Assembly (NCBI GenBank): GCA_947652325.1 | Contig: CANTCQ010000004.1 | Coordinates: 1-64,000, forward strand | From: an uncultured Mycoplasmatota bacterium | GTDB taxonomy: Bacteria; Bacillota_I; Bacilli_A; RF39; UBA660 | Direction of reading: 5' to 3' | DNA length: 64,000 nt | Shown here: positions 1 to 64,000 of the stretch, one piece after another | How the letters are laid out: each line of letters begins with the position of its first letter | Position numbering within the stretch: the stretch's first letter is position 1 | Translations under genes and position numbers: made by a program | The notes under the pieces: generated by a model | What the model was told of the DNA's origin: nothing | Databases searched by the model: none | What the model saw: only the letters and a program-made list of their open reading frames with translations

Positions 1-11
1 TATAAAACCTG

Positions 12-2501
12 CTATTTACCGCAGCAATTTTTATACTTTTTGCCACTTCCACAAGGACATGGGTCATTTCGACCTATTTTTTTTTCAGTTTTTTTTGGTT
101 CTTTTTTTACTTTTTCTTTTCCATCATTTGCGACTCCGGTTATCGTTTGTTTTCTTTCTACATTTTGCTCAATGTTTGCTTTTAGCAAAAACGTAGCAAT
201 ATTACTATCAATATTATCTAGAAGATTTTCAAATAAGTCAAAGCCTTCCATTGTATAAGCTTGTAATGGATTTACTTGTCCATAACCACGAAGCATAATT
301 CCTTCTTTTAAATGTTCCATGGCACTTATATGGTCAACCCATAAAGAGTCTACCATTCTTAATGATATAGCACGTTCAAATTCACTAAAATTCGGTGCAA
401 TGCTTATTTTTTTCTCATAGTCTTTTATAATTCGGTCTGTTAAAATGTCTTTTATTTCTTCTTCTTTTTGATTTTGAATATCTTTTACATTCATTTGTTT
501 ATTTTTTATGTAATTTGTATTTACAAATTCAATAATTTCACTTTTATCTTCTTCTGTTAAATAACCTTCTGGTTCAATGTGGCTTTCTACAAGATTCGCA
601 ATTGTATTTTTAAATATATCTATAATATTGTCATGAATATTTTCATTATCTAATATTTCGTTACGTTTTTCATAAATAATAGTACGTTGTTCGTTTACTA
701 CATTGTCGTAATCAAGTAAACTTTTACGCATATCAAAATTATTTCCTTCTACCTTTTTTTGTGCTGTTTCTATACTTCTGGTAATGGCTTTCGAACGAAT
801 GGATTGGTCATCGGTCATTCCTAGACTTTGTACAATTTGTTTGATACGGTCTGTTCCAAACATACGCATTAAATCATCATCAAAAGATACAAAAAATTGA
901 CTAGTACCTACATCTCCTTGTCTTCCACTTCTACCACGTAATTGATTATCAATACGACGAGATTCATGGCGTTCTGTTCCTATAACATAAAGTCCCCCTA
1001 AAGCGAGCGTTTCTTCTGTTAATTTAATGTCGGTACCACGACCTGCCATGTTGGTTGCTATTGTAATAGCTCCTTTTGTTCCGGCACTCGCAATAATTTC
1101 TGCTTCCCTTTCATGGTTTTTAGCATTTAAGACTTCGTGTTTTAATCCAGCTTTCGTTAATAATTTGCTTAAATGTTCATTTGCTTCTACTGAAATGGTA
1201 CCTACTAAGATAGGTTGCCCAGTAGAATGGACTTCTTTAATAGTATTTACAATAGCTTTATATTTTCCTTCCATATTGGCATACACTAAGTCAGGTAAGT
1301 CTAGACGAGCTATTGGTTTATTAGTTGGAATACAAATAACATACATATTATATATATTTCTAAATTCTTCTTCTTCCGTTTTTGCTGTACCTGTCATTCC
1401 AGATAGTTTTTCATACATCCGAAACAAATTTTGAAATGTAATGGTTGCCATTGTTTTGGTTTCCACATTAATCGTAACATGCTCTTTGGCTTCTATCGCT
1501 TGATGAAGTCCATCACTAAATTGTCTTCCTTGCATCAAACGACCTGTAAATTGGTCAACAATTACGACTTGGTCATCACTTACAACATAATCAATGTCTT
1601 TTTTAAATCCATAATTGGCTTTTAAAGCTTGATTTACATGATGAACTAATCCTGTATTTTTTAAATCGTATAGATTTGCAACTTTAAAAAATTTTTCTAT
1701 TTTTTTGCTTCCAGCTTCTGTTAACGAAACATTTTTCACTTTTTCATCAATTGTATAATCTTCTTCATTTATTAGATTTTTTACGGCTCTATCAGCATCT
1801 ACGTAAAAGTTTCCTGTATTTGCTTGCCCTCCAGAAATAATAAGTGGAGTACGTGCTTCATCAATTAAAATGGAGTCTACTTCATCGACTATACAAAAGT
1901 GTAGTGGTCTTTGAACACGATCTTCTTTTCTTGCAACCATATTATCTCTTAAATAATCAAAACCAATTTCATTATTCGTTGAATATAGTACATCACAAGC
2001 ATAGGCTTCCTTTTTTTCTTTTGGGCTTAAATCTCGTAAATTAAGTCCAACAGTTAATCCTAAAAAACGATATACTTCCCCCATCCATTCTGAATCACGT
2101 TTTGCTAAGAATTCGTTAACGGTAACAATGTGTACTCCTTTACCAGTTAAAGCATTTAAATACGTTGGCATTGTTTCAGTTAGTGTTTTTCCTTCTCCTG
2201 TTTTCATTTCTGCAATATTCCCATAATGAATGGCTAATCCACCTAATATTTGTACATAGTATGGTTTTTCTCCAATAACACGACTTGCAGCTTCTCGAAC
2301 TACTGCAAAAGCTGGAATGATTAAATCATCTATACTTTTTCCTTTTTCTAATTCACTTTTAAATTCTTCTGTTTTCTTTTTTAATTCTTCATCGGATAAT
2401 TGTTTCATTTCCTTATCTAAGCTGACTATTTCATCCGCAATACGTTCAAAACGTTTTAGTTCTTTGTATTCTGAATCAATTAATTTTCTTAAGAATCCCA
2501 T
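12..2501 (-). CDS. secA: SecA preprotein translocase ATPase
   Basis: Motor ATPase that drives unfolded preproteins through SecYEG at the membrane. The 829-residue length is normal for a Firmicute SecA. Walker A MKTGEGKT lies at residues 99-106, a DEVD box near 207, and the last 20 residues carry the zinc-binding SEC-C motif (CPCGSGKKYKNCC). The start follows a good ribosome site (AGAAGGAGAG). Order hpf - metallopeptidase-like gene - secA differs from the usual hpf-secA pair only by the inserted gene. The stop codon lies 11 bases from the window edge, so anything downstream (prfB in relatives) is not visible. Confidence 0.98.
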   Translation of the reverse strand: MGFLRKLIDSEYKELKRFERIADEIVSLDKEMKQLSDEELKKKTEEFKSELEKGKSIDDLIIPAFAVVREAASRVIGEKPYYVQILGGLAIHYGNIAEMKTGEGKTLTETMPTYLNALTGKGVHIVTVNEFLAKRDSEWMGEVYRFLGLTVGLNLRDLSPKEKKEAYACDVLYSTNNEIGFDYLRDNMVARKEDRVQRPLHFCIVDEVDSILIDEARTPLIISGGQANTGNFYVDADRAVKNLINEEDYTIDEKVKNVSLTEAGSKKIEKFFKVANLYDLKNTGLVHHVNQALKANYGFKKDIDYVVSDDQVVIVDQFTGRLMQGRQFSDGLHQAIEAKEHVTINVETKTMATITFQNLFRMYEKLSGMTGTAKTEEEEFRNIYNMYVICIPTNKPIARLDLPDLVYANMEGKYKAIVNTIKEVHSTGQPILVGTISVEANEHLSKLLTKAGLKHEVLNAKNHEREAEIIASAGTKGAITIATNMAGRGTDIKLTEETLALGGLYVIGTERHESRRIDNQLRGRSGRQGDVGTSQFFVSFDDDLMRMFGTDRIKQIVQSLGMTDDQSIRSKAITRSIETAQKKVEGNNFDMRKSLLDYDNVVNEQRTIIYEKRNEILDNENIHDNIIDIFKNTIANLVESHIEPEGYLTEEDKSEIIEFVNTNYIKNKQMNVKDIQNQKEEEIKDILTDRIIKDYEKKISIAPNFSEFERAISLRMVDSLWVDHISAMEHLKEGIMLRGYGQVNPLQAYTMEGFDLFENLLDNIDSNIATFLLKANIEQNVERKQTITGVANDGKEKVKKEPKKTEKKIGRNDPCPCGSGKKYKNCCGK

Positions 2502-2527
2502 CTTGTATCTCTCCTTCTATAAAGTAT

Positions 2528-2536
2528 ATTATATCA
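2528..2536 (-). promoter_or_regulatory. secA extended -10 promoter element
   Basis: On the minus strand this reads TGATATAAT, a perfect TATAAT with an extended -10 TG, about 27 bases before the secA start. No convincing -35 was found at the usual distance. The same element precedes hpf. Confidence 0.5.
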
Positions 2537-2562
2537 TAAACTGCATTATTTGTTTTGGCTTT

Positions 2563-3783
2563 TTATTGGTGCAACATTTGTTCTTCTAAAGTACTTTTAT
2601 TTTCATATTTATTGTTTTCATTTATTATGATAATTTTTTGTTCTTTTTCATTCCAAAATATGTATTCTTCTTTTAAAAAAGAAGAATACAATATACAATG
2701 GTCACTTGATAAAGCATTTTGAATAATAAAACTTTTTTCATTTTGGCTATCTTTTTGAATGGCTAATAAAGCCCATTTTATTCGAATTTCTTTATGCAAA
2801 CATTCAGCTTGGAAACATAATTGTTCTATTTCATTCATTAAAAAATTTTTATTTACAGGATTCGTTTTCATTTCTTCTTTTTTATTTCTTGCTTGTCTGT
2901 CCAATTCTAATGCTTCATCCATTTTATTAAATAATCTTTTTAATTCTTTTTTATCTATGTTAGTTTTATCCATAATAAATTCATATAACAAATTTTCTTT
3001 GCCGTTTATTATACAATATAATAAAGTATCTTTTCCTACAATTTCACTTATAAGCAATAAATCTTCATTTTCATGAAAATAAGAAATGTCCTCGTAATAT
3101 TTTGCTATTATAGCGCTGTCATACCCTTCTTCAACTGCAATATGTTCTAAAGAATTTCTTAAAGCATTATGAATGCTTTCATGTGACATTACATTCTTTT
3201 TTTCAGAATTTATTTTTATTATTTCATTATTTTCCGTATATCCTAAAACTATATTATCTTCTTTATTAGTAGGATATTTTACATCATTGTTTGCCAGGCT
3301 GTTCAAAAGATTAATAAATGTATGGATTTGATATTTTTCTCCATAATCAGATAAAATCATTTTCCAAGTTTCTTTTAATTCTCTTTTTTGTTCGGGAGTA
3401 TAATTTTCATTTCTATCAATATATTCTAAACACATATCTATAAGAATTTGATTATCTAACTCTTCTTCTAAAAGTGCTTTTAAATAAAGCTCTGGGTTAT
3501 TTAATAAAACAGGTTTATTTTTTTCAAATTGTTTTTCAAAATAAAAGAGAATTCCTGAAGTAATAAAAGCCATTATTGTATAATAAAGTCTTCTTTTGTT
3601 TCTTAAATAATTTATTTTCTTTTTAAATATTCTTCGTAAATTTTGTTTTTCATGTAATGTTATTATTCTTTCTGTTTCATCTTGTTTTAAACAGATAATT
3701 TGATTTGTTTTTAAATTCATGTAAATTTTATCAATCTCTTCGTTTTTTCGTTTTGCTGTTCCTAAATAATATATTTTTTTCAT
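2563..3783 (-). CDS. Membrane-anchored protein with HExxH motif, putative metallopeptidase
   Basis: I do not recognise the family. The 406-residue product has a basic N-terminal segment (about 48-66), one membrane span (about 69-83) and a long hydrophilic part. Residues 201-205 read HESIH, an HExxH zinc-protease signature, followed 13-14 residues later by EEG (218-220), the spacing and context expected for a third, glutamate zinc ligand. A metallopeptidase is therefore a reasonable inference but no family match can be shown. Topology is uncertain: the basic N-terminal flank suggests N-in, C-out. It sits between hpf and secA on the same strand, 61 bases before secA. Confidence 0.6.
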   Translation of the reverse strand: MKKIYYLGTAKRKNEEIDKIYMNLKTNQIICLKQDETERIITLHEKQNLRRIFKKKINYLRNKRRLYYTIMAFITSGILFYFEKQFEKNKPVLLNNPELYLKALLEEELDNQILIDMCLEYIDRNENYTPEQKRELKETWKMILSDYGEKYQIHTFINLLNSLANNDVKYPTNKEDNIVLGYTENNEIIKINSEKKNVMSHESIHNALRNSLEHIAVEEGYDSAIIAKYYEDISYFHENEDLLLISEIVGKDTLLYCIINGKENLLYEFIMDKTNIDKKELKRLFNKMDEALELDRQARNKKEEMKTNPVNKNFLMNEIEQLCFQAECLHKEIRIKWALLAIQKDSQNEKSFIIQNALSSDHCILYSSFLKEEYIFWNEKEQKIIIINENNKYENKSTLEEQMLHQ

Positions 3784-3867
3784 AATATCCCTCTTTTTGC
3801 TTTAGGGTGTATTTTAACTTATTTTTTCAATAATTTCAATTTAAATAGACACTAAATTACTAAAAAT

Positions 3868-3889
3868 AGAAAAAAAGCTTTCGCTTTCT
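3868..3889 (-). terminator. Intrinsic terminator after hpf
   Basis: Read on the minus strand the stem is AAAGC-GAAA-GCTTT, closed by a GNRA tetraloop and followed by a run of T. It directly follows the hpf stop codon. Confidence 0.65.
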
Positions 3890-4423
3890 TTAATTTACAT
3901 TTATAATTCCATATTTTTCATCTTTTCTCTTATACAGTATAGAGATGCATTCAGCATCTATATTTTTAAAAACAAAGAAATCATATCCTAAAAGTTCTGC
4001 TTGTAAAATTGCTTCTTCTTCATCCATTGGTTTCATTTCTAGCGTTTTTCTTTTTACTATTTTTGTATCATTTTCTTCTTCATTTGCAATTTCAAAATCT
4101 AAATTTAAAGCAAAGTTTTCAGTATTTTTATATTTATCTTTTAATCTCTTCTTGTTTTTTCGTATTTGTCTTTCTAATTTATCTACTACTAAATCAATGG
4201 CGGCATATAAATCAGCATGGCTTTCTTCTGCCCTTATTGTAAATTTACTTGTAGGAATTGTCACCTCAATAATTTGAGATGTGGTGTTAATTTTAATATT
4301 AACATATACATTTACTGTTTCTGGAGAGTCAAAGTATTTTTCTAGTCTACCAAACTTATTAGTAATTTGTTCTTTAATTGCTTCTGTAATCATTACTTTT
4401 TCTCCTCTAATATTAATTTTCAT
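3890..4423 (-). CDS. hpf: Ribosome hibernation promoting factor, long form
   Basis: Dimerises 70S ribosomes into inactive 100S particles in stationary phase and stress. The 177 residues match the long HPF of Firmicutes: an N-terminal S30AE beta-alpha domain (about 1-100), an acidic linker, and a C-terminal dimerisation domain (from about 120, MKPMDEEEAILQAELLGYDF). The start MKINIRGEK follows GGAAGGTG. It lies between csp and the metallopeptidase-like gene with its own terminator, so it is probably transcribed alone. Confidence 0.95.
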   Translation of the reverse strand: MKINIRGEKVMITEAIKEQITNKFGRLEKYFDSPETVNVYVNIKINTTSQIIEVTIPTSKFTIRAEESHADLYAAIDLVVDKLERQIRKNKKRLKDKYKNTENFALNLDFEIANEEENDTKIVKRKTLEMKPMDEEEAILQAELLGYDFFVFKNIDAECISILYKRKDEKYGIINVN

Positions 4424-4443
4424 ATTTCACCTTCCTTATAAGT

Positions 4444-4470
4444 ATTATATCATATAAAAATATATTACAA
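4444..4470 (-). promoter_or_regulatory. Probable hpf promoter
   Basis: The minus strand carries TGATATAAT (4444-4452), an extended -10, with a weak TTGTAA (4465-4470) upstream at a short 15-base spacing. It lies just upstream of the hpf ribosome site. Confidence 0.45.
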
Positions 4471-4471
4471 T

Positions 4472-4494
4472 AAAAAAACTACTATACTGTAGTT
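4472..4494 (-). terminator. Intrinsic terminator of csp
   Basis: The minus strand reads AACTAC-AGTATA-GTAGTT followed by a run of T. The 5' arm contains the last codons and stop of csp. Confidence 0.8.
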
Positions 4495-4694
4495 AACTCT
4501 GTGTTTGCAACATCAATTGCTTGTAACCCTTTAGAAGTCTCAATAAGTTTAAAATCAACTACCTCTCCTTCTTTTAAAGTTTTATATCCTTCTTTGTTTA
4601 TAGCTGAATAATGAACAAATATGTCTTCTAGGTCATTACATTCTATAAAACCATATCCTTTCTCATTATTAAACCATTTTACTTTTCCACGCAT
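4482..4694 (-). CDS. CspA-family cold shock protein
   Basis: Small single-stranded nucleic acid binding protein and RNA chaperone. The 70 residues form one cold-shock domain with RNP1 (KGYGFIE, 12-18) and RNP2 (DIFVHYSAI, 24-32). The ribosome site is GGAGAGGTG. The leader is short (about 25-30 bases if the predicted promoter is right), unlike the long thermosensing leaders of many csp genes. Confidence 0.95.
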   Translation of the reverse strand: MRGKVKWFNNEKGYGFIECNDLEDIFVHYSAINKEGYKTLKEGEVVDFKLIETSKGLQAIDVANTELTTV

Positions 4695-4728
4695 TTTTAA
4701 TGCACCTCTCCTTCTTACTCATGTATTA

Positions 4729-4757
4729 ACAATACCACTTACAAAATTTAGAAACAA
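4729..4757 (-). promoter_or_regulatory. Candidate csp promoter
   Basis: Minus strand TTGTTT (4752-4757), 17 bases, TATTGT (4729-4734). The spacing is ideal but both boxes are imperfect. Confidence 0.35.
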
Positions 4758-4808
4758 CAAAATACGTTCGACAAATTTTGCATTATTTTTTTAATTTTTG
4801 GGTTTATT

Positions 4809-4837
4809 TTGACTTAAAACTAATTTATTCTGATAAA
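4809..4837 (+). promoter_or_regulatory. Candidate agrBD promoter
   Basis: TTGACT (4809-4814), 17 bases, GATAAA (4832-4837), giving a leader of about 90 bases before agrB. No clear paired LytTR-type direct repeats for the AgrA-like regulator could be identified by eye in 4700-4930. Confidence 0.45.
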
Positions 4838-4933
4838 ATAATTTTTATTTCTTTTTTAGACTAAAAACTTTTTTATTTATTTCTATTTTTGTTTACTATT
4901 TGTTAAAAATGCTATGCTTTTTTTGGTGTTAAT

Positions 4934-5530
4934 ATGAAGGAAGTATTTGTAAATCATTCTATTAGTTATCTCATTCGAAATAATGCTTGTAAAGAAAAAG
5001 ATGTTCCTGTATATCGTTATACTTTAGAATCTTTATATTCATTATTTACAAAAACAGTTGGAGTACTATTTTTATCTTTTTTTTGTGGAACTTTAAAAAT
5101 CACTTTTATTATTATGCTTTTGTACTCTTTATTACGGGGATTTACTTTTGGTATTCATGCAACTAAAAATTTATATTGTTGGATTACTACATTAGGTATA
5201 TATTTAGGAAGCTCTTTGTTTATTAAGTATTTTTCTTTCCCTTTATCTAGTATTTATTTTATTTATTTTTTAAGTTTTTTATTTCTATTTCTTTGGGCTC
5301 CAGCTGATACACCATCTAGACCATTATTAAATAAAAAAAAGAGAATTACAAATAAAATGATTTCTTTAATTATTGTTACTTTGTATATTTTATTTTCTAT
5401 TATTATCTCAAATGATAATTTTTATGAAATAATTGGTATTGTTTTATTGTTAGAGGCTATATGTATTTGTCCTCTAACTTATAAATTATTTCATGTATCT
5501 TATAACAATTATAAAAGTTATAAGAAATAA
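4934..5530 (+). CDS. agrB: AgrB-type peptide maturation endopeptidase
   Basis: Membrane cysteine peptidase that cuts the C-terminal tail from AgrD and forms the cyclic signal. The 198 residues hold several hydrophobic spans. The catalytic pair is visible in RGFTFGIHATKNLYCW: His75 and Cys82, with the same seven-residue spacing as His77/Cys84 of Staphylococcus aureus AgrB. A conserved second-half proline-containing segment (WAPADTPSRPL) is also typical. It is followed after 51 bases by the small agrD gene. This and agrD are among the few plus-strand genes of the left arm, so they run against the predicted fork direction. Confidence 0.93.
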   Translation: MKEVFVNHSISYLIRNNACKEKDVPVYRYTLESLYSLFTKTVGVLFLSFFCGTLKITFIIMLLYSLLRGFTFGIHATKNLYCWITTLGIYLGSSLFIKYFSFPLSSIYFIYFLSFLFLFLWAPADTPSRPLLNKKKRITNKMISLIIVTLYILFSIIISNDNFYEIIGIVLLLEAICICPLTYKLFHVSYNNYKSYKK

Positions 5531-5535
5531 TTAAG

Positions 5536-5561
5536 GTTTAAATTTTTATATAGATTTAAAC
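5536..5561 (+). repeat. Inverted repeat between agrB and agrD
   Basis: Perfect 8-base arms GTTTAAAT (5536-5543) and ATTTAAAC (5554-5561) with a 10-base loop. It ends 3 bases before the strong ribosome site of agrD and could influence mRNA processing or translation of agrD; this role is inference. Confidence 0.5.
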
Positions 5562-5581
5562 AAGAAAGGAGGCAATCTTTA

Positions 5582-5701
5582 ATGGCAAATGTATTTGCAA
5601 ATGTACTAACTGCATTAGCTAAAATTGCTAATAATGGAGTTTCAACATTTACTTGGCTTGGATATTGGGATGAAACTAAATGTCCAGAAGAAATGCTTTA
5701 A
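5582..5701 (+). CDS. agrD: AgrD-like cyclic autoinducer precursor, Cys-less ring region
   Basis: A 39-residue peptide with the three AgrD parts. Residues 1-18 form an alanine-rich amphipathic helix (MANVFANVLTALAKIANN). The central part is STFTWLGYW (21-29). The acidic tail is DETKCPEEML (30-39), similar to the C-terminal recognition segment of Lactobacillus LamD as I recall it (ETKIPDEL). The only cysteine, Cys34, is in the tail that AgrB should remove, not in the signal. A lactone through Ser21 (or Thr22/Thr24) is therefore the likely ring chemistry, as in the serine lactone of Enterococcus faecalis FsrD. The ribosome site AAAGGAGG (5565-5572) is the strongest in the region. The gene is too short for most gene finders. 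Confidence 0.85.
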   Translation: MANVFANVLTALAKIANNGVSTFTWLGYWDETKCPEEML

Positions 5702-5763
5702 TATTTAAAAACGCACCATATTAATTTGGAGTTGTCAATAAAAGTGAATAGAAAAACTCACTT

Positions 5764-5805
5764 AAATCCTAATTCATTTCTATATTGAATTGGGTTTTTT
5801 ATTTT
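5764..5805 (+). terminator. Terminator of agrBD
   Basis: Arms CCTAATTCA (5768-5776) and TGAATTGGG (5786-5794), one G-U pair, followed by T6. The rest of 5702-5966 is AT-rich and I see nothing else in it. Confidence 0.8.
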
Positions 5806-5966
5806 TATAAGATTCTTTTTATTAGAAAATTTAAATAAATTTCTTTATTTTTTAAATGTTAATTTCTTCTGATGTTGCTACCATATTATTTATTGATTAT
5901 ACTACAGCTTAAAATCATATTTTTTATCTTGATTTTTATTATCTTTATCCCTAATAATTGTACATT

Positions 5967-6001
5967 AAAAAAAGTAGATCACAAGTTTTTTGTGTCTACT
6001 T
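5967..6001 (-). terminator. Terminator of agrAC
   Basis: The minus-strand stem pairs GTAGA/TCTAC and CACAA/TTGTG around one bulged base, followed by a T run (A run at 5967-5973 on the plus strand). It meets the agrC stop codon. It and the agrBD terminator face each other. Confidence 0.7.
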
Positions 6002-7274
6002 AATTAGCGTTCTTTTTTATTTGTAGTTCTATATAATAGAAATCGTTGATAATATTAATTTTTTCGTTTACTATTTTATTTCTAATTATTGAAAATAAAC
6101 CTAATCCACTTCCTCGATTTTTAGTGGAGTAATATTTTTCACCTAAGTGTTCTAAATCTATTGCGTTACGAAAATTATTTCCTACTTTAAGAAAAATCGT
6201 ATCTTTATTTTCGTATAAATCTATAATAATTATTGGATTATCGGTTTCTTTACTTGCTTCAATAGCATTATCCAAAGCTATGCCTAAGCATTCAGAAATA
6301 TTGTTAAATGCTTTTGGATTTAAATTATTAAAAGGGTCTCCTATAATTTTATTACTAATTAATATATTAAATTGAACATTGTATAATTTTTCTACTACAA
6401 TGCCCTTTATTCCATTCGGAATATTATATAAATTATTATTTTTTATACTAAAATTAGTTTCTTCTTCTAGTAAGTCATCAATTAATAGATTTATTTTTTT
6501 ATTTCCATATGTTTTAAGTGATATTAATTTATTTTTTATATTATGTTTATAAACTTTATATTCATCTAAAAATTTTCCATACTTATCATTATAAATCATA
6601 AGATTTTTATTAGTTATTTGTAATAATATTTCTTGAGTTTTTAGTTTAATAATTATTACGAATAAAACTAAAAACATTAGATATAAAAATATCATAATTA
6701 ATATTGATTCTTGATTACCAAAATTTTTGACATTTAACATTCCTAATAAAGCAATTGTAAAAAATATTAGGTACAAAATATTTATTGTTTTAATATTATT
6801 ATAAAAAAATTTATAAATTTTTCTTATAAATTTATTAAATGAAGGAATACATAAAAATAAAAATTCTGTAATTGCAATAATTCCTGATAATAATAATTTG
6901 AAATAAGTATAATATTTAGATAGATTTGAATTTTCAATTATATTAAATATTCCTAATGTATTTATAATGATAATTTCTATACCTATTAGCAATGTAAATA
7001 CAACAATATATGTATTAAAAACTTTATTAAAATCATCTTTAAAAATGAGTAAAAATTCAGTTAATACAATACCTAAAGTTAAAAACGTTTTTATCCATAA
7101 ATTATTATAACTATTATTTATAAAAACAAGAAAGGAAGTAATAACAATAATACATATATATTTTTTATCATGTTTTAATATACAATCGTTAATTTTTGCA
7201 TAACATAGATTATAAAATTCTACACTGAACATTATAGAAATAAAAAATAAAACTATATTAATTTTCTCGTTCAT
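6000..7274 (-). CDS. agrC: AgrC-type membrane sensor histidine kinase
   Basis: Receptor kinase for the cyclic peptide. The 424 residues show about seven membrane spans within 1-210 and a cytoplasmic kinase domain after that. His244 in YKHNIKNKL is the likely phosphoacceptor. The GHKL ATPase has an N box with Asn336 (ALDNAIEA) and a G box GSGLGL (388-393). This is the HPK10 class found with LytTR regulators. Its start lies inside the end of agrA (17-base overlap), so the two are co-transcribed and translationally coupled. Confidence 0.92.
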   Translation of the reverse strand: MNEKINIVLFFISIMFSVEFYNLCYAKINDCILKHDKKYICIIVITSFLVFINNSYNNLWIKTFLTLGIVLTEFLLIFKDDFNKVFNTYIVVFTLLIGIEIIIINTLGIFNIIENSNLSKYYTYFKLLLSGIIAITEFLFLCIPSFNKFIRKIYKFFYNNIKTINILYLIFFTIALLGMLNVKNFGNQESILIMIFLYLMFLVLFVIIIKLKTQEILLQITNKNLMIYNDKYGKFLDEYKVYKHNIKNKLISLKTYGNKKINLLIDDLLEEETNFSIKNNNLYNIPNGIKGIVVEKLYNVQFNILISNKIIGDPFNNLNPKAFNNISECLGIALDNAIEASKETDNPIIIIDLYENKDTIFLKVGNNFRNAIDLEHLGEKYYSTKNRGSGLGLFSIIRNKIVNEKINIINDFYYIELQIKKNAN

Positions 7275-7983
7275 AATATTCTTCTACCTCCTTTTTAAAT
7301 CTTTTTGATAAATAGTAAACTTTTTCACCATTGTCTAAAACGAAATAACCTTTTGACCAATTAAAAGATTCTACTCTATCTAAATTTACAATACAGGCTC
7401 TATGTACCATTTTAAATCGATTATCTAAAGATTTTAAAGTTTCTGATAAAGGCATAATGATAGAATAATGTGTTCTATCTGTATTTATTATCACTTTTCT
7501 TGATTCTTTATCTCTATAAAGATATGTAATGGAACGATAATATATTTGAATACTAAAATTATTGTTACGATACTTATACATTTTATTGTCAAAGTTTCTT
7601 TTAAATATTGTTATAATTGCTTTTTTTAATTTTATTTCCATATCGTGAAATTTTTCTATAAAATCAAATACTTCATATACACTTCTATAAGTTGTTTCAA
7701 ACATTTTGTCATGATTTGTTATGAATATAATTTCACTTTCCCAATCATTTTCTCTTATAAATTTTGCTATATCTATGCCACTTACTTTCGTTTCTAATTG
7801 AATATCCATAATGTATATTTTTCGCTCGGAAGTATCTAAAATAATATCTTTTAACTCTTTTGAATATTTTGTAAAATAATTTATTTTTATTTCTTCTTCT
7901 TTAAAAATATCTATTTCTCTAAGAATTTTTTTTACTAATAATTGGGTATTTTTATCATCTTCAACAACTACAATTCTAATCAT
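7258..7983 (-). CDS. agrA: AgrA-type LytTR response regulator
   Basis: 241 residues: a receiver domain (about 1-125) with acidic residues Glu8-Asp10 (VVEDD), phosphoacceptor Asp60 (YIMDIQ) and Lys/Thr switch region, then a LytTR DNA-binding domain (about 140-238). The start follows AGAAGGAG. It heads the agrAC transcript, which converges on agrBD. Targets cannot be read from this window; the adjacent agrBD promoter is the obvious candidate. Confidence 0.92.
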   Translation of the reverse strand: MIRIVVVEDDKNTQLLVKKILREIDIFKEEEIKINYFTKYSKELKDIILDTSERKIYIMDIQLETKVSGIDIAKFIRENDWESEIIFITNHDKMFETTYRSVYEVFDFIEKFHDMEIKLKKAIITIFKRNFDNKMYKYRNNNFSIQIYYRSITYLYRDKESRKVIINTDRTHYSIIMPLSETLKSLDNRFKMVHRACIVNLDRVESFNWSKGYFVLDNGEKVYYLSKRFKKEVEEYYEREN

Positions 7984-8057
7984 AACTACTCCTTCTCACC
8001 TTTGGTTTACTATCTGCAATTATACCATATTTTGCCAAAATAAAAAATACAAAATTT

Positions 8058-8657
8058 TTATTTTTTGTATTCTTCTAATATAAAATGCGTTGGCAATTCA
8101 GGAAATTTAGTATCTATTTTGTATGTATGAAGAATTTCTTCCGCAATTTTAGGAATATCTTTGTGATTGCCAAATACGATAATTTTTTTAGGTTTATATA
8201 TTTGGGTTACTAGATGATTGATTGTTTTTTTAATATTTTTATTAAATATTTGTAAATCTATATATAGAGAATAAAATACACCTTTTTTTGAAAAATAATA
8301 TTCTATATAAGTATTTACAATTTTTATATAGGCAGTATCATTTTTTGTGTTTACTATATCTTCAATGGATTTAAATTCTATTTTTGTGAAATATTCACTT
8401 AATATCTCTTGATATTTTTCTTTTAAAATATTTGTTATTTTTTGATTACTTATAAAACACCCATTCCATCCAAATAATGGAATTCGAATATGATGTTCTT
8501 TTAATAATCTATTTAATTCATCATAAAAAAGTATTTTATTCACAATTTGTTCTTTATCAATACTTTGAAAATTTTTACTTAAAATTTTTTTTTGTTTTAT
8601 ATCTAATAACAATAGTTCATTATCACATATATTGATTACAAAATGAATTTTACTCAT
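8058..8657 (-). CDS. Unrecognised protein in the mbl position after spoIIID
   Basis: A 199-residue cytoplasmic-looking protein with no signal peptide, 10 bases downstream of spoIIID. In Bacillus the gene after spoIIID is mbl, an MreB-family actin. The predicted alternation is loosely actin/ASKHA-like: an opening strand pair FVINICDNELLLLDI and a late KKIIVFGNHKDIPKIAEEIL where MreB has its glycine-rich nucleotide loop. The phosphate-binding glycines are not evident, so this could be a degenerate actin-like protein or something unrelated. Function unknown; probably co-expressed with spoIIID. Confidence 0.6.
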   Translation of the reverse strand: MSKIHFVINICDNELLLLDIKQKKILSKNFQSIDKEQIVNKILFYDELNRLLKEHHIRIPLFGWNGCFISNQKITNILKEKYQEILSEYFTKIEFKSIEDIVNTKNDTAYIKIVNTYIEYYFSKKGVFYSLYIDLQIFNKNIKKTINHLVTQIYKPKKIIVFGNHKDIPKIAEEILHTYKIDTKFPELPTHFILEEYKK

Positions 8658-8667
8658 ATTATCACTC

Positions 8668-8919
8668 TCATTGTTTTTTAGCGTATTTTTCCTTTGTTGC
8701 TTCTCCTCCTTTAATATGTCTTATTTTTAAATGTTCTTTTAAAATTTTTTCTACTTCTATATAATTTGTAGGAGAAATCTTTATTAATCGATGTTGTATA
8801 TCTTTATGAACTGTACTTTTACTTACATTAAAATACCTTGCAGTATTTCGTATGTTTTCTTTTGTTTTTATTATGTATTTTGCTTCTTCTAATACTCTTC
8901 TTTCGATATTTTTATCCAT
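8668..8919 (-). CDS. spoIIID: SpoIIID mother-cell transcription factor
   Basis: DNA-binding regulator acting with sigma-E in the mother cell, repressing and activating its regulon and helping switch to sigma-K. The 83 residues match the family size. The helix-turn-helix is NIRNTARYFNVSKSTVHKDI (22-41), followed by a basic C-terminal tail. It lies downstream of spoIIQ behind a hairpin that covers its ribosome site. Confidence 0.96.
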   Translation of the reverse strand: MDKNIERRVLEEAKYIIKTKENIRNTARYFNVSKSTVHKDIQHRLIKISPTNYIEVEKILKEHLKIRHIKGGEATKEKYAKKQ

Positions 8920-8926
8920 TATTTAA

Positions 8927-8964
8927 ACAACCCCTTGATAAACTATATTTATACATGGGGTTGT
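8927..8964 (-). promoter_or_regulatory. Hairpin in the spoIIQ-spoIIID gap masking the spoIIID ribosome site
   Basis: Perfect 8-base arms, minus strand ACAACCCC and GGGGTTGT, with a 22-base loop. The only purine-rich stretch before spoIIID (AAGGGG) is in the 3' arm. No strong T run follows, so partial termination or translational control are both possible. Confidence 0.55.
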
Positions 8965-8970
8965 CTATTC

Positions 8971-9597
8971 TTAATTTAGTTCATTGATGTCCATTTTATA
9001 AAAGGTTTCTGGATTTAGCACTTGGCCATTGTAATTTACTTCAAATAGCATAGTATTTTGTTTGCTACTAAATTTATTATTATTACTTTTTCCAATAACA
9101 TCACCTTGATTTATGGTATCATTCGGTTTTATATTCACATCTTTTAAACCATAATATATGGTTGTTAAATTGCTATTATGTGATACGTACACTACAGTGT
9201 TTAAAAGTTCATCTTGTTTTACATCAATTACTGTTCCTTTATAAACAGCTACTACATCAAATTCTTCTTCGCTTCCATAAATTACTCCACTGTTTTGAAG
9301 GTATGTATTTTCATAATAAATTAGAGATTTTTGTTGTTGTTCTTCTGTACCTTCTTTTTCATAAAACGATTTGTCTATTGAAACTTTATCACTGGTAAAT
9401 GGTTTTATTAAAGTTTCTGGAATTGTACTTACAACAGGTGTTACAATATCAAGTAAAGAGTTTACAACATAATTTCCTTCTTCTTCCTCTTTTGGTTTTA
9501 AATTTTTTGTAATAAGCATTACTGCCATAAAAATAATGCTCATACTTACTAAGAATAATGTTGGTTTTACATATCCTCTTAATTTTCTTTTGGTCAT
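8971..9597 (-). CDS. spoIIQ: SpoIIQ forespore membrane protein, LytM domain without zinc ligands
   Basis: Forespore half of the SpoIIQ-SpoIIIAH channel across the intermembrane space. 208 residues: a basic start, one membrane span (about residues 14-30), a linker and a C-terminal M23/LytM fold (about 100-195). The positions normally holding HxxxD and HxH contain no histidine (the end reads MLFEVNYNG), so it should be a structural pseudo-peptidase. I chose ATG at 9597: the GTG three codons upstream lies inside the ribosome site AGGAAGGTGG. A sigma-F promoter sits inside the end of spoIID. Confidence 0.93.
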   Translation of the reverse strand: MTKRKLRGYVKPTLFLVSMSIIFMAVMLITKNLKPKEEEEGNYVVNSLLDIVTPVVSTIPETLIKPFTSDKVSIDKSFYEKEGTEEQQQKSLIYYENTYLQNSGVIYGSEEEFDVVAVYKGTVIDVKQDELLNTVVYVSHNSNLTTIYYGLKDVNIKPNDTINQGDVIGKSNNNKFSSKQNTMLFEVNYNGQVLNPETFYKMDINELN

Positions 9598-9618
9598 TAT
9601 TTCCACCTTCCTAATAGG

Positions 9619-9648
9619 TAGTTTCTCCCAAAAGATTACGATTTATAC
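9619..9648 (-). promoter_or_regulatory. Predicted sigma-F promoter of spoIIQ
   Basis: Minus strand GTATA (9644-9648), 15 bases, GGAGAAACTA (9619-9628). This matches GYWTA and GGNRANAMTW in full. spoIIQ is sigma-F dependent in Bacillus. The implied start of transcription falls right at the ribosome site, giving a very short leader. Confidence 0.75.
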
Positions 9649-10554
9649 CATTTTCTTTATGGTTATATCATTATAATAATAATTTAAAATATCCTGATAG
9701 TTATATCCTTCTTTAGCCATACCATTTGCTCCATACTGACTCATACCTACTCCATGCCCATATCCACGTGTGATTATGGTAACTTTATCTAATTCAATGT
9801 CTATGGTAAAATCCGTAGAGCGAAGATTTAAAAGTTTTCTAATTTCTGTTCCTAAATACTCATTATTGTTAATTTGTAATTTATTTACGCGATTACTAGT
9901 GGAACGATTTATATTATCTATTTCTATTTGATTACAATTTTCTAATTTTAATTTATTACAAAATTCTTCTTTGGAAAAAGTAGTTTCCACTGTAAAGTTT
10001 TTTAATGTTTCATTATCCCAAGTAGAAGGAACTGATTTTATATAAGGCACTTCTTCTTGAAAGACGCTTTGGGCATTTTCAGTAGTACCATTACTCATGG
10101 CAAAATAAAAGGCTTCTATTATTTCATTACCATAATACATTACTTCTTTTTCTGTTTCTGATACAGCTTTTGTAATTTTGTTTACATAAAAGGCATAATC
10201 TTTTTGCCATTTTTGTTGCATTTCTTCTTTTGTAATGTATGATTGGTTGGTTACATCCGTTAAAATATTGTAATCTTCATTTTCACTATGCATAATTTTA
10301 TACATGGCATATGTTCTTGCTGCAACAGCTTGTGCTTTTAAAGCTTCTTCATGAAAAGATGCTGGCATTTCAGCAGCTAGTACGCCAATTAAATATTCTT
10401 CTAGTTTCAGCTCTTTTATTTTGTCTTCTTTTGTTTTTATTTTTATAGTCTTTTCAGGATTAAAAAAAGAGTGATTTATCTCTTTTTGTTTTATCACTAC
10501 TCCTAAAATACAACTTAAAATCATTACCACTCCTACTAATATTTTATTTTTCAT
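9643..10554 (-). CDS. spoIID: SpoIID lytic transglycosylase
   Basis: Peptidoglycan-cleaving enzyme that works with SpoIIM and SpoIIP during engulfment. 303 residues with an N-terminal membrane anchor (about 4-21) and the SpoIID fold outside. The catalytic glutamate is Glu62 in LAAEMPASFHEEALKAQA, in the same context as Glu88 of B. subtilis SpoIID. The C-terminal GYGHGVGMSQYGA block is intact. It follows ywzB by 11 bases. Confidence 0.97.
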   Translation of the reverse strand: MKNKILVGVVMILSCILGVVIKQKEINHSFFNPEKTIKIKTKEDKIKELKLEEYLIGVLAAEMPASFHEEALKAQAVAARTYAMYKIMHSENEDYNILTDVTNQSYITKEEMQQKWQKDYAFYVNKITKAVSETEKEVMYYGNEIIEAFYFAMSNGTTENAQSVFQEEVPYIKSVPSTWDNETLKNFTVETTFSKEEFCNKLKLENCNQIEIDNINRSTSNRVNKLQINNNEYLGTEIRKLLNLRSTDFTIDIELDKVTIITRGYGHGVGMSQYGANGMAKEGYNYQDILNYYYNDITIKKMV

Positions 10555-10565
10555 AGTTGAGCTCC

Positions 10566-10763
10566 TTATATGATTTTACTACATTCTAAAAAATCAAAAA
10601 TAAAATTTGTAAGTAAATAGGCAAGAATTAATCCTAAAATAATTACTAAAATTCTTGTTTCTATTCCTTTATCTTTCTTGATTATTTTTTCAAAATGAAT
10701 GCTACTCAAAGAAAATAGACATAGCATTATATTAAAAATATATATCAATAATTTATAATTCAT
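10566..10763 (-). CDS. DUF1146 membrane protein (YwzB-like)
   Basis: A 65-residue protein with two membrane spans (about 2-20 and 38-56), matching the small YwzB/DUF1146 family in length and pattern. In Bacillus ywzB also lies near spoIID. Function unknown. It overlaps the end of rpiB. Confidence 0.75.
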   Translation of the reverse strand: MNYKLLIYIFNIMLCLFSLSSIHFEKIIKKDKGIETRILVIILGLILAYLLTNFIFDFLECSKII

Positions 10764-11208
10764 TATATTCGCCGTTTTCGTATTTTATGATTTTATCAAC
10801 TCTTCTTTGATGACGTTCATCATTTATAACATCTGCACTCAAAAATGCATCAATATATTTTTTAATGTTTTCTATTTCTTCTGTATAATTGAATGTCATT
10901 ACATTAGCTCCATTATCATTACGACAAAGAGTTGCATCTTCAATTGAATTTATTTTAGCACATCTAATTCCCTTTACTTTGTTAGCAGCTATTGACATAC
11001 CAATTCCTGTTCTACAAAGCAGAATTCCTACCTCTGCTTCTTTATCTATTATTTTTTTACAAACTTGAAAAGCAAAATCTGGATAATCATCAATTGGAGT
11101 ATTTTTTATACTACAATCAATAACTTCATATTTTTTGCTATGTAAATAATTTATTACTTCTTTTTTGTATTCTACGCCACGGTGGTCACTTGCTATAGCT
11201 ATTTTCAT
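10753..11208 (-). CDS. rpiB: Ribose-5-phosphate isomerase B
   Basis: Interconverts ribose 5-phosphate and ribulose 5-phosphate in the pentose phosphate pathway. 151 residues, RpiB/LacAB fold, with N-terminal ASDHRG and the active-site loop LLCRTGIGMSIAANK with its cysteine. Synteny with mntP, spoIIR and prfA in Bacillus supports rpiB rather than a LacA/LacB sugar isomerase. The ATP-grasp gene stop is directly adjacent. Confidence 0.92.
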   Translation of the reverse strand: MKIAIASDHRGVEYKKEVINYLHSKKYEVIDCSIKNTPIDDYPDFAFQVCKKIIDKEAEVGILLCRTGIGMSIAANKVKGIRCAKINSIEDATLCRNDNGANVMTFNYTEEIENIKKYIDAFLSADVINDERHQRRVDKIIKYENGEYNEL

Positions 11209-12156
11209 TTAATCCACTTTCCTTTCTTCTACTTTTTTGAATTCTGGAAGTAAGCCAATGTTTGATTTTCTATGGGCAGGCAAATTATAAAAATAATGAT
11301 TAGGTGTTCCTGTTCCTGCTAATAAATAACATTTATTTTTTCCTATTCCAATATCCCAACATATATATCCAATATTTGGTATTTCTAAACTCGCATTTTC
11401 ACACATTTTTATTACTTTATCCCAATTTGGAATATGCATGTCTTTTATTGTTCCTATATTTTTACCATTTGTTAAATAGGTATTTCCTATTTTGTCAACA
11501 GCAGCTTGTGAAATGATTCCTGTTTCTATATCGATAGGAGCAATATAGCCACTAAATGGATATTCGTTTTTATTGTCTGCTTCTAAATGTAAATAAGAAA
11601 TCATTACTTTTCCTAATAAAGTAATAACTTTTACAATGGACATTTCACTTAATTTTTTTAGAGTTGGACTTATTTGTTTTTCTTCTTCTACAATATAAAG
11701 TCCTTGTTCTACACAATAGTTATATATTTCTTCTATATTTTCTTGTTCTATGTTTATTTTTTGTATTTTTGGCTCTATAAGACTTTCTGATAAAGCAACG
11801 CTATTTTTATTTTCTTTACAGAAAGTTTTAAATTCTTCCAAATTTCGATTTAATTCTAACCAATTATAATTTAAATATTTGTTAAATAATTTATTAAATT
11901 CCATTCTATTATGAAAATATTTGAAAAATTTTGGGGTATTGTATTTTTTTATAAAATCATTATTTTTTCCTTTAGTTATTATCGTTTTTCTTTCAAAATC
12001 ATCTAAATTGTACATTTCAAATAATTCATAATCCATTATACTTGCTTGATATTTTAGTTTACATGCTATTATATCAAACATAATAGCTATTATATTTTTA
12101 TTTAATTTTATTTGTAATTTATTTATGATTTGCCATATATATTTTCTTTTTTTCAT
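11209..12156 (-). CDS. Sugar-transfer-associated ATP-grasp family protein
   Basis: 315 residues resembling the ATPgrasp_ST family, common in capsule or surface-glycan loci. The N-terminal part has the characteristic FFKYFHNRMEFNKLFNKY segment; the C-terminal half carries the ATP-grasp core, ending with GYICWDIGIGKNKCYLLAG and the closing AHRKSNIGLLPEF. The exact reaction is unknown. It ends one base before rpiB, forming an operon, which is an unusual place for such a gene. Confidence 0.75.
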   Translation of the reverse strand: MKKRKYIWQIINKLQIKLNKNIIAIMFDIIACKLKYQASIMDYELFEMYNLDDFERKTIITKGKNNDFIKKYNTPKFFKYFHNRMEFNKLFNKYLNYNWLELNRNLEEFKTFCKENKNSVALSESLIEPKIQKINIEQENIEEIYNYCVEQGLYIVEEEKQISPTLKKLSEMSIVKVITLLGKVMISYLHLEADNKNEYPFSGYIAPIDIETGIISQAAVDKIGNTYLTNGKNIGTIKDMHIPNWDKVIKMCENASLEIPNIGYICWDIGIGKNKCYLLAGTGTPNHYFYNLPAHRKSNIGLLPEFKKVEERKVD

Positions 12157-12180
12157 TTCCTACTCACACCTAATTAAACA

Positions 12181-12205
12181 GTAAAAAAGCTACTTATGCA
12201 GCTTT
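12181..12205 (-). terminator. Terminator of rpmE
   Basis: Minus strand AAAGCTGC-ATAA-GTAGCTTT with one G-U pair, followed by a T run. The 5' arm covers the last codons of rpmE. Confidence 0.85.
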
Positions 12206-12412
12206 CTTATCATTGTTTAATCCATATTTACGATTAAATTTTTCAATATTTCCAGTTCTTTTGTTGCTTCCTTGTTTTCCTGTATAGAAAGGATGACATT
12301 CGCTACAAATTTCTACTTCAATATTTTCTTTTACAGACCTTGTTTTGAATGAAGCTCCACAAGCACATTTAATTGTTGTTTCTTTCATTTCTGGATGAAT
12401 ATTCGCTTTCAT
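12194..12412 (-). CDS. rpmE: Ribosomal protein bL31, zinc-binding form
   Basis: 72-residue 50S protein. CAC (16-18) and CSEC (36-39) give the four zinc-binding cysteines of the C+ form, so it should be the zinc-replete paralogue. Own promoter and own terminator make it a single-gene unit. Confidence 0.97.
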
Positions 12413-12429
12413 ATTACGCTCCTTTCGCC

Positions 12430-12497
12430 ATACCTAATTTCTAGGCATAGTAATTTCTTTGTCTTTTGTATTATATCACATTATTCTGGATTCGCAA
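12430..12497 (-). promoter_or_regulatory. rpmE promoter and leader hairpin
   Basis: Minus strand TTGCGA (12492-12497), 16 bases, TATAAT (12470-12475) with an extended TGA. The leader then forms ATGCCTA-GAAAT-TAGGTAT (12430-12448) just before the ribosome site, a possible autogenous control element like other bL31 leaders. From 12500 to 12710 I see only AT-rich sequence. Confidence 0.6.
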
Positions 12498-12710
12498 TCC
12501 CTAATTTATTCTATGCGTTTTTCTTTATTTTACATTTTACTTTTTTCATATTTAAATTTAAACATTTATTATTTTTTTTATTTTTTAATAGAATATCTAA
12601 AATTTTACCTATAGCACGAGACAGTATTCTTAAAATTGTTTCTACATCTATTAAAAAAAAGAAATACTTTTAAAATATTTTTAGCATCTTATTATCAAAT
12701 TTTTTTGTTT

Positions 12711-13412
12711 TTATATAATTTTTATGGTTTGTTGCTCTTGTTTTTCTTTTATTTTATTAAAAATATATTCTTGGCCTTTATAATTTAAATAGTAATTATT
12801 CTTTTGAATAAAAAACTCTTTGTGGTTATTTATATCCATTATATCAATATAAGTTACGTTGTATTTTTGAGCTAAATTTTGAATTTCTGTATTTATTTTT
12901 TCTATTTTGTTTTTATTGATTAAATGGCTTTCATAAAGTCCAATTAAATATACTTTTTCATTATTTACTTTTTTTATTGTGTTTAAAATTTCTTCATATT
13001 TTTTTAAAAAACCATTTATTTTAGTAGAACCAAGCGTATTTTTTTTTGCATAGTTGTTTAATTCATCCATTCCTAAGGCAATTGTGATGATATTTGCTTC
13101 TTTTATCGCTTGTTTTAATTTTATTTTTTTATCAATACTTGTTATATTATTATTTATTTTTATTACTAAGTTGCTTGCTGTTTCATCCACTTCATTAAAA
13201 TAGCGATAATATGCTCCTAAATTATTTTGTTCGTTTAAATATTCAGTTAGATATTCGTTATAATCATATCCTTCCACATGATATACTGTCATACCTGTAG
13301 ATATTCCATCCCCTAAAGCTAGCACATTTATTTTTCCTTGTTCGGTATGAAAATAAATACAAAAAGTTAAAATTGTTCCTATCAATATAATAATTCCTAT
13401 TTTATATTTCAT
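12711..13412 (-). CDS. Secreted SGNH/GDSL-like protein with altered catalytic residues
   Basis: 233 residues: an N-terminal membrane anchor or signal (about 4-21) followed by an SGNH-hydrolase-like fold. Block I reads ALGDGISTG where active enzymes have GDS, so the nucleophile position is Gly. Block III reads ALGMDEL in place of GxND. Block V reads NNYYLNYKGQ where DxxH is expected. It is probably a non-catalytic relative. It follows murA, separated by a strong terminator that leaves only about 12 bases before its start, so it should depend on read-through or on an unseen promoter. Confidence 0.7.
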   Translation of the reverse strand: MKYKIGIIILIGTILTFCIYFHTEQGKINVLALGDGISTGMTVYHVEGYDYNEYLTEYLNEQNNLGAYYRYFNEVDETASNLVIKINNNITSIDKKIKLKQAIKEANIITIALGMDELNNYAKKNTLGSTKINGFLKKYEEILNTIKKVNNEKVYLIGLYESHLINKNKIEKINTEIQNLAQKYNVTYIDIMDINNHKEFFIQKNNYYLNYKGQEYIFNKIKEKQEQQTIKII

Positions 13413-13423
13413 TTTTCCTCCAT

Positions 13424-13449
13424 AAAAAAAATAGTAGTTTTCTACTATT
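13424..13449 (-). terminator. Terminator of murA
   Basis: Minus strand AATAGTAG-AAAA-CTACTATT followed by T7; the murA stop is within the stem. Confidence 0.9.
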
Positions 13450-14704
13450 ATTCTATTTCTTCTATGTGAATATTAGCACCAACATTAGATAATTTTTTGA
13501 CAATATTTTCGTATCCTCTCAAAATATATTCAATATTGGTTATTATTGTTTTTTCTTTTGCTGTTAGGGCTGCTAAGAAAAGAGTGGCTCCTGCCCGTAA
13601 ATCACTTGCAACCACTTCTGTTCCATGGAATTTTGTAGGGCCTGTAATGATTTCTTTATTTTCATTTATTTCAATATTTGCTCCCATATCGTTTAAATAT
13701 TTTACGTGGCCCATTCTTTTTTCATAAATGGTTTCTTCTACATGAGAAATACCATTTGCATGTGCAAGTAAAACGCATATAGGTTGAGCAAGGTCTGTAG
13801 GATACCCAGGATATACTTGGGTTTTTATATCGATTGGCTTCAAATTTTGGCATTTATTTAAAATAATCTCACTTTTTTCTAGTTGGTATTTTACACCCAT
13901 TTCGGTTAATTTAGCAAGTAAGGAAGCTACATGGTCTGGAATAATGTTGGTTATTTTTAAATTTTTTCCAAGAAGAGCTCCTGCAATAATATAGGTTCCA
14001 GCTTCAATACGGTCTGGGATTACTTCAATCATAGCACTTCCAAGTTTTTCTACACCTATTATTTTTATTGTGCTAGTTCCAGCCCCCATTATTTTAGCTC
14101 CCATATTATTTAAAAATGTTGCGACATTTACTATTTCTGGCTCTTGAGCAGCATTATAAATAAATGTTGTTCCTTCAGCTTTTACAGCAGCAAGCATTAA
14201 ATTAATGGTAGCTCCAACACTTGCAAAGTTTAAACATATTTTATTTCCCACCAATTTTTCAGCTTCTATTATGAATTTATCATTTTCTACTTTTACAGTT
14301 GCTCCAAGAGATTCAAAACCTTTTAAGTGTAAGTCAATTTGTCTTGCACCAAAATTACATCCGCCAGGAAAATAAATTTCTACATGTTTGTATTTTGATA
14401 AAAGAGCTCCCATAAAATAGTAAGATGCCCGGAGTTTATTGGAAAGTTCTTCTGGAATCACAGTATTTTTAATGTTGCGACTATCGATTTTTAAAATACT
14501 TTCCTCTTCGGTTATTTTTCCGTTTAATAGCCTTATTATTTGTTTTAATACCGTTACATCTGTTATATTTGGTACATTATAAATTATTGTTTCTTCATCT
14601 GATAAAACGGCAGCAGGAAGTAAAGCGACCACACTATTTTTAGCACCATTTATTTTGATAGAACCTGATAAATCATTTCCTCCTTGTATTACTAATTTTT
14701 GCAT
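13448..14704 (-). CDS. murA: UDP-N-acetylglucosamine 1-carboxyvinyltransferase
   Basis: First committed step of peptidoglycan synthesis: transfers enolpyruvate from PEP to UDP-GlcNAc. 418 residues, full length. The active-site loop is PGGCNFGARQ with Cys116, the fosfomycin target; N-terminal GAKNS is present. Gene context (near spoIID, ywzB) resembles murAA of Bacillus. Confidence 0.97.
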   Translation of the reverse strand: MQKLVIQGGNDLSGSIKINGAKNSVVALLPAAVLSDEETIIYNVPNITDVTVLKQIIRLLNGKITEEESILKIDSRNIKNTVIPEELSNKLRASYYFMGALLSKYKHVEIYFPGGCNFGARQIDLHLKGFESLGATVKVENDKFIIEAEKLVGNKICLNFASVGATINLMLAAVKAEGTTFIYNAAQEPEIVNVATFLNNMGAKIMGAGTSTIKIIGVEKLGSAMIEVIPDRIEAGTYIIAGALLGKNLKITNIIPDHVASLLAKLTEMGVKYQLEKSEIILNKCQNLKPIDIKTQVYPGYPTDLAQPICVLLAHANGISHVEETIYEKRMGHVKYLNDMGANIEINENKEIITGPTKFHGTEVVASDLRAGATLFLAALTAKEKTIITNIEYILRGYENIVKKLSNVGANIHIEEIE

Positions 14705-14768
14705 AGTATCACTTCCCTTAATTCCCTTTACTATATAATTTTATTTTTAAAATGTCAATTTAAGAATA

Positions 14769-15308
14769 TTAAAATTTGCATAAATGAAATAAGCCGATGA
14801 TTATTAAAAGTATTGCCCCAAATATAGTAGCGTATATACCCAGTAAATAATTGGCATATTTTCCAATTAGTAATCCTAAATAAGTAAAACAAAAGCTTAC
14901 TCCAGAAAAAATAAATACTGCTAAAAACATATTGCTAGTAATAGCAGGAAGTCCTATTCCAGTTGAAAATGAGTCAATAGATACTCCTAAGGCTAGTAAA
15001 AACATATTTATTAAATTCATGTCTTTTTGTTGCTCTTCTGGTTTAATGAGTTCAATAAACATTGTTATGGCTAAATAAATTAAAATAATTCCCAATAAAA
15101 AATCACTTTTCAAAGTAAAAAAAGAAACTAGTTTTTTTCCTAATAGTGAGCCTAATATTGGCATTATAAAATGCATTATCCCTACTATTATGGAAAATAT
15201 AAGCATTCTTTTTTTTGTTATATTACTGGTACCTATTCCTAAAGAAAGAGAAAATGTATCCATACTCAAGGCAATAGCAATGATAAATAGAGTTATGATT
15301 TCTTTCAT
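14769..15308 (-). CDS. MntP/YtaF-family manganese efflux protein
   Basis: 179 residues, about six membrane spans, built from two related halves each starting with a conserved acidic motif: ALSMDTFSLSLGIG (residues 13-26) and ALGVSIDSFSTGIGL. This is the DUF204/MntP pattern. Position next to spoIIR matches ywlD of Bacillus. Its start codon follows directly on a terminator-like hairpin that contains its ribosome site. Confidence 0.85.
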   Translation of the reverse strand: MKEIITLFIIAIALSMDTFSLSLGIGTSNITKKRMLIFSIIVGIMHFIMPILGSLLGKKLVSFFTLKSDFLLGIILIYLAITMFIELIKPEEQQKDMNLINMFLLALGVSIDSFSTGIGLPAITSNMFLAVFIFSGVSFCFTYLGLLIGKYANYLLGIYATIFGAILLIIIGLFHLCKF

Positions 15309-15341
15309 AAAAAATCCTCCTAGTTAACTATACTAAGAGGA
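15309..15341 (-). promoter_or_regulatory. Terminator-like hairpin carrying the mntP ribosome site
   Basis: Minus-strand arms TCCTCTTAG (15333-15341) and CTAGGAGGA (15315-15323), one G-U pair, 9-base loop, then T6 (15309-15314) and the mntP ATG. It can end the spoIIR transcript and, if read through, hides the AGGAGG. Confidence 0.75.
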
Positions 15342-15352
15342 GTAGGTAAACA

Positions 15353-15859
15353 TTACATATATTTTTCGACTATATTTTTTACAAAAAATTGATAATCTAC
15401 ATCAGAAGTATTTTTAGCAGTTGCATCCATTAAGCATAGAGGAGGAAAGAGAACACACCACCAATTTTCTCCAGAACCACTACCTAAAGTTACAACAAGA
15501 GATTCATAATTTCCAGCTTCATATTTAATTCCTTTGTATGTTTTTTCTGGAAAATAATTGTTTCCATATTGAATATCATAAGATAAATTGTATTGATTTA
15601 TCATACTTTTAATCTCAGGAATTTTACTGTTTACAAGTATTTTTGCATCATTTTTATTTTTAGCTGCCATTATATCGGTTTTTAATAACTTTTCAATGTT
15701 ATTTTTGATTTCCATTTTTGTTGCTTGGTCTTCAAAAGTATTAGAATTTGCAATAACTCTTAAACGAATAGCACTATCTGGTATAATAAATTCTTCTTTT
15801 TGATTGGTTATTAATAAAATTATAGTAAATAAAAATAAGACTATAATTATTTTTTTCAT
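15353..15859 (-). CDS. spoIIR: SpoIIR, sigma-E activating signal protein
   Basis: Forespore-made protein that triggers SpoIIGA to process pro-sigma-E in the mother cell. 168 residues with an N-terminal membrane/export segment (about 4-18), the family block DSAIRLRVIANSNTFEDQ and the C-terminal GENWWCVLFPPLC block. The position between prfA/prmC and mntP is conserved, apart from an inserted glycosyltransferase. Confidence 0.96.
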   Translation of the reverse strand: MKKIIIVLFLFTIILLITNQKEEFIIPDSAIRLRVIANSNTFEDQATKMEIKNNIEKLLKTDIMAAKNKNDAKILVNSKIPEIKSMINQYNLSYDIQYGNNYFPEKTYKGIKYEAGNYESLVVTLGSGSGENWWCVLFPPLCLMDATAKNTSDVDYQFFVKNIVEKYM

Positions 15860-15908
15860 TTTTTATCACCTAAATAATTATGTCTTATTTCTTTATTTTT
15901 TATTCAAA

Positions 15909-17138
15909 TCAATTATTTTCGTTTAATAAAGCTTCTAAATTTGCTTTTTTATTATGCGAAATTTCTACCCATTTTAAATCTTTTTTAAATAGGCAAATGG
16001 CATTTATAGGTATCCAAGAAAGCATGAATAACATAAATAGGAATATTCCATGTAAGTTTTCATACATATCTCTTTTATAAAATACTGTAATAAACATATT
16101 TATGATAACTTCTCCAAGATATCCAATAGCAAAACAAATAAATCCAAGTGAGAAGAAGTAAGAGAATACATCATTAAGTTCTATTCCTACTATATAGAAT
16201 ACACCCAGCAAAGCTGTAAGAATAACAGCTAAAATTTGAATATAAGGAGCGATACTAAACATAAATTTATCGATACACGAAAAATCTCTATCTTTTATCC
16301 ATTTAGCAAGTAATTCTCTACGATACAAGCGAGAACATTCAATAATTCCTTTGCTCCAGCGGCTTCTTTGGTGCCAAGAATCAATAAATTTCGTAGGTTG
16401 TTCATCATAAGTAATGGCATCCTCTATATAGGCAATTTTATATCCTCTTAAAACACACATTATCGATAGTTCAATATCTTCCGTTACGGTTTTTGGGTCA
16501 AATCCTTCCTCAATAACACTTTTCGCTACCATAAAACCTGTTCCATTAATTGCTGCTGCTGCATCAATATTCATACGCGCTTTATTAAAGAAGAAATTTT
16601 GAATGTAGTAAAATAGAGAGTAACTGGCACTTAACCAATTATCTTCCATATTTTTACTATCTTTTCTTCCTTGTGCTACTTTATATCCAGAAAGATAAGT
16701 ATTATTCATCAATTTTAAGAATTCTGGGTGTACCACATTATCCGCATCAAATACAATATAAGCATCATACTCTTTTTTCTTTAGTTTTTTAAAAGCAAAT
16801 TTTAAAACATCACCTTTTGATTTTACGGGAACAGTTACGTTCATTGTTTTAGCACCTGCTTTTTTTGCAACTTCATATGTATTATCTGTACAATTGTTTA
16901 TTAAAGCATATATATCATATAAATCTTCTGGATAATTTTGTTCCTTTAAACTTTTGATTAAGTCCCCAATGACAAGAGATTCATTTCTTGCAGCTATTAA
17001 AACGGCAAATTTTGTTCTCGCCCTATAAGCCCTTACTTTTGGTTTCTCTTTTTTAAAGGCTAGTAAACCTGTTACAATAAAGTACAACCCGTATAAAAGA
17101 GTGATGAGAAACAACGTATAATAAATTAACTGAATCAT
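15909..17138 (-). CDS. Membrane family 2 glycosyltransferase
   Basis: 409 residues: one N-terminal membrane span, a GT-A catalytic domain and about three C-terminal spans, the architecture of processive GT2 enzymes such as IcaA/BcsA-like synthases. DAD (131-133) is the metal-binding motif, followed by TED and QRSRWSKG (QxxRW). The product polysaccharide is unknown. It sits between prmC and spoIIR, where Bacillus has no such gene, and has its own promoter. Confidence 0.85.
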   Translation of the reverse strand: MIQLIYYTLFLITLLYGLYFIVTGLLAFKKEKPKVRAYRARTKFAVLIAARNESLVIGDLIKSLKEQNYPEDLYDIYALINNCTDNTYEVAKKAGAKTMNVTVPVKSKGDVLKFAFKKLKKKEYDAYIVFDADNVVHPEFLKLMNNTYLSGYKVAQGRKDSKNMEDNWLSASYSLFYYIQNFFFNKARMNIDAAAAINGTGFMVAKSVIEEGFDPKTVTEDIELSIMCVLRGYKIAYIEDAITYDEQPTKFIDSWHQRSRWSKGIIECSRLYRRELLAKWIKDRDFSCIDKFMFSIAPYIQILAVILTALLGVFYIVGIELNDVFSYFFSLGFICFAIGYLGEVIINMFITVFYKRDMYENLHGIFLFMLFMLSWIPINAICLFKKDLKWVEISHNKKANLEALLNENN

Positions 17139-17217
17139 TATTTTTACTCCTTTATTAATAACATTTTATTCTTTGTTTGTGACTATGAAGTGACTTCTTG
17201 TTACTAATTCTATTCTC

Positions 17218-17246
17218 ATTTTAGCTTTTCTAGTATAAATTGTCAA
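17218..17246 (-). promoter_or_regulatory. Promoter of the GT2 gene
   Basis: Minus strand TTGACA (17241-17246), 17 bases, TAAAAT (17218-17223). Near-consensus sigma-A promoter with a leader of about 70 bases. Confidence 0.8.
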
Positions 17247-17441
17247 GTTTACAAAAAATTTTCTTCTTGTTCTTGCAAATTTTTATATTTTTTGTTTTTA
17301 GGAACATTTTATAAGTTAGATGGATTTAAACTTCTTAAAGATGAATGATGAACAAAAAATATTTGTTAATTTTATCTTTTCTTCTAAATTTTTACATCTT
17401 CTTTTTACTATTTGTTATTTATCACTTTAATTGAAAAGAAA

Positions 17442-17471
17442 ATCACCTAGTTCAACCATGATTTAGGTGAT
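17442..17471 (-). terminator. Hairpin downstream of the decayed regulator
   Basis: Arms ATCACCTA (17442-17449) and TAGGTGAT (17464-17471), followed on the minus strand by TTTCTTTTC. It probably ended transcription of the now decayed gene. The rest of 17247-17679 holds no supported gene. Confidence 0.5.
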
Positions 17472-17679
17472 GCACATTTATAGGCAACACTTAATATATA
17501 ATCATTAAATGTTTCTTTTTTATTTTATGTAAATTTCTATTGCATATTCATAACACCGGACCAGAATTTTTGTCAAAGTGAATTTTACTAGTCAACATTA
17601 TTTTTTCTTTTTTTCTAAATCATGCACTCCAACGTATATAATTAACATCTTTAATACTTTTAAGATTATGTTATCTCCA

Positions 17680-17977
17680 TCAAAATATTTCAGTACGTGT
17701 TATAAATTGGGAAATTTCCATTGTTAAAAGCAGTAATAAGTATACACCTAAAACAACTGTAAATTTTTTTATTTTATACATCTTTATAGTCTCAATATAT
17801 TCAGTGATTTCTTTTATATTTTTATTGAATTTGGAGGAGTAATATATCTGGAGTTCCACGTCTGGTTTCTCATCTAGATATTGCTTTTTCTGTTACATTT
17901 AGTTTTTTTGCTAGTCTTCTTGGGTTAAATTTTTTTCTTTTCAATTTTATTAAATCGGCTATTTTTTCTAAATCCAT
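17680..17977 (-). pseudogene. Decayed XRE-type helix-turn-helix regulator
   Basis: From ATG at 17977 the minus strand encodes MDLEKIADLIKLKRKKF and then LAKKLNVTEKAISR, an N-terminal XRE domain. Codon 36 is TGA (17870-17872) where relatives have the tryptophan of the ..SRWE.. motif; ETRRGTPDILLL continues afterwards. A further stop and a frameshift follow, then a hydrophobic segment (KKFTVVLGVYLLLLLTMEIS), suggesting the original was an XRE protein with a membrane tail. TGA is a normal stop elsewhere, so this is decay, not recoding. Confidence 0.7.
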
Positions 17978-18069
17978 AAAATTCTTTCATTTTTAAAAAA
18001 ATTATATTTCTTAAAGGTATTTTAAGCAATCTATGCATCGTAAGATTTTTCTATATAAAAAAAAGAACA

Positions 18070-18795
18070 TTATTCGTGTTCTATAAATACATATCTGTCT
18101 TTTCCACATAAGTCTTTTTCTATTGTTATTTTGGCAGTAGAGAAGAATATCCGTGCTAAATTTTGAATATAAGTTCCTTGTGTTTCTCCAATTTCAAAAG
18201 CAATTAATTTTGGCTTATTTTTAATTTTACTTAGAATTGCTTCAAAAAAAAGTAAACCATTATTTTCAGCGTATAAAGCAATTTGTGGCTCATACCTTGT
18301 TGTTTCATCTACTTCTTCGGTATACCCTATATAGGGTGGATTTGAAACAATAATATCGTAACTTTCTAGTATTTCTTTTGTTAAAATATCTTGTTTTAAA
18401 AATGTTACCGAAACTTTATTTAAACACTTATTTTTTTCTGCTACTTCTAAAGCTTCTTTGGAAATATCAATTCCTGTACATAAAAAGTTTGTATTTTTGG
18501 CAATGCTTATAGCTATACAACCACTTCCTGTACAGATATCCACAAATTTTAAATTATGGTTTTTGAATTTTTCCACTTTTTTTAATACTTTCTCAACTAA
18601 ATATTCTGTTTCAAAACGTGGGATTAAGACGTTTTCATTTACTAAAATATTGGTATTCAAAAAATCAACATTTCCAATTAAGTATTGAACAGGATAATTT
18701 TTTTGTACCTTTTTTATTTTTTCTTCCCAATTATCTGGATATTTTTCTTTTAATAACCTGATATCTTCTTCTATTAATGTTTTTTTATTAAACAT
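18070..18795 (-). CDS. prmC: Release factor glutamine methyltransferase
   Basis: Methylates the GGQ glutamine of release factors. 241 residues, shorter than the usual 280 because the N-terminal helical domain is reduced. SAM-binding region FVDICTGSGCIAISIA and the catalytic NPPYIG motif are intact. It overlaps the prfA stop by one base. Confidence 0.95.
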   Translation of the reverse strand: MFNKKTLIEEDIRLLKEKYPDNWEEKIKKVQKNYPVQYLIGNVDFLNTNILVNENVLIPRFETEYLVEKVLKKVEKFKNHNLKFVDICTGSGCIAISIAKNTNFLCTGIDISKEALEVAEKNKCLNKVSVTFLKQDILTKEILESYDIIVSNPPYIGYTEEVDETTRYEPQIALYAENNGLLFFEAILSKIKNKPKLIAFEIGETQGTYIQNLARIFFSTAKITIEKDLCGKDRYVFIEHE

Positions 18796-19850
18796 TATTT
18801 GCCTTCCAATTTTCTCTTTTGGTCTTCTGTGATTAGAGCCGTAATAATTGGTTCTAAACCTCCATCCATAACACGGTCAAGTTCCATTAGGGAAAAGTTA
18901 ATGCGATGGTCTGTTACACGGTTTTGAGGATAGTTATAAGTTCTTATTTTTTCAGAACGGTCTCCAGTTCCAACTTTGCTTTTTCTCTCTGCCGTTAATT
19001 CACTATTTTTTTGTTGTTCTAAATTATCGTAGATTTTTGATTTTAATATGGACATAGCTTTTTCTTTGTTTTTCATTTGACTACGTTCGTTTTGACAGGT
19101 AACAACGGTATTGGTAGGCAAATGAGTGATTCGAACTGCTGAATTGGAAGTATTTACAGATTGGCCCCCTGCTCCACTTGAATGGTATACATCAATTTTT
19201 AAATCACTTTCTTTAATTTCGACATCAATATCTTCTACTTCTGGCATTACCACAACAGTAGCAGTAGATGTATGTACTCTTCCTTGAGACTCTGTTTCTG
19301 GAACTCTTTGGACACGATGCGCTCCACTTTCGTATTTTAATTTTGAATATACGTTTTCGCCTTTAATCATATATTCTACTTGTGAAAATCCACCACTTGT
19401 ACCAGGAATTTCATTGATTACTTCTATTTTCCAACCCTCTTTTTCAGAATAGTAAGTATACATTCTAAACAGGTCTCCTGCAAAAATATTGGCTTCATCT
19501 CCCCCAGCAGCTCCTCGAATTTCCATGATAACATTTTTTCCATCATTTTCATCTTTTGGAATTAATAAAAGTTCTAACTCTTTGGTAACATTTTCTAATT
19601 TTTGGGTATTTTCTTCTAGTTCTATTTCTGCCATTTCTCGAAGTTCTGCATCATTCATTAAGCTTTTTGCATCATTAATGGCATTTTGTGTTTTTTTATA
19701 TTCTTCGTATTTTTTTACGATTTCTTCTAAGTCTCTTTGTTCTTTTGAAAGAATACTTACCTTTTTAAAATCTCCCATTATTTCAGGTTTCATTAAATCT
19801 TGTTCAATCTCATGATATCTTTTTAAAATAGCTTCTAATCTTTCTTCCAA
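18795..19850 (-). CDS. prfA: Peptide chain release factor 1
   Basis: Ends translation at UAA and UAG. 351 residues with GGQ in SSGAGGQSVN and the stop-recognition region RVPETESQGRVHTST. It heads the prfA-prmC pair, downstream of rpoE. Confidence 0.98.
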   Translation of the reverse strand: MEERLEAILKRYHEIEQDLMKPEIMGDFKKVSILSKEQRDLEEIVKKYEEYKKTQNAINDAKSLMNDAELREMAEIELEENTQKLENVTKELELLLIPKDENDGKNVIMEIRGAAGGDEANIFAGDLFRMYTYYSEKEGWKIEVINEIPGTSGGFSQVEYMIKGENVYSKLKYESGAHRVQRVPETESQGRVHTSTATVVVMPEVEDIDVEIKESDLKIDVYHSSGAGGQSVNTSNSAVRITHLPTNTVVTCQNERSQMKNKEKAMSILKSKIYDNLEQQKNSELTAERKSKVGTGDRSEKIRTYNYPQNRVTDHRINFSLMELDRVMDGGLEPIITALITEDQKRKLEGK

Positions 19851-19897
19851 GGTTATCCTCCTTTTCTACCTTCTTTTTATATAAAGAAAAAGAATAA

Positions 19898-20323
19898 CTA
19901 AAGCATTCCTTCTTCTTCCTCATCATCAATTACGACTAAATCTTTTAAATCATCTTCTGAGTCGTTATCTTCTTCTTCCTCATAAAATATATCACTATCT
20001 TCTTCGGTTTCTTCTATCTCTTCTATTTCATCTACTACAATATCTTCTTCTTCCTCATCAATAACAATCTTTTGGACATGACGCTCTTTTAAATCCCAAG
20101 AACCATCATCCAACATAATAAATCGTTTATCTAATGTAAGCATTTCAAAAAAATCAGCAATTTTGTCTTCAATTACAGAAGCGGGAAGTTTTATTAATTT
20201 TCCTATTTCATTAAATAAATCAATAATTTTCATTTGCTCTTTCTTTTCGGATAGTAGTGCGAAAGCTAAATCATCATAAGACATACTTTCTAATTCTTCT
20301 TGTGTCATATCTTTTAAATTCAT
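19898..20323 (-). CDS. rpoE: RNA polymerase delta subunit
   Basis: Firmicute-specific subunit that raises RNA polymerase recycling and specificity. 141 residues: a HARE-HTH N-terminal domain (MTQEELESMSYDDLAFALL) and a disordered C-terminal tail of Asp/Glu. I place the start at 20323, after GTAGGAGGA, rather than at an upstream in-frame codon that would lie inside argS. It follows argS by 11 bases. Confidence 0.96.
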   Translation of the reverse strand: MNLKDMTQEELESMSYDDLAFALLSEKKEQMKIIDLFNEIGKLIKLPASVIEDKIADFFEMLTLDKRFIMLDDGSWDLKERHVQKIVIDEEEEDIVVDEIEEIEETEEDSDIFYEEEEDNDSEDDLKDLVVIDDEEEEGML

Positions 20324-20334
20324 AATTGTTCCTC

Positions 20335-22020
20335 CTACATTTTCGATGGGATTTCTATGCCTAATAAATCGAGTAAATCGGCAATAATTTTTGTCGTTAG
20401 ATTTAATAAGGTTACCCAATCGGTTTTCTTTTTATTGTCTTCTAAATTATTAATATGATTATTTTCATAAAATGCATTCACTAATACACAAATTTCATAA
20501 AGATAATTTGCAATGACCGAAGATGCTCTATTTTTAAATGCGAAATGTAAAATGTTTTCTAATTCTAGTAATTTCATTCTTACGTTTCGGTCGTGAACAT
20601 TATATATTGTTTTTGATAAGTTGTCTACATATTGATGATTATTTGTGATAATTTTTTTTGTTCTTAAATAAGTGTATAGAATATAAGGCCCGGTTTTTCC
20701 TATTACTTTTGCAAATTTATTGGTATCAAAAATATATTCTTTGTCTCGACTATTTTGTAAATCAGCAAATTTTATAATAGAATTGATTATTTTGTCTAAG
20801 TCCGGTTCTGTGTATTCTCGCTCATGAGTTTCATCGTTTAAAAAAATTTCTTTAACTTCTTTAAACATCGCTTCTAATTTTGGTGTATTTCCCGCCCTGG
20901 TTTTAAAAGGTTTACCATCGCTTCCATTGATAGTTCCATTTCCTAAAAATTCAAAATCTATGTACTTTAATTTTTCTAACTTTTTACAAACACGAAATAC
21001 TTGGGTAAAATGCATATCTTGACGTTTGTCAGCAATATATAAAATTTTATCAGGATTAAAATCTTTTTTTCTTTGGTAAATTGTTGCTAAATCTGTAGTT
21101 CCATAAAGATAACCTCCATTGGATTTTTGATAGATTAGTGGAGGAAATTCCTTTTTATCTTCTTCTTTGGCTACATAAACAATTTTAGCGCCTTCGCTTT
21201 CTTCTAATAGATTTTCACTTTCTAATTCTTTTGTTACTTCTGGAATGTACTTGTAAGTATCAGATTCTCCTAACCATAAATCAAAAGAAACTCCTAAATA
21301 ATCGTACATTTTTTTGATGTCTTTTTTGGATATTTCTAAAATTTTCTGGAAGTATTCATGGTATTCTTGATTTCCATCTTGTAAATCTTTGGTTATTTCT
21401 TCACAAATTTCTTTGATGTCTTTGTTTTCTTTACACAAACCACTGATTTTTGGATAAAGTTCTGATAATTTCTCTAAAGTAATTTCGTTTGGTTTTATAC
21501 TTTCTTCTTTTAGTCCATAAATAACTTGTCCAATTTGTAGTCCGTAATCTCCTAAGTGAACATCTGATATTACCGTTTGATTCATATACTTTAAAATACG
21601 TTTTATGGATTCTCCAATAATTGCAGGTCTTAAGTGCCCGACATGCAGTGGTTTTGCGACATTTGCTCCTCCATAATCGATAACAATTGTTTCTTGTTTT
21701 GGCATTTGTACACCAAATTTTTCTTGGGTATTCATATTGTTTAACATTTTATTTATATAAGCATCCGATAAAGTAAAATTAATAAATCCTGGTTTTGCAC
21801 ATTCGATTTTAGAAAATTTTTCTAAACAACTGGGAATTTCATTTAATGAAGATGCTACTTCTTCTCCTACTTCCATAGGATTTTTATGTAGTCTTTTTGA
21901 CAAATCAAAAGTTCCATCATATTGATAGTCACATAAATCAGGACGATTGGATACTTTTATCAAAACTTCTATTTCTTCTCCTATTAAATTACTTACTACT
22001 TTTTTTAATTCTTCGTTCAT
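20335..22020 (-). CDS. argS: Arginyl-tRNA synthetase
   Basis: Class I synthetase, 561 residues. The HIGH-type signature is KPLHVGHLRP; the C-terminal DALR anticodon-binding domain is present. ArgRS lacks a canonical KMSKS, as here. Order ywiB-argS-rpoE is as in Bacillus. Confidence 0.98.
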   Translation of the reverse strand: MNEELKKVVSNLIGEEIEVLIKVSNRPDLCDYQYDGTFDLSKRLHKNPMEVGEEVASSLNEIPSCLEKFSKIECAKPGFINFTLSDAYINKMLNNMNTQEKFGVQMPKQETIVIDYGGANVAKPLHVGHLRPAIIGESIKRILKYMNQTVISDVHLGDYGLQIGQVIYGLKEESIKPNEITLEKLSELYPKISGLCKENKDIKEICEEITKDLQDGNQEYHEYFQKILEISKKDIKKMYDYLGVSFDLWLGESDTYKYIPEVTKELESENLLEESEGAKIVYVAKEEDKKEFPPLIYQKSNGGYLYGTTDLATIYQRKKDFNPDKILYIADKRQDMHFTQVFRVCKKLEKLKYIDFEFLGNGTINGSDGKPFKTRAGNTPKLEAMFKEVKEIFLNDETHEREYTEPDLDKIINSIIKFADLQNSRDKEYIFDTNKFAKVIGKTGPYILYTYLRTKKIITNNHQYVDNLSKTIYNVHDRNVRMKLLELENILHFAFKNRASSVIANYLYEICVLVNAFYENNHINNLEDNKKKTDWVTLLNLTTKIIADLLDLLGIEIPSKM

Positions 22021-22024
22021 GTTT

Positions 22025-22375
22025 TTAATCCTTTCTGGTTAGTATCATTTTACATTTTTCATCATCCGTTTCAATAGTATACTCTAAAATGACTTTATTC
22101 TTTTCTATTTCTAAGTTACAATCATCTACTGCAATTGGAAATTCTAAGTTTTCTTTTTTTAAATGTATTGTACAACTTTTTTTTATACTATCAAGAAAAA
22201 ATAAAAAGTCTTCATTTTCACGTGTAAAAGTTTTTATTTCTAAATCAAAGATGGTGTTATAGGATAAACAGTTAAATTCTATTCGGTTTTCTTCTAATGA
22301 TTCATTTGTATATTCTTGGTTATGTATTTCTTTATCATTTTTAAATAAAACATAGTGAAATTTTTTTATGTTCAC
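22025..22375 (-). CDS. DUF1934 (YwiB-like) beta-barrel protein
   Basis: 116 residues predicted almost entirely as beta strands, four bases before argS. Size, strand pattern and position match YwiB/DUF1934, a calycin-like family of unknown function. The sequence itself is weakly conserved, so position is a large part of the argument. Confidence 0.65.
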   Translation of the reverse strand: MNIKKFHYVLFKNDKEIHNQEYTNESLEENRIEFNCLSYNTIFDLEIKTFTRENEDFLFFLDSIKKSCTIHLKKENLEFPIAVDDCNLEIEKNKVILEYTIETDDEKCKMILTRKD

Positions 22376-22452
22376 AAAAACACCTCTTTTTTTCTAGGTC
22401 ATTATAACATATGGATAGTTCCTCTGCAATTATACTTAAAAAAAAAGAAAAT

Positions 22453-23155
22453 TTAAGATTTTTTTTCTATTGCATAATCCACAATGCAGTCAATATGAGA
22501 CTGGGTGGTATCAAAAAGAGGAATGTCTATATCTTCTTGTTTTATTAACATTTCTATTTCCGTACATCCTAATATTACACCTTTTATATTCACTTCTTTT
22601 ACCATATTTTTTATTGTTTCTATATAATATTTTTTATAACTTTCTTTTACTTTTCCTTTACACAATTCATCAAAAATTATTCTATCTATTTCTTTTATTT
22701 CTTCAGATGTTTTTGGAGTTGTTACTTTAAGTCCATTTTCTCTTAATTTTTCTTTTAAAAATTTTTCTTCCATTGTATATTTTGTTCCTAAAAGACCACG
22801 TTTTCTACTTTTTTATCTTTACATTTTTCTGCAACACAGTCTGCAATATGAATGAGAGGAACGTTTATATGTCTTTGTATGTCATTCACTAATTTATGTA
22901 TCATATTGGTAGCAATGACAATGTAATCCCCACCAGCATTTTCTAAAATATTTGCAATATTAGAAAGCTCAACTCCAATTTTTTCCCATTCTTCTTTTAT
23001 CATCTATTTTCTTATTTCTTCAAAATTTACATTATAAATTATCATTTTTGCACAAGTAAGATTACCAGCAATTTCATTACTTGTTTATTAATTCTTTCAT
23101 AATAATGTATGGAGGATTCGTAACTCATTCCTCCAATAATTCCAATTGTTTTCAA
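22453..23155 (-). pseudogene. Decayed aspartate/glutamate racemase
   Basis: Minus-strand fragments in order from TTG at 23155: LKTIGIIGGMSYESSIHYYE, a frameshift after NKQV, then NEIAGNLTCAKMIIYNV, an in-frame TAG, MIKEEWEKIGVEL, a block with GGDYIVIATNMIHKL (first active-site Cys position reads TNM), a second frameshift near 22788, then LLGTKYTMEE and GVILGCTEIEML with the second active-site Cys. At least three lesions are present, so the enzyme is not made. The pieces at 22453-22773 and 22788-23003 look like separate ORFs but are parts of this gene. Confidence 0.85.
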
Positions 23156-23242
23156 TAAATACCTTTTTTCTTTTTTATTATATAAAGTTATTCTTTTAAA
23201 ATAAAAGGAAATCGTTCATTATTTTACTAAAGTTTCATAAAA

Positions 23243-23271
23243 GCATAATTTTTATTCTTTATAACATACTA
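23243..23271 (+). promoter_or_regulatory. Predicted sigma-G promoter of the class A PBP
   Basis: GCATAA (23243-23248) and CATACTA (23265-23271) separated by 16 bases, fitting the forespore sigma-G consensus; the -10 is perfect. A sigma-F -10 is not seen. The expected start of transcription coincides with the ribosome site. Confidence 0.65.
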
Positions 23272-23288
23272 AAGACAGGTGAATTACG

Positions 23289-25226
23289 ATGAAAAAATTT
23301 CGTTTCTTTTTAAAATTTTGTGTTTTTTTGTTTGCTGTTTTTATTATTGTCATGACAGGGCTTTATACATATGCTTATTTTAGTCCTAAGTTAGAGCTTA
23401 CCAATATTGGACAAATGTATATTTATGATAAGGATTCTCAATTGGTATATCAAGGAAGTGGGTCTAGTGAATGGGTAAATTTAGATGGTATTTCTCCTCA
23501 TTTAATTAATGCTGTAATAAGTGTAGAGGATAAAAACTTTTATAAACATCAGGGGTTTGATTATTTACGGATAGCTAAAGCTATGATGTTAAATATTAAA
23601 AATCGTTCGATAGTACAGGGAGCTTCTACTATCAGCCAACAATATATTAAAAATATGTATTTAGATTTTAATCAAACATGGCGAAGAAAAATTGAGGAAG
23701 CTTTTTTAACTTTGGAATTAGAAGTACATTATGATAAAGACGAAATTTTGGAAGGATATTTAAATACGATTAATTTTGGAGCTGGAAATTATGGAGTCAT
23801 GAATGCAAGTTTATATTATTTTAATAAAAATGCAAGTGATTTAACTTTGGAGGAAGCAATTATGCTTGCTGGGATTCCAAAAAATCCTACTAAATATAAT
23901 CCTGTAAATCATTATGAAGCTTGTATCGAACGTGCCAAAATTGTTGCAAAAACTATGTTAAACAATGAAGTGATTGACCAATCAACTTATGATAATTTGT
24001 ATAAAGAGGTTATTCCTATTTATGGAAAAAGAGAAACGAATAATTTACAAATGGTAATGTATTATCAGGATGCCGTTTTAAAAGAACTTGATAGTTTAAG
24101 CGGCATTCCGACTTCTCTTTTAGATAGTGGAAGTTTAAAAATCTACACAACTTTAGATATGAATGCACAAACTAAATTAGAAGAGGCAATATTAAATCAA
24201 ATAAGTGATAGTGACATGCAAGTAGCGAGTATTTTAGTAGACCCAGAAACAGGGGCTGTTCGAGCTTTAACGGGTGGAATGAATTACGTAGAAAGTCAAT
24301 TTAATAGAGCCATTCAATCAAAAAGGCAAGTCGGTTCAACTATGAAACCATTTCTATATTATGCAGCTCTTGAAAATGGCTTAACTAGTTCTTCTAAATT
24401 TATGAGTGAGTATACTAATTTTGTTTTTGCAAATAATCAAACGTATAGTCCCGCTAATTACAATAATTTGTATGCGAATAAAGAAATTACAATGGCAGCT
24501 GCTCTTGCCTATTCTGATAATATTTATGCGGTAAAAACCCATTTATTTCTGGGAGAAGATGTACTAGTAGATACGGCAAAAAAAATGGGAATTACAGGTG
24601 AATTGGTGGCTAATCCTTCTTTGGCACTTGGAACAAGTGAACTGAACATGCTTGACTATGCAAATGGGTATACGACTCTTGCAAATGGAGGTTTTTTGAC
24701 AGATAATTATTTTATTGAAAAAGTAGAAGATTTAAATGGAAATGTTTTATATGAACATAAAAATAAAAAGAAAATGGTATTAAATTCAAATTATGTTTAT
24801 ATTTTAAATGAAATGTTAACGAATACTAGCAATTCAAAATTTCAAAGCTATACAACGCCGACTGCTCTTTCTATTGCCAATCGAATGAGTAAAAAATATG
24901 CATTAAAAACTGGTACTACTAAAACGGATTATTGGACAGTTGGTTATAATCCTAATGCTCTTTTAATGGTTTGGTTGGGTTATGATGAAGCAAAAGAAAT
25001 CGGAAATGAAGCAAGTAGATGGGCAAAAAATATTTGGGTAGATACCATTGAAGAGTATTTGAAAGATACGGAAAGTCGTTGGTATGATGCTCCTAATAAT
25101 GTAGTAGGGATTTTACAAGACCCAGTTACGGGAAATCCTGTAAAAGATGGGAATGCTGCTGTGTTTTACTATGTTAAAGGTAGTGAGGGAAATACCATTA
25201 GCCCAGATGTAAAAATTACGGAATAG
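23289..25226 (+). CDS. Class A penicillin-binding protein, probably sporulation-specific
   Basis: Bifunctional peptidoglycan polymerase and crosslinker, 645 residues. One membrane span (about 9-30). GT51 domain with EDKNFYKHQGFD and QGASTISQQ. Transpeptidase motifs STMK, SDN (AYSDNIYAVK) and KTGTT. The forespore-type promoter and proximity to spo genes suggest a role like PBP2d (PbpG) of Bacillus in spore wall synthesis; this is inference. It is transcribed against the local trend and ends in a strong terminator. Confidence 0.93.
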   Translation: MKKFRFFLKFCVFLFAVFIIVMTGLYTYAYFSPKLELTNIGQMYIYDKDSQLVYQGSGSSEWVNLDGISPHLINAVISVEDKNFYKHQGFDYLRIAKAMMLNIKNRSIVQGASTISQQYIKNMYLDFNQTWRRKIEEAFLTLELEVHYDKDEILEGYLNTINFGAGNYGVMNASLYYFNKNASDLTLEEAIMLAGIPKNPTKYNPVNHYEACIERAKIVAKTMLNNEVIDQSTYDNLYKEVIPIYGKRETNNLQMVMYYQDAVLKELDSLSGIPTSLLDSGSLKIYTTLDMNAQTKLEEAILNQISDSDMQVASILVDPETGAVRALTGGMNYVESQFNRAIQSKRQVGSTMKPFLYYAALENGLTSSSKFMSEYTNFVFANNQTYSPANYNNLYANKEITMAAALAYSDNIYAVKTHLFLGEDVLVDTAKKMGITGELVANPSLALGTSELNMLDYANGYTTLANGGFLTDNYFIEKVEDLNGNVLYEHKNKKKMVLNSNYVYILNEMLTNTSNSKFQSYTTPTALSIANRMSKKYALKTGTTKTDYWTVGYNPNALLMVWLGYDEAKEIGNEASRWAKNIWVDTIEEYLKDTESRWYDAPNNVVGILQDPVTGNPVKDGNAAVFYYVKGSEGNTISPDVKITE

Positions 25227-25228
25227 AA

Positions 25229-25264
25229 AAAAGCTCTAACATTCTTTATATTGTTAGAGTTTTT
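25229..25264 (+). terminator. Terminator of the PBP gene
   Basis: CTCTAACA (25234-25241) and TGTTAGAG (25252-25259), then T5. Confidence 0.85.
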
Positions 25265-25284
25265 AATTTCCTCAATTTTTACTT

Positions 25285-25309
25285 AAAAAAGCATTATCAA
25301 TTTGATAAT
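25285..25309 (-). terminator. Terminator of noc
   Basis: Palindrome ATTATCAA-T-TTGATAAT with an A run on the plus strand (25285-25290), giving a T run on the minus strand. Confidence 0.65.
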
Positions 25310-25321
25310 ACTTTACTTATT

Positions 25322-27160
25322 TTATTTTTGATTGTTATTGTTGTCTTTATTAATTTTGATTGTAATGTGATATAAGTCTTCTAAATCGGCTTCTTCAAGT
25401 TCTACTGCAAATCCACGATTTTGTAAGTCTGTTACTGTATCTCTTACCACATTGATTGCAGTTTTTAAATCCGTTCCTGCTAATTCTTGGAGTTTCTCTT
25501 CATAATCTGGTTCCAATTTTACAATACTATCTAGAGGGTCTACGATTGGTTCTTCAATTACTGGTTTTACTTCTTCGATAGTGTTGTTTATCATTGGCTC
25601 TATACTTGTCAGGTTATCGTCATCCTCTTTTTCTGTATTAAAGAAAATTGATTTAAATGGAGTTATTTCTTCGTTATTTATTATGGGTTCTACTCCATGT
25701 TCAGTTTTCTCATTTGATATTATTTTATTGTCATTTTCATAGGATTCTATTGCATTTATGTCAACAGAATTTAGTACTGGCTCTACAATTGGTTCTTCTG
25801 TTACCGTAGTCTCAGAAGGTTCTTCTGGAATAGTAATTGTTGCTATTTCTTTTTGTTCTTCATGTGAAGTTGATTTTTTAATCGTTTCTTCTTGTGGTAT
25901 TGCCGGTTCTTCGTCAATTACTACTGTTTCAATAATATTGTTTTCTTTTTGTTCCGGCATCATTTCTAAAGGTTCTTCTATTGGAGGAACCATAGAAGAT
26001 TCTGGTGTAGTTACTTGGGCAACTGTATTTTCTGAAACAGATTTCATTGATTCTTCCAATTGATTAAAAATGGTATTAAAAAAATTGGTTGAAGAAGAAT
26101 CATCTTCTGCATCTAATTCATCTAAAATTTCTAATGATGTATCTTTATTTTTTTCTATTTCTTCTAAAGATTTCATATTTTCTTCTGGTTCTAAATTCTT
26201 ATTTTCTGTTATTTCTGGTTGTTCCAATATATCATTAGAATTCATCACTGGTAGTGTTTCTTCTTCTAATAAAATCGGGGCCACCTCTTGATTAAAAGTA
26301 TTTAAAATTTCTTCTGGCTCTATTACATTCATATTTACTTGTTCTTCTTCTAGAAAGTTAAAAAATTTATTAGGCATTTTTGCTGGTTTTTCTAATTCTT
26401 CTTTTGTTGGTACTGGTGCAATTACACCACTTTCTGGAATAAGCATGCTTGCTACATCATGTGGTTCTCTTACAACATTAATATCTTCAGCATTGTTTAC
26501 AATTTCATCAATGTTTGGGTTAATGTCTACTAAAGGAATTCCTACTTCCTCTTCCCCATTTTTTGCTTTTTTTAATTCTAAATCTAATTGTCTTACTGTC
26601 ATACGCTCCTCAATAATCCTTTTTAGCCATTTTTTTTGGTCTTCACTCTGTTCTAGCGAAAGTAAAGCTCTTGCGTGGCGCTCTGATATTTTTTCATTTA
26701 ATAAAGCTTCTTGTACTTCTTCATCTAAATTTAAAAGTCTTAATTTATTTGCAATTGTTGATTGGGATACTCCCATTTTATTGGCCAGTTGCTCTTGGGT
26801 TAAATATCCTCTATCTAATAAATTTTTATATGATTTTGCTTCTTCAATAGCGGACAAATTTCTTCTTTGAATATTTTCTGCTACTGCTAATTCTGCACTC
26901 TGATTATCATCAATATCCGAGATAATAACAGGAACTTTGGTAAGTCCCGCCATGGTAGATGCTTTATATCTTCGTTCTCCTGCAATAATTTCGAATTTGT
27001 CTCCAAGTCTTCTTACTACAAGAGGCTGAATTATCCCATGTTGTTTTATCGATTCAGCAAGTTCTGTTATTCCTTCTTCGTTAAATGTTAATCTCGGTTG
27101 AAATCTATTGGGAATAATATCCTCAATAGGTACCTCTTGAATATTTTTATCGATATTCAT
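25322..27160 (-). CDS. noc: Noc/ParB-family nucleoid occlusion protein with long acidic linker
   Basis: 612 residues, about twice the size of Bacillus Noc (283). The ParB N-terminal domain (1-115) has GERRYKA (61-67) and ENIQRRNLSAIEEA (95-108). The HTH and following helices (SQSTIANKLRLL, EVQEALLN, ERHARALL) resemble Noc more than Spo0J. The C-terminal 555-605 (LKTAINVVRDTVTDLQN ... YHITIKI) matches the Noc dimerisation domain. Between them, about 205-550 is an acidic, Glu/Pro-rich linker. The N-terminal membrane helix of Bacillus Noc is absent, but FF-containing amphipathic segments occur at 264-273, 359-370 and 502-513. Position after rsmG is that of noc. Confidence 0.88.
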   Translation of the reverse strand: MNIDKNIQEVPIEDIIPNRFQPRLTFNEEGITELAESIKQHGIIQPLVVRRLGDKFEIIAGERRYKASTMAGLTKVPVIISDIDDNQSAELAVAENIQRRNLSAIEEAKSYKNLLDRGYLTQEQLANKMGVSQSTIANKLRLLNLDEEVQEALLNEKISERHARALLSLEQSEDQKKWLKRIIEERMTVRQLDLELKKAKNGEEEVGIPLVDINPNIDEIVNNAEDINVVREPHDVASMLIPESGVIAPVPTKEELEKPAKMPNKFFNFLEEEQVNMNVIEPEEILNTFNQEVAPILLEEETLPVMNSNDILEQPEITENKNLEPEENMKSLEEIEKNKDTSLEILDELDAEDDSSSTNFFNTIFNQLEESMKSVSENTVAQVTTPESSMVPPIEEPLEMMPEQKENNIIETVVIDEEPAIPQEETIKKSTSHEEQKEIATITIPEEPSETTVTEEPIVEPVLNSVDINAIESYENDNKIISNEKTEHGVEPIINNEEITPFKSIFFNTEKEDDDNLTSIEPMINNTIEEVKPVIEEPIVDPLDSIVKLEPDYEEKLQELAGTDLKTAINVVRDTVTDLQNRGFAVELEEADLEDLYHITIKINKDNNNNQK

Positions 27161-27199
27161 ACTAATCAGCCCCTTTAGCCTATAATTAATATACCTTAT

Positions 27200-27910
27200 T
27201 TATTTTCTTTTTACAAGTGGCTTTTTGAGAATTTTGTCAAAGCTTCTTGGATAGAATTTATCTGTACTTTTTGTATGCTCTATTAATAGAATGGTTCGAA
27301 AACTATTTTCTTTGGGTAAAACAAATTCTTTTTTTTCTATTATTTTACCATTTAAAATGTCTAATGTTTCTTGGGTATTTTCTAATTCTTTTTCGATATT
27401 TCCTTTTAAGGGTATAAAAAGACCTTTTACTTTTAAAGCTGGCAAAGATAGTTCTAAAAGAATACGCAAATCAGCAACTGCACGAGATGTTACGATGTCA
27501 AACTCTTCTAAATGATTTTTTACATATTCTTCTGCACGAGCATGGATTAAAAAAACGTTTTTTAATTGTAATTTTTTTTGCAATTCGGTTAAAAATGCTA
27601 TTTTTTTATTATTAGAGTCGAGTAACACAAACTTTGTATTTTCACAAAATATAGCTAAAACCATACCTGGAAAACCTGCACCTGTTCCAATATCTAATAC
27701 TTTATTTTGCTCTTTTATATTTTCTGCAATCGTTAAAGAATCGTAAAAATGTTTTAAATAAATTGCATTTTCTTCTTTAATAGCAGTTAAATTTGTATGG
27801 GTATTGTATTTTATAAGAAAATCTTTGTATATTTCTAGTTTTTCTAATTGTGCTTTTGTACAAGTTACACCAAGTGTTTTTAAATAATAAACAAATTCTT
27901 CTTTATTCAT
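27200..27910 (-). CDS. rsmG: 16S rRNA (guanine527-N7)-methyltransferase
   Basis: 236 residues, SAM-binding motif LDIGTGAGFPG. Overlaps the end of mnmG by 8 bases. Classical oriC-proximal mnmG-rsmG-noc order. Confidence 0.97.
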   Translation of the reverse strand: MNKEEFVYYLKTLGVTCTKAQLEKLEIYKDFLIKYNTHTNLTAIKEENAIYLKHFYDSLTIAENIKEQNKVLDIGTGAGFPGMVLAIFCENTKFVLLDSNNKKIAFLTELQKKLQLKNVFLIHARAEEYVKNHLEEFDIVTSRAVADLRILLELSLPALKVKGLFIPLKGNIEKELENTQETLDILNGKIIEKKEFVLPKENSFRTILLIEHTKSTDKFYPRSFDKILKKPLVKRK

Positions 27911-29765
27911 TAGCGTATTCCTTTTTTAAGTAAATAGCAAGTATCGAAATATCTGCGGGATTTACACCACTAATTCTAGAAGCTTGTCCTATAGAAATAG
28001 GGCGTATGGCTTCTAATTTTTGTCTTGCTTCACTGGCAAGATTTTTAATTTTCTTATAATCAATATTTTTTGGAATTTGCTTTTCTTCTAATTTTAGCAT
28101 TCGTTCTATTTCTTTTTTCATTTTCTTTATATATCCTTCGTATTTAATCTCAATACTTACAATTTCTTTTACTTGGTCAGAAAAATTTATAGATTTTAAA
28201 CTATCTAAAAATTCGATTGTAATTTCAGGCCTTTTTAATAATTCAAGAAAGGATGTTTTGTTTAAAGGAATAGAAAAGTCATTTTGTTTAAATTTCTCAA
28301 GTATTTTTTCGGTTATTTCTAGTTTAGTATTTTCTAAAAATTCTTTTAATTTTTTTATTTCTTTCTTATGATTTAAATAATTAATATACATTTCTTCAGT
28401 TATTGTTTTATATTTCCATCCATATTCTCTAAGTCGTAAATCAGCATTATCATGACGTAAAATAAGACGATATTCTGCTCGGCTTGTTAGCATTCGATAA
28501 GGTTCTTGTGTTCCTTTGGTTACTAAATCATCTATTAACACTCCTAGGTAGGATTCATTTCTTTTTAAGATTAATGGATTTTTATTTTCTAATTTAGCAG
28601 CTGCATTGATTCCAGCAAGTAATCCTTGGCCTGCTGCTTCTTCGTACCCACTTGTTCCATTAATTTGACCTGCTGTAAATAAGTTTTCAATTATTTTAGT
28701 TTCTAGAGAAGGTTTTATCTCTAATGGGTTTATAGAGTCATATTCTATAGCATATGCGTATTTTGTAATAACTGCATTTTCTAATCCTTTTAAACTATGA
28801 ACCATAAGTTCTTGTACATCTTCTGGCATACTAGTAGAAAATCCTTGGACATACCATTCATCGTAATATAAACTTTCTGGTTCTAGGAAAAGTTGATGTC
28901 TTTCCTTATCTTTAAAACGAACCAGTTTATCTTCAATAGAAGGGCAATACCTTGGACCAATTCCCGTAACGTATCCACCATACATACTTGATTTTTCTAA
29001 ATTATCCATAATAATTTTATGAGTAGATTCATTTGTATAAACCAAATAACACTTTTGTTGCTCTTCTATTTTGTATATTGGTTTTGTATCATGGGAAAAT
29101 GTATAGTATTTATTGTCTCCATACTCGGGAGTACATTTTGTAAAATCAATGGAGGATGCCTTTATTCTAGGAGGAGTTCCTGTTTTTAATCTTTGAATCG
29201 TGAATCCTAATCTTTTTAGGTTATCACTTAGATGGTTGCTTCTTGCTTCCCCATGTGGTCCACCTTCTATAGAACTAGACCCTCTTAAAATATTACTTTT
29301 TAAATAAGTACCTGTTGTTAGTATTAAAGTAGTACAAAATATAATCTCGCCGTTTTCTAAAATAACGCCTTTTGTTTTATTATTTTCGACTACAATATCT
29401 TCTACTATAGCTTCTTTTATTTCTAAATTTTTTGTTTTTTCTAGTTCTTTTAACATATTTTTTGGATACGTTGCTTTATCTGCTTGACAGCGAAGTGAAC
29501 GAACTGCTGGACCTTTTTTGCTGTTTAACATTTTGATTTGGAAATGGGAAGCATCTGCAACACGTCCCATTAAACCTCCTAAAGCATCTATATCTCTTAC
29601 AATCACACCTTTAGCGGTTCCTCCAATAGAAGGATTACAAGGCATATCGGCGATATTTCTTATATTCATAGTAATTAAAAGAGTAGAATGACCCATAAAT
29701 GCAGTTATGTGAGCAGCTTCACAACCAGCATGACCTCCTCCTACAACAATAACTTCGTATTTCAT
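27903..29765 (-). CDS. mnmG: tRNA uridine-34 modification enzyme, FAD subunit
   Basis: With MnmE forms the cmnm5U34 group in tRNAs. 620 residues, FAD-binding GGGHAGCEAA near the start, conserved PCNPSIGGTAKG block and C-terminal helical domain. Separated from mnmE only by a GNAT gene. Confidence 0.98.
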   Translation of the reverse strand: MKYEVIVVGGGHAGCEAAHITAFMGHSTLLITMNIRNIADMPCNPSIGGTAKGVIVRDIDALGGLMGRVADASHFQIKMLNSKKGPAVRSLRCQADKATYPKNMLKELEKTKNLEIKEAIVEDIVVENNKTKGVILENGEIIFCTTLILTTGTYLKSNILRGSSSIEGGPHGEARSNHLSDNLKRLGFTIQRLKTGTPPRIKASSIDFTKCTPEYGDNKYYTFSHDTKPIYKIEEQQKCYLVYTNESTHKIIMDNLEKSSMYGGYVTGIGPRYCPSIEDKLVRFKDKERHQLFLEPESLYYDEWYVQGFSTSMPEDVQELMVHSLKGLENAVITKYAYAIEYDSINPLEIKPSLETKIIENLFTAGQINGTSGYEEAAGQGLLAGINAAAKLENKNPLILKRNESYLGVLIDDLVTKGTQEPYRMLTSRAEYRLILRHDNADLRLREYGWKYKTITEEMYINYLNHKKEIKKLKEFLENTKLEITEKILEKFKQNDFSIPLNKTSFLELLKRPEITIEFLDSLKSINFSDQVKEIVSIEIKYEGYIKKMKKEIERMLKLEEKQIPKNIDYKKIKNLASEARQKLEAIRPISIGQASRISGVNPADISILAIYLKKEYANE

Positions 29766-29773
29766 ATTTTCAC

Positions 29774-30277
29774 CTACTTTATGTTTTTTTCATAATAATT
29801 ATAATTTCCTGGATAATCCTCATAACTAAAAGTTCCTTTTAAAACATATCCCATTTTTAAGAATAAATGATTCATTTTTGTATTGGAAATTTCAGTATCT
29901 GCTTTTATGACATCAATATTATTTTCTTTTCCTAGTTTTTCTGCAAATAACATTAATTTACTCGCAATTCCTTGCTTACGAAATTTTTTTGGAATACTCA
30001 TACGGTGTAAAATATATGATGTTTCTGTACTCGTTTTTATTAAATTTTCATATTCGTGATTATCAATAGTAATTGATATAAATCCTCTTATTTCATTTTC
30101 TTCTTTATATAAATAAAGACTATTTTTTTCTATATCTTTTATAAATCGTTCTTCATTTGGATAATTTTCTTCTGTCGAACCCCATTGAGGATTTTTTTCT
30201 ATCTGCATTTCCTTTATAGCCTCTTTAATAATGCACATAATTTCTGGTAAATCAGAATATTTTGCTTGTTTTATCAT
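29774..30277 (-). CDS. GNAT-family N-acetyltransferase
   Basis: 167 residues with the acetyl-CoA binding signature (KKFRKQGIASKLM, Q/RxxGxG/A type). Substrate unknown; an RimI-like protein acetylase or a small-molecule acetylase are both possible. It is inserted in the mnmE-mnmG operon with gaps of 17 and 8 bases. Confidence 0.85.
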   Translation of the reverse strand: MIKQAKYSDLPEIMCIIKEAIKEMQIEKNPQWGSTEENYPNEERFIKDIEKNSLYLYKEENEIRGFISITIDNHEYENLIKTSTETSYILHRMSIPKKFRKQGIASKLMLFAEKLGKENNIDVIKADTEISNTKMNHLFLKMGYVLKGTFSYEDYPGNYNYYEKNIK

Positions 30278-30294
30278 TTCTTCACTTCCTCATT

Positions 30295-31644
30295 TTATTT
30301 TCCCAAACAAAAATTTTCAAATAATTTATCAATAAGTTCATCTTCGTATTTTTCACCTATTAAAATACTTAAATTGTCAAAAGATTTTCTTAAATGGATT
30401 TCTAACATATCAACAGGAATTTCCTTTTCAGCATCTATTATGGCCTCTTTTATATTTTCTAGTGCATCTTCTACTAACCTTATTTGGCGTATATTAGAAA
30501 GATAAGTTAATTCTTTTTCTTCTATTTTATCTAAATTATAGAGTTCTATTATTTTTTGCTTTAAACTTTCAAGGCCTTCTAAAGCTATTGTATTTCCCTT
30601 TACTACTTCTATATTTTTTGGTAATACTATTTTAGTTTGTAAATCCTCTTTGTTTATAAAAATAATATGAGGTTTTTCTGTTATTTGTTCTAATAATTCC
30701 TTATCTTCTTTTGTCAATTCTTCATTATTATTTAAAACTAAAATCACTAAATCAGCATTATTTATCATTTGTTTACTTTTATCCACACCTATTTGTTCCA
30801 CTAAATCATCTGTATTTCTTATACCAGCTGTGTCGATTAAATTTATTTCAATGCCTTTTAAATTCATTTTGGCTTCAATGCAATCTCTAGTGGTCCCTGA
30901 TATGTCTGTCACTATTGCTTTGTCTTCATTTAATAAAGCATTTAAAATACTACTTTTTCCTACATTCGGTCTTCCAATTAATGCTATATCAATACCTGAT
31001 TTAATTATTTTTCCTATTTCAGAATTTTCAAGTAACAACTCTAATTCTCTTTTTGTTGTTTCTAAATGTTCTTTTAAATAAATTGGAGTCACTTCTATGG
31101 CATCTTCATATTCCGGATAATCAATATTTACTTCAATGTTGGCAATTAAGTTTAATATTTCTTCTTTTATAGTTTGAACTATTTTGGTAATACGACCATT
31201 TATTCCATTTAAAGCTAATTTTCTTTGTTTTTCATTTTTGGATTCTATTAAATCACTTACAGCTTCTGCTTCTAATAAGTCAATTCTTCCATTTAAAAAA
31301 GCTCTTTCAGTAAATTCACCAGGATTTGCAAGTCTTGCTCCTTTTTTTAAGAGAAGTTCTAATACTTTATTAGTCGTCGCAATACCACCATGACAGTTTA
31401 TTTCTACCGTATCTTCTGTCGTGTATGTTTTTGGAGAGAGCATAACCATAACTAAGACTTCGTCTATGTCTTCAAATCCATCTGTAATATAGCCATAATG
31501 AATGGTATGAGAAGCAACTTTTGTTAAGTCTTTTCCTTTGAACATGGTATTAGCAAGCACAAGAGCATCTGGTCCACTAATACGGATAATCGATATGGCT
31601 CCTACACCTGAGGCGGTTGCAATTGCAACAATAGTATCTTTCAT
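30295..31644 (-). CDS. mnmE: tRNA modification GTPase MnmE
   Basis: 449 residues: N-terminal folate-binding domain, helical domain interrupted by a G domain (GRPNVGKSS; DISGTTRD; DTAG; NKED), and the C-terminal CLGK catalytic motif at the very end. Start at 31644 after AAGGAAGTG; a longer upstream reading would overlap the promoter. Confidence 0.98.
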   Translation of the reverse strand: MKDTIVAIATASGVGAISIIRISGPDALVLANTMFKGKDLTKVASHTIHYGYITDGFEDIDEVLVMVMLSPKTYTTEDTVEINCHGGIATTNKVLELLLKKGARLANPGEFTERAFLNGRIDLLEAEAVSDLIESKNEKQRKLALNGINGRITKIVQTIKEEILNLIANIEVNIDYPEYEDAIEVTPIYLKEHLETTKRELELLLENSEIGKIIKSGIDIALIGRPNVGKSSILNALLNEDKAIVTDISGTTRDCIEAKMNLKGIEINLIDTAGIRNTDDLVEQIGVDKSKQMINNADLVILVLNNNEELTKEDKELLEQITEKPHIIFINKEDLQTKIVLPKNIEVVKGNTIALEGLESLKQKIIELYNLDKIEEKELTYLSNIRQIRLVEDALENIKEAIIDAEKEIPVDMLEIHLRKSFDNLSILIGEKYEDELIDKLFENFCLGK

Positions 31645-31665
31645 ATTGGCACTTCCTTCGCGGGT

Positions 31666-31695
31666 ATTATACCACGTATATTCCTTGAAAGTAAA
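31666..31695 (-). promoter_or_regulatory. Promoter of the mnmE-GNAT-mnmG-rsmG-noc operon
   Basis: Minus strand TTTACT (31690-31695), 18 bases, TATAAT (31666-31671) preceded by TGG (extended -10). Leader of about 15 bases. Confidence 0.8.
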
Positions 31696-31729
31696 TTTTC
31701 CATTCATAAAAAAGCAAATATTGTTGCAT

Positions 31730-31936
31730 TTACTTTTCGGGTTCCTTTTTTCGTTTTAAGTAAAGAAGAAATACCGTTATAATAATATTGGTAATTATAA
31801 AAAACACAATTAAACGAAATAATACTACTTCTGTTGGAATATCTCCTAAATGGTACCAAGAAAATGTTTCGAAAGTTGCAAATGTAATCCCAAGGGAAAT
31901 AATACAAATAACTATGCTTGTTATTATTTTTTTCAT
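31730..31936 (-). CDS. Small membrane protein of unknown function
   Basis: 68 residues with two membrane spans (about 4-24 and 38-60) and a basic, acidic-ending tail (KRKKEPEK). GGGAGG lies a few bases before the start, which supports translation. No family recognised. It stands alone between the jag terminator region and mnmE. Confidence 0.6.
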   Translation of the reverse strand: MKKIITSIVICIISLGITFATFETFSWYHLGDIPTEVVLFRLIVFFIITNIIITVFLLYLKRKKEPEK

Positions 31937-32077
31937 ATATGCCTCCCTGTAAGTAATACTATTGTAACATATTTCTTTTTTGGAAGTTGTTTTTATAAAA
32001 TGACTTTACAAATTTATATTGTTCTTCATTTATTTATAGATTTTATTTTTATGATAAAATATTAATAGAAAAATGAT

Positions 32078-32421
32078 TTGAAAAAGATAAAAAATATAAA
32101 ACCAAATGAATTAATATATAGAGAAGAATTTGTTAGGGTACCTGTTAATGAATGTTGTACAAAAGATGAATGTAAGAAAAATAATTTTAAATGTTGGAAG
32201 AGAGGTGGAAAAGTACTGTTTTTCTGCAACTGCAAAATAGAACTATAAATACGGAGGAAACATTTATTTTTATGCAATTTGATACTACAGATTTGGGAAT
32301 TTGTGAAAATCATGTGTTTATAAAAGAATTCTTTATGCACCATTGGGATGAAAGGTTTGCTAATCAATTGCTTTTATATATTAAAAATTCTTATAAATGG
32401 ACTTATTTCAATAGTTTTTAG
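32078..32421 (+). other. Unassigned plus-strand segment with two short reading frames
   Basis: A TTG-initiated frame (32078-32248) encodes a Cys-rich 56-residue piece including NECCTKDECKKNNFKCWKRG and FCNC. A second frame, with GGAGG upstream and ATG at 32272, encodes 49 residues (MQFDTTDLGICENH ...). Neither has a recognised family or a strong signal. They may be genuine small genes or remnants of one older gene running against the local direction. Confidence 0.3.
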
Positions 32422-32506
32422 TAATATAGTACTTTTATAGAAGAGAGTAATAGAAAACAATGGATATTTCTTATGGATAAAATGGCTCCTCCATAGAAAT
32501 TTTATT

Positions 32507-32541
32507 ATAAAAAAAAACTACAGGTTTAGTTATCTGTAGGT
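32507..32541 (-). terminator. Terminator of the rpmH-rnpA-yidC-jag operon
   Basis: Minus strand CTACAG (32534-32539) and CTGTAG (32518-32523), then a long T run. The jag stop lies inside. Confidence 0.85.
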
Positions 32542-33140
32542 TTTATTATAACATGCCGATTTGGTTCTTCTCCTTCGCTGGTAGTCGTAACTCCTTTAAA
32601 ATCTGTTAATACATTGTGAACAATTCTTCTTTCAAAGGAATTCATATTTTCTAATGTTGCTTCTACTTTTGTAGCTCGTACTTCTCGAGCTGTTTTTTTA
32701 GCAAGAAATTCTAAGTTCTTTCTTCTTTTTTCTTTGTAGTTTTCTACATCAAGATTTAGGTTAATATAATAGTGATAGTCATTTAATATTTTTTGTTTGG
32801 TTAAAGTTTCTAATGCTTTTAAGGTTTGCCCATCTTTTCCAATTAAAATGGCATTGTTGTCAGCATACATTTTGATTTCTATTTTTTTCTCACGTACAGT
32901 GGATTCAAAATTAACTTCTAATCCTAAATTTATAATGACTTCTTTTAAATAATTTTTGATTTCTTCTACTAAATTGGTTAGGGTTGTAGCTGTAATTTTG
33001 ACACTGGCTGCTTTAAATAAACCACCTTTTTTTTCTTCTTCAATATGATAAATGATTTCTAATTCATTCGCATTTAAACTTTCTGTTGCTTTTCTTATGG
33101 CCTCTTCTTTGGTTTTTGCTTCTATTATTACTTCTTTCAT
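32526..33140 (-). CDS. jag: RNA-binding protein Jag/KhpB
   Basis: 204 residues: N-terminal Jag domain, KH domain (ILIGKDGQTL) and R3H domain (RREVRAT-type helix, NSFERRIVHNVL). Partner of KhpA in regulating cell elongation RNAs. I chose ATG at 33140 because AGGAATTAATT precedes it; an earlier ATG overlaps yidC. Confidence 0.95.
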   Translation of the reverse strand: MKEVIIEAKTKEEAIRKATESLNANELEIIYHIEEEKKGGLFKAASVKITATTLTNLVEEIKNYLKEVIINLGLEVNFESTVREKKIEIKMYADNNAILIGKDGQTLKALETLTKQKILNDYHYYINLNLDVENYKEKRRKNLEFLAKKTAREVRATKVEATLENMNSFERRIVHNVLTDFKGVTTTSEGEEPNRHVIIKPTDN

Positions 33141-33150
33141 AATTAATTCC

Positions 33151-34098
33151 TCACTTCTCATTATCAGAATGCATTTTCTTTAAAATAAAATTTTGGATAA
33201 CTACAAATCCATTGGTGACTATCCAATATAGAGCGATGGCAGTTGGTAAGCTAAAGGATGCAATGGAAATAAATACTATCATAAATTTTAATGTGAATTG
33301 CATTTGACGTTCCATTTCGCTATTTCCGCCTTGATTTTGCATTGAATTCTTAAAGGACAAATAAGTAGTTACAATAATCAAAATAATTAGAAGTATATAT
33401 ATATATTCTCCTGAACTAATACCTACCCATGGTGTCATTCCAAGTTTCATTCCAAGCAAACTATCTTCAAAAATAGCTGGAACACGATTTATGGCTTGTA
33501 GGAAAGCAAAAAATAAAGGAAGCTGAATAAAAGCAAGTAAACAACCCGATACAGGATTTATTTTGTATTTTTTATAAATAAGCATGGTTTCTTGACTTTT
33601 CATCATCATTGAATCTGAGTCAGTACGCCCTGCATATTTTTTTTCGATTTTTTTAATTTCTGGTTGCGCTTTTTTCATATTTTCGGCTTGGTCCATACTT
33701 TTTTTAGAGAAGGGGAATAAGATTAAACGAATTCCAAGCCCTATCAACATTACAGAAAATCCATAATTTTTAATAAAAATCCCTAATTTGAGTATTATCC
33801 ATGCAAGTGGTTTTACAAATAAAGTTTCCCACAAACTATGATATTTTATATCTTTTGGTTTAAAACTTTCACAACTTGGTAAGTCTTCTAATTTAGTTTT
33901 TAATTGGTCATTGTGTTTATCGTAGAGTTCATATAATTCTTTTTCTGTTGGTTTACATAAAATATTGTTTTGTAAACTTTGGCCTGTTTTTTCATAAGTA
34001 ATTATTTTTTTATCTTCTTTTAAGTAATTGGCATTTCCACACCCAGTCGTTAAAAATAATACTCCTAGTAATAAAACTACTGTTTTTTTTATTTTCAT
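33151..34098 (-). CDS. yidC: YidC/OxaA membrane insertase (SpoIIIJ type)
   Basis: 315 residues; lipoprotein signal with lipobox LTTGC at the N-terminus, then five membrane segments and the conserved hydrophilic-groove arginine (ILFPFSKKS region, GIRLILFP). Inserts membrane proteins with or without Sec. Overlaps rnpA by 4 bases. Confidence 0.95.
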   Translation of the reverse strand: MKIKKTVVLLLGVLFLTTGCGNANYLKEDKKIITYEKTGQSLQNNILCKPTEKELYELYDKHNDQLKTKLEDLPSCESFKPKDIKYHSLWETLFVKPLAWIILKLGIFIKNYGFSVMLIGLGIRLILFPFSKKSMDQAENMKKAQPEIKKIEKKYAGRTDSDSMMMKSQETMLIYKKYKINPVSGCLLAFIQLPLFFAFLQAINRVPAIFEDSLLGMKLGMTPWVGISSGEYIYILLIILIIVTTYLSFKNSMQNQGGNSEMERQMQFTLKFMIVFISIASFSLPTAIALYWIVTNGFVVIQNFILKKMHSDNEK

Positions 34099-34421
34099 TT
34101 TATCTCCTCTATTAATTGTATTAATTCATTTCGCATTTCTTGAAATGAAATTTCTACACAATTTCTTTTTATCATTATAATATAATCATACGATTTTGGA
34201 AAGGTTTCTTTTCTTTCATCTAAAATAGTTCTCACTTGGCGTTTTAGTTTGTTTCTAACAACTGCATTTCCTAGTTTTTTACTTACGGCTATTCCAAATT
34301 TAGAAATTTGCTCTTTCTTTTTCCTTATATATATAACATAACTTTTATTTTTATGAAAGCTTGCGTGATGAATCATTTCACTAAAATCTTTTTTTGATTT
34401 TATAACTTCCTTTTTTTTCAC
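34095..34421 (-). CDS. rnpA: Ribonuclease P protein component
   Basis: 108 residues, basic, with the RNR-type motif VVRNKLKRQVR. Cofactor of the RNase P RNA (not in this window) in tRNA 5' processing. Confidence 0.97.
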   Translation of the reverse strand: MKKKEVIKSKKDFSEMIHHASFHKNKSYVIYIRKKKEQISKFGIAVSKKLGNAVVRNKLKRQVRTILDERKETFPKSYDYIIMIKRNCVEISFQEMRNELIQLIEEIK

Positions 34422-34447
34422 ATTAAATCTTCCTTTTCCTTAAAGCA

Positions 34448-34469
34448 AAAAAACCACATAGCGTGGTTT
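34448..34469 (-). terminator. Terminator/attenuator between rpmH and rnpA
   Basis: Minus strand AAACCAC-GCTAT-GTGGTTT followed by T run. It lies 25 bases before rnpA and probably sets the lower level of rnpA relative to rpmH. Confidence 0.75.
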
Positions 34470-34596
34470 ATTTTGTTATTAAGTTCTTACGACCTTTTTT
34501 TCTTCTATTCTTTAATATCTTGGTTTCCTTACGTGCAAAAAATCCATGTTTTTTTGCTTTTTTTCTCTTATTTGGTTGATAAGTTCCTATTTTCAT
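34468..34596 (-). CDS. rpmH: Ribosomal protein bL34
   Basis: 42 residues, MKIGTYQPNKRKKAKKHGFF followed by RRKKGRKNLITK: the full bL34 pattern. AGGAGGAAG precedes the start. Too short for standard ORF cut-offs, but universal at this position upstream of rnpA and divergent from dnaA. Confidence 0.97.
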   Translation of the reverse strand: MKIGTYQPNKRKKAKKHGFFARKETKILKNRRKKGRKNLITK

Positions 34597-34628
34597 AATT
34601 TCTTCCTCCTTTTAAATAAAGTCTCTTT

Positions 34629-34658
34629 ATTATATTATTAGGGAATTAAAAAAGTCAA
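34629..34658 (-). promoter_or_regulatory. rpmH promoter
   Basis: Minus strand TTGACT (34653-34658), 18 bases, TATAAT (34629-34634). Strong sigma-A promoter for rpmH-rnpA-yidC-jag. Confidence 0.8.
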
Positions 34659-34871
34659 GAATTATCCTCATCTTTAGCTTGGGAAATAATTTTGTGGATA
34701 ATATTTCTTTAAAAATCAATCGGGAAATAATTTATAAACATTATAAACTGTTTTGTGGATAATTCTTTTCCACTTGTTTATAAAAAGAAATAAAAATTTG
34801 TGGATATTGTTGATAAATGTCAAAAATTCTTTTATTATAAGAGAAATTCTTGTGGATAATTTGTTTATAAT
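34659..34871. other. oriC: oriC, upstream DnaA-box cluster and dnaA promoter
   Basis: Perfect TGTGGATAA boxes at 34693-34701, 34754-34762 and 34851-34859, one-mismatch boxes TGTGGATAT (34799-34807) and TGTTGATAA (34808-34816). A repeated GGGAAATAATTT occurs near 34681 and 34724. TATAAT at 34866-34871 is the probable dnaA -10, directly after the last box, so DnaA likely represses its own gene. Gene strands switch here. Confidence 0.9.
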
Positions 34872-34947
34872 AAAGTGGATTTTAGATTACGCTTTTCAAT
34901 TTTAGATAACTGAGATAAAATGAAGTTGTCTAAAGGTAGCAAGGTGG

Positions 34948-36309
34948 GTGAGGAATTTGTTGGTTGAAGAACTTTGGCAGAATTTTTTAAATACTATAAA
35001 AAACGAAATTAATTCTGCCTCCTTTAATGCTTGGTTTAATGATTTAAAATTATTAAACGTGGATAATGAATCGATAACGATACAAGTTCCTATGGAAATC
35101 CACAAAAAAATATTGGGAGATAATTATTATTCTTTAATTGAAGATATATTATTTAAACTTTCTGGTATTAACTACGATATTCGTTTTATTTTAGAAGATG
35201 AATTAAAATCCACAGTAGAAACAACTAGGATTGAAATTCAAAAAGTACAAGAACAAACATTTTGGGAAACCAATTTAAATCAAGATTTAAATTTTGATAA
35301 CTTTATAGTAGGAGATACAAATCGACTCGCGAAAGTCGCTGGTATGGCTGTTGCAGAACAACCTGGAAAAATTCACAATCCTTTATTTATTTATGGAAAG
35401 AGTGGGCTTGGAAAAACTCATTTAATGCATGCGATTGGAAACTTTATTACAGAACATAGTAATAAAAAAGTGTTATATACCACTTGTGATATGTTTATGA
35501 CAGATTATATTGAAATTGCTAATATGGAAAAAGGCCAGAGTGCTTTGGATTCCTCAAATCATTTTAAAGAAAAATATCGAAATGTAGATGTATTAATCAT
35601 AGATGATATTCAATATTTAGTAGGTGCGGAGAAAACCCAACAAGAATTTTTCCACACTTTCAACAGTTTGCATCGTTCAAATAAACAAATTATTATTAGT
35701 TCAGATAGAAGTCCAGATGATTTAAAAATATTAGAAGAAAGACTTCGAAGCCGATTTATGTGGGGATTACCTGTGGATATTTATCCTCCTGATTTTGACC
35801 TTCGATGTCGTATTATTAAACAAAAAATCAAAGGAACAAGCATTGCGGATAAGTTAGATGAAAATGTTATTGAATTCATTGCAAATAGTTGTCAAAATGA
35901 TGTAAGATTTTTAGAAGGAACTTTGAATCGATTAATGGCTTATACAGCAATGATAGTTCCTGAGAAAATTGATTTAGAATTTGCTAATGAAGCTTTAAAA
36001 GATTTTATAAATGTGAATATATATTCAGAAAATTCAATTAGTGGCATTCAAAAAGCGGTGGCAGATTTTTATAAAATCACTGTGGAAGATTTAAAAGGAA
36101 AAAAAAGAGGAGCGAATATTGCTTATCCACGACAAATTGCGATGTACCTTTCTAGAATGCTTACAGAGGAAACTTTTCCCCGCATTGGACTTGAGTTTGG
36201 TGGAAGAGACCATTCCACTGTTATCTATGCTTGTGATAAGATAGATTCTGATATTAAATCCAATAAAAAATTAGAATATGAAATCAATGAAATTAAGAAT
36301 AAAATATAG
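34948..36309 (+). CDS. dnaA: Chromosomal replication initiator DnaA
   Basis: 453 residues: helical domain I (ELWQNFLNTIKNEI), short linker, AAA+ domain III with GKSGLGKT and LIIDDIQYL, and domain IV with GGRDHSTVIYACDKI that reads the DnaA box. The start is uncertain: GTG at 34948, or TTG at 34957 or 34960. The last aligns best with other DnaA N-termini and has GGTGAGG before it. Confidence 0.97.
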   Translation: MRNLLVEELWQNFLNTIKNEINSASFNAWFNDLKLLNVDNESITIQVPMEIHKKILGDNYYSLIEDILFKLSGINYDIRFILEDELKSTVETTRIEIQKVQEQTFWETNLNQDLNFDNFIVGDTNRLAKVAGMAVAEQPGKIHNPLFIYGKSGLGKTHLMHAIGNFITEHSNKKVLYTTCDMFMTDYIEIANMEKGQSALDSSNHFKEKYRNVDVLIIDDIQYLVGAEKTQQEFFHTFNSLHRSNKQIIISSDRSPDDLKILEERLRSRFMWGLPVDIYPPDFDLRCRIIKQKIKGTSIADKLDENVIEFIANSCQNDVRFLEGTLNRLMAYTAMIVPEKIDLEFANEALKDFINVNIYSENSISGIQKAVADFYKITVEDLKGKKRGANIAYPRQIAMYLSRMLTEETFPRIGLEFGGRDHSTVIYACDKIDSDIKSNKKLEYEINEIKNKI

Positions 36310-36312
36310 GAG

Positions 36313-36422
36313 TGTGGATAAGTAATGATATGAATCACAATATTATCCACAAAAAATTTGGATAAAAATAGAGGAAAATAGGAATAAATAAGAGTTATCC
36401 ACTTTTTCCACTCTATTATAAT
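36313..36422. other. oriC, downstream DnaA-box cluster in the dnaA-dnaN gap
   Basis: TGTGGATAA (36313-36321), TTATCCACA (36343-36351) and TTATCCACT (36395-36403) with an AT- and purine-rich stretch between them, a likely unwinding region by analogy with the bipartite origin of Bacillus. TATAAT at 36417-36422 is a probable dnaN -10 with a DnaA box in the -35 region. Confidence 0.8.
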
Positions 36423-36455
36423 AAAAATAAGTAAAAATGAAAGAAGGAAGAAAAA

Positions 36456-37574
36456 ATGAAATTTACAATTGATAAAAGTATTTTATTAGAAAATTTAAAT
36501 AATGTAATAAAAGGGGTTTCTACTAAAAATATAATTCCTGTTTTAAATGGGATAAAATTTGATTTAACAAATGAAGGATTGTCTTTAACAGCAAGTGATA
36601 GTGAACTTACTATTAATGCTTTTATTGAAGCGAAAGAAATAAAAAATATTGAAAATGTTGGAACGATAGTTATTCAAAGTAAGTTTATTTTGGATATTAT
36701 AAGAAAGTTACCAAGTGATGTTATTAACTTTGAAGTTATTGATAGATTAAAAATACGTATCTATACAGAAAATGCGCAATATAATTTAAATTGTTTAGAT
36801 GCTAGTGATTATCCAAATATGAGGATGGAGGAACATAAAGACCCAATTTTATTAAATGGAGAAGTTTTAAAGTCTTTAATTAATCAAACAGTATTTGCAA
36901 TTTCTTCTCAAGAGTTAAGACCACTTCTTACAGGAATTAATATTACGATAATAGGAGATTTACTTGTTTTTTTAGCAACAGACTCCTATCGTTTGGCAAA
37001 AAAAGAAATAAAGCTTGCTAATTCAGTGGAAACAGATGTTAATATTGTGATTCCAGGAAAAAATATTATAGAATTAGAAAAAATTATAGTGGATGATGAA
37101 GATGTTGAAATGCATATTTTTAATAATAAAGTATTATTTAAATATAAGAATTTAAAATTTCAAACGAATTTGTTATCGGGAACGTATCCGAATACAGCCA
37201 ACTTAATTCCAACAGAATTTGGTATTATTGTAAAACTAAATAAGGATGATTATGTTGCTAGTGTTGATAGAGCAGCTCTTCTTACCCAAGGCAAAGATAA
37301 AAATATAATTAAAATGAAAATTGAGAATAAGGAAATGGTTATCAATTCTTATGCTTCTGAAATTGGAAAAGTGGAAGAAAAATTAAATGTTGATACAGAT
37401 GCATCAGCAAGTATTGATATTTCTTTTAGTTCGCGGTATATGTTAGATGCTTTGAAAACTATTAAAGAAGAAGAAATATTACTTTTACTTACAGATGATG
37501 TCAAACCAATTGTTATAAAATCTGTAACTGATGAATCATTAATTCAGCTTATATTACCTATTAAAACTTACTAA
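36456..37574 (+). CDS. dnaN: DNA polymerase III beta sliding clamp
   Basis: 372 residues, three-domain clamp fold, normal length. The closing VKPIVIKS ... QLILPIKTY matches the family C-terminus. Good ribosome site GAAGGAAG. Confidence 0.98.
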   Translation: MKFTIDKSILLENLNNVIKGVSTKNIIPVLNGIKFDLTNEGLSLTASDSELTINAFIEAKEIKNIENVGTIVIQSKFILDIIRKLPSDVINFEVIDRLKIRIYTENAQYNLNCLDASDYPNMRMEEHKDPILLNGEVLKSLINQTVFAISSQELRPLLTGINITIIGDLLVFLATDSYRLAKKEIKLANSVETDVNIVIPGKNIIELEKIIVDDEDVEMHIFNNKVLFKYKNLKFQTNLLSGTYPNTANLIPTEFGIIVKLNKDDYVASVDRAALLTQGKDKNIIKMKIENKEMVINSYASEIGKVEEKLNVDTDASASIDISFSSRYMLDALKTIKEEEILLLLTDDVKPIVIKSVTDESLIQLILPIKTY

Positions 37575-37596
37575 AAAGTGTTAGTAAGTTTTTTTT
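37565..37596 (+). terminator. Terminator of dnaN
   Basis: AACTTACTAA (37565-37574) and TTAGTAAGTT (37581-37590), perfect 10-base stem, then T6. The stop codon is in the 5' arm, so comK downstream needs another promoter or read-through. Confidence 0.9.
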
Positions 37597-37661
37597 CGAC
37601 AAATTTTTCTTGTTGATTTTGTTAGGGTAGGAGCCAATTTATAGGTGAGGAGGTGATATTG

Positions 37662-38135
37662 ATGGAGAATTATGAAATAAATGATAAAACGGTTGCACTT
37701 TATGCGATGAGGGACAAAACAAGAGTGTATGAAGAAGATAAAAATTTTATTGTGGAAAAGTCTGCCAGTGCTATCATGGAAGAAAGTTGTTCTTATTTTG
37801 GAAGTTCTTTATCAGGAAGAAAAAAAGGAACAGAGCGTTTAATAGGTGTTTCTTATAAAGCTCCTATTATTGTAGAAGAAAGCCAAGAAATAATCTTTTT
37901 TCCTACCTCTTCCCCTCGAATGGATAATTGTTCTTGGTTAAGAAGTAGTATGATAGAAGGATATTATTATCGAAATAATCAATTAATTGTTGAATTTAAA
38001 AATGGAGATAAAATACCACTTGATGTTTCTTATGGCGTTATTGATAATCAAATTTTAAGAGCTACTCGTTTAGAAGCAGTATTACGATATCGCAAACAAG
38101 ATAAAGTTCGAAAGAATTGGCAAGAAAATAGATAA
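37662..38135 (+). CDS. comK: ComK-family competence transcription factor
   Basis: 157 residues. The core CSYFGSSLSGRKKGT, then KAPIIVEESQEIIFFPTSS and the NCSWLRSS block match ComK of Bacillus (RFFGSSYAGRKAGT, PPIMVDPSNQIFLFPT, QCGWI), as I recall that sequence. ComK activates DNA-uptake genes by binding paired AT-boxes. The protein is shorter than B. subtilis ComK (192), mainly at the C-terminus. AGGAGGTGA precedes ATG at 37662; the upstream GTG overlaps it. It occupies the place of yaaA between dnaN and recF. Confidence 0.85.
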   Translation: MENYEINDKTVALYAMRDKTRVYEEDKNFIVEKSASAIMEESCSYFGSSLSGRKKGTERLIGVSYKAPIIVEESQEIIFFPTSSPRMDNCSWLRSSMIEGYYYRNNQLIVEFKNGDKIPLDVSYGVIDNQILRATRLEAVLRYRKQDKVRKNWQENR

Positions 38136-38220
38136 ACCTTTTTTCTTGTTCTATTTTTCCTAATTTACAAAAAAGTGATTTATTTTTGTAAAATCCGTTT
38201 AATAATAGTCTTTTTTGTGT

Positions 38221-38260
38221 TATAATTTTAATAGGTATAGGAGTACATAAATACCTATTA
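38221..38260 (+). promoter_or_regulatory. recF promoter with 10-base inverted repeat in the leader
   Basis: TGTTATAAT (extended -10; TATAAT at 38221-38226) followed at once by TAATAGGTAT (38229-38238) and ATACCTATTA (38251-38260), a perfect inverted repeat with a 12-base loop overlapping the expected transcription start. It could be a repressor site or an RNA hairpin. Confidence 0.6.
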
Positions 38261-38291
38261 TTTTAATATATGGGCGTAAAAGAGGCAAAAT

Positions 38292-39383
38292 ATGCAAATA
38301 CTGGAATTGAAATTACTGAATTTTAGAAATTATGAACGAGTGACTCTTTCTTTTGATTCTCATTTGAACATTATTTATGGTCCAAACGGAAGTGGGAAAA
38401 CAAATTTAGTGGAAGCTATCTATGTTTTGGCTCTTACACGTACTTTTAAACAAGTAAGTGATAAGGTGTTAATTCGAAAAGATACGAATTTAACGAAAAT
38501 AGAAGGTCGATTGAAAGGGGATTATGAGAAGTCTTATAAAGTTATACTTACACCAGAGGGTAAAAAAGTAAAAATTGATTCTAATAAAATAACCAAAATT
38601 AGTGAGTATATTTCTAAAATTAACGTAGTTTTATTTCACCCAAATGATTTAAAAATGATTAAAGATACGCCGAGTATAAGAAGAAAATATTTAAATATAG
38701 CTATTTCACAACAGAATATTGAATATTTAAAAAATCTAACTTATTATAATAAATTGATAAAAATTCGAAATTCTTATTTGAAAAAAATGTATATAAATGG
38801 ACAAGCATTGGAATCTTATTTGGATGTTGTTACTGAAAAGTTAGTGGAAAATGGCATTAAAATTTATCAAAGTAGAAATGAATATATTACGCTTTTAAAT
38901 GAGTATATTGTTCCTATTTATAAAAGCATTGCTCTTAATGGAACTTTACAAATTCAGTATAGGAGTGATTTTGCTCATAAAAATAAGAAAGAATTACTTG
39001 CTATTTATAAAAAAAATTTGGCGCGTGATTTAGCATTTGGAAAAACAAATTTTGGAATCCATCATGATGATTTTATTTTTACATTGGATGGAATGGATTT
39101 AAAGGAATATGGTTCAGAAGGACAACAGAAGAATGCTGTTATTTCTTGGAAATTTAGTGAAATGTCTATATTTAAATCGAAAAAAAATGTGACTCCAATA
39201 CTTATATTAGATGATTTGCTTAGTGAACTTGATAAAGAAAAATTGAAAAATATTTTGTCGTTTATTGATGATAAGGTCCAAACTTTTATTACTACAACAG
39301 AAATTGAAAAAGTTGAATCTTTATTAAGAGACAAAAAATGTAAAAAAATCAAAATTGTGAATGGAAAACTAGAGGAGGTTTAA
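38292..39383 (+). CDS. recF: DNA replication and repair protein RecF
   Basis: 363 residues; Walker [10 protein letters not shown], signature YGSEGQQKN and Walker [13 protein letters not shown]. Loads RecA at gaps. Its end contains the gyrB ribosome site. Confidence 0.97.
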
Positions 39384-39384
39384 A

Positions 39385-41304
39385 ATGGAAGAAAAAAAAC
39401 ATTATGATGATGGAGATATTCAAGTTTTAGAGGGATTAGAAGCTGTTCGAAAACGACCAGGGATGTATATTGGAACAACAAGTGAAAAAGGGCTTCACCA
39501 TTTGGTATGGGAAATTGTGGATAATGCGATTGATGAAGCCTTAGCTGGTTATTGTGATGATATTGAAGTTATTATAGGTAAAGGAAATACGATAACGGTC
39601 AAGGATGATGGTCGTGGACTACCAACGGGAATTAACCAAAAAACAGGATTATCTACAGTAGAAACCATTTTTACCGTTTTGCATGCTGGAGGTAAGTTTG
39701 GGGGTGGAGGCTACAAAGTTAGTGGTGGCTTACATGGTGTTGGAGCAAGTGTTGTAAATGCCTTGTCTTCTTGGCTTGAGGTTACGGTTTATCGTGATGG
39801 AAAGATTTATTATCAAAAGTTTAGTCATGGAGGACATCCTGAAGAGACTTTGAAAGAGATAGGAACGTGTGAAGAAAATCGAACAGGGACAACGGTAACC
39901 TTTAAAGCAGACCCAGAAATTTTTACCGAGACAACTGTTTATAATTATGATACGTTAGCTAAACGTTTACAAGAACTTGCTTTTTTGAATAAAGGAATTC
40001 GTATTCTTTTGTTTGATGAACGTGAAGAAGAGCGTAAAAATGAATTTTTGTATAACGGTGGAATCATTGAATATGTGACTATGCTTAATAAGAATAAGAC
40101 TCCTATTCATGATAATGTGATGTATTTTGAAGGAATGGAAAATGGTATAGAAGTAGAAGTAGCTATGCAATATAATGATTCTTATAATGCTAATGTATAT
40201 TCTTTTACGAATAATATTAATACTTATGAAGGTGGAACCCACGAAGATGGGGTAAAACGTGCTTTAACTCGAATTATTAACAATTATGCGAAGAGTAATA
40301 AATTTTTAAAGGATAATGATGAAGCTTTAACTGGTGATGATGTTCGTGAAGGATTAACGATGATTATTTCTTGTAAACATCCTAATCCTCAATTTGAAGG
40401 ACAAACGAAAACTAAGCTTGGAAATGCGGAAGTAAGAAAGATAGCTGATGATATCTTTAGTGAAGGTTTTGAGCGGTTTTTAATGGAAAATCCAAATGAA
40501 GCAAGAATTATAATTGAAAAGGGAAGAACAGCAGCGCATGCTCGCCTTGCAGCAAAAAGAGCGAGAGACTTGACAAGAAGAAAATCTCCACTTGATACGA
40601 TTAATACTCTTGGTAAACTTGCGGATTGTACGAGTAAAGATGCTACAATTTCTGAAATATTTATTGTCGAAGGAGATAGTGCAGGAGGAAGTGCGAAAAG
40701 TGCCAGACTTCCAAAAACTCAAGCGATTCTTCCTTTGAGAGGAAAAATATTAAATGTAGAAAAAGCAAGATTAGATAGAGCTTTGTCCAATGAAGAAATA
40801 AGAACCATGATTACTGCATTTGGAACTGGTATTGGAGAGGAATTTGATATTGAAAAATTAAGATATCATAAAATTATTATTATGACCGATGCCGATGTAG
40901 ATGGTTCTCATATTCAAATCTTGTTATTGACTTTGTTTTATCGCTTTTTTAGACCAATTATAGAAGGTGGATATGTTTATATTGCTCAACCGCCTTTGTT
41001 TAGTATTACACATGGAAAAAACATTAAATATGTGCAAAATGAACTTGAATATGAAGAATACCGTGCTACATTGCCTCAAAGTGCTAAACCAACCGTTAAA
41101 CGTTTTAAAGGTTTGGGAGAAATGAATGCAGAGGATTTACGGGATACTACGATGAGTATAGAAAACCGTGTATTGAGGCGTGTTACTATTGAAGATGCCA
41201 TTGATGCAGATAAAATCATTTCTGAATTTATGGGAGATGATGTACTCCCTCGTAAAATATTTTTGGAAGAACATGGTCATGAATATACGGAATTGGATAT
41301 TTAG
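39385..41304 (+). CDS. gyrB: DNA gyrase subunit B
   Basis: 639 residues: GHKL ATPase ([27 protein letters not shown]) and TOPRIM domain ([16 protein letters not shown]). AGGAGG site overlaps the recF stop. Confidence 0.99.
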
Positions 41305-41315
41305 GAGGGTTAATA

Positions 41316-43781
41316 ATGGATAAAATTGTAGAAAATAATATTACAAATGAATTTACAAAGTCATTTGGGCAATATGCTATGAGTGTTATTGTAGATAGAG
41401 CACTTCCTGACCTTCGGGATGGATGTAAACCTGTGCATCGTCGTATTTTGTATTCAATGTATGAAGCCGGTTATACTCCTGACAAACCATATCGTAAGTG
41501 TGCGAGAATTGTTGGAGATGTTATGGGAAAATATCATCCACACGGAGATACTTCTATATATGATGCAATGGTACGTATGGCTCAAAACTTTAGTTTTCGC
41601 CATATGTTAGTTGATGGCCACGGAAATTTTGGTAATATGGATGGTGATGGTGCAGCTGCGATGCGGTATACGGAAGCAAAACTATCTAAAATTGCTCTTG
41701 AAATGGTTCGTGATATTAATAAGGAAACTGTTGATTTTGTTCCGAACTTTGATGAAACAGAGAGTGAACCAAAAGTTTTACCTAGTCGTTTTCCGAATAT
41801 TTTAGTAAATGGAACAATGGGGATTGCGGTTGGTATGGCAACTAATATTCCACCTCATAATTTAGGAGAAGTTATTGATGGGTGTGTTGCATATATTGAT
41901 AATCACGATATTGATACCGATGGTTTGATGCAATATATTAAAGGCCCTGATTTTCCTACAGGTGCTTCTATTTTAGGAAATAGTGGTATTAAAAAGGCAT
42001 ATGAGACGGGTAAAGGCTCTATTACAATTCGAGGACAAGCGGATATTGAAGAAGTAAACGGCAAAACCAGAATAGTGGTATCTTCTTTGCCTTATCAAGT
42101 AAATAAGAGCGAATTTCAGTCTCGTATTGGGGAACTTGTTCGAGATAAAATTATTGATGGTATAAGTGAACTGCATGAAGAGTCGAATTTGGAAAATCCT
42201 GTTCGGGTAGTTATCTACATTAAAAGGGATGCAAATGCAAATGTAGTATTAAATAATTTATACAAATATACGCAACTTCAAAATTCTTATGGTATTAATT
42301 TATTAATGATTGACCAAGGTTCACCGAAAATATTGGGATTAAAGGATATTATTTCCAAATATATTGATTATCAAAAGGAAATTATTGTTCGTAGAACTCA
42401 ATTTGATTTAAAAAAAGCGGAAGAAAGAGTTCATATCTTAGAAGGTTTGAAGATTGCTTTAGACCATTTGGATGAAGTTATTAAAACAATTCGTGAATCT
42501 GCAACAGATGTGATTGCTAAGGAACAATTAATGTCTAAATTTAATTTAGATGAAATACAGGCTCAAGCTATTTTAGATATGCGTTTACGTAGATTAACAG
42601 GTCTTGAAAGAGAAAAGATAGAAAATGAGCTTTTAGAACTATTAAAAACTATTGATGAATTACGAGCTATTTTAGGAAGTGAAGAAAAAGTTTTAGCTAT
42701 TATTCGTACTGAATTACTAGAAATCAAGAATAAGTACGCTGATGAAAGAAGAACTAATATTGATATGTCTGCTATTGAATTTATTGAAGATGAATCGTTA
42801 ATTCCAGAAGAAGACATTATGATAGCACTTACCCACAATGGTTATATCAAAAGAACAACTTCTGATACATTTAAACTTCAAAATCGTGGTGGTGTAGGTG
42901 TTAAAGGAATGCATACAAATGAAGAGGATTTTGTGGAGCATATTTTGTCTTTATCCACACATGATTTTGTGTTATTCTTTACAAACAAAGGAAAAGTTTA
43001 TCGCTTAAAAGGATATGAAGTTCCTGAATTTAGTAGACAATCTAAAGGATTGCCAATTATCAATTTATTGCAAATTGAAAAAGAAGAGAAAATTAATTCT
43101 ATTTTAAGCATTAAACGTGAGGATGAAGCTAAATATTTATTATTTGCAACAAAGCATGGTGTTGTTAAGAGAACCAATATTAATGAATTTGATAATATTC
43201 GTACTAATGGAAAAATTTGTATTTGCTTAAGACCTTCTGATGAACTTATTTCCGTTCAAAAAACTACTGGTAGTGATTGTATTTTATTAGGTTCTAGCGA
43301 TGGAAGAATGGTTAAATTTATTGAAGATGAGATTCGTGTTATGGGTAGAACTGCAAGTGGTGTTCGAGGAATTAATTTAGGAGAGGCCAGTTGTATTGGA
43401 GCAGAAAAAGCAACGGAAAATGATTCTTTAATAATCGTAACGAAAAAAGGATATGGTAAACAAACGAGTGTCTCAGATTATCGACAAACCAGACGTGGAA
43501 GTAAGGGCGTTAAGGCTTTAAATGTTACGGATAAAAATGGTGATATGGCAGCCTTTAAGTTAGCTCAAGAAAATAGTGATTTAGTCATAGTTACAAACAC
43601 TGGAATGATTATCAGAGTACCTTTAGAACAAATTAATGTTTTAGGTCGAGTAACACAAGGAGTTCGTTTGATTCATTTGAAAGATAATCAAGAGTTATCT
43701 ACAATCAGTTTAGTTGAAAAAACTTCAGAATCTATTGAAGAAAGTAATGAAGAAAACAATATGAATATAAATGAAAATTAG
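41316..43781 (+). CDS. gyrA: DNA gyrase subunit A
   Basis: 821 residues. Catalytic tyrosine in [10 protein letters not shown], quinolone region [17 protein letters not shown], and a C-terminal pinwheel with the GyrA box QSKGLPI / RRGSKGVK. Its transcript ends in a hairpin made by a parS site. Confidence 0.99.
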
Positions 43782-43807
43782 AATGTTTCACGTGAAACAT
43801 TCTTTTT
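43780..43807 (+). terminator. parS: parS site 1 doubling as gyrA terminator
   Basis: TGTTTCACGTGAAACA at 43784-43799 is a perfect parS. The palindrome extends to AGAATGTTTC-ACGT-GAAACATTCT (43780-43803), followed by T5 and starting in the gyrA stop codon, which is a textbook intrinsic terminator. Confidence 0.9.
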
Positions 43808-44336
43808 ATAAATACATAATTTTTACACTTTTTAACTTAAAATTGATTATTGCATAATAAATTTGTTTTATTTTTTCTTGTATTAAATTTTATGATAGTG
43901 TAATAGTATATTTTTAAGTGGTAAATTCTTAAAATATATTATATGTAGCAATAAAAATACTTTTTAATAATTTAAATAAATAAAAGAAGAATAAAAAATG
44001 ATAATATTATAAATGATTTTGGATTATAATTATCCCCGTAAGTTTTACCTTAATTATAATAAACCCAATTTTATCTAAAAGTATATTCCATACTTATAGT
44101 GATGAGTTCTAAATTTTTTATAGTTGGACTAGATTTATTAAAAATATAAAATAATACTCTAGTAAACAGAAATAGTGATAAAAATAAATAAAAAAATTTA
44201 TCTTATAAACATATTTAATCGCCTGAATAATTATACTATTTCTTATCAATTATAATGATTTTATATTACATATATACTTTGAAATAAATATTGTACTTAA
44301 AATTAAACTTTATCTAAAAATATACTAATTAATTGA
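43808..44336. other. Non-coding AT-rich spacer between parS sites
   Basis: About 530 bases with many stops in all frames and no ribosome sites worth reporting. I see no gene; the only structured elements of the gyrA-ffs gap are the three parS sites and the ffs promoter. The part between parS 2 and 3 is equally empty. Confidence 0.6.
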
Positions 44337-44352
44337 TGTTTCACGTGAAACA
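44337..44352. promoter_or_regulatory. parS: parS site 2
   Basis: Perfect TGTTTCACGTGAAACA, flanked by A/T to ATG..CAT and followed by T5, so it could also act as a weak terminator. Binding site for a Spo0J/ParB clamp, whose gene is not in this window. Confidence 0.95.
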
Positions 44353-44519
44353 TTTTTGACGAAGTAAGTGAATATAATATGCAATATTTTTTTTTGTAAA
44401 AAAATGTTTAATTTTTTAGATATATTTATTCATCATAAATAATATATATTAATTTATGTTTTTTAATTAATTACTCTTATAAATAAATTATTTTTAATAA
44501 TAAATTAAGTACTATTAAA

Positions 44520-44535
44520 TGTTTCACGTGAAACA
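44520..44535. promoter_or_regulatory. parS: parS site 3
   Basis: Perfect TGTTTCACGTGAAACA, ending 2 bases before the -35 of the SRP RNA promoter. Confidence 0.95.
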
Positions 44536-44537
44536 TA

Positions 44538-44566
44538 TTGCAAATTAAAAAAAAAATTGTTATTAT
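44538..44566 (+). promoter_or_regulatory. Promoter of the SRP RNA
   Basis: TTGCAA (44538-44543), 17 bases, TATTAT (44561-44566); the RNA begins 7 bases later. Confidence 0.8.
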
Positions 44567-44572
44567 CTATTT

Positions 44573-44643
44573 GTGCAACGAATATATTGTAACTTGGTCA
44601 GAATCGGAAGATAGCAGCCATATCAGTCTCTGTTCGTGTGCAC
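44573..44643 (+). ncRNA. ffs: Signal recognition particle RNA, minimal bacterial type
   Basis: About 71 bases. The helix 8 core GGTCAGAATCGGAAGATAGC followed by AGCC matches the conserved Ffh-binding loop (GGTCAG..CGGAAG..AGCAGCC). The ends pair: GTGCA-A-CGAA with TTCG-TG-TGCAC. T7 follows directly (44644-44650). No Alu-type domain is present, unlike the 271-base scRNA of B. subtilis. Position beside tadA and dnaX is conserved. Confidence 0.9.
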
Positions 44644-44670
44644 TTTTTTTATTTTATAGGTGAATTTAAA

Positions 44671-45093
44671 ATGTTGAATGAAAAAAGAATTATAGATAAA
44701 TTACTTTATTTGTCTAAAAAAGCTTATAAAAATCATGAAGTGCCTGTATCAGCAATTGTCGTATATCATCATACAATTATAGCTGCTCAATATAATAAAC
44801 GAGAAAAAAAGCATTTAGTTACTTCACATGCAGAAATTTTAGCCATTCAAAAAACTTCCAAAAAATTAAAACGATGGAATTTGTCGGACTGTGATTTGTA
44901 TGTTACTTTAAAACCGTGCAGTATGTGCGCAGAAGTTATAAAACAAAGTAGAATTCGAAATGTTTATTATTTACTTGATAAACCTGATTTTAAACATGAA
45001 TATTCAAAAACTAATTTTTTTGAATTAAATAAAGAAAAAGAAAGAGATACTTATCAACAAATTCTTTCTTCCTTCTTTAGAAATATGCGTTAG
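44671..45093 (+). CDS. tadA: tRNA-specific adenosine deaminase
   Basis: Converts A34 of tRNA-Arg(ACG) to inosine. 140 residues with zinc motifs HAE (53-55) and PCSMC (82-86). Start set at ATG 44671 after ATAGGTGA; an upstream in-frame GTG lies inside the SRP RNA. Confidence 0.95.
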   Translation: MLNEKRIIDKLLYLSKKAYKNHEVPVSAIVVYHHTIIAAQYNKREKKHLVTSHAEILAIQKTSKKLKRWNLSDCDLYVTLKPCSMCAEVIKQSRIRNVYYLLDKPDFKHEYSKTNFFELNKEKERDTYQQILSSFFRNMR

Positions 45094-45107
45094 TATTTTT
45101 GATTTTA

Positions 45108-45116
45108 TGCTATAAT
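45108..45116 (+). promoter_or_regulatory. Extended -10 promoter before dnaX
   Basis: TGCTATAAT (TATAAT at 45111-45116), about 22 bases before the start codon. No good -35. Confidence 0.5.
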
Positions 45117-45138
45117 AATCAAAAGTGAGGCGATATTT

Positions 45139-46809
45139 ATGGCAAATGATTATAAGGTACTCTATAGAAAATATAGACCTACTTCTTTTGATGAAGTTAT
45201 TGGACAAAAATATACAATAAGAATGCTTAAAAATGCTATAATAAATAATAAAATATCGCATGCTTATATTTTTACGGGACCAAGAGGAACAGGAAAGACA
45301 AGCTCAGCTAAGATATTTGCTAAAACAATTAATTGTGAAAATCCTAAAGATGGAATTCCATGTGGTAAATGTAATAACTGTTTAAATACAGAAAATAATG
45401 CAGATATAATTGAAATTGATGCTGCTTCTAATACTGGAGTAGATGAAATAAGAGAACTTATCAACAATGTTAAAATAGCTCCTTCTTTTAGTAAATATAA
45501 AGTTTATATTATTGATGAAGTTCATATGCTTACTCAAAATGCCTTTAATGCCTTGTTATTAACCCTCGAGGAACCTCCTAGTCATATTGTTTTTATATTA
45601 GCTACAACGAATGTCGAAAGTGTCCCTATTACTATATTATCAAGATGTCAAAAATATGATTTTAAAAAGATTGATAATGAAGAGTTAGAAACTCATTTGA
45701 AAAGTGTTTGTACTAAAGAAAAAATTACAATTACGGATGAAGCCATAGCAGAAATTGTTTATTTATGTGAAGGTGGATGTCGAGATGCTTTAAGTATACT
45801 CAATCAGTTGTCCACAAGTAGTTCTTCAATTGATTTAGAAGTTGTACTTAGTAATTATGGTTCTGTATCTTTGGTACAAATTAAAGAAATTGTTAATGCA
45901 TTTATTGAAGATAATTATAACCATTTACAAGAAGTTTTTCAAAAATTTGAAAAATCTTCTACGGATTACAAAGTTTTTATAAAAAAATTAATTGATGAAT
46001 TTTTTATGAAATCAATTCAATTTAAACAAACTAATGAAAATTTATTATATGAAAAAATAAAAAAAGTTGTTTTTGAATTAAATGATTTGATTAATAAGAT
46101 TAATATTACAATTGACCCGTTTTTACTTATTTTTATGGTTTTAATTCAATATATAAACGTTTCTTCATCTGAAAATAATCAAAAATCAGCAAAAATAGAA
46201 AATAGAGAAAAAGTAACACAAGATATAACTGATAAAAATATACAAAAGGAAAGTTTGGATGATTCTATTGCAAAAATGAATAGTGTTATTCCTTCTATAC
46301 TTTCTAGTAGTAATTTGAATATTGAATTTGAAAAATATTTAGAAAATCTAAAAATTGTTCGGATTAATAATTGTTTTGCAGAAGCAGATAAAACTTTACT
46401 AAATGAGAGTAAGAAAAAGTGGTTTGATTTTAACGATACTATGGCCATATCTGATGAGTTAAAACCCCTTATTATGGATTCTACTGTGGTATTGGCTTCG
46501 CATCAAATTAACATTGTTACTAACGCTCAAAATAGTATGGTTGATTTATTTAATCACGAACTAGTTAAAATTGAAAAAAAATATGCTGAAATGGTAGGTA
46601 TTCCTATTTCTTTTATTGCCTTATCTGCAGAGGAATGGGATAAAAATAAGAAAGAGTATATAAAAAAACTAAAAGAAGGTTATGTTTATCAAATACTGTC
46701 TGAGCCCACTTATCAACAAAAATCGAATTTAATAGAAAAAGTGGAAGAAAATGGAGAATTAGAAGAGGTTTTAGCCATATTTGATAAAGGTAAAATAGAA
46801 ATAAAATAA
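45139..46809 (+). CDS. dnaX: DNA polymerase III gamma/tau subunit
   Basis: 556 residues: AAA+ clamp-loader domain with GPRGTGKT, four-Cys zinc module (CGKCNNC region) and EVHMLT, then the tau-specific C-terminal part. No frameshift slippery site was looked for beyond the obvious; none stood out. Confidence 0.97.
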   Translation: MANDYKVLYRKYRPTSFDEVIGQKYTIRMLKNAIINNKISHAYIFTGPRGTGKTSSAKIFAKTINCENPKDGIPCGKCNNCLNTENNADIIEIDAASNTGVDEIRELINNVKIAPSFSKYKVYIIDEVHMLTQNAFNALLLTLEEPPSHIVFILATTNVESVPITILSRCQKYDFKKIDNEELETHLKSVCTKEKITITDEAIAEIVYLCEGGCRDALSILNQLSTSSSSIDLEVVLSNYGSVSLVQIKEIVNAFIEDNYNHLQEVFQKFEKSSTDYKVFIKKLIDEFFMKSIQFKQTNENLLYEKIKKVVFELNDLINKINITIDPFLLIFMVLIQYINVSSSENNQKSAKIENREKVTQDITDKNIQKESLDDSIAKMNSVIPSILSSSNLNIEFEKYLENLKIVRINNCFAEADKTLLNESKKKWFDFNDTMAISDELKPLIMDSTVVLASHQINIVTNAQNSMVDLFNHELVKIEKKYAEMVGIPISFIALSAEEWDKNKKEYIKKLKEGYVYQILSEPTYQQKSNLIEKVEENGELEEVLAIFDKGKIEIK

Positions 46810-46823
46810 AGGAGAGAAAAATT

Positions 46824-47120
46824 ATGAACATGCAAAATTTAATGGCACAAGCCCAAAAAATGCAAAGGGATATTCAAAAAAAGAAGGAAGAAATTGATAA
46901 AACTGTTTTTGAAGGCAAATCCGAAATGGTAGAAGTACAATTTAATGGAAAAAAAGAAATGATTGCTATTCACTTTTTGAATAAAGAACTTACAAATGAT
47001 GATTTAGAAATTTTAGAAGATATGGTGGTTCTTGCTTGTAAAGATGCAATTCAGAAAATCGATAAAGAAATTGAGGAAAAATTAGGTTCTTTTGGTTCGG
47101 GTTTAGGTGGATTATTCTAG
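46824..47120 (+). CDS. ebfC: Nucleoid-associated protein EbfC/YaaK
   Basis: 98 residues, YbaB/EbfC family DNA-binding dimer. N-terminal MNMQNLMAQAQKMQ is typical. Between dnaX and recR as in most bacteria; AGGAGAG precedes it. Confidence 0.95.
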   Translation: MNMQNLMAQAQKMQRDIQKKKEEIDKTVFEGKSEMVEVQFNGKKEMIAIHFLNKELTNDDLEILEDMVVLACKDAIQKIDKEIEEKLGSFGSGLGGLF

Positions 47121-47121
47121 T

Positions 47122-47724
47122 ATGATTTACCCTAAAAAGCTTGAAAACATTATAGAATACTATAAAAAGCTTCCAGGAATAGGTGAAAAAAGTGCAGAGC
47201 GACTTGCTCTTGCCACACTTGATATGGATACCAATACAATAGATGAATTTAGTAAATCCTTAGTAGAAGCGAAAGATACCTTGAGGCCCTGTAAAATTTG
47301 TGGTCATTTAACAGATAAAGAAAAATGTGATATTTGTAGTGATGATTCTCGAGATAAAAATATTATTTGCGTTATAGAGGATTATAAAAGTGTTTTTACT
47401 TTTGAAAAAGTAGGAAGATATAAAGGAACTTATCATGTTTTAAACGGGCTTATTTCTCCTACAGAGGGGATTGGATATGAGGATATTAATTTATCTTCAT
47501 TAATGGATAGAGTCGAAAAATTGAAAAATCCTGAACTTATTTTAGCTTTAAAATCTACAATTGAGGGGGAAACTACTACTTTATTTATAAAGAAAATATT
47601 TGAAGATAAACATGTTGTTATCTCTAGGTTATCTTATGGTATACCAATGGGAGCGGATATAGATTATATTGATATTGTGACTTTGGATAAAGCCTTAGAT
47701 GATAGAAAAAAAATATCAGAATAA
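47122..47724 (+). CDS. recR: Recombination protein RecR
   Basis: 200 residues: HhH (LPGIGEKSAERLA), zinc finger (CKICGHLTDKEKCDIC) and TOPRIM domain. ATG at 47122, one base after the ebfC stop, with AGGTGG 11 bases upstream; the earlier GTG overlaps that site. Confidence 0.96.
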   Translation: MIYPKKLENIIEYYKKLPGIGEKSAERLALATLDMDTNTIDEFSKSLVEAKDTLRPCKICGHLTDKEKCDICSDDSRDKNIICVIEDYKSVFTFEKVGRYKGTYHVLNGLISPTEGIGYEDINLSSLMDRVEKLKNPELILALKSTIEGETTTLFIKKIFEDKHVVISRLSYGIPMGADIDYIDIVTLDKALDDRKKISE

Positions 47725-47769
47725 TATTTTTGATTGGTTGTCCATATACTGTATCAATAGGTGATACAG

Positions 47770-47958
47770 ATGATAAAAAAAATAATAACTTTGGTAAAAA
47801 AATTTATTTTTGCATTTTTGCTTTTATATGGGCTTGACTTATGTATTAATTCTTTGAATGTGATGATTCCTATTAATGCATTTACATTGGGTACGGTCAC
47901 TTTTTTAGGAGTACCTGGGCTTGTTTCGTTAATTGCTATGTTTTTTATGACAAAATGA
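47770..47958 (+). CDS. bofA: BofA, inhibitor of pro-sigma-K processing
   Basis: 62 residues, two hydrophobic segments and the family-typical centre INAFTLGTVTFLGVPGL. Holds SpoIVFB inactive in the outer forespore membrane until the SpoIVB signal. Start at ATG 47770 after AGGTGA (47759-47764). Recovered here next to recR, as in Bacillus. Confidence 0.88.
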   Translation: MIKKIITLVKKFIFAFLLLYGLDLCINSLNVMIPINAFTLGTVTFLGVPGLVSLIAMFFMTK

Positions 47959-47975
47959 TTTAGTAGGTGGTATTT

Positions 47976-48800
47976 TTGATAAAAAATGAAAATATTCGAA
48001 ATTTAGTTAAAAAATATAATGAGAATAAATTATCTCATGTTTTTTTAATTGAAACAGATAATAAGGAATTTGCTTTTCGAGATATTAAGGAATTTGTAAA
48101 AATATTGAATTGCCAAGAAAATATTTTTCAAGAAGATTGCTCTAAGTGTAATTTATGTCATTTGATTGAAACAGAGAGTTTACCTACTTTTAAGGTTATT
48201 ATGCCGGATGGACAAGCTATAAAGAAAGGTCAGATGGAAACACTAAAACATCAATTTTCAACGGTACCTTATCTATCAAAATATAATATTTATATGATTC
48301 AAGATGCTGAAAAATTTAATGCTTCTTCAGCTAATATGATGTTAAAGTTTATTGAAGAACCAGAAAAAAATATTATTGGTTTTCTCATTACAGATAATCG
48401 TGAAAATGTAATTCATACTATAAAAAGTAGATGTGAAATTGTGAATGCTTATTATGGTCAGAAAAATATAGTTCTTTCTTCTGCGATAGAAGCTTTAGTA
48501 GAAGATTATCTTTATAATATTGAAGTAGAAAAAGAAAAGAGTATCGTTTATAATAAAGATGTTCTGGATTCAAAATTAGAACGAGAAGAAATGATTCTAT
48601 TTTTTAAAGCTATTTTAAAAATATATCTTCAACTTTTTCAAGAAGAAATTATTCCCGAAAAATTGATATCTTTGAAAAATCTTTCGAAAGAACAGGTATT
48701 CAAAAGAATTTCTCTTGTTGCAGAATGTTTAGAAAGATTAAATTATAACGTTAATATTCTTTTGCTTTTAGATGATTTTGTTTTACGATTGGAGGATTAA
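47976..48800 (+). CDS. holB: DNA polymerase III delta-prime subunit
   Basis: 274 residues; AAA+ clamp loader subunit without a functional Walker A, zinc cysteines (CSKCNLC), and the SSANMMLKFIEEPEK sensor region. TTG at 47976 is preferred since AGGTGG overlaps the upstream GTG. Confidence 0.93.
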   Translation: MIKNENIRNLVKKYNENKLSHVFLIETDNKEFAFRDIKEFVKILNCQENIFQEDCSKCNLCHLIETESLPTFKVIMPDGQAIKKGQMETLKHQFSTVPYLSKYNIYMIQDAEKFNASSANMMLKFIEEPEKNIIGFLITDNRENVIHTIKSRCEIVNAYYGQKNIVLSSAIEALVEDYLYNIEVEKEKSIVYNKDVLDSKLEREEMILFFKAILKIYLQLFQEEIIPEKLISLKNLSKEQVFKRISLVAECLERLNYNVNILLLLDDFVLRLED

Positions 48801-48803
48801 TTG

Positions 48804-49595
48804 ATGAATATATACGGAGTGAAATTTAGTGATAAAGGAAAAATCTATTATTTTAATGCTCAAAATTTAAAAATTAATCCGAATGTATGTGTTATTGTAG
48901 AAACTGAAAAAGGATTGCAATATGGAAAAGTAGTGGAAAAAATTAAAGATGAAAAGGCTTTAGAAATAAAAGAAGATTTAAAAAATATTGTTCGTACAAC
49001 GACAAAAGAGGATTATAAAAAACATTTAAATAATTTAAAGGAAGCAGAACAGGCTTTGAAAATGGGCCAAAAGTTAGCGGATGAGTTAGGGCTTTCTATG
49101 CGTTTTTTATCTTCATCTTTTACTTTTGATAAAAAACAATTGTTACTTCAATTTACAGCAGAAGAAAGAGTTGATTTTCGAGAACTTACTCGTAAATTAG
49201 CTGGCATTTATCGTACACGTATTGAACTTAGACAAATTGGAGCAAGAGATAAAGCTTGTAGTGTTGGTGGGATTGGCAAATGTGGGCGTGAACTTTGTTG
49301 TACTTCCTTTTTAAAAAATTTAGAGTCCGTTTCCATGAATATGGCAAAAAATCAAAATTTAGCTTTGAATCCTGCTAAAATTAATGGCTCTTGTGGTCGA
49401 CTTCTTTGTTGTCTTTCTTATGAGGATGAACTATATATTGATGCAAGAAAAGGCCTTCCTATTGTAGGAGATACAATAAAATTGGAATCAATTCAGGGTA
49501 AAGTTGTAGCAGTAGATATTTTAAATCGTAAATTAAAAATTGACTGTGGAAATGAAATTAAAGAAGTGAATATGAATAATGAAAGTTATAAATGA
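48804..49595 (+). CDS. ricT: RicT/YaaT, PSP1-domain protein
   Basis: 263 residues. Part of the RicA-RicF-RicT complex that affects RNase Y processing and sporulation/competence. Cysteine clusters ACSVGGIGKCGRELCC and SCGRLLCC are the Fe-S ligands of the family. Start ATG 48804 after GGAGG. Confidence 0.94.
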   Translation: MNIYGVKFSDKGKIYYFNAQNLKINPNVCVIVETEKGLQYGKVVEKIKDEKALEIKEDLKNIVRTTTKEDYKKHLNNLKEAEQALKMGQKLADELGLSMRFLSSSFTFDKKQLLLQFTAEERVDFRELTRKLAGIYRTRIELRQIGARDKACSVGGIGKCGRELCCTSFLKNLESVSMNMAKNQNLALNPAKINGSCGRLLCCLSYEDELYIDARKGLPIVGDTIKLESIQGKVVAVDILNRKLKIDCGNEIKEVNMNNESYK

Positions 49596-50289
49596 TTTAT
49601 TTGATTATGAAGATTTAAAGATAGTACAAGACTCTGATGTTTTTAAGTTTTCTTTAGATTCAATCTTACTTGCTGAATTTGTGGATAATGTGGATAACTC
49701 AAAATATATCTTGGATTTGTGTACTGGGAATGGAGCAGTGCCTTTTCTTTTATCTTATTATAGTGACAATAAGATAGTTGGGTTTGAAATACAAGAATAT
49801 ATTTATACTCTTGCTCAAGAAGGATTACAATTAAATCATTTAGAACAACAAATTCAATTTATAAATGATACAGTTATTAACATAAAAAATTATTTTTCAC
49901 GGAATTTTTTTGATGTTATTGTTGCTAATCCTCCCTATTTTCGATATCAAAAAAGTTCCACTGTCAATGAAAATCAATTAAAAGCCATAGCTAGGCATGA
50001 AATTACTTTATGTTTAGAAGAATTATTTCAAGTGACTAAATATGCTTTAAAAGAAAATGGTGTATTTTATTTGGTTCATAAACCAGAACGTTTGGAAGAA
50101 ATTTTATTTTTTTGTGAAAAATATAAAATTCCTGCTAAAAAATTACAATTTGTTTATACAAAAAGTGATAATAATGCTAGTATAGTTTTGGTGAAGTGTG
50201 TAAATAATGCTAAAAATGATATGAGGGTTTTAGCGCCACTTTTTATGAATGTATATAAAAGTTATAAAAATATATTTAAGAATAGGTAG
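49579..50289 (+). CDS. tRNA1(Val) adenine-37 N6-methyltransferase-like protein
   Basis: 236 residues, TrmN6/YabB family: SAM motif LDLCTGNGAVPF and catalytic NPPYF. Overlaps ricT by 17 bases, as yabB follows yaaT-yabA in Bacillus. Confidence 0.88.
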   Translation: MKVINDLFDYEDLKIVQDSDVFKFSLDSILLAEFVDNVDNSKYILDLCTGNGAVPFLLSYYSDNKIVGFEIQEYIYTLAQEGLQLNHLEQQIQFINDTVINIKNYFSRNFFDVIVANPPYFRYQKSSTVNENQLKAIARHEITLCLEELFQVTKYALKENGVFYLVHKPERLEEILFFCEKYKIPAKKLQFVYTKSDNNASIVLVKCVNNAKNDMRVLAPLFMNVYKSYKNIFKNR

Positions 50290-50296
50290 TGAAGAG

Positions 50297-50842
50297 ATGA
50301 AATTAATTGTTGGTTTAGGAAATCCAGGAGATGAATATAAAAATACACGACATAATGTGGGATTTATGGTGCTTGATATCTTTTCTTCTTCAGGTGAGTG
50401 GCAAAAAAAATTTGATGGTCTTTATAAAATAGAAACTATATCTGGACAAAAGGTTATGCTATTAAAACCAACAACTTATATGAATTTATCTGGAAATTCT
50501 GTTAGAAAAGCCATGCAATATTATGATATTTTAGTGGAAGATATTTTAGTAATACAGGATGATATAGATATAGAGTTTGGAAATTATAAATTAAAAAAGA
50601 ATAGTTCTTTTGGAGGACATAATGGAATTAAGTCAATTATATCTTCGATTGGCACTGATTCTTTTGCACGTTTAAAAGTTGGGATTTCTCATGCAAAAAG
50701 TGCAAATACAGTTCCTTATGTTTTAGGAAAGTTTTCTAAGCAGGAACTTCTCTTTTTTTTAGAAAATACTCAAACTTTTCAGAATATTATTACTTCGTTT
50801 ATTGAAGAAGGTATTGATAGAACAATGAATAAATATAATTAG
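50297..50842 (+). CDS. pth: Peptidyl-tRNA hydrolase
   Basis: 181 residues; MKLIVGLGNPG start, catalytic His in TRHNVGF and the GGHNGIKSI loop. The chosen start at 50297 is the family N-terminus. Confidence 0.97.
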   Translation: MKLIVGLGNPGDEYKNTRHNVGFMVLDIFSSSGEWQKKFDGLYKIETISGQKVMLLKPTTYMNLSGNSVRKAMQYYDILVEDILVIQDDIDIEFGNYKLKKNSSFGGHNGIKSIISSIGTDSFARLKVGISHAKSANTVPYVLGKFSKQELLFFLENTQTFQNIITSFIEEGIDRTMNKYN

Positions 50843-50851
50843 GTGAATTTC

Positions 50852-53800
50852 ATGAAATGGTTATATAATCAATTTTCAACAGAATTAAACATACGAGTAA
50901 CAGGATTAACACAGGAATTAAATGTACTTTATCTTTTGCATTTATTTGAAGAAAAACAAGATAATATCCTTTTGGTTACCAATTCCCTTTTTGAATGTAA
51001 TCAATTATTTTCACTTTTAAGTACATATAGTGATAAAGTACTTCTTTTTCCTATGGATGATTTTTTATCAAGTGTTTCTCTTGCTATTTCTCCTGATTTA
51101 AAAATTAAACGTTTGGAGACTTTACAAAGACTTAATGATGAAAAGTTTATTGTGCTAACCAATTTGATGGGATATTTGAAATTTTTACCATCTTTAAAAG
51201 AAAGTATACAAGATAAAATTTCTCTTCATGTAAACGATATGATTTCCAGAGAAGAAATTGTTACTTGTTTAGAAAAATTTGGTTATACAAAAGACTCTAT
51301 TGTAACAGCAACTGGAAATTATGCTGTTCGTGGGTTTATTCTTGATTTGTTTTTAACTTTTTCGGAACATCCAGTACGTATAGAATTTTTCGGAAATGCA
51401 ATAGAATCCATACGTTATTTTGATGAAAATACTCAACTTTCATTAGATAGTATAACAGAAATTATGATTACACCATATGATGAAATTGTTTTGGAAAATA
51501 AAAACTCTTTACTTGATTATTTAAAAGACCCTATTGTTACTTTTTATAGTTATCAACAAATAGAAGCGGGTTATTACAAATTACAAGAAGATATTTTAGA
51601 ATATAAAAAAGAAAAGGAAGAAGATAAAAGTACTAAGTATATGTTTTCAATGGAGGAATTAAATATTCATAAAAGCATTTATTTTGATACTTTAGAAAGT
51701 ATACAAGATAAAAGTTTACCTATTCTTTCTTATTCTTCTCAAAAAATTGATAATTTTTGCTCTGATTTTTCTTTGGTAAGAGAAAAAGTAGAAGGATGGT
51801 TAATTCAAAAAAAGACAGTCGTTTTTTGTTTAAGTACAGAAAATCAAATTATAAAAATACGTGAAATATTTCCAAATGCTATTTTTTCTAAAAATGGTGA
51901 AATTGTTAAACAGCAAGTAAATATTCTTTTAAAAAAAATAAATCAGGGTTTTATATTTCAGGAATTTGTAGTTGTATCTGCTTTTGATATTGAAGAAGTT
52001 CATGATACGCAAATAAAATATAAGAATACTTTAAAAATGGGCAAAAAAGTTAATTCTGTTAACAATTTAAATTTAGGAGATTTTGTAGTACATCGTGCTC
52101 ATGGGATTGGTATTTATAATGGTGTCGTTACTTTAAAACAAATGGGTTTAGAAAAAGATTTTATTCAAATTAATTATTTCGGAAATGATAAAGTGTATAT
52201 TCCGGTGGAGAAAATTACGAATATATATAAATATACAGATAAAGATGGTTCTAAACCAAAAGTTAATAAATTAAATAGTACTTCTTGGGAACTAAAAAAA
52301 CGCCAAGTACAAAAAAAGATTAAAGATATTTCCGAGGAGCTAATGAAACTTTATGCTCTTCGTAGTAATACGAAAAAAGAAAGTTATATTGATTATCCCA
52401 TGGAAGATTTGTTTGCTTTGGAATTTCCATATGAAGAAACAAAAGACCAATTAAAAGCCATTCAAGATGTTTTAAATGATTTAAGAAGTCAAGTGCCTAT
52501 GGATAGACTTTTGTGTGGAGATGTCGGTTTTGGAAAAACGGAAGTTGCTTTTCGTGCAATGTTTAAAACGGTACTTAATAATAAACAAGTTCTTTATTTA
52601 TGTCCTACTACGATTTTATCAAAACAACAATATACTTCAGCATTAAAACGCTTTTCTAATTATCCATTGGAAATTGCTTTGTTAAATCGATTTACTACTA
52701 AAAAAGAAACAACACGTATTTTAAATGATTTAAAAAATGGAAAAATTGATATTTTATTTGGAACACATCGTTTGTTAAGTAATGATGTTGTTTGTAAAAA
52801 ATTGGGTCTTTTGGTTGTTGATGAAGAACAACGATTTGGGGTGACGCACAAAGAGAAGATTAAACAATTTAAAAATGATGTGAATGTTTTAACACTTTCT
52901 GCCACTCCTATTCCAAGAACTTTAAAGATGGCGATGAGTGGACTAAGAGATTTATCTATTATTGATACGGCGCCTGTTAACCGATATCCTGTTCAAACTT
53001 ATGTAGTAAGTGAAAATGATTTGATTGTAAAAGATGCTATTTATAAAGAGTTATCTCGTAAAGGACAAATTTTTATTTTGTACAATAAAGTTGCTTCTAT
53101 TGAAGAATTTTCTAATCGTTTAAAAAGATTGATACCAGAAGCTCGTATTTCTTTTGCTCATGGACAGATGACCAAAAAAGAATTAGATGCTATTATGGAG
53201 GATTTTGTTTCGTATTCCTTTGATATTTTAGTTTGCACAACCATTATTGAAACAGGTATAGATATACCGAATGCTAATACTTTACTTATTTATGATGCTG
53301 ACCATTTTGGACTTAGTCAACTCTATCAGCTTCGTGGCCGTGTTGGTAGAAGTGAACGCATTGCGTATGCTTATCTTTTATATAATAAACATAAAGTACT
53401 AAATGACATTGCGGTGAAACGCTTACAAGCAATAAAGGATTTTACAGAACTTGGAAGTGGCTATAGAATAGCTATGCGTGATTTATCGCTTCGTGGAGCA
53501 GGCGATATTTTAGGGAGTGAACAGGCGGGTTTTGTAGAATCAGTAGGTATTTCTCTTTATATGAAAATGATAGAAGAAGAAATGATGCGTTTACGTGGGG
53601 AAATAGTGGAAGAGGAAGATACGGATACTAAATCACTTATAAATGTAAGTACACATATTAGCGATACTTATGTAAGTGATGAAGATATCAAAATAGAAAT
53701 TCATCAATTAATTAATGAAATTGAAGATATGAAATCTTTAGAGCGAGTCAAAGGAATTTTAGAAGACCGTTTTGGTAAAATTAGCGATACTCTTGAGATT

Positions 53801-54085
53801 TATATGTATGAGGAATGGTTTGAAAAATTAGCCAGAAGATTAGAAATTAAAAATGTTAGACAAACGGAAAGATGGATAGAATTAGAAATTCCAGAAAGTA
53901 TCTCATCCAAAGTAAAAGGTGATAAGTTATTTTTGGAAGCTTATAATATTTGTACAGCTTTTTCTTTTAAATATATAAGTAAAAAAATTGTAATTACTCT
54001 ACTTATTGGAAAGTTAAAGAAACACTTTTTATATTATTTAATTCCATTATTGGAACTTATTTCATCTGATGTAGAAGAGATTTAA
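50852..54085 (+). CDS. mfd: Transcription-repair coupling factor
   Basis: 1077 residues: UvrB-like region, RNA polymerase interaction domain (GDFVVHRAHGIGIYNG), RecG-like helicase (GDVGFGKTEVA, DEEQRFGV, TRG). The fin gene found between pth and mfd in Bacillus is absent. Start at 50852 after AGGTGA. Following 54086-54250 shows no gene. Confidence 0.98.
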   Translation: MKWLYNQFSTELNIRVTGLTQELNVLYLLHLFEEKQDNILLVTNSLFECNQLFSLLSTYSDKVLLFPMDDFLSSVSLAISPDLKIKRLETLQRLNDEKFIVLTNLMGYLKFLPSLKESIQDKISLHVNDMISREEIVTCLEKFGYTKDSIVTATGNYAVRGFILDLFLTFSEHPVRIEFFGNAIESIRYFDENTQLSLDSITEIMITPYDEIVLENKNSLLDYLKDPIVTFYSYQQIEAGYYKLQEDILEYKKEKEEDKSTKYMFSMEELNIHKSIYFDTLESIQDKSLPILSYSSQKIDNFCSDFSLVREKVEGWLIQKKTVVFCLSTENQIIKIREIFPNAIFSKNGEIVKQQVNILLKKINQGFIFQEFVVVSAFDIEEVHDTQIKYKNTLKMGKKVNSVNNLNLGDFVVHRAHGIGIYNGVVTLKQMGLEKDFIQINYFGNDKVYIPVEKITNIYKYTDKDGSKPKVNKLNSTSWELKKRQVQKKIKDISEELMKLYALRSNTKKESYIDYPMEDLFALEFPYEETKDQLKAIQDVLNDLRSQVPMDRLLCGDVGFGKTEVAFRAMFKTVLNNKQVLYLCPTTILSKQQYTSALKRFSNYPLEIALLNRFTTKKETTRILNDLKNGKIDILFGTHRLLSNDVVCKKLGLLVVDEEQRFGVTHKEKIKQFKNDVNVLTLSATPIPRTLKMAMSGLRDLSIIDTAPVNRYPVQTYVVSENDLIVKDAIYKELSRKGQIFILYNKVASIEEFSNRLKRLIPEARISFAHGQMTKKELDAIMEDFVSYSFDILVCTTIIETGIDIPNANTLLIYDADHFGLSQLYQLRGRVGRSERIAYAYLLYNKHKVLNDIAVKRLQAIKDFTELGSGYRIAMRDLSLRGAGDILGSEQAGFVESVGISLYMKMIEEEMMRLRGEIVEEEDTDTKSLINVSTHISDTYVSDEDIKIEIHQLINEIEDMKSLERVKGILEDRFGKISDTLEIYMYEEWFEKLARRLEIKNVRQTERWIELEIPESISSKVKGDKLFLEAYNICTAFSFKYISKKIVITLLIGKLKKHFLYYLIPLLELISSDVEEI

Positions 54086-54250
54086 AAAAATTTCTTCTTT
54101 TTTGCTGTACTGTTTTTTAAACTGATGGAATAATTCGTGATATAGCTATTTTGCCATTCTTTTTTTATTTCATATTTTTTAATTTGTTAATCTTATATGA
54201 TATATAAAAGTACATTTGTGCTATAAATATTTTAAAAAATTCTTTTCTTT

Positions 54251-54280
54251 TGTATAATTTTTTTTCAATCACCCACACTA
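54251..54280 (+). promoter_or_regulatory. Predicted sigma-G promoter of spoVT
   Basis: TGTATA (54251-54256), 17 bases, CACACTA (54274-54280), one mismatch from CATACTA. spoVT is sigma-G dependent in Bacillus. The expected transcript start is next to the ribosome site AAGGAG (54289-54294). Confidence 0.65.
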
Positions 54281-54305
54281 ATAAACGTAAGGAGTTGAGA
54301 TACTT

Positions 54306-54827
54306 TTGAAGTCTACAGGCGTTATTCGGAGGATTGATGAGTTAGGTAGAATTGTTTTGCCTAAAGAAATAAGACGTAATTTGGGAATACGTGATGGGGA
54401 AAATTTAGAGATATTTGTAGAAAATGACCAAATTGTTTTGAAAAAGTATTCTAAGATTAAGGATTATGCAGAAACTATAAATACAATATGTGAACTTGTA
54501 TCTACTGTATATGATGTAAAGTTAATTGTAACAGATAGAGATAAAGTTCTTTATTCTAATTTTGATGATAGTTTTGTTGGCAGCGAGTTAGATTTGAAAT
54601 TGATTGATTTTATTCATAATCGCGAAAGTGTATTAAAAAATAATTTACAAGCATATTATTTTAATAAAGAAGAAAAGAAAGGATATTATTTTATTCAGCC
54701 GATTATTTCTTCAACAGATTGTTTAGGTCTTTTGCTTATTTATAGTGATAAAATTATACCAGAAGAAAATATATCTTTGTTAAAGTTAATGTCTACAATT
54801 ATTGTTAGTAAAGTGGATATTTCTTGA
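54306..54827 (+). CDS. spoVT: SpoVT, AbrB-type forespore transcription factor
   Basis: 173 residues: AbrB-type swapped-hairpin DNA-binding domain (RRIDELGRIVLPKEIRRNLG) and a C-terminal GAF-like domain, the SpoVT architecture. Start is TTG, which aligns with the MKATG start of Bacillus SpoVT. Follows mfd as in Bacillus. Modulates sigma-G genes late in the forespore. Confidence 0.95.
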   Translation: MKSTGVIRRIDELGRIVLPKEIRRNLGIRDGENLEIFVENDQIVLKKYSKIKDYAETINTICELVSTVYDVKLIVTDRDKVLYSNFDDSFVGSELDLKLIDFIHNRESVLKNNLQAYYFNKEEKKGYYFIQPIISSTDCLGLLLIYSDKIIPEENISLLKLMSTIIVSKVDIS

Positions 54828-54852
54828 ATGTATTGTCATTCTATGTTAAGAT
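54823..54852 (+). promoter_or_regulatory. Promoter of the T-box operon
   Basis: TTGAAT (54823-54828), 18 bases, TAAGAT (54847-54852) with extended TGT. It overlaps the spoVT stop. Confidence 0.55.
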
Positions 54853-54858
54853 AGGCTT

Positions 54859-55060
54859 AATTAACAAAGAAGGAAAGAGTAACCTTTTGGAAATTTTTAG
54901 AGAGTTTGTTAGTGGTGAAATGCAAACAATGAATATTAGGTGAACATGGTTCTGGAGTTAAAACGATTTATTCTCGTTACGAATTAGAAAGTGCATGATT
55001 AATCATGAATTAAGGTGGTACCGCGGAAATTTTCGCCCTTAATTTATGATTTTTTTATTT
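54859..55060 (+). promoter_or_regulatory. T-box riboswitch, predicted methionine specifier
   Basis: The T-box sequence AGGTGGTACCGCGG is at 55013-55026; UGGU pairs with a tRNA ending ACCA. The terminator stem is ATCATGAATTAAGG with CCTTAATTTATGAT, then T7 (to about 55057). Stem I contains AGAGTAA and, on its 3' side, GAAC-ATG (ATG at 54946-54948), read as a Met specifier. Uncharged tRNA-Met should permit transcription of the cupin, SDR and metG genes. Confidence 0.9.
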
Positions 55061-55079
55061 TTTAAGGAGGAATTAGGAA

Positions 55080-55421
55080 ATGGAATATATTCATAAAAGT
55101 AAAACTAGTTTTTATACAGGAGATGGATATTCAGGAATGGATTATCCGATGCAAGATAAAGATATTAATTTTGCAGTTATAAAAATAAATTCTAGAAGTC
55201 CAAAAACAGGGTATCAAACGAATACGAGTTGTAAAGAATTACTTTATATTCTAAATGGAAGTGGAACATTGTATTTGAAAGATAAAAAAGAAACTTCTTT
55301 TAATGAGGGAGATGTTATTTTGTTAGATAAAAAGGAGTGTTATGCTTTTGAAGGAAATTTTGAAGCAGGTGTTGCGTGTACTCCAGCATGGACTAGTGAG
55401 CAACATCAATATGTTGATTAA
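55080..55421 (+). CDS. Small cupin-domain protein
   Basis: 113 residues, single cupin barrel: second-half motif FNEGDVILLDKKECYAFEGN. The first motif has few metal-binding His residues, so metal binding is doubtful. First gene after the T-box; strong AAGGAGG site. No known link to methionine. Confidence 0.75.
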   Translation: MEYIHKSKTSFYTGDGYSGMDYPMQDKDINFAVIKINSRSPKTGYQTNTSCKELLYILNGSGTLYLKDKKETSFNEGDVILLDKKECYAFEGNFEAGVACTPAWTSEQHQYVD

Positions 55422-55439
55422 TAGGAGGAGGGAAATGTT

Positions 55440-56175
55440 GTGAATAAAGTGGTCATGATTACCGGTGCAAGAAGAGGTTTAGGACTTGCTTGTGTTTATA
55501 AATTTGCTGGGGGGGGGGTATAGCATTGTTTTAAATGGTCGCTCCCATTATGAAGAATTAGTAAAAATTCAAAAAGAAGTTGAAAAAAAGTATTCTGTAA
55601 AATGTTTGATATGTTATGGAGATATTGCAAATGAAGAAGATGTAAAAAGGATGCTTTTGGAAGTAAAAAATGTGTTTGGTACATTAGATGTTTTAGTGAA
55701 TAATGCTGGTATTGTTTATGACATGGAAATTGAAGATAGACCTATTACTCTTTTTGAAGAGACAATGCATAATAATGTAACTGGAACATATTTAATGTGT
55801 AAGTATTTTGGTAAATTTATGTACGAACAAGATAAAATGACTCGAATTGTAAATGTTTCTAGTACGAATGGAATTGATTGTAATTTTCCAACTAGTATTG
55901 ATTACGATGCTTCAAAAGCAGCAATTATTTCTTTAACAAAAAATTTTGCTATGGAATATGCACCTAAAATTTTAGTGAATGCCATTGCTCCAGGATGGAT
56001 TAATACAGAAATGAATCAAGATTTACCTAGCGATTTAGTCAATGAAGAGATTTCTAAAATTTATTTAAAACGATTTGCAGAACCAAAAGAAATAGCAAGC
56101 TTAATTTATTATTTAGGAAGTGAAGAAAATACTTTTGTAAATAATGAAATTATAAAAATTGATGGCGGTTATTAA
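55440..56175 (+). pseudogene. SDR oxidoreductase split by a G10 tract (possibly phase-variable)
   Basis: A FabG-like short-chain dehydrogenase. From GTG at 55440 (AGGAGG at 55423-55428): MITGARRGLGLACVYKFA, the NAD(P)-binding GxxxGxG. Then ten G bases (55509-55518) shift the frame to a TAG at 55521. With nine G the frame continues as GGGYSIVLNGRS, through NNAG, the YDASK catalytic motif (Y-x3-K) and the C-terminal IDGGY. All else is intact, so this is either a switchable gene in the off state, a recent mutation or a sequence error. Confidence 0.85.
55509..55518 (+). repeat. Poly-G tract of ten bases
   Basis: The only long G run in this AT-rich window, inside the SDR coding region at codons 24-27. 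Homopolymer length sets the reading frame. Confidence 0.95.
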
Positions 56176-56192
56176 AAGAAAGAAGGTTAATT

Positions 56193-57716
56193 ATGAAAGA
56201 AAAATATTATATTACAACAGCGATTGCGTATACGTCTGCAAAACCTCATATTGGAAATACATATGAAATTGTTTTGGCGGATAGTATAGCTCGTTATAAA
56301 AGATTAAAAGGGTTTGAGGTTTATTTTCAAACTGGAACAGATGAACATGGAGAGAAAATTGGAAAAAAAGCAATGGAAGTAAATATTACTCCCAAAGAAT
56401 ATGTAAATAATGTTGCCTCTGAAATAAGAGGCATATGGGATATTATGAATACTTCTTATGATAAATTTGTTCGTACTACTGATAAAAACCACGAACGAAT
56501 TGTACAAAAAATATTTAAGAAAATGTTTGATAAGGGAGATATTTATTTAGGAGAATACAAAGGATTGTACTGTGTTCCTTGTGAATCTTTTTGGACAGAA
56601 TCTCAACTTGTGGATGGAAAATGTCCGGATTGTGGAAGAAAAGTAGAATTAAAGAGTGAAGAAGCTTACTTTTTTAAATTAAGTAAATATCAAGACAAAT
56701 TGATAGAATATATAGAATCTCATCCAGAGTTTATTCAACCAGAAGCTCGCAAGAATGAAATGATAAATAATTTTTTGAAACCAGGATTACAAGATTTATG
56801 TGTGTCTCGTACTTCTTTTGATTGGGGAATACCAGTAGATTTTGATTCGAAACATGTTGTGTATGTTTGGTTAGATGCTCTTACAAATTATATTACGAAT
56901 ATTGGGTATGACCCAGATGGTTCTAGTGAAGAATTTAATAAGTGGTGGCCCGCCGATTTACATTTGATAGGAAAAGATATTATTCGTTTTCATACCATTT
57001 ATTGGCCGTGTTTTTTAATGAGTTTGGATTTGCCTTTGCCTAAACAAGTTTTTGGTCATCCTTGGCTTATTATGGCAGATGGCAAAATGAGTAAAAGTAA
57101 GGGTAATGTCATTTATGCAGATGATTTGGTCCATGAATTTGGTGTGGATGCGGTTCGTTATTATGTTTTACATGAAATTCCGTTTGCATCGGATGGAGTC
57201 TTTACAAAAGAATTGTTAGTGGAAAGAATTAATGGGGATTTGGTAAATATTTTGGGAAATTTAGTCAATCGAACAATTGCAATGGCAAAGAAATATTTTG
57301 ATAGTCACTTAGAAAATAGAAAAGTGAAAGAAGAGGTAGATGATGCACTTCTTTTTGTGGTAAACACATTAGAAGAAAAAGTGGAAAAAAGAATGGATGC
57401 CCTTGAGATTGGTTTTGCAATGGATGAAATTTTTGAAGTTCTTAGAAGAAGTAATAAATATATTGATGAAACAACTCCTTGGGTGCTTGCTAAAGATGAG
57501 GATAAAAAAGAAAGACTAGAAACTGTACTTTATCATTTGATAGAGAGTATTCGCGTATGTGCTGTATTTTTAAGTCCATTTTTACCAGAGACAAGCAATA
57601 AAATATTTAGTCAAATTAATAGTAGTGATAAATCTTTTAATTTTAATGAAAGTAATGTTTATGACTTAAATGAACCAGAGATTTTATTTCAAAGAATTGA
57701 TTTTGAGAAAAAATAA
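56193..57716 (+). CDS. metG: Methionyl-tRNA synthetase
   Basis: 507 residues, class I: HIGH as AKPHIGNTYE, KMSKS as GKMSKSKGNV, zinc knuckle CVPCESFW ... CPDC. The C-terminal dimerisation/EMAP domain of longer enzymes is absent. Last gene of the T-box operon, with its own terminator after it. Confidence 0.98.
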   Translation: MKEKYYITTAIAYTSAKPHIGNTYEIVLADSIARYKRLKGFEVYFQTGTDEHGEKIGKKAMEVNITPKEYVNNVASEIRGIWDIMNTSYDKFVRTTDKNHERIVQKIFKKMFDKGDIYLGEYKGLYCVPCESFWTESQLVDGKCPDCGRKVELKSEEAYFFKLSKYQDKLIEYIESHPEFIQPEARKNEMINNFLKPGLQDLCVSRTSFDWGIPVDFDSKHVVYVWLDALTNYITNIGYDPDGSSEEFNKWWPADLHLIGKDIIRFHTIYWPCFLMSLDLPLPKQVFGHPWLIMADGKMSKSKGNVIYADDLVHEFGVDAVRYYVLHEIPFASDGVFTKELLVERINGDLVNILGNLVNRTIAMAKKYFDSHLENRKVKEEVDDALLFVVNTLEEKVEKRMDALEIGFAMDEIFEVLRRSNKYIDETTPWVLAKDEDKKERLETVLYHLIESIRVCAVFLSPFLPETSNKIFSQINSSDKSFNFNESNVYDLNEPEILFQRIDFEKK

Positions 57717-57728
57717 TGTTTAGAGAAG

Positions 57729-57753
57729 CTTATAAATTGTTATAAGTTTTTTT
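57729..57753 (+). terminator. Terminator of metG
   Basis: CTTATAA (57729-57735), loop ATTG, TTATAAG (57740-57746), then T7. Confidence 0.9.
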
Positions 57754-57754
57754 C

Positions 57755-57783
57755 TTGACAAAAATTAGGTTAGCAACTATTCT
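57755..57783 (+). promoter_or_regulatory. Promoter predicting a leaderless mRNA
   Basis: Consensus TTGACA (57755-57760), 17 bases, TATTCT (57778-57783). Transcription should start at about 57790-57791 and the ATG is at 57793. Confidence 0.8.
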
Positions 57784-57792
57784 ATTTTTTAT

Positions 57793-58713
57793 ATGAAAAA
57801 TTTACAATTAGAAAAAGATATATATTTTGCTAAAAAACTTGTTTTGCATACTAAGAAATATGAAAAGTATAGGAAATATTCTGTTGTTCCCATAAGAGGA
57901 ACAGAAAATATTCAAGAACTTTTTTTTAAAATCAAAAATACTTTTCAATTTATATTAATGGTTACTGCTAGTGGGGACCAAATCTTAGAAGCGGTTTTAT
58001 ATGGTGCCAAAAATATAACTTGTTTTGATGTAAATCGTTTATCTAAATATGGTTCTAAACTTAAAGTAGCAGTTATTCAAGCATTAGAATATGATGAATT
58101 TATCAGTTTTTATAAAGGCCATTTTTCTTTTTCTCTTTTTCAAAAAATAGTCCCTTTTTTAGAAGAGGATAGCTTATATTTTTGGAGGCAACTTTTTAAT
58201 TCAATAAATTGTTTTGAAATCTATACTTCTCTTTTTGATAGTAGGTTTCATTTGTCTTCTGAATTAACTATAACAAAATGTTCTATTTATAGTGAAAAAG
58301 AGTATTATGTCATAAAAGAAAATTTAAAAAATGTAACGATTTCTTATATTGATTCTAATATTTTAAATATTATAAAAAATGAAAAAATACAAAATCAAAA
58401 ATATAATTTGATTTATTTGTCTAATATTTTTTATTATTTGAGAAAAAGTGAAAGATTCTATAGTAATTTTGTTAAAGAAAACATTGTACCCTTATTAAAA
58501 GAAAACGGTGAAGTTTTTATTCACTATTTGTATGGACAAGGAGGAAGTAAAATAAATTGTACTTCTTTTTCAGATTTTATGTGGTTAGATTATAATCAGG
58601 AAATGCTAGATAGATTTGAAAAATTATTGCCTATTACTAAATATTATGTTGCATGTACTGGGTATGGTAATCCAGTTGGAGATAAAGATGTTGTTTTATC
58701 GTTGAAACGATAA
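57793..58713 (+). CDS. DUF3419-family protein, BtaA-like
   Basis: 306 residues. The segment ILMVTASGDQILEAVLYGAK with CFDVNRLSKYGSKLKVAV resembles the SAM-binding part of DUF3419 proteins (Gly-Asp-Q then D-x-N), which include 3-amino-3-carboxypropyl transferases of betaine-lipid synthesis. Substrate here is unknown. No ribosome site precedes the ATG: upstream is T-rich and holds the promoter, so translation from a leaderless transcript is inferred. Confidence 0.75.
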   Translation: MKNLQLEKDIYFAKKLVLHTKKYEKYRKYSVVPIRGTENIQELFFKIKNTFQFILMVTASGDQILEAVLYGAKNITCFDVNRLSKYGSKLKVAVIQALEYDEFISFYKGHFSFSLFQKIVPFLEEDSLYFWRQLFNSINCFEIYTSLFDSRFHLSSELTITKCSIYSEKEYYVIKENLKNVTISYIDSNILNIIKNEKIQNQKYNLIYLSNIFYYLRKSERFYSNFVKENIVPLLKENGEVFIHYLYGQGGSKINCTSFSDFMWLDYNQEMLDRFEKLLPITKYYVACTGYGNPVGDKDVVLSLKR

Positions 58714-58761
58714 TTTTACTTCTTTTGTTATATTTGCTATAGTATTTTTGGAGTGAAGCTT

Positions 58762-59508
58762 ATGTATTGTGATACACATTGTCATTTGTTTAAAGAATAT
58801 TATGAAGATATTGATGGGATAATCGATAACGCATATCAAAGTGGAGTGAATCGAATGATTGTTTCTGGATGTGATGGTAAATCGAATAAGGAAGTTATGA
58901 AATTAATAAAAAAAGAAGGTGTTTATGGAACAATTGGCTTGCATCCCGAGGACGTTTTAAATTGTACATTAGAAGATTTAGAATTTATAGAAAGAAATTT
59001 AAATCATCCTAAAATTATCGCTGTTGGAGAAATTGGTCTTGATTATCATTATGGAAAGGAAACCCGAGAAGAACAAATTCATTTGTTTGAGTTACAACTT
59101 GCTTTAGCAGAAAAATTTAATTTACCTGTAGTTGTTCATTCTAGAGAAGCTACTTTAGATACAATAAATAGTTTAAAGAAGTTTAAAGTATATGGTGTAA
59201 TTCATTCTTTTAGTGGAAGTTTAGAAACTGCGAAAATTTATATAAAAATGGGTTTTTTACTTGGTGTGAATGGTGTGATTACTTTTAAAAATTGTAATTT
59301 AAAAGAAGTCATAAAAAAAATTCCTTTACATAGTATTTTACTGGAAACAGATTCTCCGTATTTAACACCTGTTCCTTTTCGGGGAAAGATAAATGAACCT
59401 TGTAAAATCCTAAATATTGCAGAATTTGTAAGTAATTTAAAAGGTGTAAAGTTGAAAGAATTAGCTAGAATTACTAATGAAAATATAAAACGTGTTTTTG
59501 ACATTTAA
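58762..59508 (+). CDS. tatD: TatD-family metal-dependent deoxyribonuclease
   Basis: 248 residues, TIM-barrel hydrolase: DTHCHL at the start, VGEIGLDYH, VHSRE and LETDSPYL metal ligands. ATG at 58762 after TTGGAGTGA. Follows metG closely as yabD follows metS in Bacillus, apart from the DUF3419 gene. Confidence 0.95.
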   Translation: MYCDTHCHLFKEYYEDIDGIIDNAYQSGVNRMIVSGCDGKSNKEVMKLIKKEGVYGTIGLHPEDVLNCTLEDLEFIERNLNHPKIIAVGEIGLDYHYGKETREEQIHLFELQLALAEKFNLPVVVHSREATLDTINSLKKFKVYGVIHSFSGSLETAKIYIKMGFLLGVNGVITFKNCNLKEVIKKIPLHSILLETDSPYLTPVPFRGKINEPCKILNIAEFVSNLKGVKLKELARITNENIKRVFDI

Positions 59509-59551
59509 ATTTTTCTTTGTTAGAATAATTTTATAGACAAGAGGTGAAATA

Positions 59552-60094
59552 GTGGTTCGTACTTTATTTAAAAATTTACTTAAATTAACACAAGTTGCTA
59601 TTCTTGTTTTGTTGGTTATTTTTGTTGAATCGAGTAATAATATAAAAGAAACAAAAGTTTTAAATGATAATTATAATAAATCTATTGATTTATCTACTAT
59701 GGCTTTGAAGTTAAAAGAAGATATTGCCAATGATTTATATAGTGCTAAAGATACTTTTACAGGAGATTTAACGGGATATACCGCCGATTGCCCTTTGTGT
59801 AGCGGTCGTCTTGCGTGTCTTCCTAATTACTATGTACTTGATGGAACAGATACTTATCAAGATGTTTCTTATGGGAATGTACGAATTGTTGCTTCTAGTA
59901 AAAATTTACCGTGTGGAAGTATTATTCGGTTTAATAAAGAAAGAATTTCAGATGAACCAATCCTGGCTATTGTTCTTGATAGAGGTGTCCTTGGAAATGA
60001 TATTGATTTGTTAACTCCAGAGGTAAGTTATGCAAATTCTTATGTGGGACGTTCTGTAATTACTTATGATGTTTTAAGAAATGGATGGCAATAG
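59552..60094 (+). CDS. 3D-domain cell-wall protein (YabE-like, short)
   Basis: 180 residues: N-terminal membrane segment (about 12-26) and a C-terminal 3D domain (GDLTGYTADCPLCSG; AIVLDRGV; IDLL), named for three conserved aspartates and found in resuscitation factors and lytic transglycosylases. The G5 and DUF348 repeats of B. subtilis YabE are missing. GTG start after AGAGGTGA. Position tatD - 3D - rsmA corresponds to yabD-yabE-rnmV-ksgA without rnmV. Confidence 0.88.
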   Translation: MVRTLFKNLLKLTQVAILVLLVIFVESSNNIKETKVLNDNYNKSIDLSTMALKLKEDIANDLYSAKDTFTGDLTGYTADCPLCSGRLACLPNYYVLDGTDTYQDVSYGNVRIVASSKNLPCGSIIRFNKERISDEPILAIVLDRGVLGNDIDLLTPEVSYANSYVGRSVITYDVLRNGWQ

Positions 60095-60119
60095 GCCATT
60101 TTTTTAGATAGGAAAAATT

Positions 60120-60908
60120 ATGAAAGAGATAAAAGCTAAAAAAAAGTATGGGCAAAATTTTTTGAAAAATAAAGAAATTTTAGAAAAAATTGCCAATGCT
60201 ATTGAAATTCAAGAGAATGATTTGGTTATTGAAATAGGACCAGGAATGGGAGCTTTAACTGCATACTTATATCAAAAGAATTCTTTTTTGTTGTGCTATG
60301 AAATTGATACACGAATGAAAGTATATTTAGAGAAATATAATACAGATAAAAGTCAAGTGATTTATGATGATTTTTTAAATAGAGAAATTTTATTAGATAT
60401 CAACAAATTTCATTATGAAAAAGTTTATGTCGTTGCAAATATTCCCTATTATATTACTTCCCCTATTATTACAAAATTATTAGAACTTTCTATTTTTGAA
60501 GAAATTGTTTTGCTTATTCAAAAGGAAGTAGCACAAAGAATTACGTCAACTTCTTATTCAAAATTATATAATGCTTTTACTTTGTATGTTGATTATTATT
60601 ATGAAGCAGAACTTTTGTTTTTAGTGGATAGAAATCAATTTGCACCAGTTCCCAATGTAGATAGTGCAGTGGTGAAATTAATAAAAAAAGAGAATGTTCC
60701 TATTAAAAATAAAGAATTTTATTTTCAGTTCATTAAGGAGGCATTTTCTAGTAAAAGAAAAACATTGAAAAATAATATTAAAGGCTATAATTGGAAAAAG
60801 ATAAAAGGTATACTTGAATGTTTAGGATATAAGGAAAATGTAAGAGCAGAGGAAATAAGAAAAGAAGATTTTTATCAATTGGTTTATTTGTATGAAAATA
60901 ATAAGTAA
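60120..60908 (+). CDS. rsmA: 16S rRNA dimethyladenosine transferase
   Basis: 262 residues (KsgA). KKYGQNFLKN start, SAM motif VIEIGPGMGALT and catalytic NIPYYITSP. Dimethylates A1518/A1519 of 16S rRNA. Confidence 0.97.
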   Translation: MKEIKAKKKYGQNFLKNKEILEKIANAIEIQENDLVIEIGPGMGALTAYLYQKNSFLLCYEIDTRMKVYLEKYNTDKSQVIYDDFLNREILLDINKFHYEKVYVVANIPYYITSPIITKLLELSIFEEIVLLIQKEVAQRITSTSYSKLYNAFTLYVDYYYEAELLFLVDRNQFAPVPNVDSAVVKLIKKENVPIKNKEFYFQFIKEAFSSKRKTLKNNIKGYNWKKIKGILECLGYKENVRAEEIRKEDFYQLVYLYENNK

Positions 60909-60925
60909 ATTATTTTAAATTTTAG

Positions 60926-60934
60926 CATATAGTA
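60926..60934 (+). promoter_or_regulatory. Candidate mother-cell sigma (E/K) -10 of yabG
   Basis: CATATAGTA matches CATANNNTA. Fourteen bases upstream GTAAATT matches the sigma-E -35 KMATATT at 5 of 7 positions. Distance to the start codon is short. Confidence 0.4.
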
Positions 60935-60949
60935 TATTGGTGATGCAAA

Positions 60950-61744
60950 ATGCCTATTAAAAAAGGAGACATTGTCACACGGAAAAGTTATGGTAACGAT
61001 ACACTTTTTAAAGTCATGAACATTAAAGGTAAAATTTGTTATTTAAAAGGAATAGATGTCCGTTTATATGCTGATAGTGAAGAAAGTGATTTGGTTGTTT
61101 TAGATGAAGAAGAAAAGAAACAATTACAAGAAGAAAATGAGGATGACTTAGAAGATGATGATATCATAGACACGTTAGATAGAAGTTCTTATTTTTATTT
61201 ACCTGGTAAGATTATGCATATTGATGGTGATAATGAATATTTACAAAGGTGTTTAAATTATTATAAAAAACACAATATTTTTGCGGTTGGGAAAAAAATG
61301 AGTGAAATGGAAATTCATACTAAAATACGTGAATTATTACAAGAATATAAACCAGATATTGTCATTATTACAGGTCATGATGCTTATTTTAAGAAAAAAG
61401 GAAATATTCATGATTTACGAAATTATAAGAATACGGAAAATTTTGTTAAGGCAGTAAGAGAATGTCGTCGATATGAAAAAAGTCATGAAAAGTTAGTGAT
61501 TATAGCGGGTGCTTGTCAAAGTAATTATGAAGAGTTAATAAAAGCAGGTGCTAATTTTGCATCTAGTCCAAAACGTGTTAATATTCATTGTTTAGACCCA
61601 GCTATTATTGCAACAAGTCTTTCACTTACAGAACGAAATAAAGAAGTGGATTTGCTAACTTTACTTGAGAAAACAAAGTATGGGAGTGATGGAATGGGAG
61701 GACTTATAAGCAATGGTCTTATGTATGTGGGATATCCAAGATAA
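60950..61744 (+). CDS. yabG: YabG sporulation-specific protease
   Basis: 264 residues, coat-associated protease of the mother cell (peptidase family U57). His143 in ITGHDAYF and Cys189 in IIAGACQSN look like a catalytic dyad. An acidic insert lies at about 53-72. Between rsmA and veg as in Bacillus. Confidence 0.95.
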   Translation: MPIKKGDIVTRKSYGNDTLFKVMNIKGKICYLKGIDVRLYADSEESDLVVLDEEEKKQLQEENEDDLEDDDIIDTLDRSSYFYLPGKIMHIDGDNEYLQRCLNYYKKHNIFAVGKKMSEMEIHTKIRELLQEYKPDIVIITGHDAYFKKKGNIHDLRNYKNTENFVKAVRECRRYEKSHEKLVIIAGACQSNYEELIKAGANFASSPKRVNIHCLDPAIIATSLSLTERNKEVDLLTLLEKTKYGSDGMGGLISNGLMYVGYPR

Positions 61745-61753
61745 GGGGGATTT

Positions 61754-61966
61754 ATGAATTTAAATGTTATTAAAGATGAGGTAAAAAGTCATTTACATCA
61801 GGAAGTTTCTATTTCTGTATTTGGTCTTCGAAATAAAAATTATCAAGTAAATGGTTATATTTCAAATGTTTATCCAAGTATTTTTACAGTAAACGAAGGT
61901 GGTACAGAAAAAAGTTTTACCTATTCTGATATAGCAACAGGTGAAATAAGTATCAAGTATTTGTAA
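61754..61966 (+). CDS. veg: Veg protein
   Basis: 70 residues, small SH3-like fold conserved in Firmicutes, linked to biofilm control in B. subtilis. GGGGGA precedes ATG. Follows yabG after 9 bases. Confidence 0.93.
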   Translation: MNLNVIKDEVKSHLHQEVSISVFGLRNKNYQVNGYISNVYPSIFTVNEGGTEKSFTYSDIATGEISIKYL

Positions 61967-62045
61967 AAACTCTTGATTACTTCCAAAATATGGATTACAA
62001 TGATAATAAGTTACTAAAAATAAAACTTTAGAAGGAGAGTAAGAC

Positions 62046-62309
62046 ATGGAAATTACATCAGTAACCGTACGTAAATTTGAAAAAGATGGTAACAGAATGA
62101 AAGGAATAGCAACGGTGGTTATCGACAATTCATTTGCTATTCATGACATCAGAATTATTGAAGGAGATAATGGTCTATTTATAGCTATGCCAAGTAGAAA
62201 AACTGCTACTGGAGAATATAAAGATATTGCACATCCAATCAATACCGATGTTCGTAATATGTTCCAACAAGCTATTTTAGACGAATATAATAAACCAAGC
62301 GAAGAATAG
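62046..62309 (+). CDS. spoVG: SpoVG RNA/DNA-binding regulator
   Basis: 87 residues: [11 protein letters not shown] start, [16 protein letters not shown] and FIAMPSRKT, diagnostic of the family. AGAAGGAGAG site. Confidence 0.97.
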
Positions 62310-62327
62310 TTAGTTGATGGTAATTAG

Positions 62328-62354
62328 AAAAATCTAGTAAAATAGATTTTTTTT
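62328..62354 (+). terminator. Terminator of spoVG
   Basis: AAAAATCTA-GTAAAA-TAGATTTTT with T run to 62354. Confidence 0.8.
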
Positions 62355-62382
62355 CATATTTGTTTTCTTTTTTGCATACTCT
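62354..62382 (+). promoter_or_regulatory. Predicted sigma-E promoter of yabPQ
   Basis: TCATATT (62354-62360), 14 bases, CATACTCT (62375-62382): full match to KMATATT-N14-CATANNNT. yabP is sigma-E dependent in Bacillus. The expected start is at the ribosome site AGGGAG (62388-62393). Confidence 0.8.
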
Positions 62383-62403
62383 TTTGTAGGGAGCGTGTTA
62401 GTT

Positions 62404-62694
62404 ATGGATAGAGAAGTGGATAATATATTAATTGGTGGACATGAATTAAAAATTAGTGATAGAAGAGAAATATTTCTGTCAGGTATAAAAAAGATTACAA
62501 GTTTTGATAATGAAGAATTTTTAATGGAAAGTAATATGGGAATTATTTTACTTAAAGGAAGTAATTTAGAAATCTTAAAATTAGATACCCATGATGGCAA
62601 TGTAAAAATAAAAGGAAAGATAAATAGTTTTACCTATTTAGATGGAGAAAATAAGCAAGATAAGGAAAGTTTTTTTAGTAAACTATTTAAATAA
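62404..62694 (+). CDS. yabP: Sporulation protein YabP
   Basis: 96 residues, YabP/YqfC family. Start at ATG 62404; the GTG three codons upstream sits too close to AGGGAG. Overlaps yabQ by one base (TAATG). Confidence 0.88.
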   Translation: MDREVDNILIGGHELKISDRREIFLSGIKKITSFDNEEFLMESNMGIILLKGSNLEILKLDTHDGNVKIKGKINSFTYLDGENKQDKESFFSKLFK

Positions 62695-62999
62695 TGAATT
62701 ATAAATTACAACTTATCTCTTTTATTTTTTCTTTTTTGTTTGGTATTTTCTTTTATTTTACAAGTTTGTTAAATTATAAATTAATTAAAAAGCAATCTTC
62801 TTTTTTTAAATACGTTATAACTACAATATATATATTTAATATATCTTTTATATATATTTTGCTAATGTATAAAATAAATTATGGAATTATTCATCTTTAT
62901 TTTCTCTTTTTGCTATTTTTTGGATTTTTGTTTGGGTGGATTTATAGTAAAAAATTGCGAAAAATTTGTAAAGTTTTAAGCAAGAAATTGAAACGTTAA
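62694..62999 (+). CDS. yabQ: YabQ spore cortex membrane protein
   Basis: 101 residues, three membrane spans and a basic tail; shorter than B. subtilis YabQ (about 210). Needed for cortex formation. Identity rests on size, topology and the yabP-yabQ-divIC order. Confidence 0.8.
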   Translation: MNYKLQLISFIFSFLFGIFFYFTSLLNYKLIKKQSSFFKYVITTIYIFNISFIYILLMYKINYGIIHLYFLFLLFFGFLFGWIYSKKLRKICKVLSKKLKR

Positions 63000-63016
63000 T
63001 TAATTCATGCTATAAT
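62988..63016 (+). promoter_or_regulatory. Vegetative promoter of divIC
   Basis: TTGAAA (62988-62993), 17 bases, TATAAT (63011-63016) with extended TGC. It starts inside yabQ, giving divIC expression apart from the sporulation unit. Confidence 0.75.
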
Positions 63017-63041
63017 TTTTTTTAGAATAGGAGAGCCAAAA

Positions 63042-63347
63042 ATGAAGAATAAAAAGATTACAAAGAAAACAAAACGGCGTTTAACTTTTTTATCTTGTAT
63101 TATTATTTTTTTGGTGGTTACTATTATTACTACTGTATTTAATGATTTTTGTCAAATTATAAAAAATAGAAATGAAATTGTTTTGCTTAATGATACATAT
63201 AATACATTACTTCATGAAGAAGAGTCTTTACAATCAGAAATTACAAAATTACAAGATATGGATTATGTAGCAAGATACGCTAGAGAAAAATACTTATATT
63301 CATTACCAAATGAAGTAATTATTCGATTGCCACACGAAAAAGAGTAA
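63042..63347 (+). CDS. divIC: Septum protein DivIC/FtsB
   Basis: 101 residues: basic N-terminus, one membrane span (about 15-37), a coiled coil (LLNDTYNTLLHEEESLQSEI) and the closing YVARYAREKYLY block. Forms the divisome core with DivIB and FtsL. Confidence 0.94.
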   Translation: MKNKKITKKTKRRLTFLSCIIIFLVVTIITTVFNDFCQIIKNRNEIVLLNDTYNTLLHEEESLQSEITKLQDMDYVARYAREKYLYSLPNEVIIRLPHEKE

Positions 63348-63378
63348 TTTTATAAATAGGTGTATCTTTTAAAAAGAT

Positions 63379-63408
63379 TTGCTTTTTTTTTGTTTTTTTT
63401 TATATAAT
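63379..63408 (+). promoter_or_regulatory. Candidate promoter before the ABC ATPase
   Basis: TTGCTT (63379-63384), 18 bases, TATAAT (63403-63408). A weak hairpin ATCTTTT-A-AAAAGAT followed by T-rich sequence just upstream may end the divIC transcript. Confidence 0.45.
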
Positions 63409-63429
63409 AAAAAATCAAGTGGTGAAAGT

Positions 63430-64000
63430 ATGAAAAAATTATTAGAAATTCAAGAAGTTTTATTTTGTTCTTCTGATGAAGTATTATTACATATTCAAAA
63501 TTTGTCTTTTTTTTCAGGAATTTCTGTTTTTTTATCTGGAACGAACGCCAGTGGAAAAACACTTCTTTTAAAAGCAATAGCAAAACAAATAAAATATAAA
63601 GGTAGGATTAATCGTAAGGAAAAAGTAGAAGTAGTGTTTAACTCTCCTTTGTTCCTTGCAAATAGTGTAGAAGACGAACTTAAGTATTTGTTATTAGAAG
63701 ATGAACAAAAAAAGTTTGTTTCTTCTTTTTTTAAAGAAAAAGAGTTAGTTCAAAATCCCAATCAAATTAATGAGGAACACAAAAAATTGCTTCAGCTTTG
63801 TAAAGCTTTTTTAAATAAGCCATCTATTGTTTTTATTGATGAGGTATTTTCTTTTTTAAGTAAAGAGAATCAAGCTATAATTTTTTCTTATGCAAAAGAT
63901 GCACAAATTACATTAGTATCTGTTTCAAAAAATATAGAAGAGGCAATGGACTATGATTATATGATTGTTTTGGATAAGGGACGTATTGCGATAGAAGGTA
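63430..64000 (+). CDS. ABC/ECF-type transporter ATPase, truncated by window edge
   Basis: 190 residues are visible. Walker A is SGTNASGKT, Walker B IVFIDE. The signature region before Walker B reads NQINEEHKKLLQLCKAF, where LSGGQ is expected, so the signature is degenerate. A late D-loop/H-loop region follows (LVSVSKNIEEA has no switch His). Energy-coupling-factor ATPases are the nearest type I can suggest. ATG at 63430 after GGTGAAAG. Confidence 0.75.
   Translation, partial: MKKLLEIQEVLFCSSDEVLLHIQNLSFFSGISVFLSGTNASGKTLLLKAIAKQIKYKGRINRKEKVEVVFNSPLFLANSVEDELKYLLLEDEQKKFVSSFFKEKELVQNPNQINEEHKKLLQLCKAFLNKPSIVFIDEVFSFLSKENQAIIFSYAKDAQITLVSVSKNIEEAMDYDYMIVLDKGRIAIEG

Follow-up and report, generated by a model that had tools for sequence, protein, structure and literature searches.

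The window, i.e. the whole stretch of 64,000 nucleotides analysed here (contig CANTCQ010000004.1 of an uncultured Mycoplasmatota bacterium), contains a complete agr locus in which agrBD on the forward strand and agrCA on the reverse strand face each other in a convergent arrangement. The first of these genes, agrB (4934-5530, +), encodes a membrane peptidase-cyclase of 198 amino acids with the residues His75 and Cys82, which matched PF04647 with 115 bits (E=2.6e-33; cut-off 23 bits) and is the only AgrB in the assembly (1.27 Mb, 90% complete); a search for solved structures related to it by sequence found none. It is followed by agrD (5582-5701, +), which has a GGAGG ribosome-binding site, read by eye, on its 5' side and encodes a signal precursor of 39 amino acids, MANVFANVLTALAKIANNGVSTFTWLGYWDETKCPEEML, with the marks of an AgrD beside agrB, an amphipathic leader followed by a short hydrophobic signal and a Pro-containing acidic tail. 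Its score of 19.0 bits with TIGR04223 (AgrD family cyclic lactone autoinducer peptide) is exactly the curated cut-off. Since every one of the 18 genus members with an identified agrB encodes the same small protein 3' of this gene, agrD represents a real gene rather than a chance ORF. No agrB was found in four genus-mates; two of them carry agrA close to the end of the DNA that was taken, next to the gene of a 199-amino-acid protein (u199) and spoIIID, which looks like broken assemblies rather than loss, and the other two had no SpoIIID match either. On the reverse strand, agrC (6000-7274, -) encodes an HPK10-type sensor kinase with a GHKL domain, the predicted receptor, whose kinase part has the S. 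aureus AgrC kinase module as its closest PDB match (6e52, E=3.7e-12), and agrA (7258-7983, -) encodes a LytTR response regulator matching PF04397 and PF00072 (Response_reg). The AgrA equivalog model NF046049 gave 51 bits for this regulator, far under its 400-bit cut-off, as expected for a protein distantly related to staphylococcal AgrA. A second LytTR-domain gene lies elsewhere in the genome (G000:C1:155717-156004) and scores above the regulator of the agr locus. All components that an earlier note on this DNA had described, namely an AgrD without a ring Cys, an AgrB with intact His75 and Cys82, and an HPK10 kinase and a LytTR regulator beside agrBD, were confirmed by our analysis.

The sole Cys of the window AgrD is Cys34 in the tail, and the Cys that thiolactone-type precursors carry five to seven residues before the cleavage motif is replaced here by Thr24. 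AgrB is encoded by 254 of the 386 genomes of the bacterial family to which the window belongs. From the DNA surrounding many of these agrB genes, the AgrD beside AgrB was extracted with a profile built from confirmed cases, resulting in 172 AgrB/AgrD pairs, 138 with a ring Cys (125 curated cases with Cys at -6 and 13 with Cys at -5 or -7) and 34 without. Ring positions were numbered back from the C-terminal motif acidic-E-x-x-x-P, by which the cleavage site was also placed; in L015, whose tail reads AEEECP, the Ser was set at -6 by ungapped alignment with its genus-mates after a first automatic cut had given -7. In two genomes agrD occurs in tandem, with two copies each (L163 of G121, and G050:C31:2116-2394), and in L227 (G132) agrC is present in two tandem copies, which suggests duplication of signal and receptor. 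Outside the family, L240, from another family of the class, has a small ORF 5' of agrB (MKKIGFKLLKKLSMLSFGIAVLSANSASTWFIHQPKEPKELEQLKKRK) with the look of a clostridial-type AgrD and Ser where Cys is expected.

All 34 Cys-less AgrDs possess either Thr (27) or Ser (7) at -6, the position of the ring Cys, which is column 24 of the window AgrD, and three Cys-less cases added later fit the same pattern (Thr in G486 and G476, Ser in G138). Elsewhere in these 34 precursors Ser and Thr are nearly absent, with none at -7, -5 and -3, one at -4, and two each at -2 and -1. Gly, Arg, Tyr, Phe and Trp, each a single base change away from Cys, never occupy -6 in the Cys-less AgrDs; the codon change from Cys to Thr takes two base changes, and the one-step intermediate Ser does occur. 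Judged by genus codes, hydroxyl types are found in ten genera, seven of which include Thr. Within the window's genus, column 24 holds Thr in 16 members, Ser in one (L015) and Cys in one (L018), and the ring Cys of related genera aligns to this very column. The earlier note had proposed an alignment of AgrD homologues and had taken a Cys at positions 21-25 to speak against its own reading of the ring; just such a residue came to light as Cys24 of L018 and in the same column of related genera, which points to Thr24 rather than Ser21 as the nucleophile and to a ring of six residues. The predicted ring, Thr24-Trp-Leu-Gly-Tyr-Trp29, is encoded at 5651-5668 (+), with ACT at 5651-5653 as the codon of Thr24. 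The predicted rings of all 18 genus members differ in sequence, as expected of a diversifying signal, and the preceding NNGVSTF hardly varies. The residue directly before the nucleophile is aromatic in 23 of the 27 Thr types compared to 1 of the 125 Cys types, counts that ignore relatedness; the ring Cys of the latter is usually preceded by Ala or Gly.

Mapping of the Cys/hydroxyl state on the AgrB tree gave ten changes or more, of which six are forced by well-supported branches; most single branches of this tree are weakly supported, and the long-branch pair L040/L057 is suspect. The state also changes within the window's genus. With so many switches, the restriction of -6 to Cys, Thr and Ser does not stem from one inherited event. 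The convergent agrBD/agrCA arrangement is shared by the 20 long regions that were compared, 19 of which adjoin csp-hpf-secA and 13 of which have spoIIQ within reach, and this common arrangement argues for vertical inheritance with a change of the residue, not for the import of another system.

In summary, this is an agr quorum-sensing locus passed on by vertical inheritance, and its signal, as predicted from sequence, is most likely a threonine macrolactone closed at Thr24. In the proposed mechanism AgrB, by means of Cys82 and His75, would cut AgrD after Trp29 and keep the peptide as a thioester, which the hydroxyl of Thr24 would attack to form the six-residue lactone Thr-Trp-Leu-Gly-Tyr-Trp with 19 ring atoms, and a second cut would leave an N-terminal exotail drawn from ...NNGVSTF. 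The exported peptide would be sensed by the adjacent AgrC, which would phosphorylate the LytTR regulator AgrA. In turn, AgrA probably acts as an activator of agrBD. A lactone ring ending at Trp29 had already been suggested in the earlier note, and with no ring Cys it is supported here as the most likely reading. Several points count against a Thr24 ring. The hydroxyl of threonine is a weaker, secondary nucleophile, the AgrB of S. aureus fails even with a Ser-containing AgrD (PMC10482373), and ring size varies within the family, so that -6, given the 13 AgrDs with Cys at -5 or -7, is not an absolute position. The weak support of most single branches of the AgrB tree and the lack of an AgrB residue that follows the switch independently of lineage weigh in the same direction.

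Among the alternatives, the lactone might form at Thr24 and then rearrange by an O-to-N acyl shift, so that the active signal would be an all-amide ring. Exotail-free thiolactone AIPs rearrange in this way, and a synthetic lactone analogue of a Listeria peptide did so partly (PMC11297923), but this requires the amine of the ring residue to be free and thus the lack of an exotail; as the conserved NNGVSTF suggests that an exotail is present, this outcome appears unlikely. It also seems rather improbable that AgrB acts only as a protease and releases a linear signal. Such a peptide would accord with the missing ring Cys, and ring closure is read here from the precursor's letters; however, a linear signal offers no explanation for a -6 column that, through repeated switches, contains nothing but Thr or Ser in all 34 Cys-less AgrDs. 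A further possibility, favoured in the earlier note, is a nine-residue lactone between Ser21 (codon 5642-5644, +) and Trp29 as in enterococcal GBAP, whose ring likewise has nine residues and is closed by Ser. Ser21 is invariant in the genus, but Ser or Thr at -9 is no commoner in Cys-less AgrDs (30 of 34) than in Cys-ring ones (111 of 125), and the four remaining Cys-less precursors carry Glu, Asn, Asn and Asp there. Conservation of the -9 column therefore has another reason, perhaps N-terminal processing. Moreover, genus-mate L018 has its Cys at 24 and not at 21. As the statistics of its column are not those of a ring residue, Ser21 was rejected together with a ring of the GBAP/FsrD type, a reading that is most likely wrong; of the earlier proposal of a ring through Ser21 or Thr, what survives is Thr, then given only as an alternative, in the form of Thr24 and a ring of six residues. 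Closure through Thr22 or the tail Cys34 (codon 5681-5683, +) can practically be dismissed: Cys34 is invariant in the genus, but it belongs to a shared tail motif, with a tail Cys in 51 of the 125 Cys-ring AgrDs alongside the ring Cys, and four Cys-less AgrDs (L021, L037, L069, L190) contain no Cys anywhere, in agreement with the earlier view that the ring is not closed by the tail Cys; Thr22 is replaced by Asn in L015 and varies freely elsewhere.

The AgrB enzymes of the family share their catalytic residues regardless of the AgrD type, as His75 and Cys82 are invariant in 172 of 172 proteins, and Gly73, Pro123, Asp125, Pro130 and Tyr183 are invariant as well. A residue other than Asn at position 65 and Trp83 were considered as determinants of nucleophile specificity because both are tied to hydroxyl-type AgrDs, but an independent-pairs test attributed the association to lineage, and no AgrB residue was found that tracks the Cys/hydroxyl switch independently of lineage. 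The AgrB of S. aureus does not process a Ser-containing AgrD (PMC10482373), which makes a family whose AgrBs accompany Cys, Ser and Thr informative.

Reviews name the Ser lactones of S. pseudintermedius and S. intermedius and GBAP as exceptions to the thiolactones of Agr signalling (PMC12312760, PMC10482373), and these are the nearest precedents for the proposed ring. Similar to the window, the agr systems of S. intermedius and S. pseudintermedius consist of AgrB, AgrD, AgrC and AgrA and use an oxygen nucleophile in place of the ring Cys at the same site of AgrD (PMC12312760, PMC10482373). However, their nucleophile is Ser, compared to the Thr predicted from sequence for the window, and in the family studied here Thr, Ser and Cys alternate at one orthologous locus with convergent agrBD and agrCA. 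The Fsr system of Enterococcus faecalis (FsrD, GBAP) resembles the window in having a lactone instead of a thiolactone ring and an aromatic-rich peptide, but GBAP has a nine-residue ring closed by Ser (PMC12312760), in contrast to the predicted six-residue ring closed by Thr. Clostridial and Listeria Agr peptides share with the window the PF04647-type AgrB and an acidic tail with a conserved Pro, and the rings of some of these AIPs comprise six residues (PMC12312760), the size predicted for the window; unlike the latter they are Cys thiolactones. In both C. difficile and C. perfringens, the peptide does not autoregulate agrBD (PMC10602386). The Cys-ring Agr loci of the same family agree with the window in syntenic position, AgrB residues and convergent layout, and differ in having Cys at -6, usually after Ala or Gly and not after an aromatic residue.

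It is likely that this family of uncultured Bacilli employs threonine-closed Agr signals, which would add a third type of ring chemistry to Cys thiolactones and Ser lactones, that the nucleophile was switched repeatedly between Cys, Ser and Thr at one orthologous locus, and that signal identity can evolve through the choice of ring nucleophile, which these AgrBs tolerate. No Thr lactone was found among Agr signals in the literature searched, with key subscription papers outside our reach, and the novelty of this chemistry is accordingly provisional. Thiolactones are regarded as the rule in Agr signalling and Ser lactones as rare exceptions, whereas one orthologous locus here appears to switch naturally between thiol and hydroxyl, threonine included. 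Natural Cys and Thr pairs within one genus offer a means to ask how AgrB selects the nucleophile and what prevents the S. aureus enzyme from using Ser. In addition, genome mining based on Cys and thiol-trapping chemistry will miss such signals.

Upstream of agrB, about 150 bp before its start, most genus members carry TTTTGTYTWAA repeated at a 21-bp period, beating shuffles, as expected for a target of a LytTR protein. The copy in the window, a candidate AgrA half-site (TTTTGACTTAA, 4807-4817, +), is degenerate and weak, and in five genus members (L004, L007, L008, L012, L013) the best repeat pair was no better than in shuffles. A candidate inverted half-site, TTTTAGACTAAAA (4854-4866, +), emerged from the upstream alignment as a conserved element. 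Across 22 genomes, a search for the exact double motif gave four occurrences, of which three lie 5' of agrB, and the reversed pattern gave none. The fourth occurrence, in L308 (G009:C10:1255-1286), lies away from any agr gene and may reflect chance or a target of another regulator. With these repeats, autoinduction of agrBD is plausible in the genus. A scan for terminators found none, and promoter matches were no more frequent than in shuffles. Another element, ACAAAATACGTTCGACAAA at 4757-4776, lies 5' of both csp and agrB. With hardly any changes among the genus members, it is better conserved than the agrB-proximal region, and it may belong to the divergent csp gene.

The spoIIID, spoIIQ and spoIID genes reported near the agr locus in the earlier note are indeed present, and the locus adjoins engulfment genes in many genera. 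AgrB was found in 241 of 341 genomes with SpoIVA compared to 13 of 45 without (Fisher p=1.3e-7), and in the more complete genomes in 167 of 227 compared to 6 of 24 (p=4e-6), in a cross-tabulation that was read from two lists by hand and ignores phylogeny and genome reduction. Sporulation is reduced in an agrB1D1 mutant of C. difficile (PMC10602386). The suggested control of sporulation by agr thus gains some weak backing from synteny and co-occurrence, but both are confounded by relatedness and the link is only correlative. Two proteins encoded in the surroundings of the agr locus belong to no assigned family. A 406-amino-acid protein with a HESIH (HExxH-type) motif is encoded between secA and hpf (2563-3783, -), and L032 and L033 lack the gene at the corresponding position. 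The 199-amino-acid protein encoded between agrA and spoIIID (8058-8657, -), which matches no Pfam family, is kept at this position in the genus, namely in L032, L033, L236 and L237.

Follow-up and report, generated by a model that had tools for sequence, protein, structure and literature searches.

A conserved hairpin that carries the ribosome-binding site of an mntP/ytaF-like gene and encloses a predicted promoter in an RF39 bacterium and its relatives

How is a gene expressed when its ribosome-binding site lies within what looks like the transcription terminator of the gene upstream? This question is raised by the gap of about 44-45 nt that separates spoIIR from an mntP-like gene on the minus strand of contig CANTCQ010000004.1, of which we analysed positions 1 to 64,000 (this whole 64,000-nucleotide stretch is called the window below). 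We infer that the source organism belongs to the order RF39. Read 5′ to 3′ along the minus strand, the stop codon TAA of spoIIR (15355-15353) is followed by TGTTTACCTAC, the 5′ arm of a hairpin, the loop TATAGTTAA, the 3′ arm, TTTTTT and the mntP ATG at 15308 (Table 1). The stem (15341-15315) starts 11 nt after the stop codon and contains 9 base pairs, one of them G·U, or 10 when the next A-T pair is counted; the 27-mer has a minimum free energy of -12.5 kcal/mol. Ten pairs of this stability followed by T6 make up the stable stem and U-tract of a predicted intrinsic terminator. The AGGAGG lies within the 3′ arm, and 7 nt separate its end from the ATG. This layout, in which the 3′ arm contains the ribosome site and the T6 run leads directly to the ATG, is that of the original prediction; in the genus, mntP was found at 20 loci, and each of them folds the hairpin.

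Table 1. Features of the spoIIR–mntP gap and of a second hairpin upstream of spoIIID (window coordinates)
Feature	Position	Strand	Basis
spoIIR, sigma-E activation signal protein, gene 5′ of the hairpin	15353..15859	-	Pfam PF09551 E 3.6e-35; TIGR02837 E 9.5e-36, below cut-off
GTAATGTT, weak -35-like element assigned to the predicted mntP promoter; overlaps the spoIIR stop codon	15349..15356	-	best placement, pooled sigma-E model
Hairpin 5′ arm TCCTCTTAG	15333..15341	-	pairing, fold
TATAGT, -10-like box of the predicted mntP promoter, within the hairpin loop	15327..15332	-	position conserved in family
Predicted mntP transcription start, first bases of AGGAGG	15320..15321	-	-10 spacing and conserved T-1/A0
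Hairpin 3′ arm CTAGGAGGA	15315..15323	-	pairing, fold, swap-test covariation
mntP ribosome-binding site AGGAGG	15316..15321	-	sequence; 7 nt from ATG
T6 run, terminator U-tract and ribosome-site spacer	15309..15314	-	sequence
mntP/ytaF-like membrane transporter, 179 aa	14769..15308	-	Pfam PF02659 E 9.4e-28; TIGR02840 and NF008546 under cut-offs
Second hairpin GACAACCCC ... GGGGTTGTT; its 3′ arm contains AGGGG, the spoIIID ribosome site, and its arms enclose TATAGT (8947-8942)	8926..8965	-	fold, scan
spoIIID, 3′ of the second hairpin	8668..8919	-	Pfam PF12116 E 9e-26; TIGR02844 E 7.1e-26, below cut-off
spoIIQ-like gene directly 5′ of the second hairpin	8971..9597	-	NF053738 SpoIIQ E 2.1e-37, below cut-off; Pfam PF01551

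The product of mntP belongs to the Pfam family Mntp (PF02659, 97.3 bits for a cut-off of 24.4), and scores below the cut-offs of both the MntP exporter model NF008546 (43.1 bits, cut-off 214) and the YtaF model TIGR02840 (46.9 bits, cut-off 149.6); the YtaF and MntP models are both matched by 17 of the 17 aligned members (E≤0.001). A search of solved structures by sequence with the transporter profile gave no match at E≤1. In the account of PMC9332280, ytaF is the sporulation member of this transporter family and is sigma-E-dependent in Bacillus subtilis and Clostridium perfringens, and the C. perfringens ytaF mutant forms spores at an almost wild-type level. The window gene resembles ytaF (TIGR02840), as described there, in its Pfam family and in its predicted sigma-E regulation, and differs from it in that its product falls below both the YtaF and the MntP cut-offs.

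The organism belongs to a family of uncultured gut bacteria, and its genes point to sporulation. RF39 is predicted to be able to sporulate, according to PMC10868615. Best matches, all under the curated cut-offs, place spoIIGA-, sigE- and sigG-like genes side by side in a row in the window genome, which has sigF- and sigH-like genes too, and a sporulation cluster comprising spoIIID, the spoIIQ-like gene and spoIID occupies positions 8668-10554 of the window (minus strand). The genome also carries a sigK-like gene that stops after its N-terminal half (L175:628-1023; G000:C2, ~154,330-154,720). Its 131 aa match positions 4-116 of the 235 of the SigK model, a helix-turn-helix gene adjoins it, and it looks like a sigK interrupted at a skin-like element.

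Is the hairpin more than a chance pairing in a short gap? A pattern scan of 3 kb on both strands found one terminator-like site for 0.9 expected, and this count by itself is weak evidence. We found mntP in 20 of the 22 genomes of the genus that were searched, and the 20 hairpins have folding energies of -7.9 to -15.6 kcal/mol. For the family we collected 134 mntP upstream regions among the matches listed (30 + 24 + 80 from successive searches); the second search matched 240 genomes, of which a part was listed, and matches with internal stops or lower scores were mostly left out. Seven further loci were kept out of the counts: two that we looked at (L035 and L037) have no such hairpin by eye, and the rest are repeats or partial. 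Start codons were chosen by a score favouring a good ribosome site, so that GGAGG conservation is partly built in; the -10 box discussed below lies outside that score. The helix score is ad hoc and its thresholds are arbitrary, with the same picture at three of them, and a loop-limited census replaced a noisy one without loop limit. Among the matches listed, 57 of the 92 non-redundant family loci reach a helix score of at least 18 (null 5.7%) and 41 of 92 reach at least 20, their 3′ arm containing the ribosome site (null 2.6% with dinucleotide-shuffled upstreams), the 35 loci below 18 having no strong hairpin. Strong ribosome-site hairpins were seen at 0 of 42 murA starts and 0 of 30 tig starts (30 of the 56 matching genomes), and at 8 of 354 other ribosome-site-bearing starts of the same genome, all neighbour types included (score at least 20, null 0.8%); in only one of these 8 is the stem followed by at least 4 T within 8 bases.

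Furthermore, the two arms vary together. When arms were swapped between mntP loci, mean pairing fell from 13.9 to 10.0 (n=79), and none of 1000 permutations reached the pairing of a locus with its own arms, which was reached by 97 of 1000 for spoIVA and 700 of 1000 for murA. The mntP hairpin is not due to chance, since it is conserved across the genus and the family, and its arms covary. We also noticed that mntP loci with a GGAGG ribosome site have a mean arm score of 18.8 (n=40) against 8.5 for those with GGTG (n=25), a link due in part to the stronger pairing of GGAGG.

To which gene does the hairpin belong? The end of spoIIR lies at most 120 nt upstream of mntP at 115 of the 134 loci, 70 of which have a helix score of at least 18. 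At the other 19, another co-directional open frame is directly upstream, and the helix is kept at 17; for 15 of them the sequence examined showed no spoIIR, and at 4 it lies farther upstream. Four of six such neighbours compared with Pfam could be named (UDG, FemAB, PemK/MazF-like and flippase), and the locus with the PemK/MazF-like neighbour is one of the two without helix. The element is therefore not simply the spoIIR terminator, as the original prediction had it: the hairpin stays with mntP beside other neighbours.

It could still be an ordinary terminator of whichever gene stands upstream, re-using the ribosome site as the only G-rich stretch in a short AT-rich gap and having no further function. 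The gap is indeed only about 44 nt long, all 19 neighbours other than an adjoining spoIIR are also co-directional open frames, and a T-run accompanies the hairpin (family mean of 5.8 T in +6..+13 with strong hairpins versus 3.6 without). However, other starts rarely use their ribosome site in this way, as the murA, tig and same-genome counts indicate, and even when the upstream neighbour is co-directional and 16-150 nt distant, only 4 of 127 starts reach a score of 20 (no loop limit), mntP and spoIIID among them. Moreover, the hairpin follows mntP to other neighbours, and among the matches listed only 53 of 87 mntP hairpin loci have the U-tract expected of a pure terminator (at least 4 T within 8 bases 3′ of the stem). 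For strong non-redundant hairpins the figures are 22 of 41 for mntP, 13 of 35 for spoIIR and 1 of 7 for spoIIID. Since U-tracts are often absent, many of these hairpins may sequester the ribosome site without terminating transcription. We consider an ordinary terminator without further function an unlikely explanation.

A second conserved feature lies between the arms. A -10-like box, TAnnnT, stands at a fixed position 11 nt 5′ of the ribosome site, whether a hairpin is present or not. In an ungapped alignment of the 134 loci on the ribosome site, T-11, A-10 and T-6 are each found in 115, A-8 in 95, T-1 in 114 and A0 in 121. Of 88 non-redundant loci, the 49 with a strong hairpin have T-11 in 83%, A-10 in 87% and T-6 in 87% of cases, and the 19 with a weak hairpin or none have them in 89%, 84% and 89%. 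The box is not a by-product of the loop, because it is equally strong where the hairpin is missing. Among the hairpin loci with an exact TAnnnT, the hexamer lies wholly in the loop at 43 of 71 and reaches into the stem at the other 28. By its position and sequence TAnnnT would be a -10 box, and as such it would place the transcription start at the leading A or G of AGGAGG. An mntP mRNA with this predicted start would lack the 5′ arm, and the hairpin would then act on read-through RNA only. An mRNA that starts with its own ribosome site is unusual, and this counts against a nested promoter. The predicted 5′ leaders of mntP, spoIIR and spoIIID all begin at or beside the ribosome site; those of tig, judged by eye, look longer and of TTG/TATAAT type.

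Which sigma factor would use this promoter? Motifs were learned separately from spoIVA, spoIIID, spoIIR and 229 intergenic starts of the window genome, mntP being kept out of training. According to PMC3789822, spoIVA and spoIIID are sigma-E targets and spoIIR is partly under sigma-F in C. difficile. Expectation maximization on 75- or 60-base spoIIID upstreams caught other signals, mainly the spoIIQ terminator, and on 48 bases gave GTATAAA-like/TATATAATTTA; the spoIIID motif sets are without L203 and L205, and for L226 no start was found. As an extra sigma-E set, spoIIIAA was dropped: it gave matches in 11 of 58 genomes, and ten of these matches were weak (E 1.6e-5 to 7.0e-4). The spoIIR motif, TGAATAA -N15- nnCATTATTA, mostly ends 3, 4 or 7 nt 5′ of the ribosome site, and we take it to be like the sigma-F/G (forespore) consensus. 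The 229 intergenic starts gave TTG and TGnTATAAT, features that the mntP upstreams lack.

Among the matches listed, 91 mntP loci were classed as sigma-E (62), sigma-F (12), sigma-A (2) or none (15), and no locus exceeded z=2 for sigma-A. The corresponding numbers are 8, 5, 14 and 15 for 42 murA starts, and 22, 19, 128 and 60 for the 229 other starts of the window genome; the F model was trained on spoIIR and the A model on the genome's starts, so that the assignments of spoIIR to F (75/77) and of generic starts to A (128/229) are not independent. With both the pooled and the spoIVA-only models, 66 of the 91 mntP loci have their best sigma-E site at T-11, versus 3.5% of shuffled sequences (spoIVA-only model). 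A freshly trained spoIVA model gave mntP a mean of 4.9 versus 3.0 for shuffled sequences, with none at 12 or above and with 48 of 91 best hits at one distance; the class calls rest on the aligned spoIVA and the pooled models. A -35 and -10 with the spacing of the family's spoIVA/spoIIID promoters is thus seen across the family and is marginal in the window genome, where the -35 is poor (sigma-E z 1.45, sigma-A z 1.17); across the family the -35 is clearer (G[TC]ATAAA-like).

The closeness of these two values leaves room for a housekeeping sigma-A promoter, with mntP expressed vegetatively and the hairpin acting as an insulator only, and TATAGT does match TATAAT at 5 of 6 positions. We nevertheless think it improbable, in view of the two sigma-A calls in 91, all at z of 2 or less, the missing TTG and TGnTATAAT features, and the sigma-E dependence of ytaF elsewhere, as reported in PMC9332280.

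What would the hairpin do to the RNA? In the predicted fold of the window's read-through RNA the ribosome site has an unpaired probability of 0.00, and the mean over the 134 loci (among the matches listed) is 0.19, versus 0.33 when the upstream sequence is shuffled. In RNA starting at the predicted mntP start the family mean is 0.52; for the window it is 0.23 in isolation, the site being part-paired with the coding region. Real and shuffled upstreams hardly differ in read-through access for spoIIR (0.39 vs 0.42) and spoIIID (0.29 vs 0.29).

Taking the conserved hairpin, the fixed -10 box and the predicted folds together, we think that the spoIIR–mntP gap is probably a nested promoter–terminator–ribosome-site element shielding mntP from read-through. 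Polymerase arriving from the upstream gene, spoIIR here and others elsewhere, would copy both arms and terminate at the U-tract, and any escaping read-through RNA would have its AGGAGG paired and be poorly translated. Mother-cell polymerase carrying sigma-E would bind the -10 box in the loop and start at the AGGAGG itself, and the resulting mntP mRNA, with a leader of about 13 nt and no 5′ arm, would be translated. The promoter motif of spoIIR, learned from spoIIR itself, looks like sigma-F/G (forespore); in this genome the element would then keep forespore transcripts from yielding a mother-cell membrane protein. Termination and translation of mntP had originally been proposed to be mutually linked. 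This fits read-through RNA, in which one conserved, covarying structure would link them, and does not extend to the predicted own transcript, which would escape the hairpin. The proposal of an internal promoter within spoIIR is not borne out either, as comparative sequence predicts the likely promoter between the arms, and with it a start site there, which the original prediction had named as evidence against itself.

Two other mechanisms were considered. In translational coupling, ribosomes ending spoIIR would open the stem and reload at AGGAGG. The stop codon is well placed for this in the window, 11 nt 5′ of the stem, but at 114 of 119 loci it lies anywhere between -64 and -4 of the ribosome site, the hairpin is kept without an adjoining spoIIR, and the T6 run should end the RNA ahead of mntP; coupling is very improbable. 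Least probable of all is an attenuator, with mntP transcription coming from upstream and with manganese or some other cue picking between terminator and an antiterminator freeing the ribosome site: Firmicute riboswitches are well known to act through a terminator whose 3′ arm holds the ribosome site, but no Rfam cis-regulator is found at the locus, the upstream sequence is the coding region of another gene and varies with the neighbour, and the fixed -10 box is left unexplained. With 11 nt between the spoIIR stop codon and the stem, there would be room for an aptamer only within spoIIR. The suggestion of manganese control finds no support: an Rfam scan of the whole window at gathering thresholds gave no yybP-ykoY match, its hits being a T-box leader (54858-55043) and a bacterial small SRP RNA (44569-44649), both elsewhere. 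The stem is also a palindrome in DNA and was considered as an MntR-type operator; its arms vary by locus and stay complementary, a poor fit to a fixed protein site.

The shielding element proposed for mntP may have counterparts. Besides the second hairpin of the window (Table 1), ribosome sites in a hairpin arm were found at 35 of 80 non-redundant spoIIR starts (null 1.5%), a set that includes the window genus; the genus itself has 0 of 20, the hairpin cases belonging to other genera. L107, L115, L126, L130 and L134 are spoIIR examples with the sigma-F/G-like motif. Such hairpins occur at 7 of 27 spoIIID starts (null 4.4%) and at 2 of 28 spoIVA starts (null 1.8%), and with so few at spoIVA there is no rule for all sigma-E genes. 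In the swap test, own arms scored 13.4 versus 7.1 swapped for spoIIR and 12.0 versus 9.1 for spoIIID, with 0 of 1000 permutations reaching the own pairing in either case. For spoIIR, spoIIID and spoIVA together, at a score of at least 18, the hairpin is present at 0 of 9 starts with a divergent upstream neighbour versus 25 of 99 with a co-directional one, small numbers in the first class. A gene without known sporulation role, for an Fe/Mn superoxide dismutase (L180:18829-19443; G000:C1, 58,829-59,443), also has its ribosome site in a hairpin arm and TATAAT between the arms (ATAACTTC-TATAATTTAAT-GGAGGTTAT).

We tentatively extend the proposal to a recurrent, family-wide gate between cell types that needs no regulator, an extension that we consider possible rather than probable. 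Sporulation genes lying behind another gene would have a compartment-specific sigma promoter nested in a hairpin that ends transcripts from the other compartment or from vegetative cells and masks their ribosome site, so that one DNA would give RNA that is silent in one cell and active in its sister.

Part of this logic is familiar from phage T4. As described in PMC3014915 and PMC2988022, long upstream RNAs pair the ribosome site of gene e and of I-TevI (soc and 49 are listed too), and late promoters just 5′ of the ribosome site yield RNAs without the inhibitory 5′ strand, which are translated. On these accounts the logic is that proposed here: read-through RNA hides the ribosome site, the gene's own RNA frees it, and a sigma switch selects between them. 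The mntP element shares with the T4 genes a ribosome site that is paired in the predicted read-through RNA and a predicted promoter sequence between the arms. Unlike gene e, it is chromosomal and lies among sporulation genes of a bacterial family, a U-tract after its ribosome site makes the hairpin terminator-like as well, and its two sigma factors would act in different cells and not at different times. It would thus differ from T4 in acting as a terminator, in serving sporulation and in working across two cells.

Fold-back inhibition of the IS10 and IS50 transposases is another relative, in which external read-through RNA hides the ribosome site and the element's own RNA does not. Unlike the mntP element, it serves transposon self-protection, and we know of no nesting there of promoter and hairpin in one 40-base unit with a terminator. 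In riboswitch-type terminators (yybP-ykoY and others) the ribosome site may be near or within the terminator stem; the mntP element differs from these in having no aptamer that we found and no antiterminator, and in having its predicted promoter inside the stem-loop. Among the titles and abstracts listed from open-licence PMC, none describes a promoter placed inside a terminator whose arm holds the ribosome site.

In conclusion, a 'terminator' placed 5′ of a start codon in such genomes may contain a promoter, and operons called from 40-base gaps may be false. The proposed element predicts that the mntP/ytaF-like transporters act in the mother cell. Nested promoter–hairpin control as such is already known from phage T4; if our reading is true, it would here be a conserved and recurrent element in the development of bacteria with compact genomes, and would make translation cell-type-specific without a regulator.
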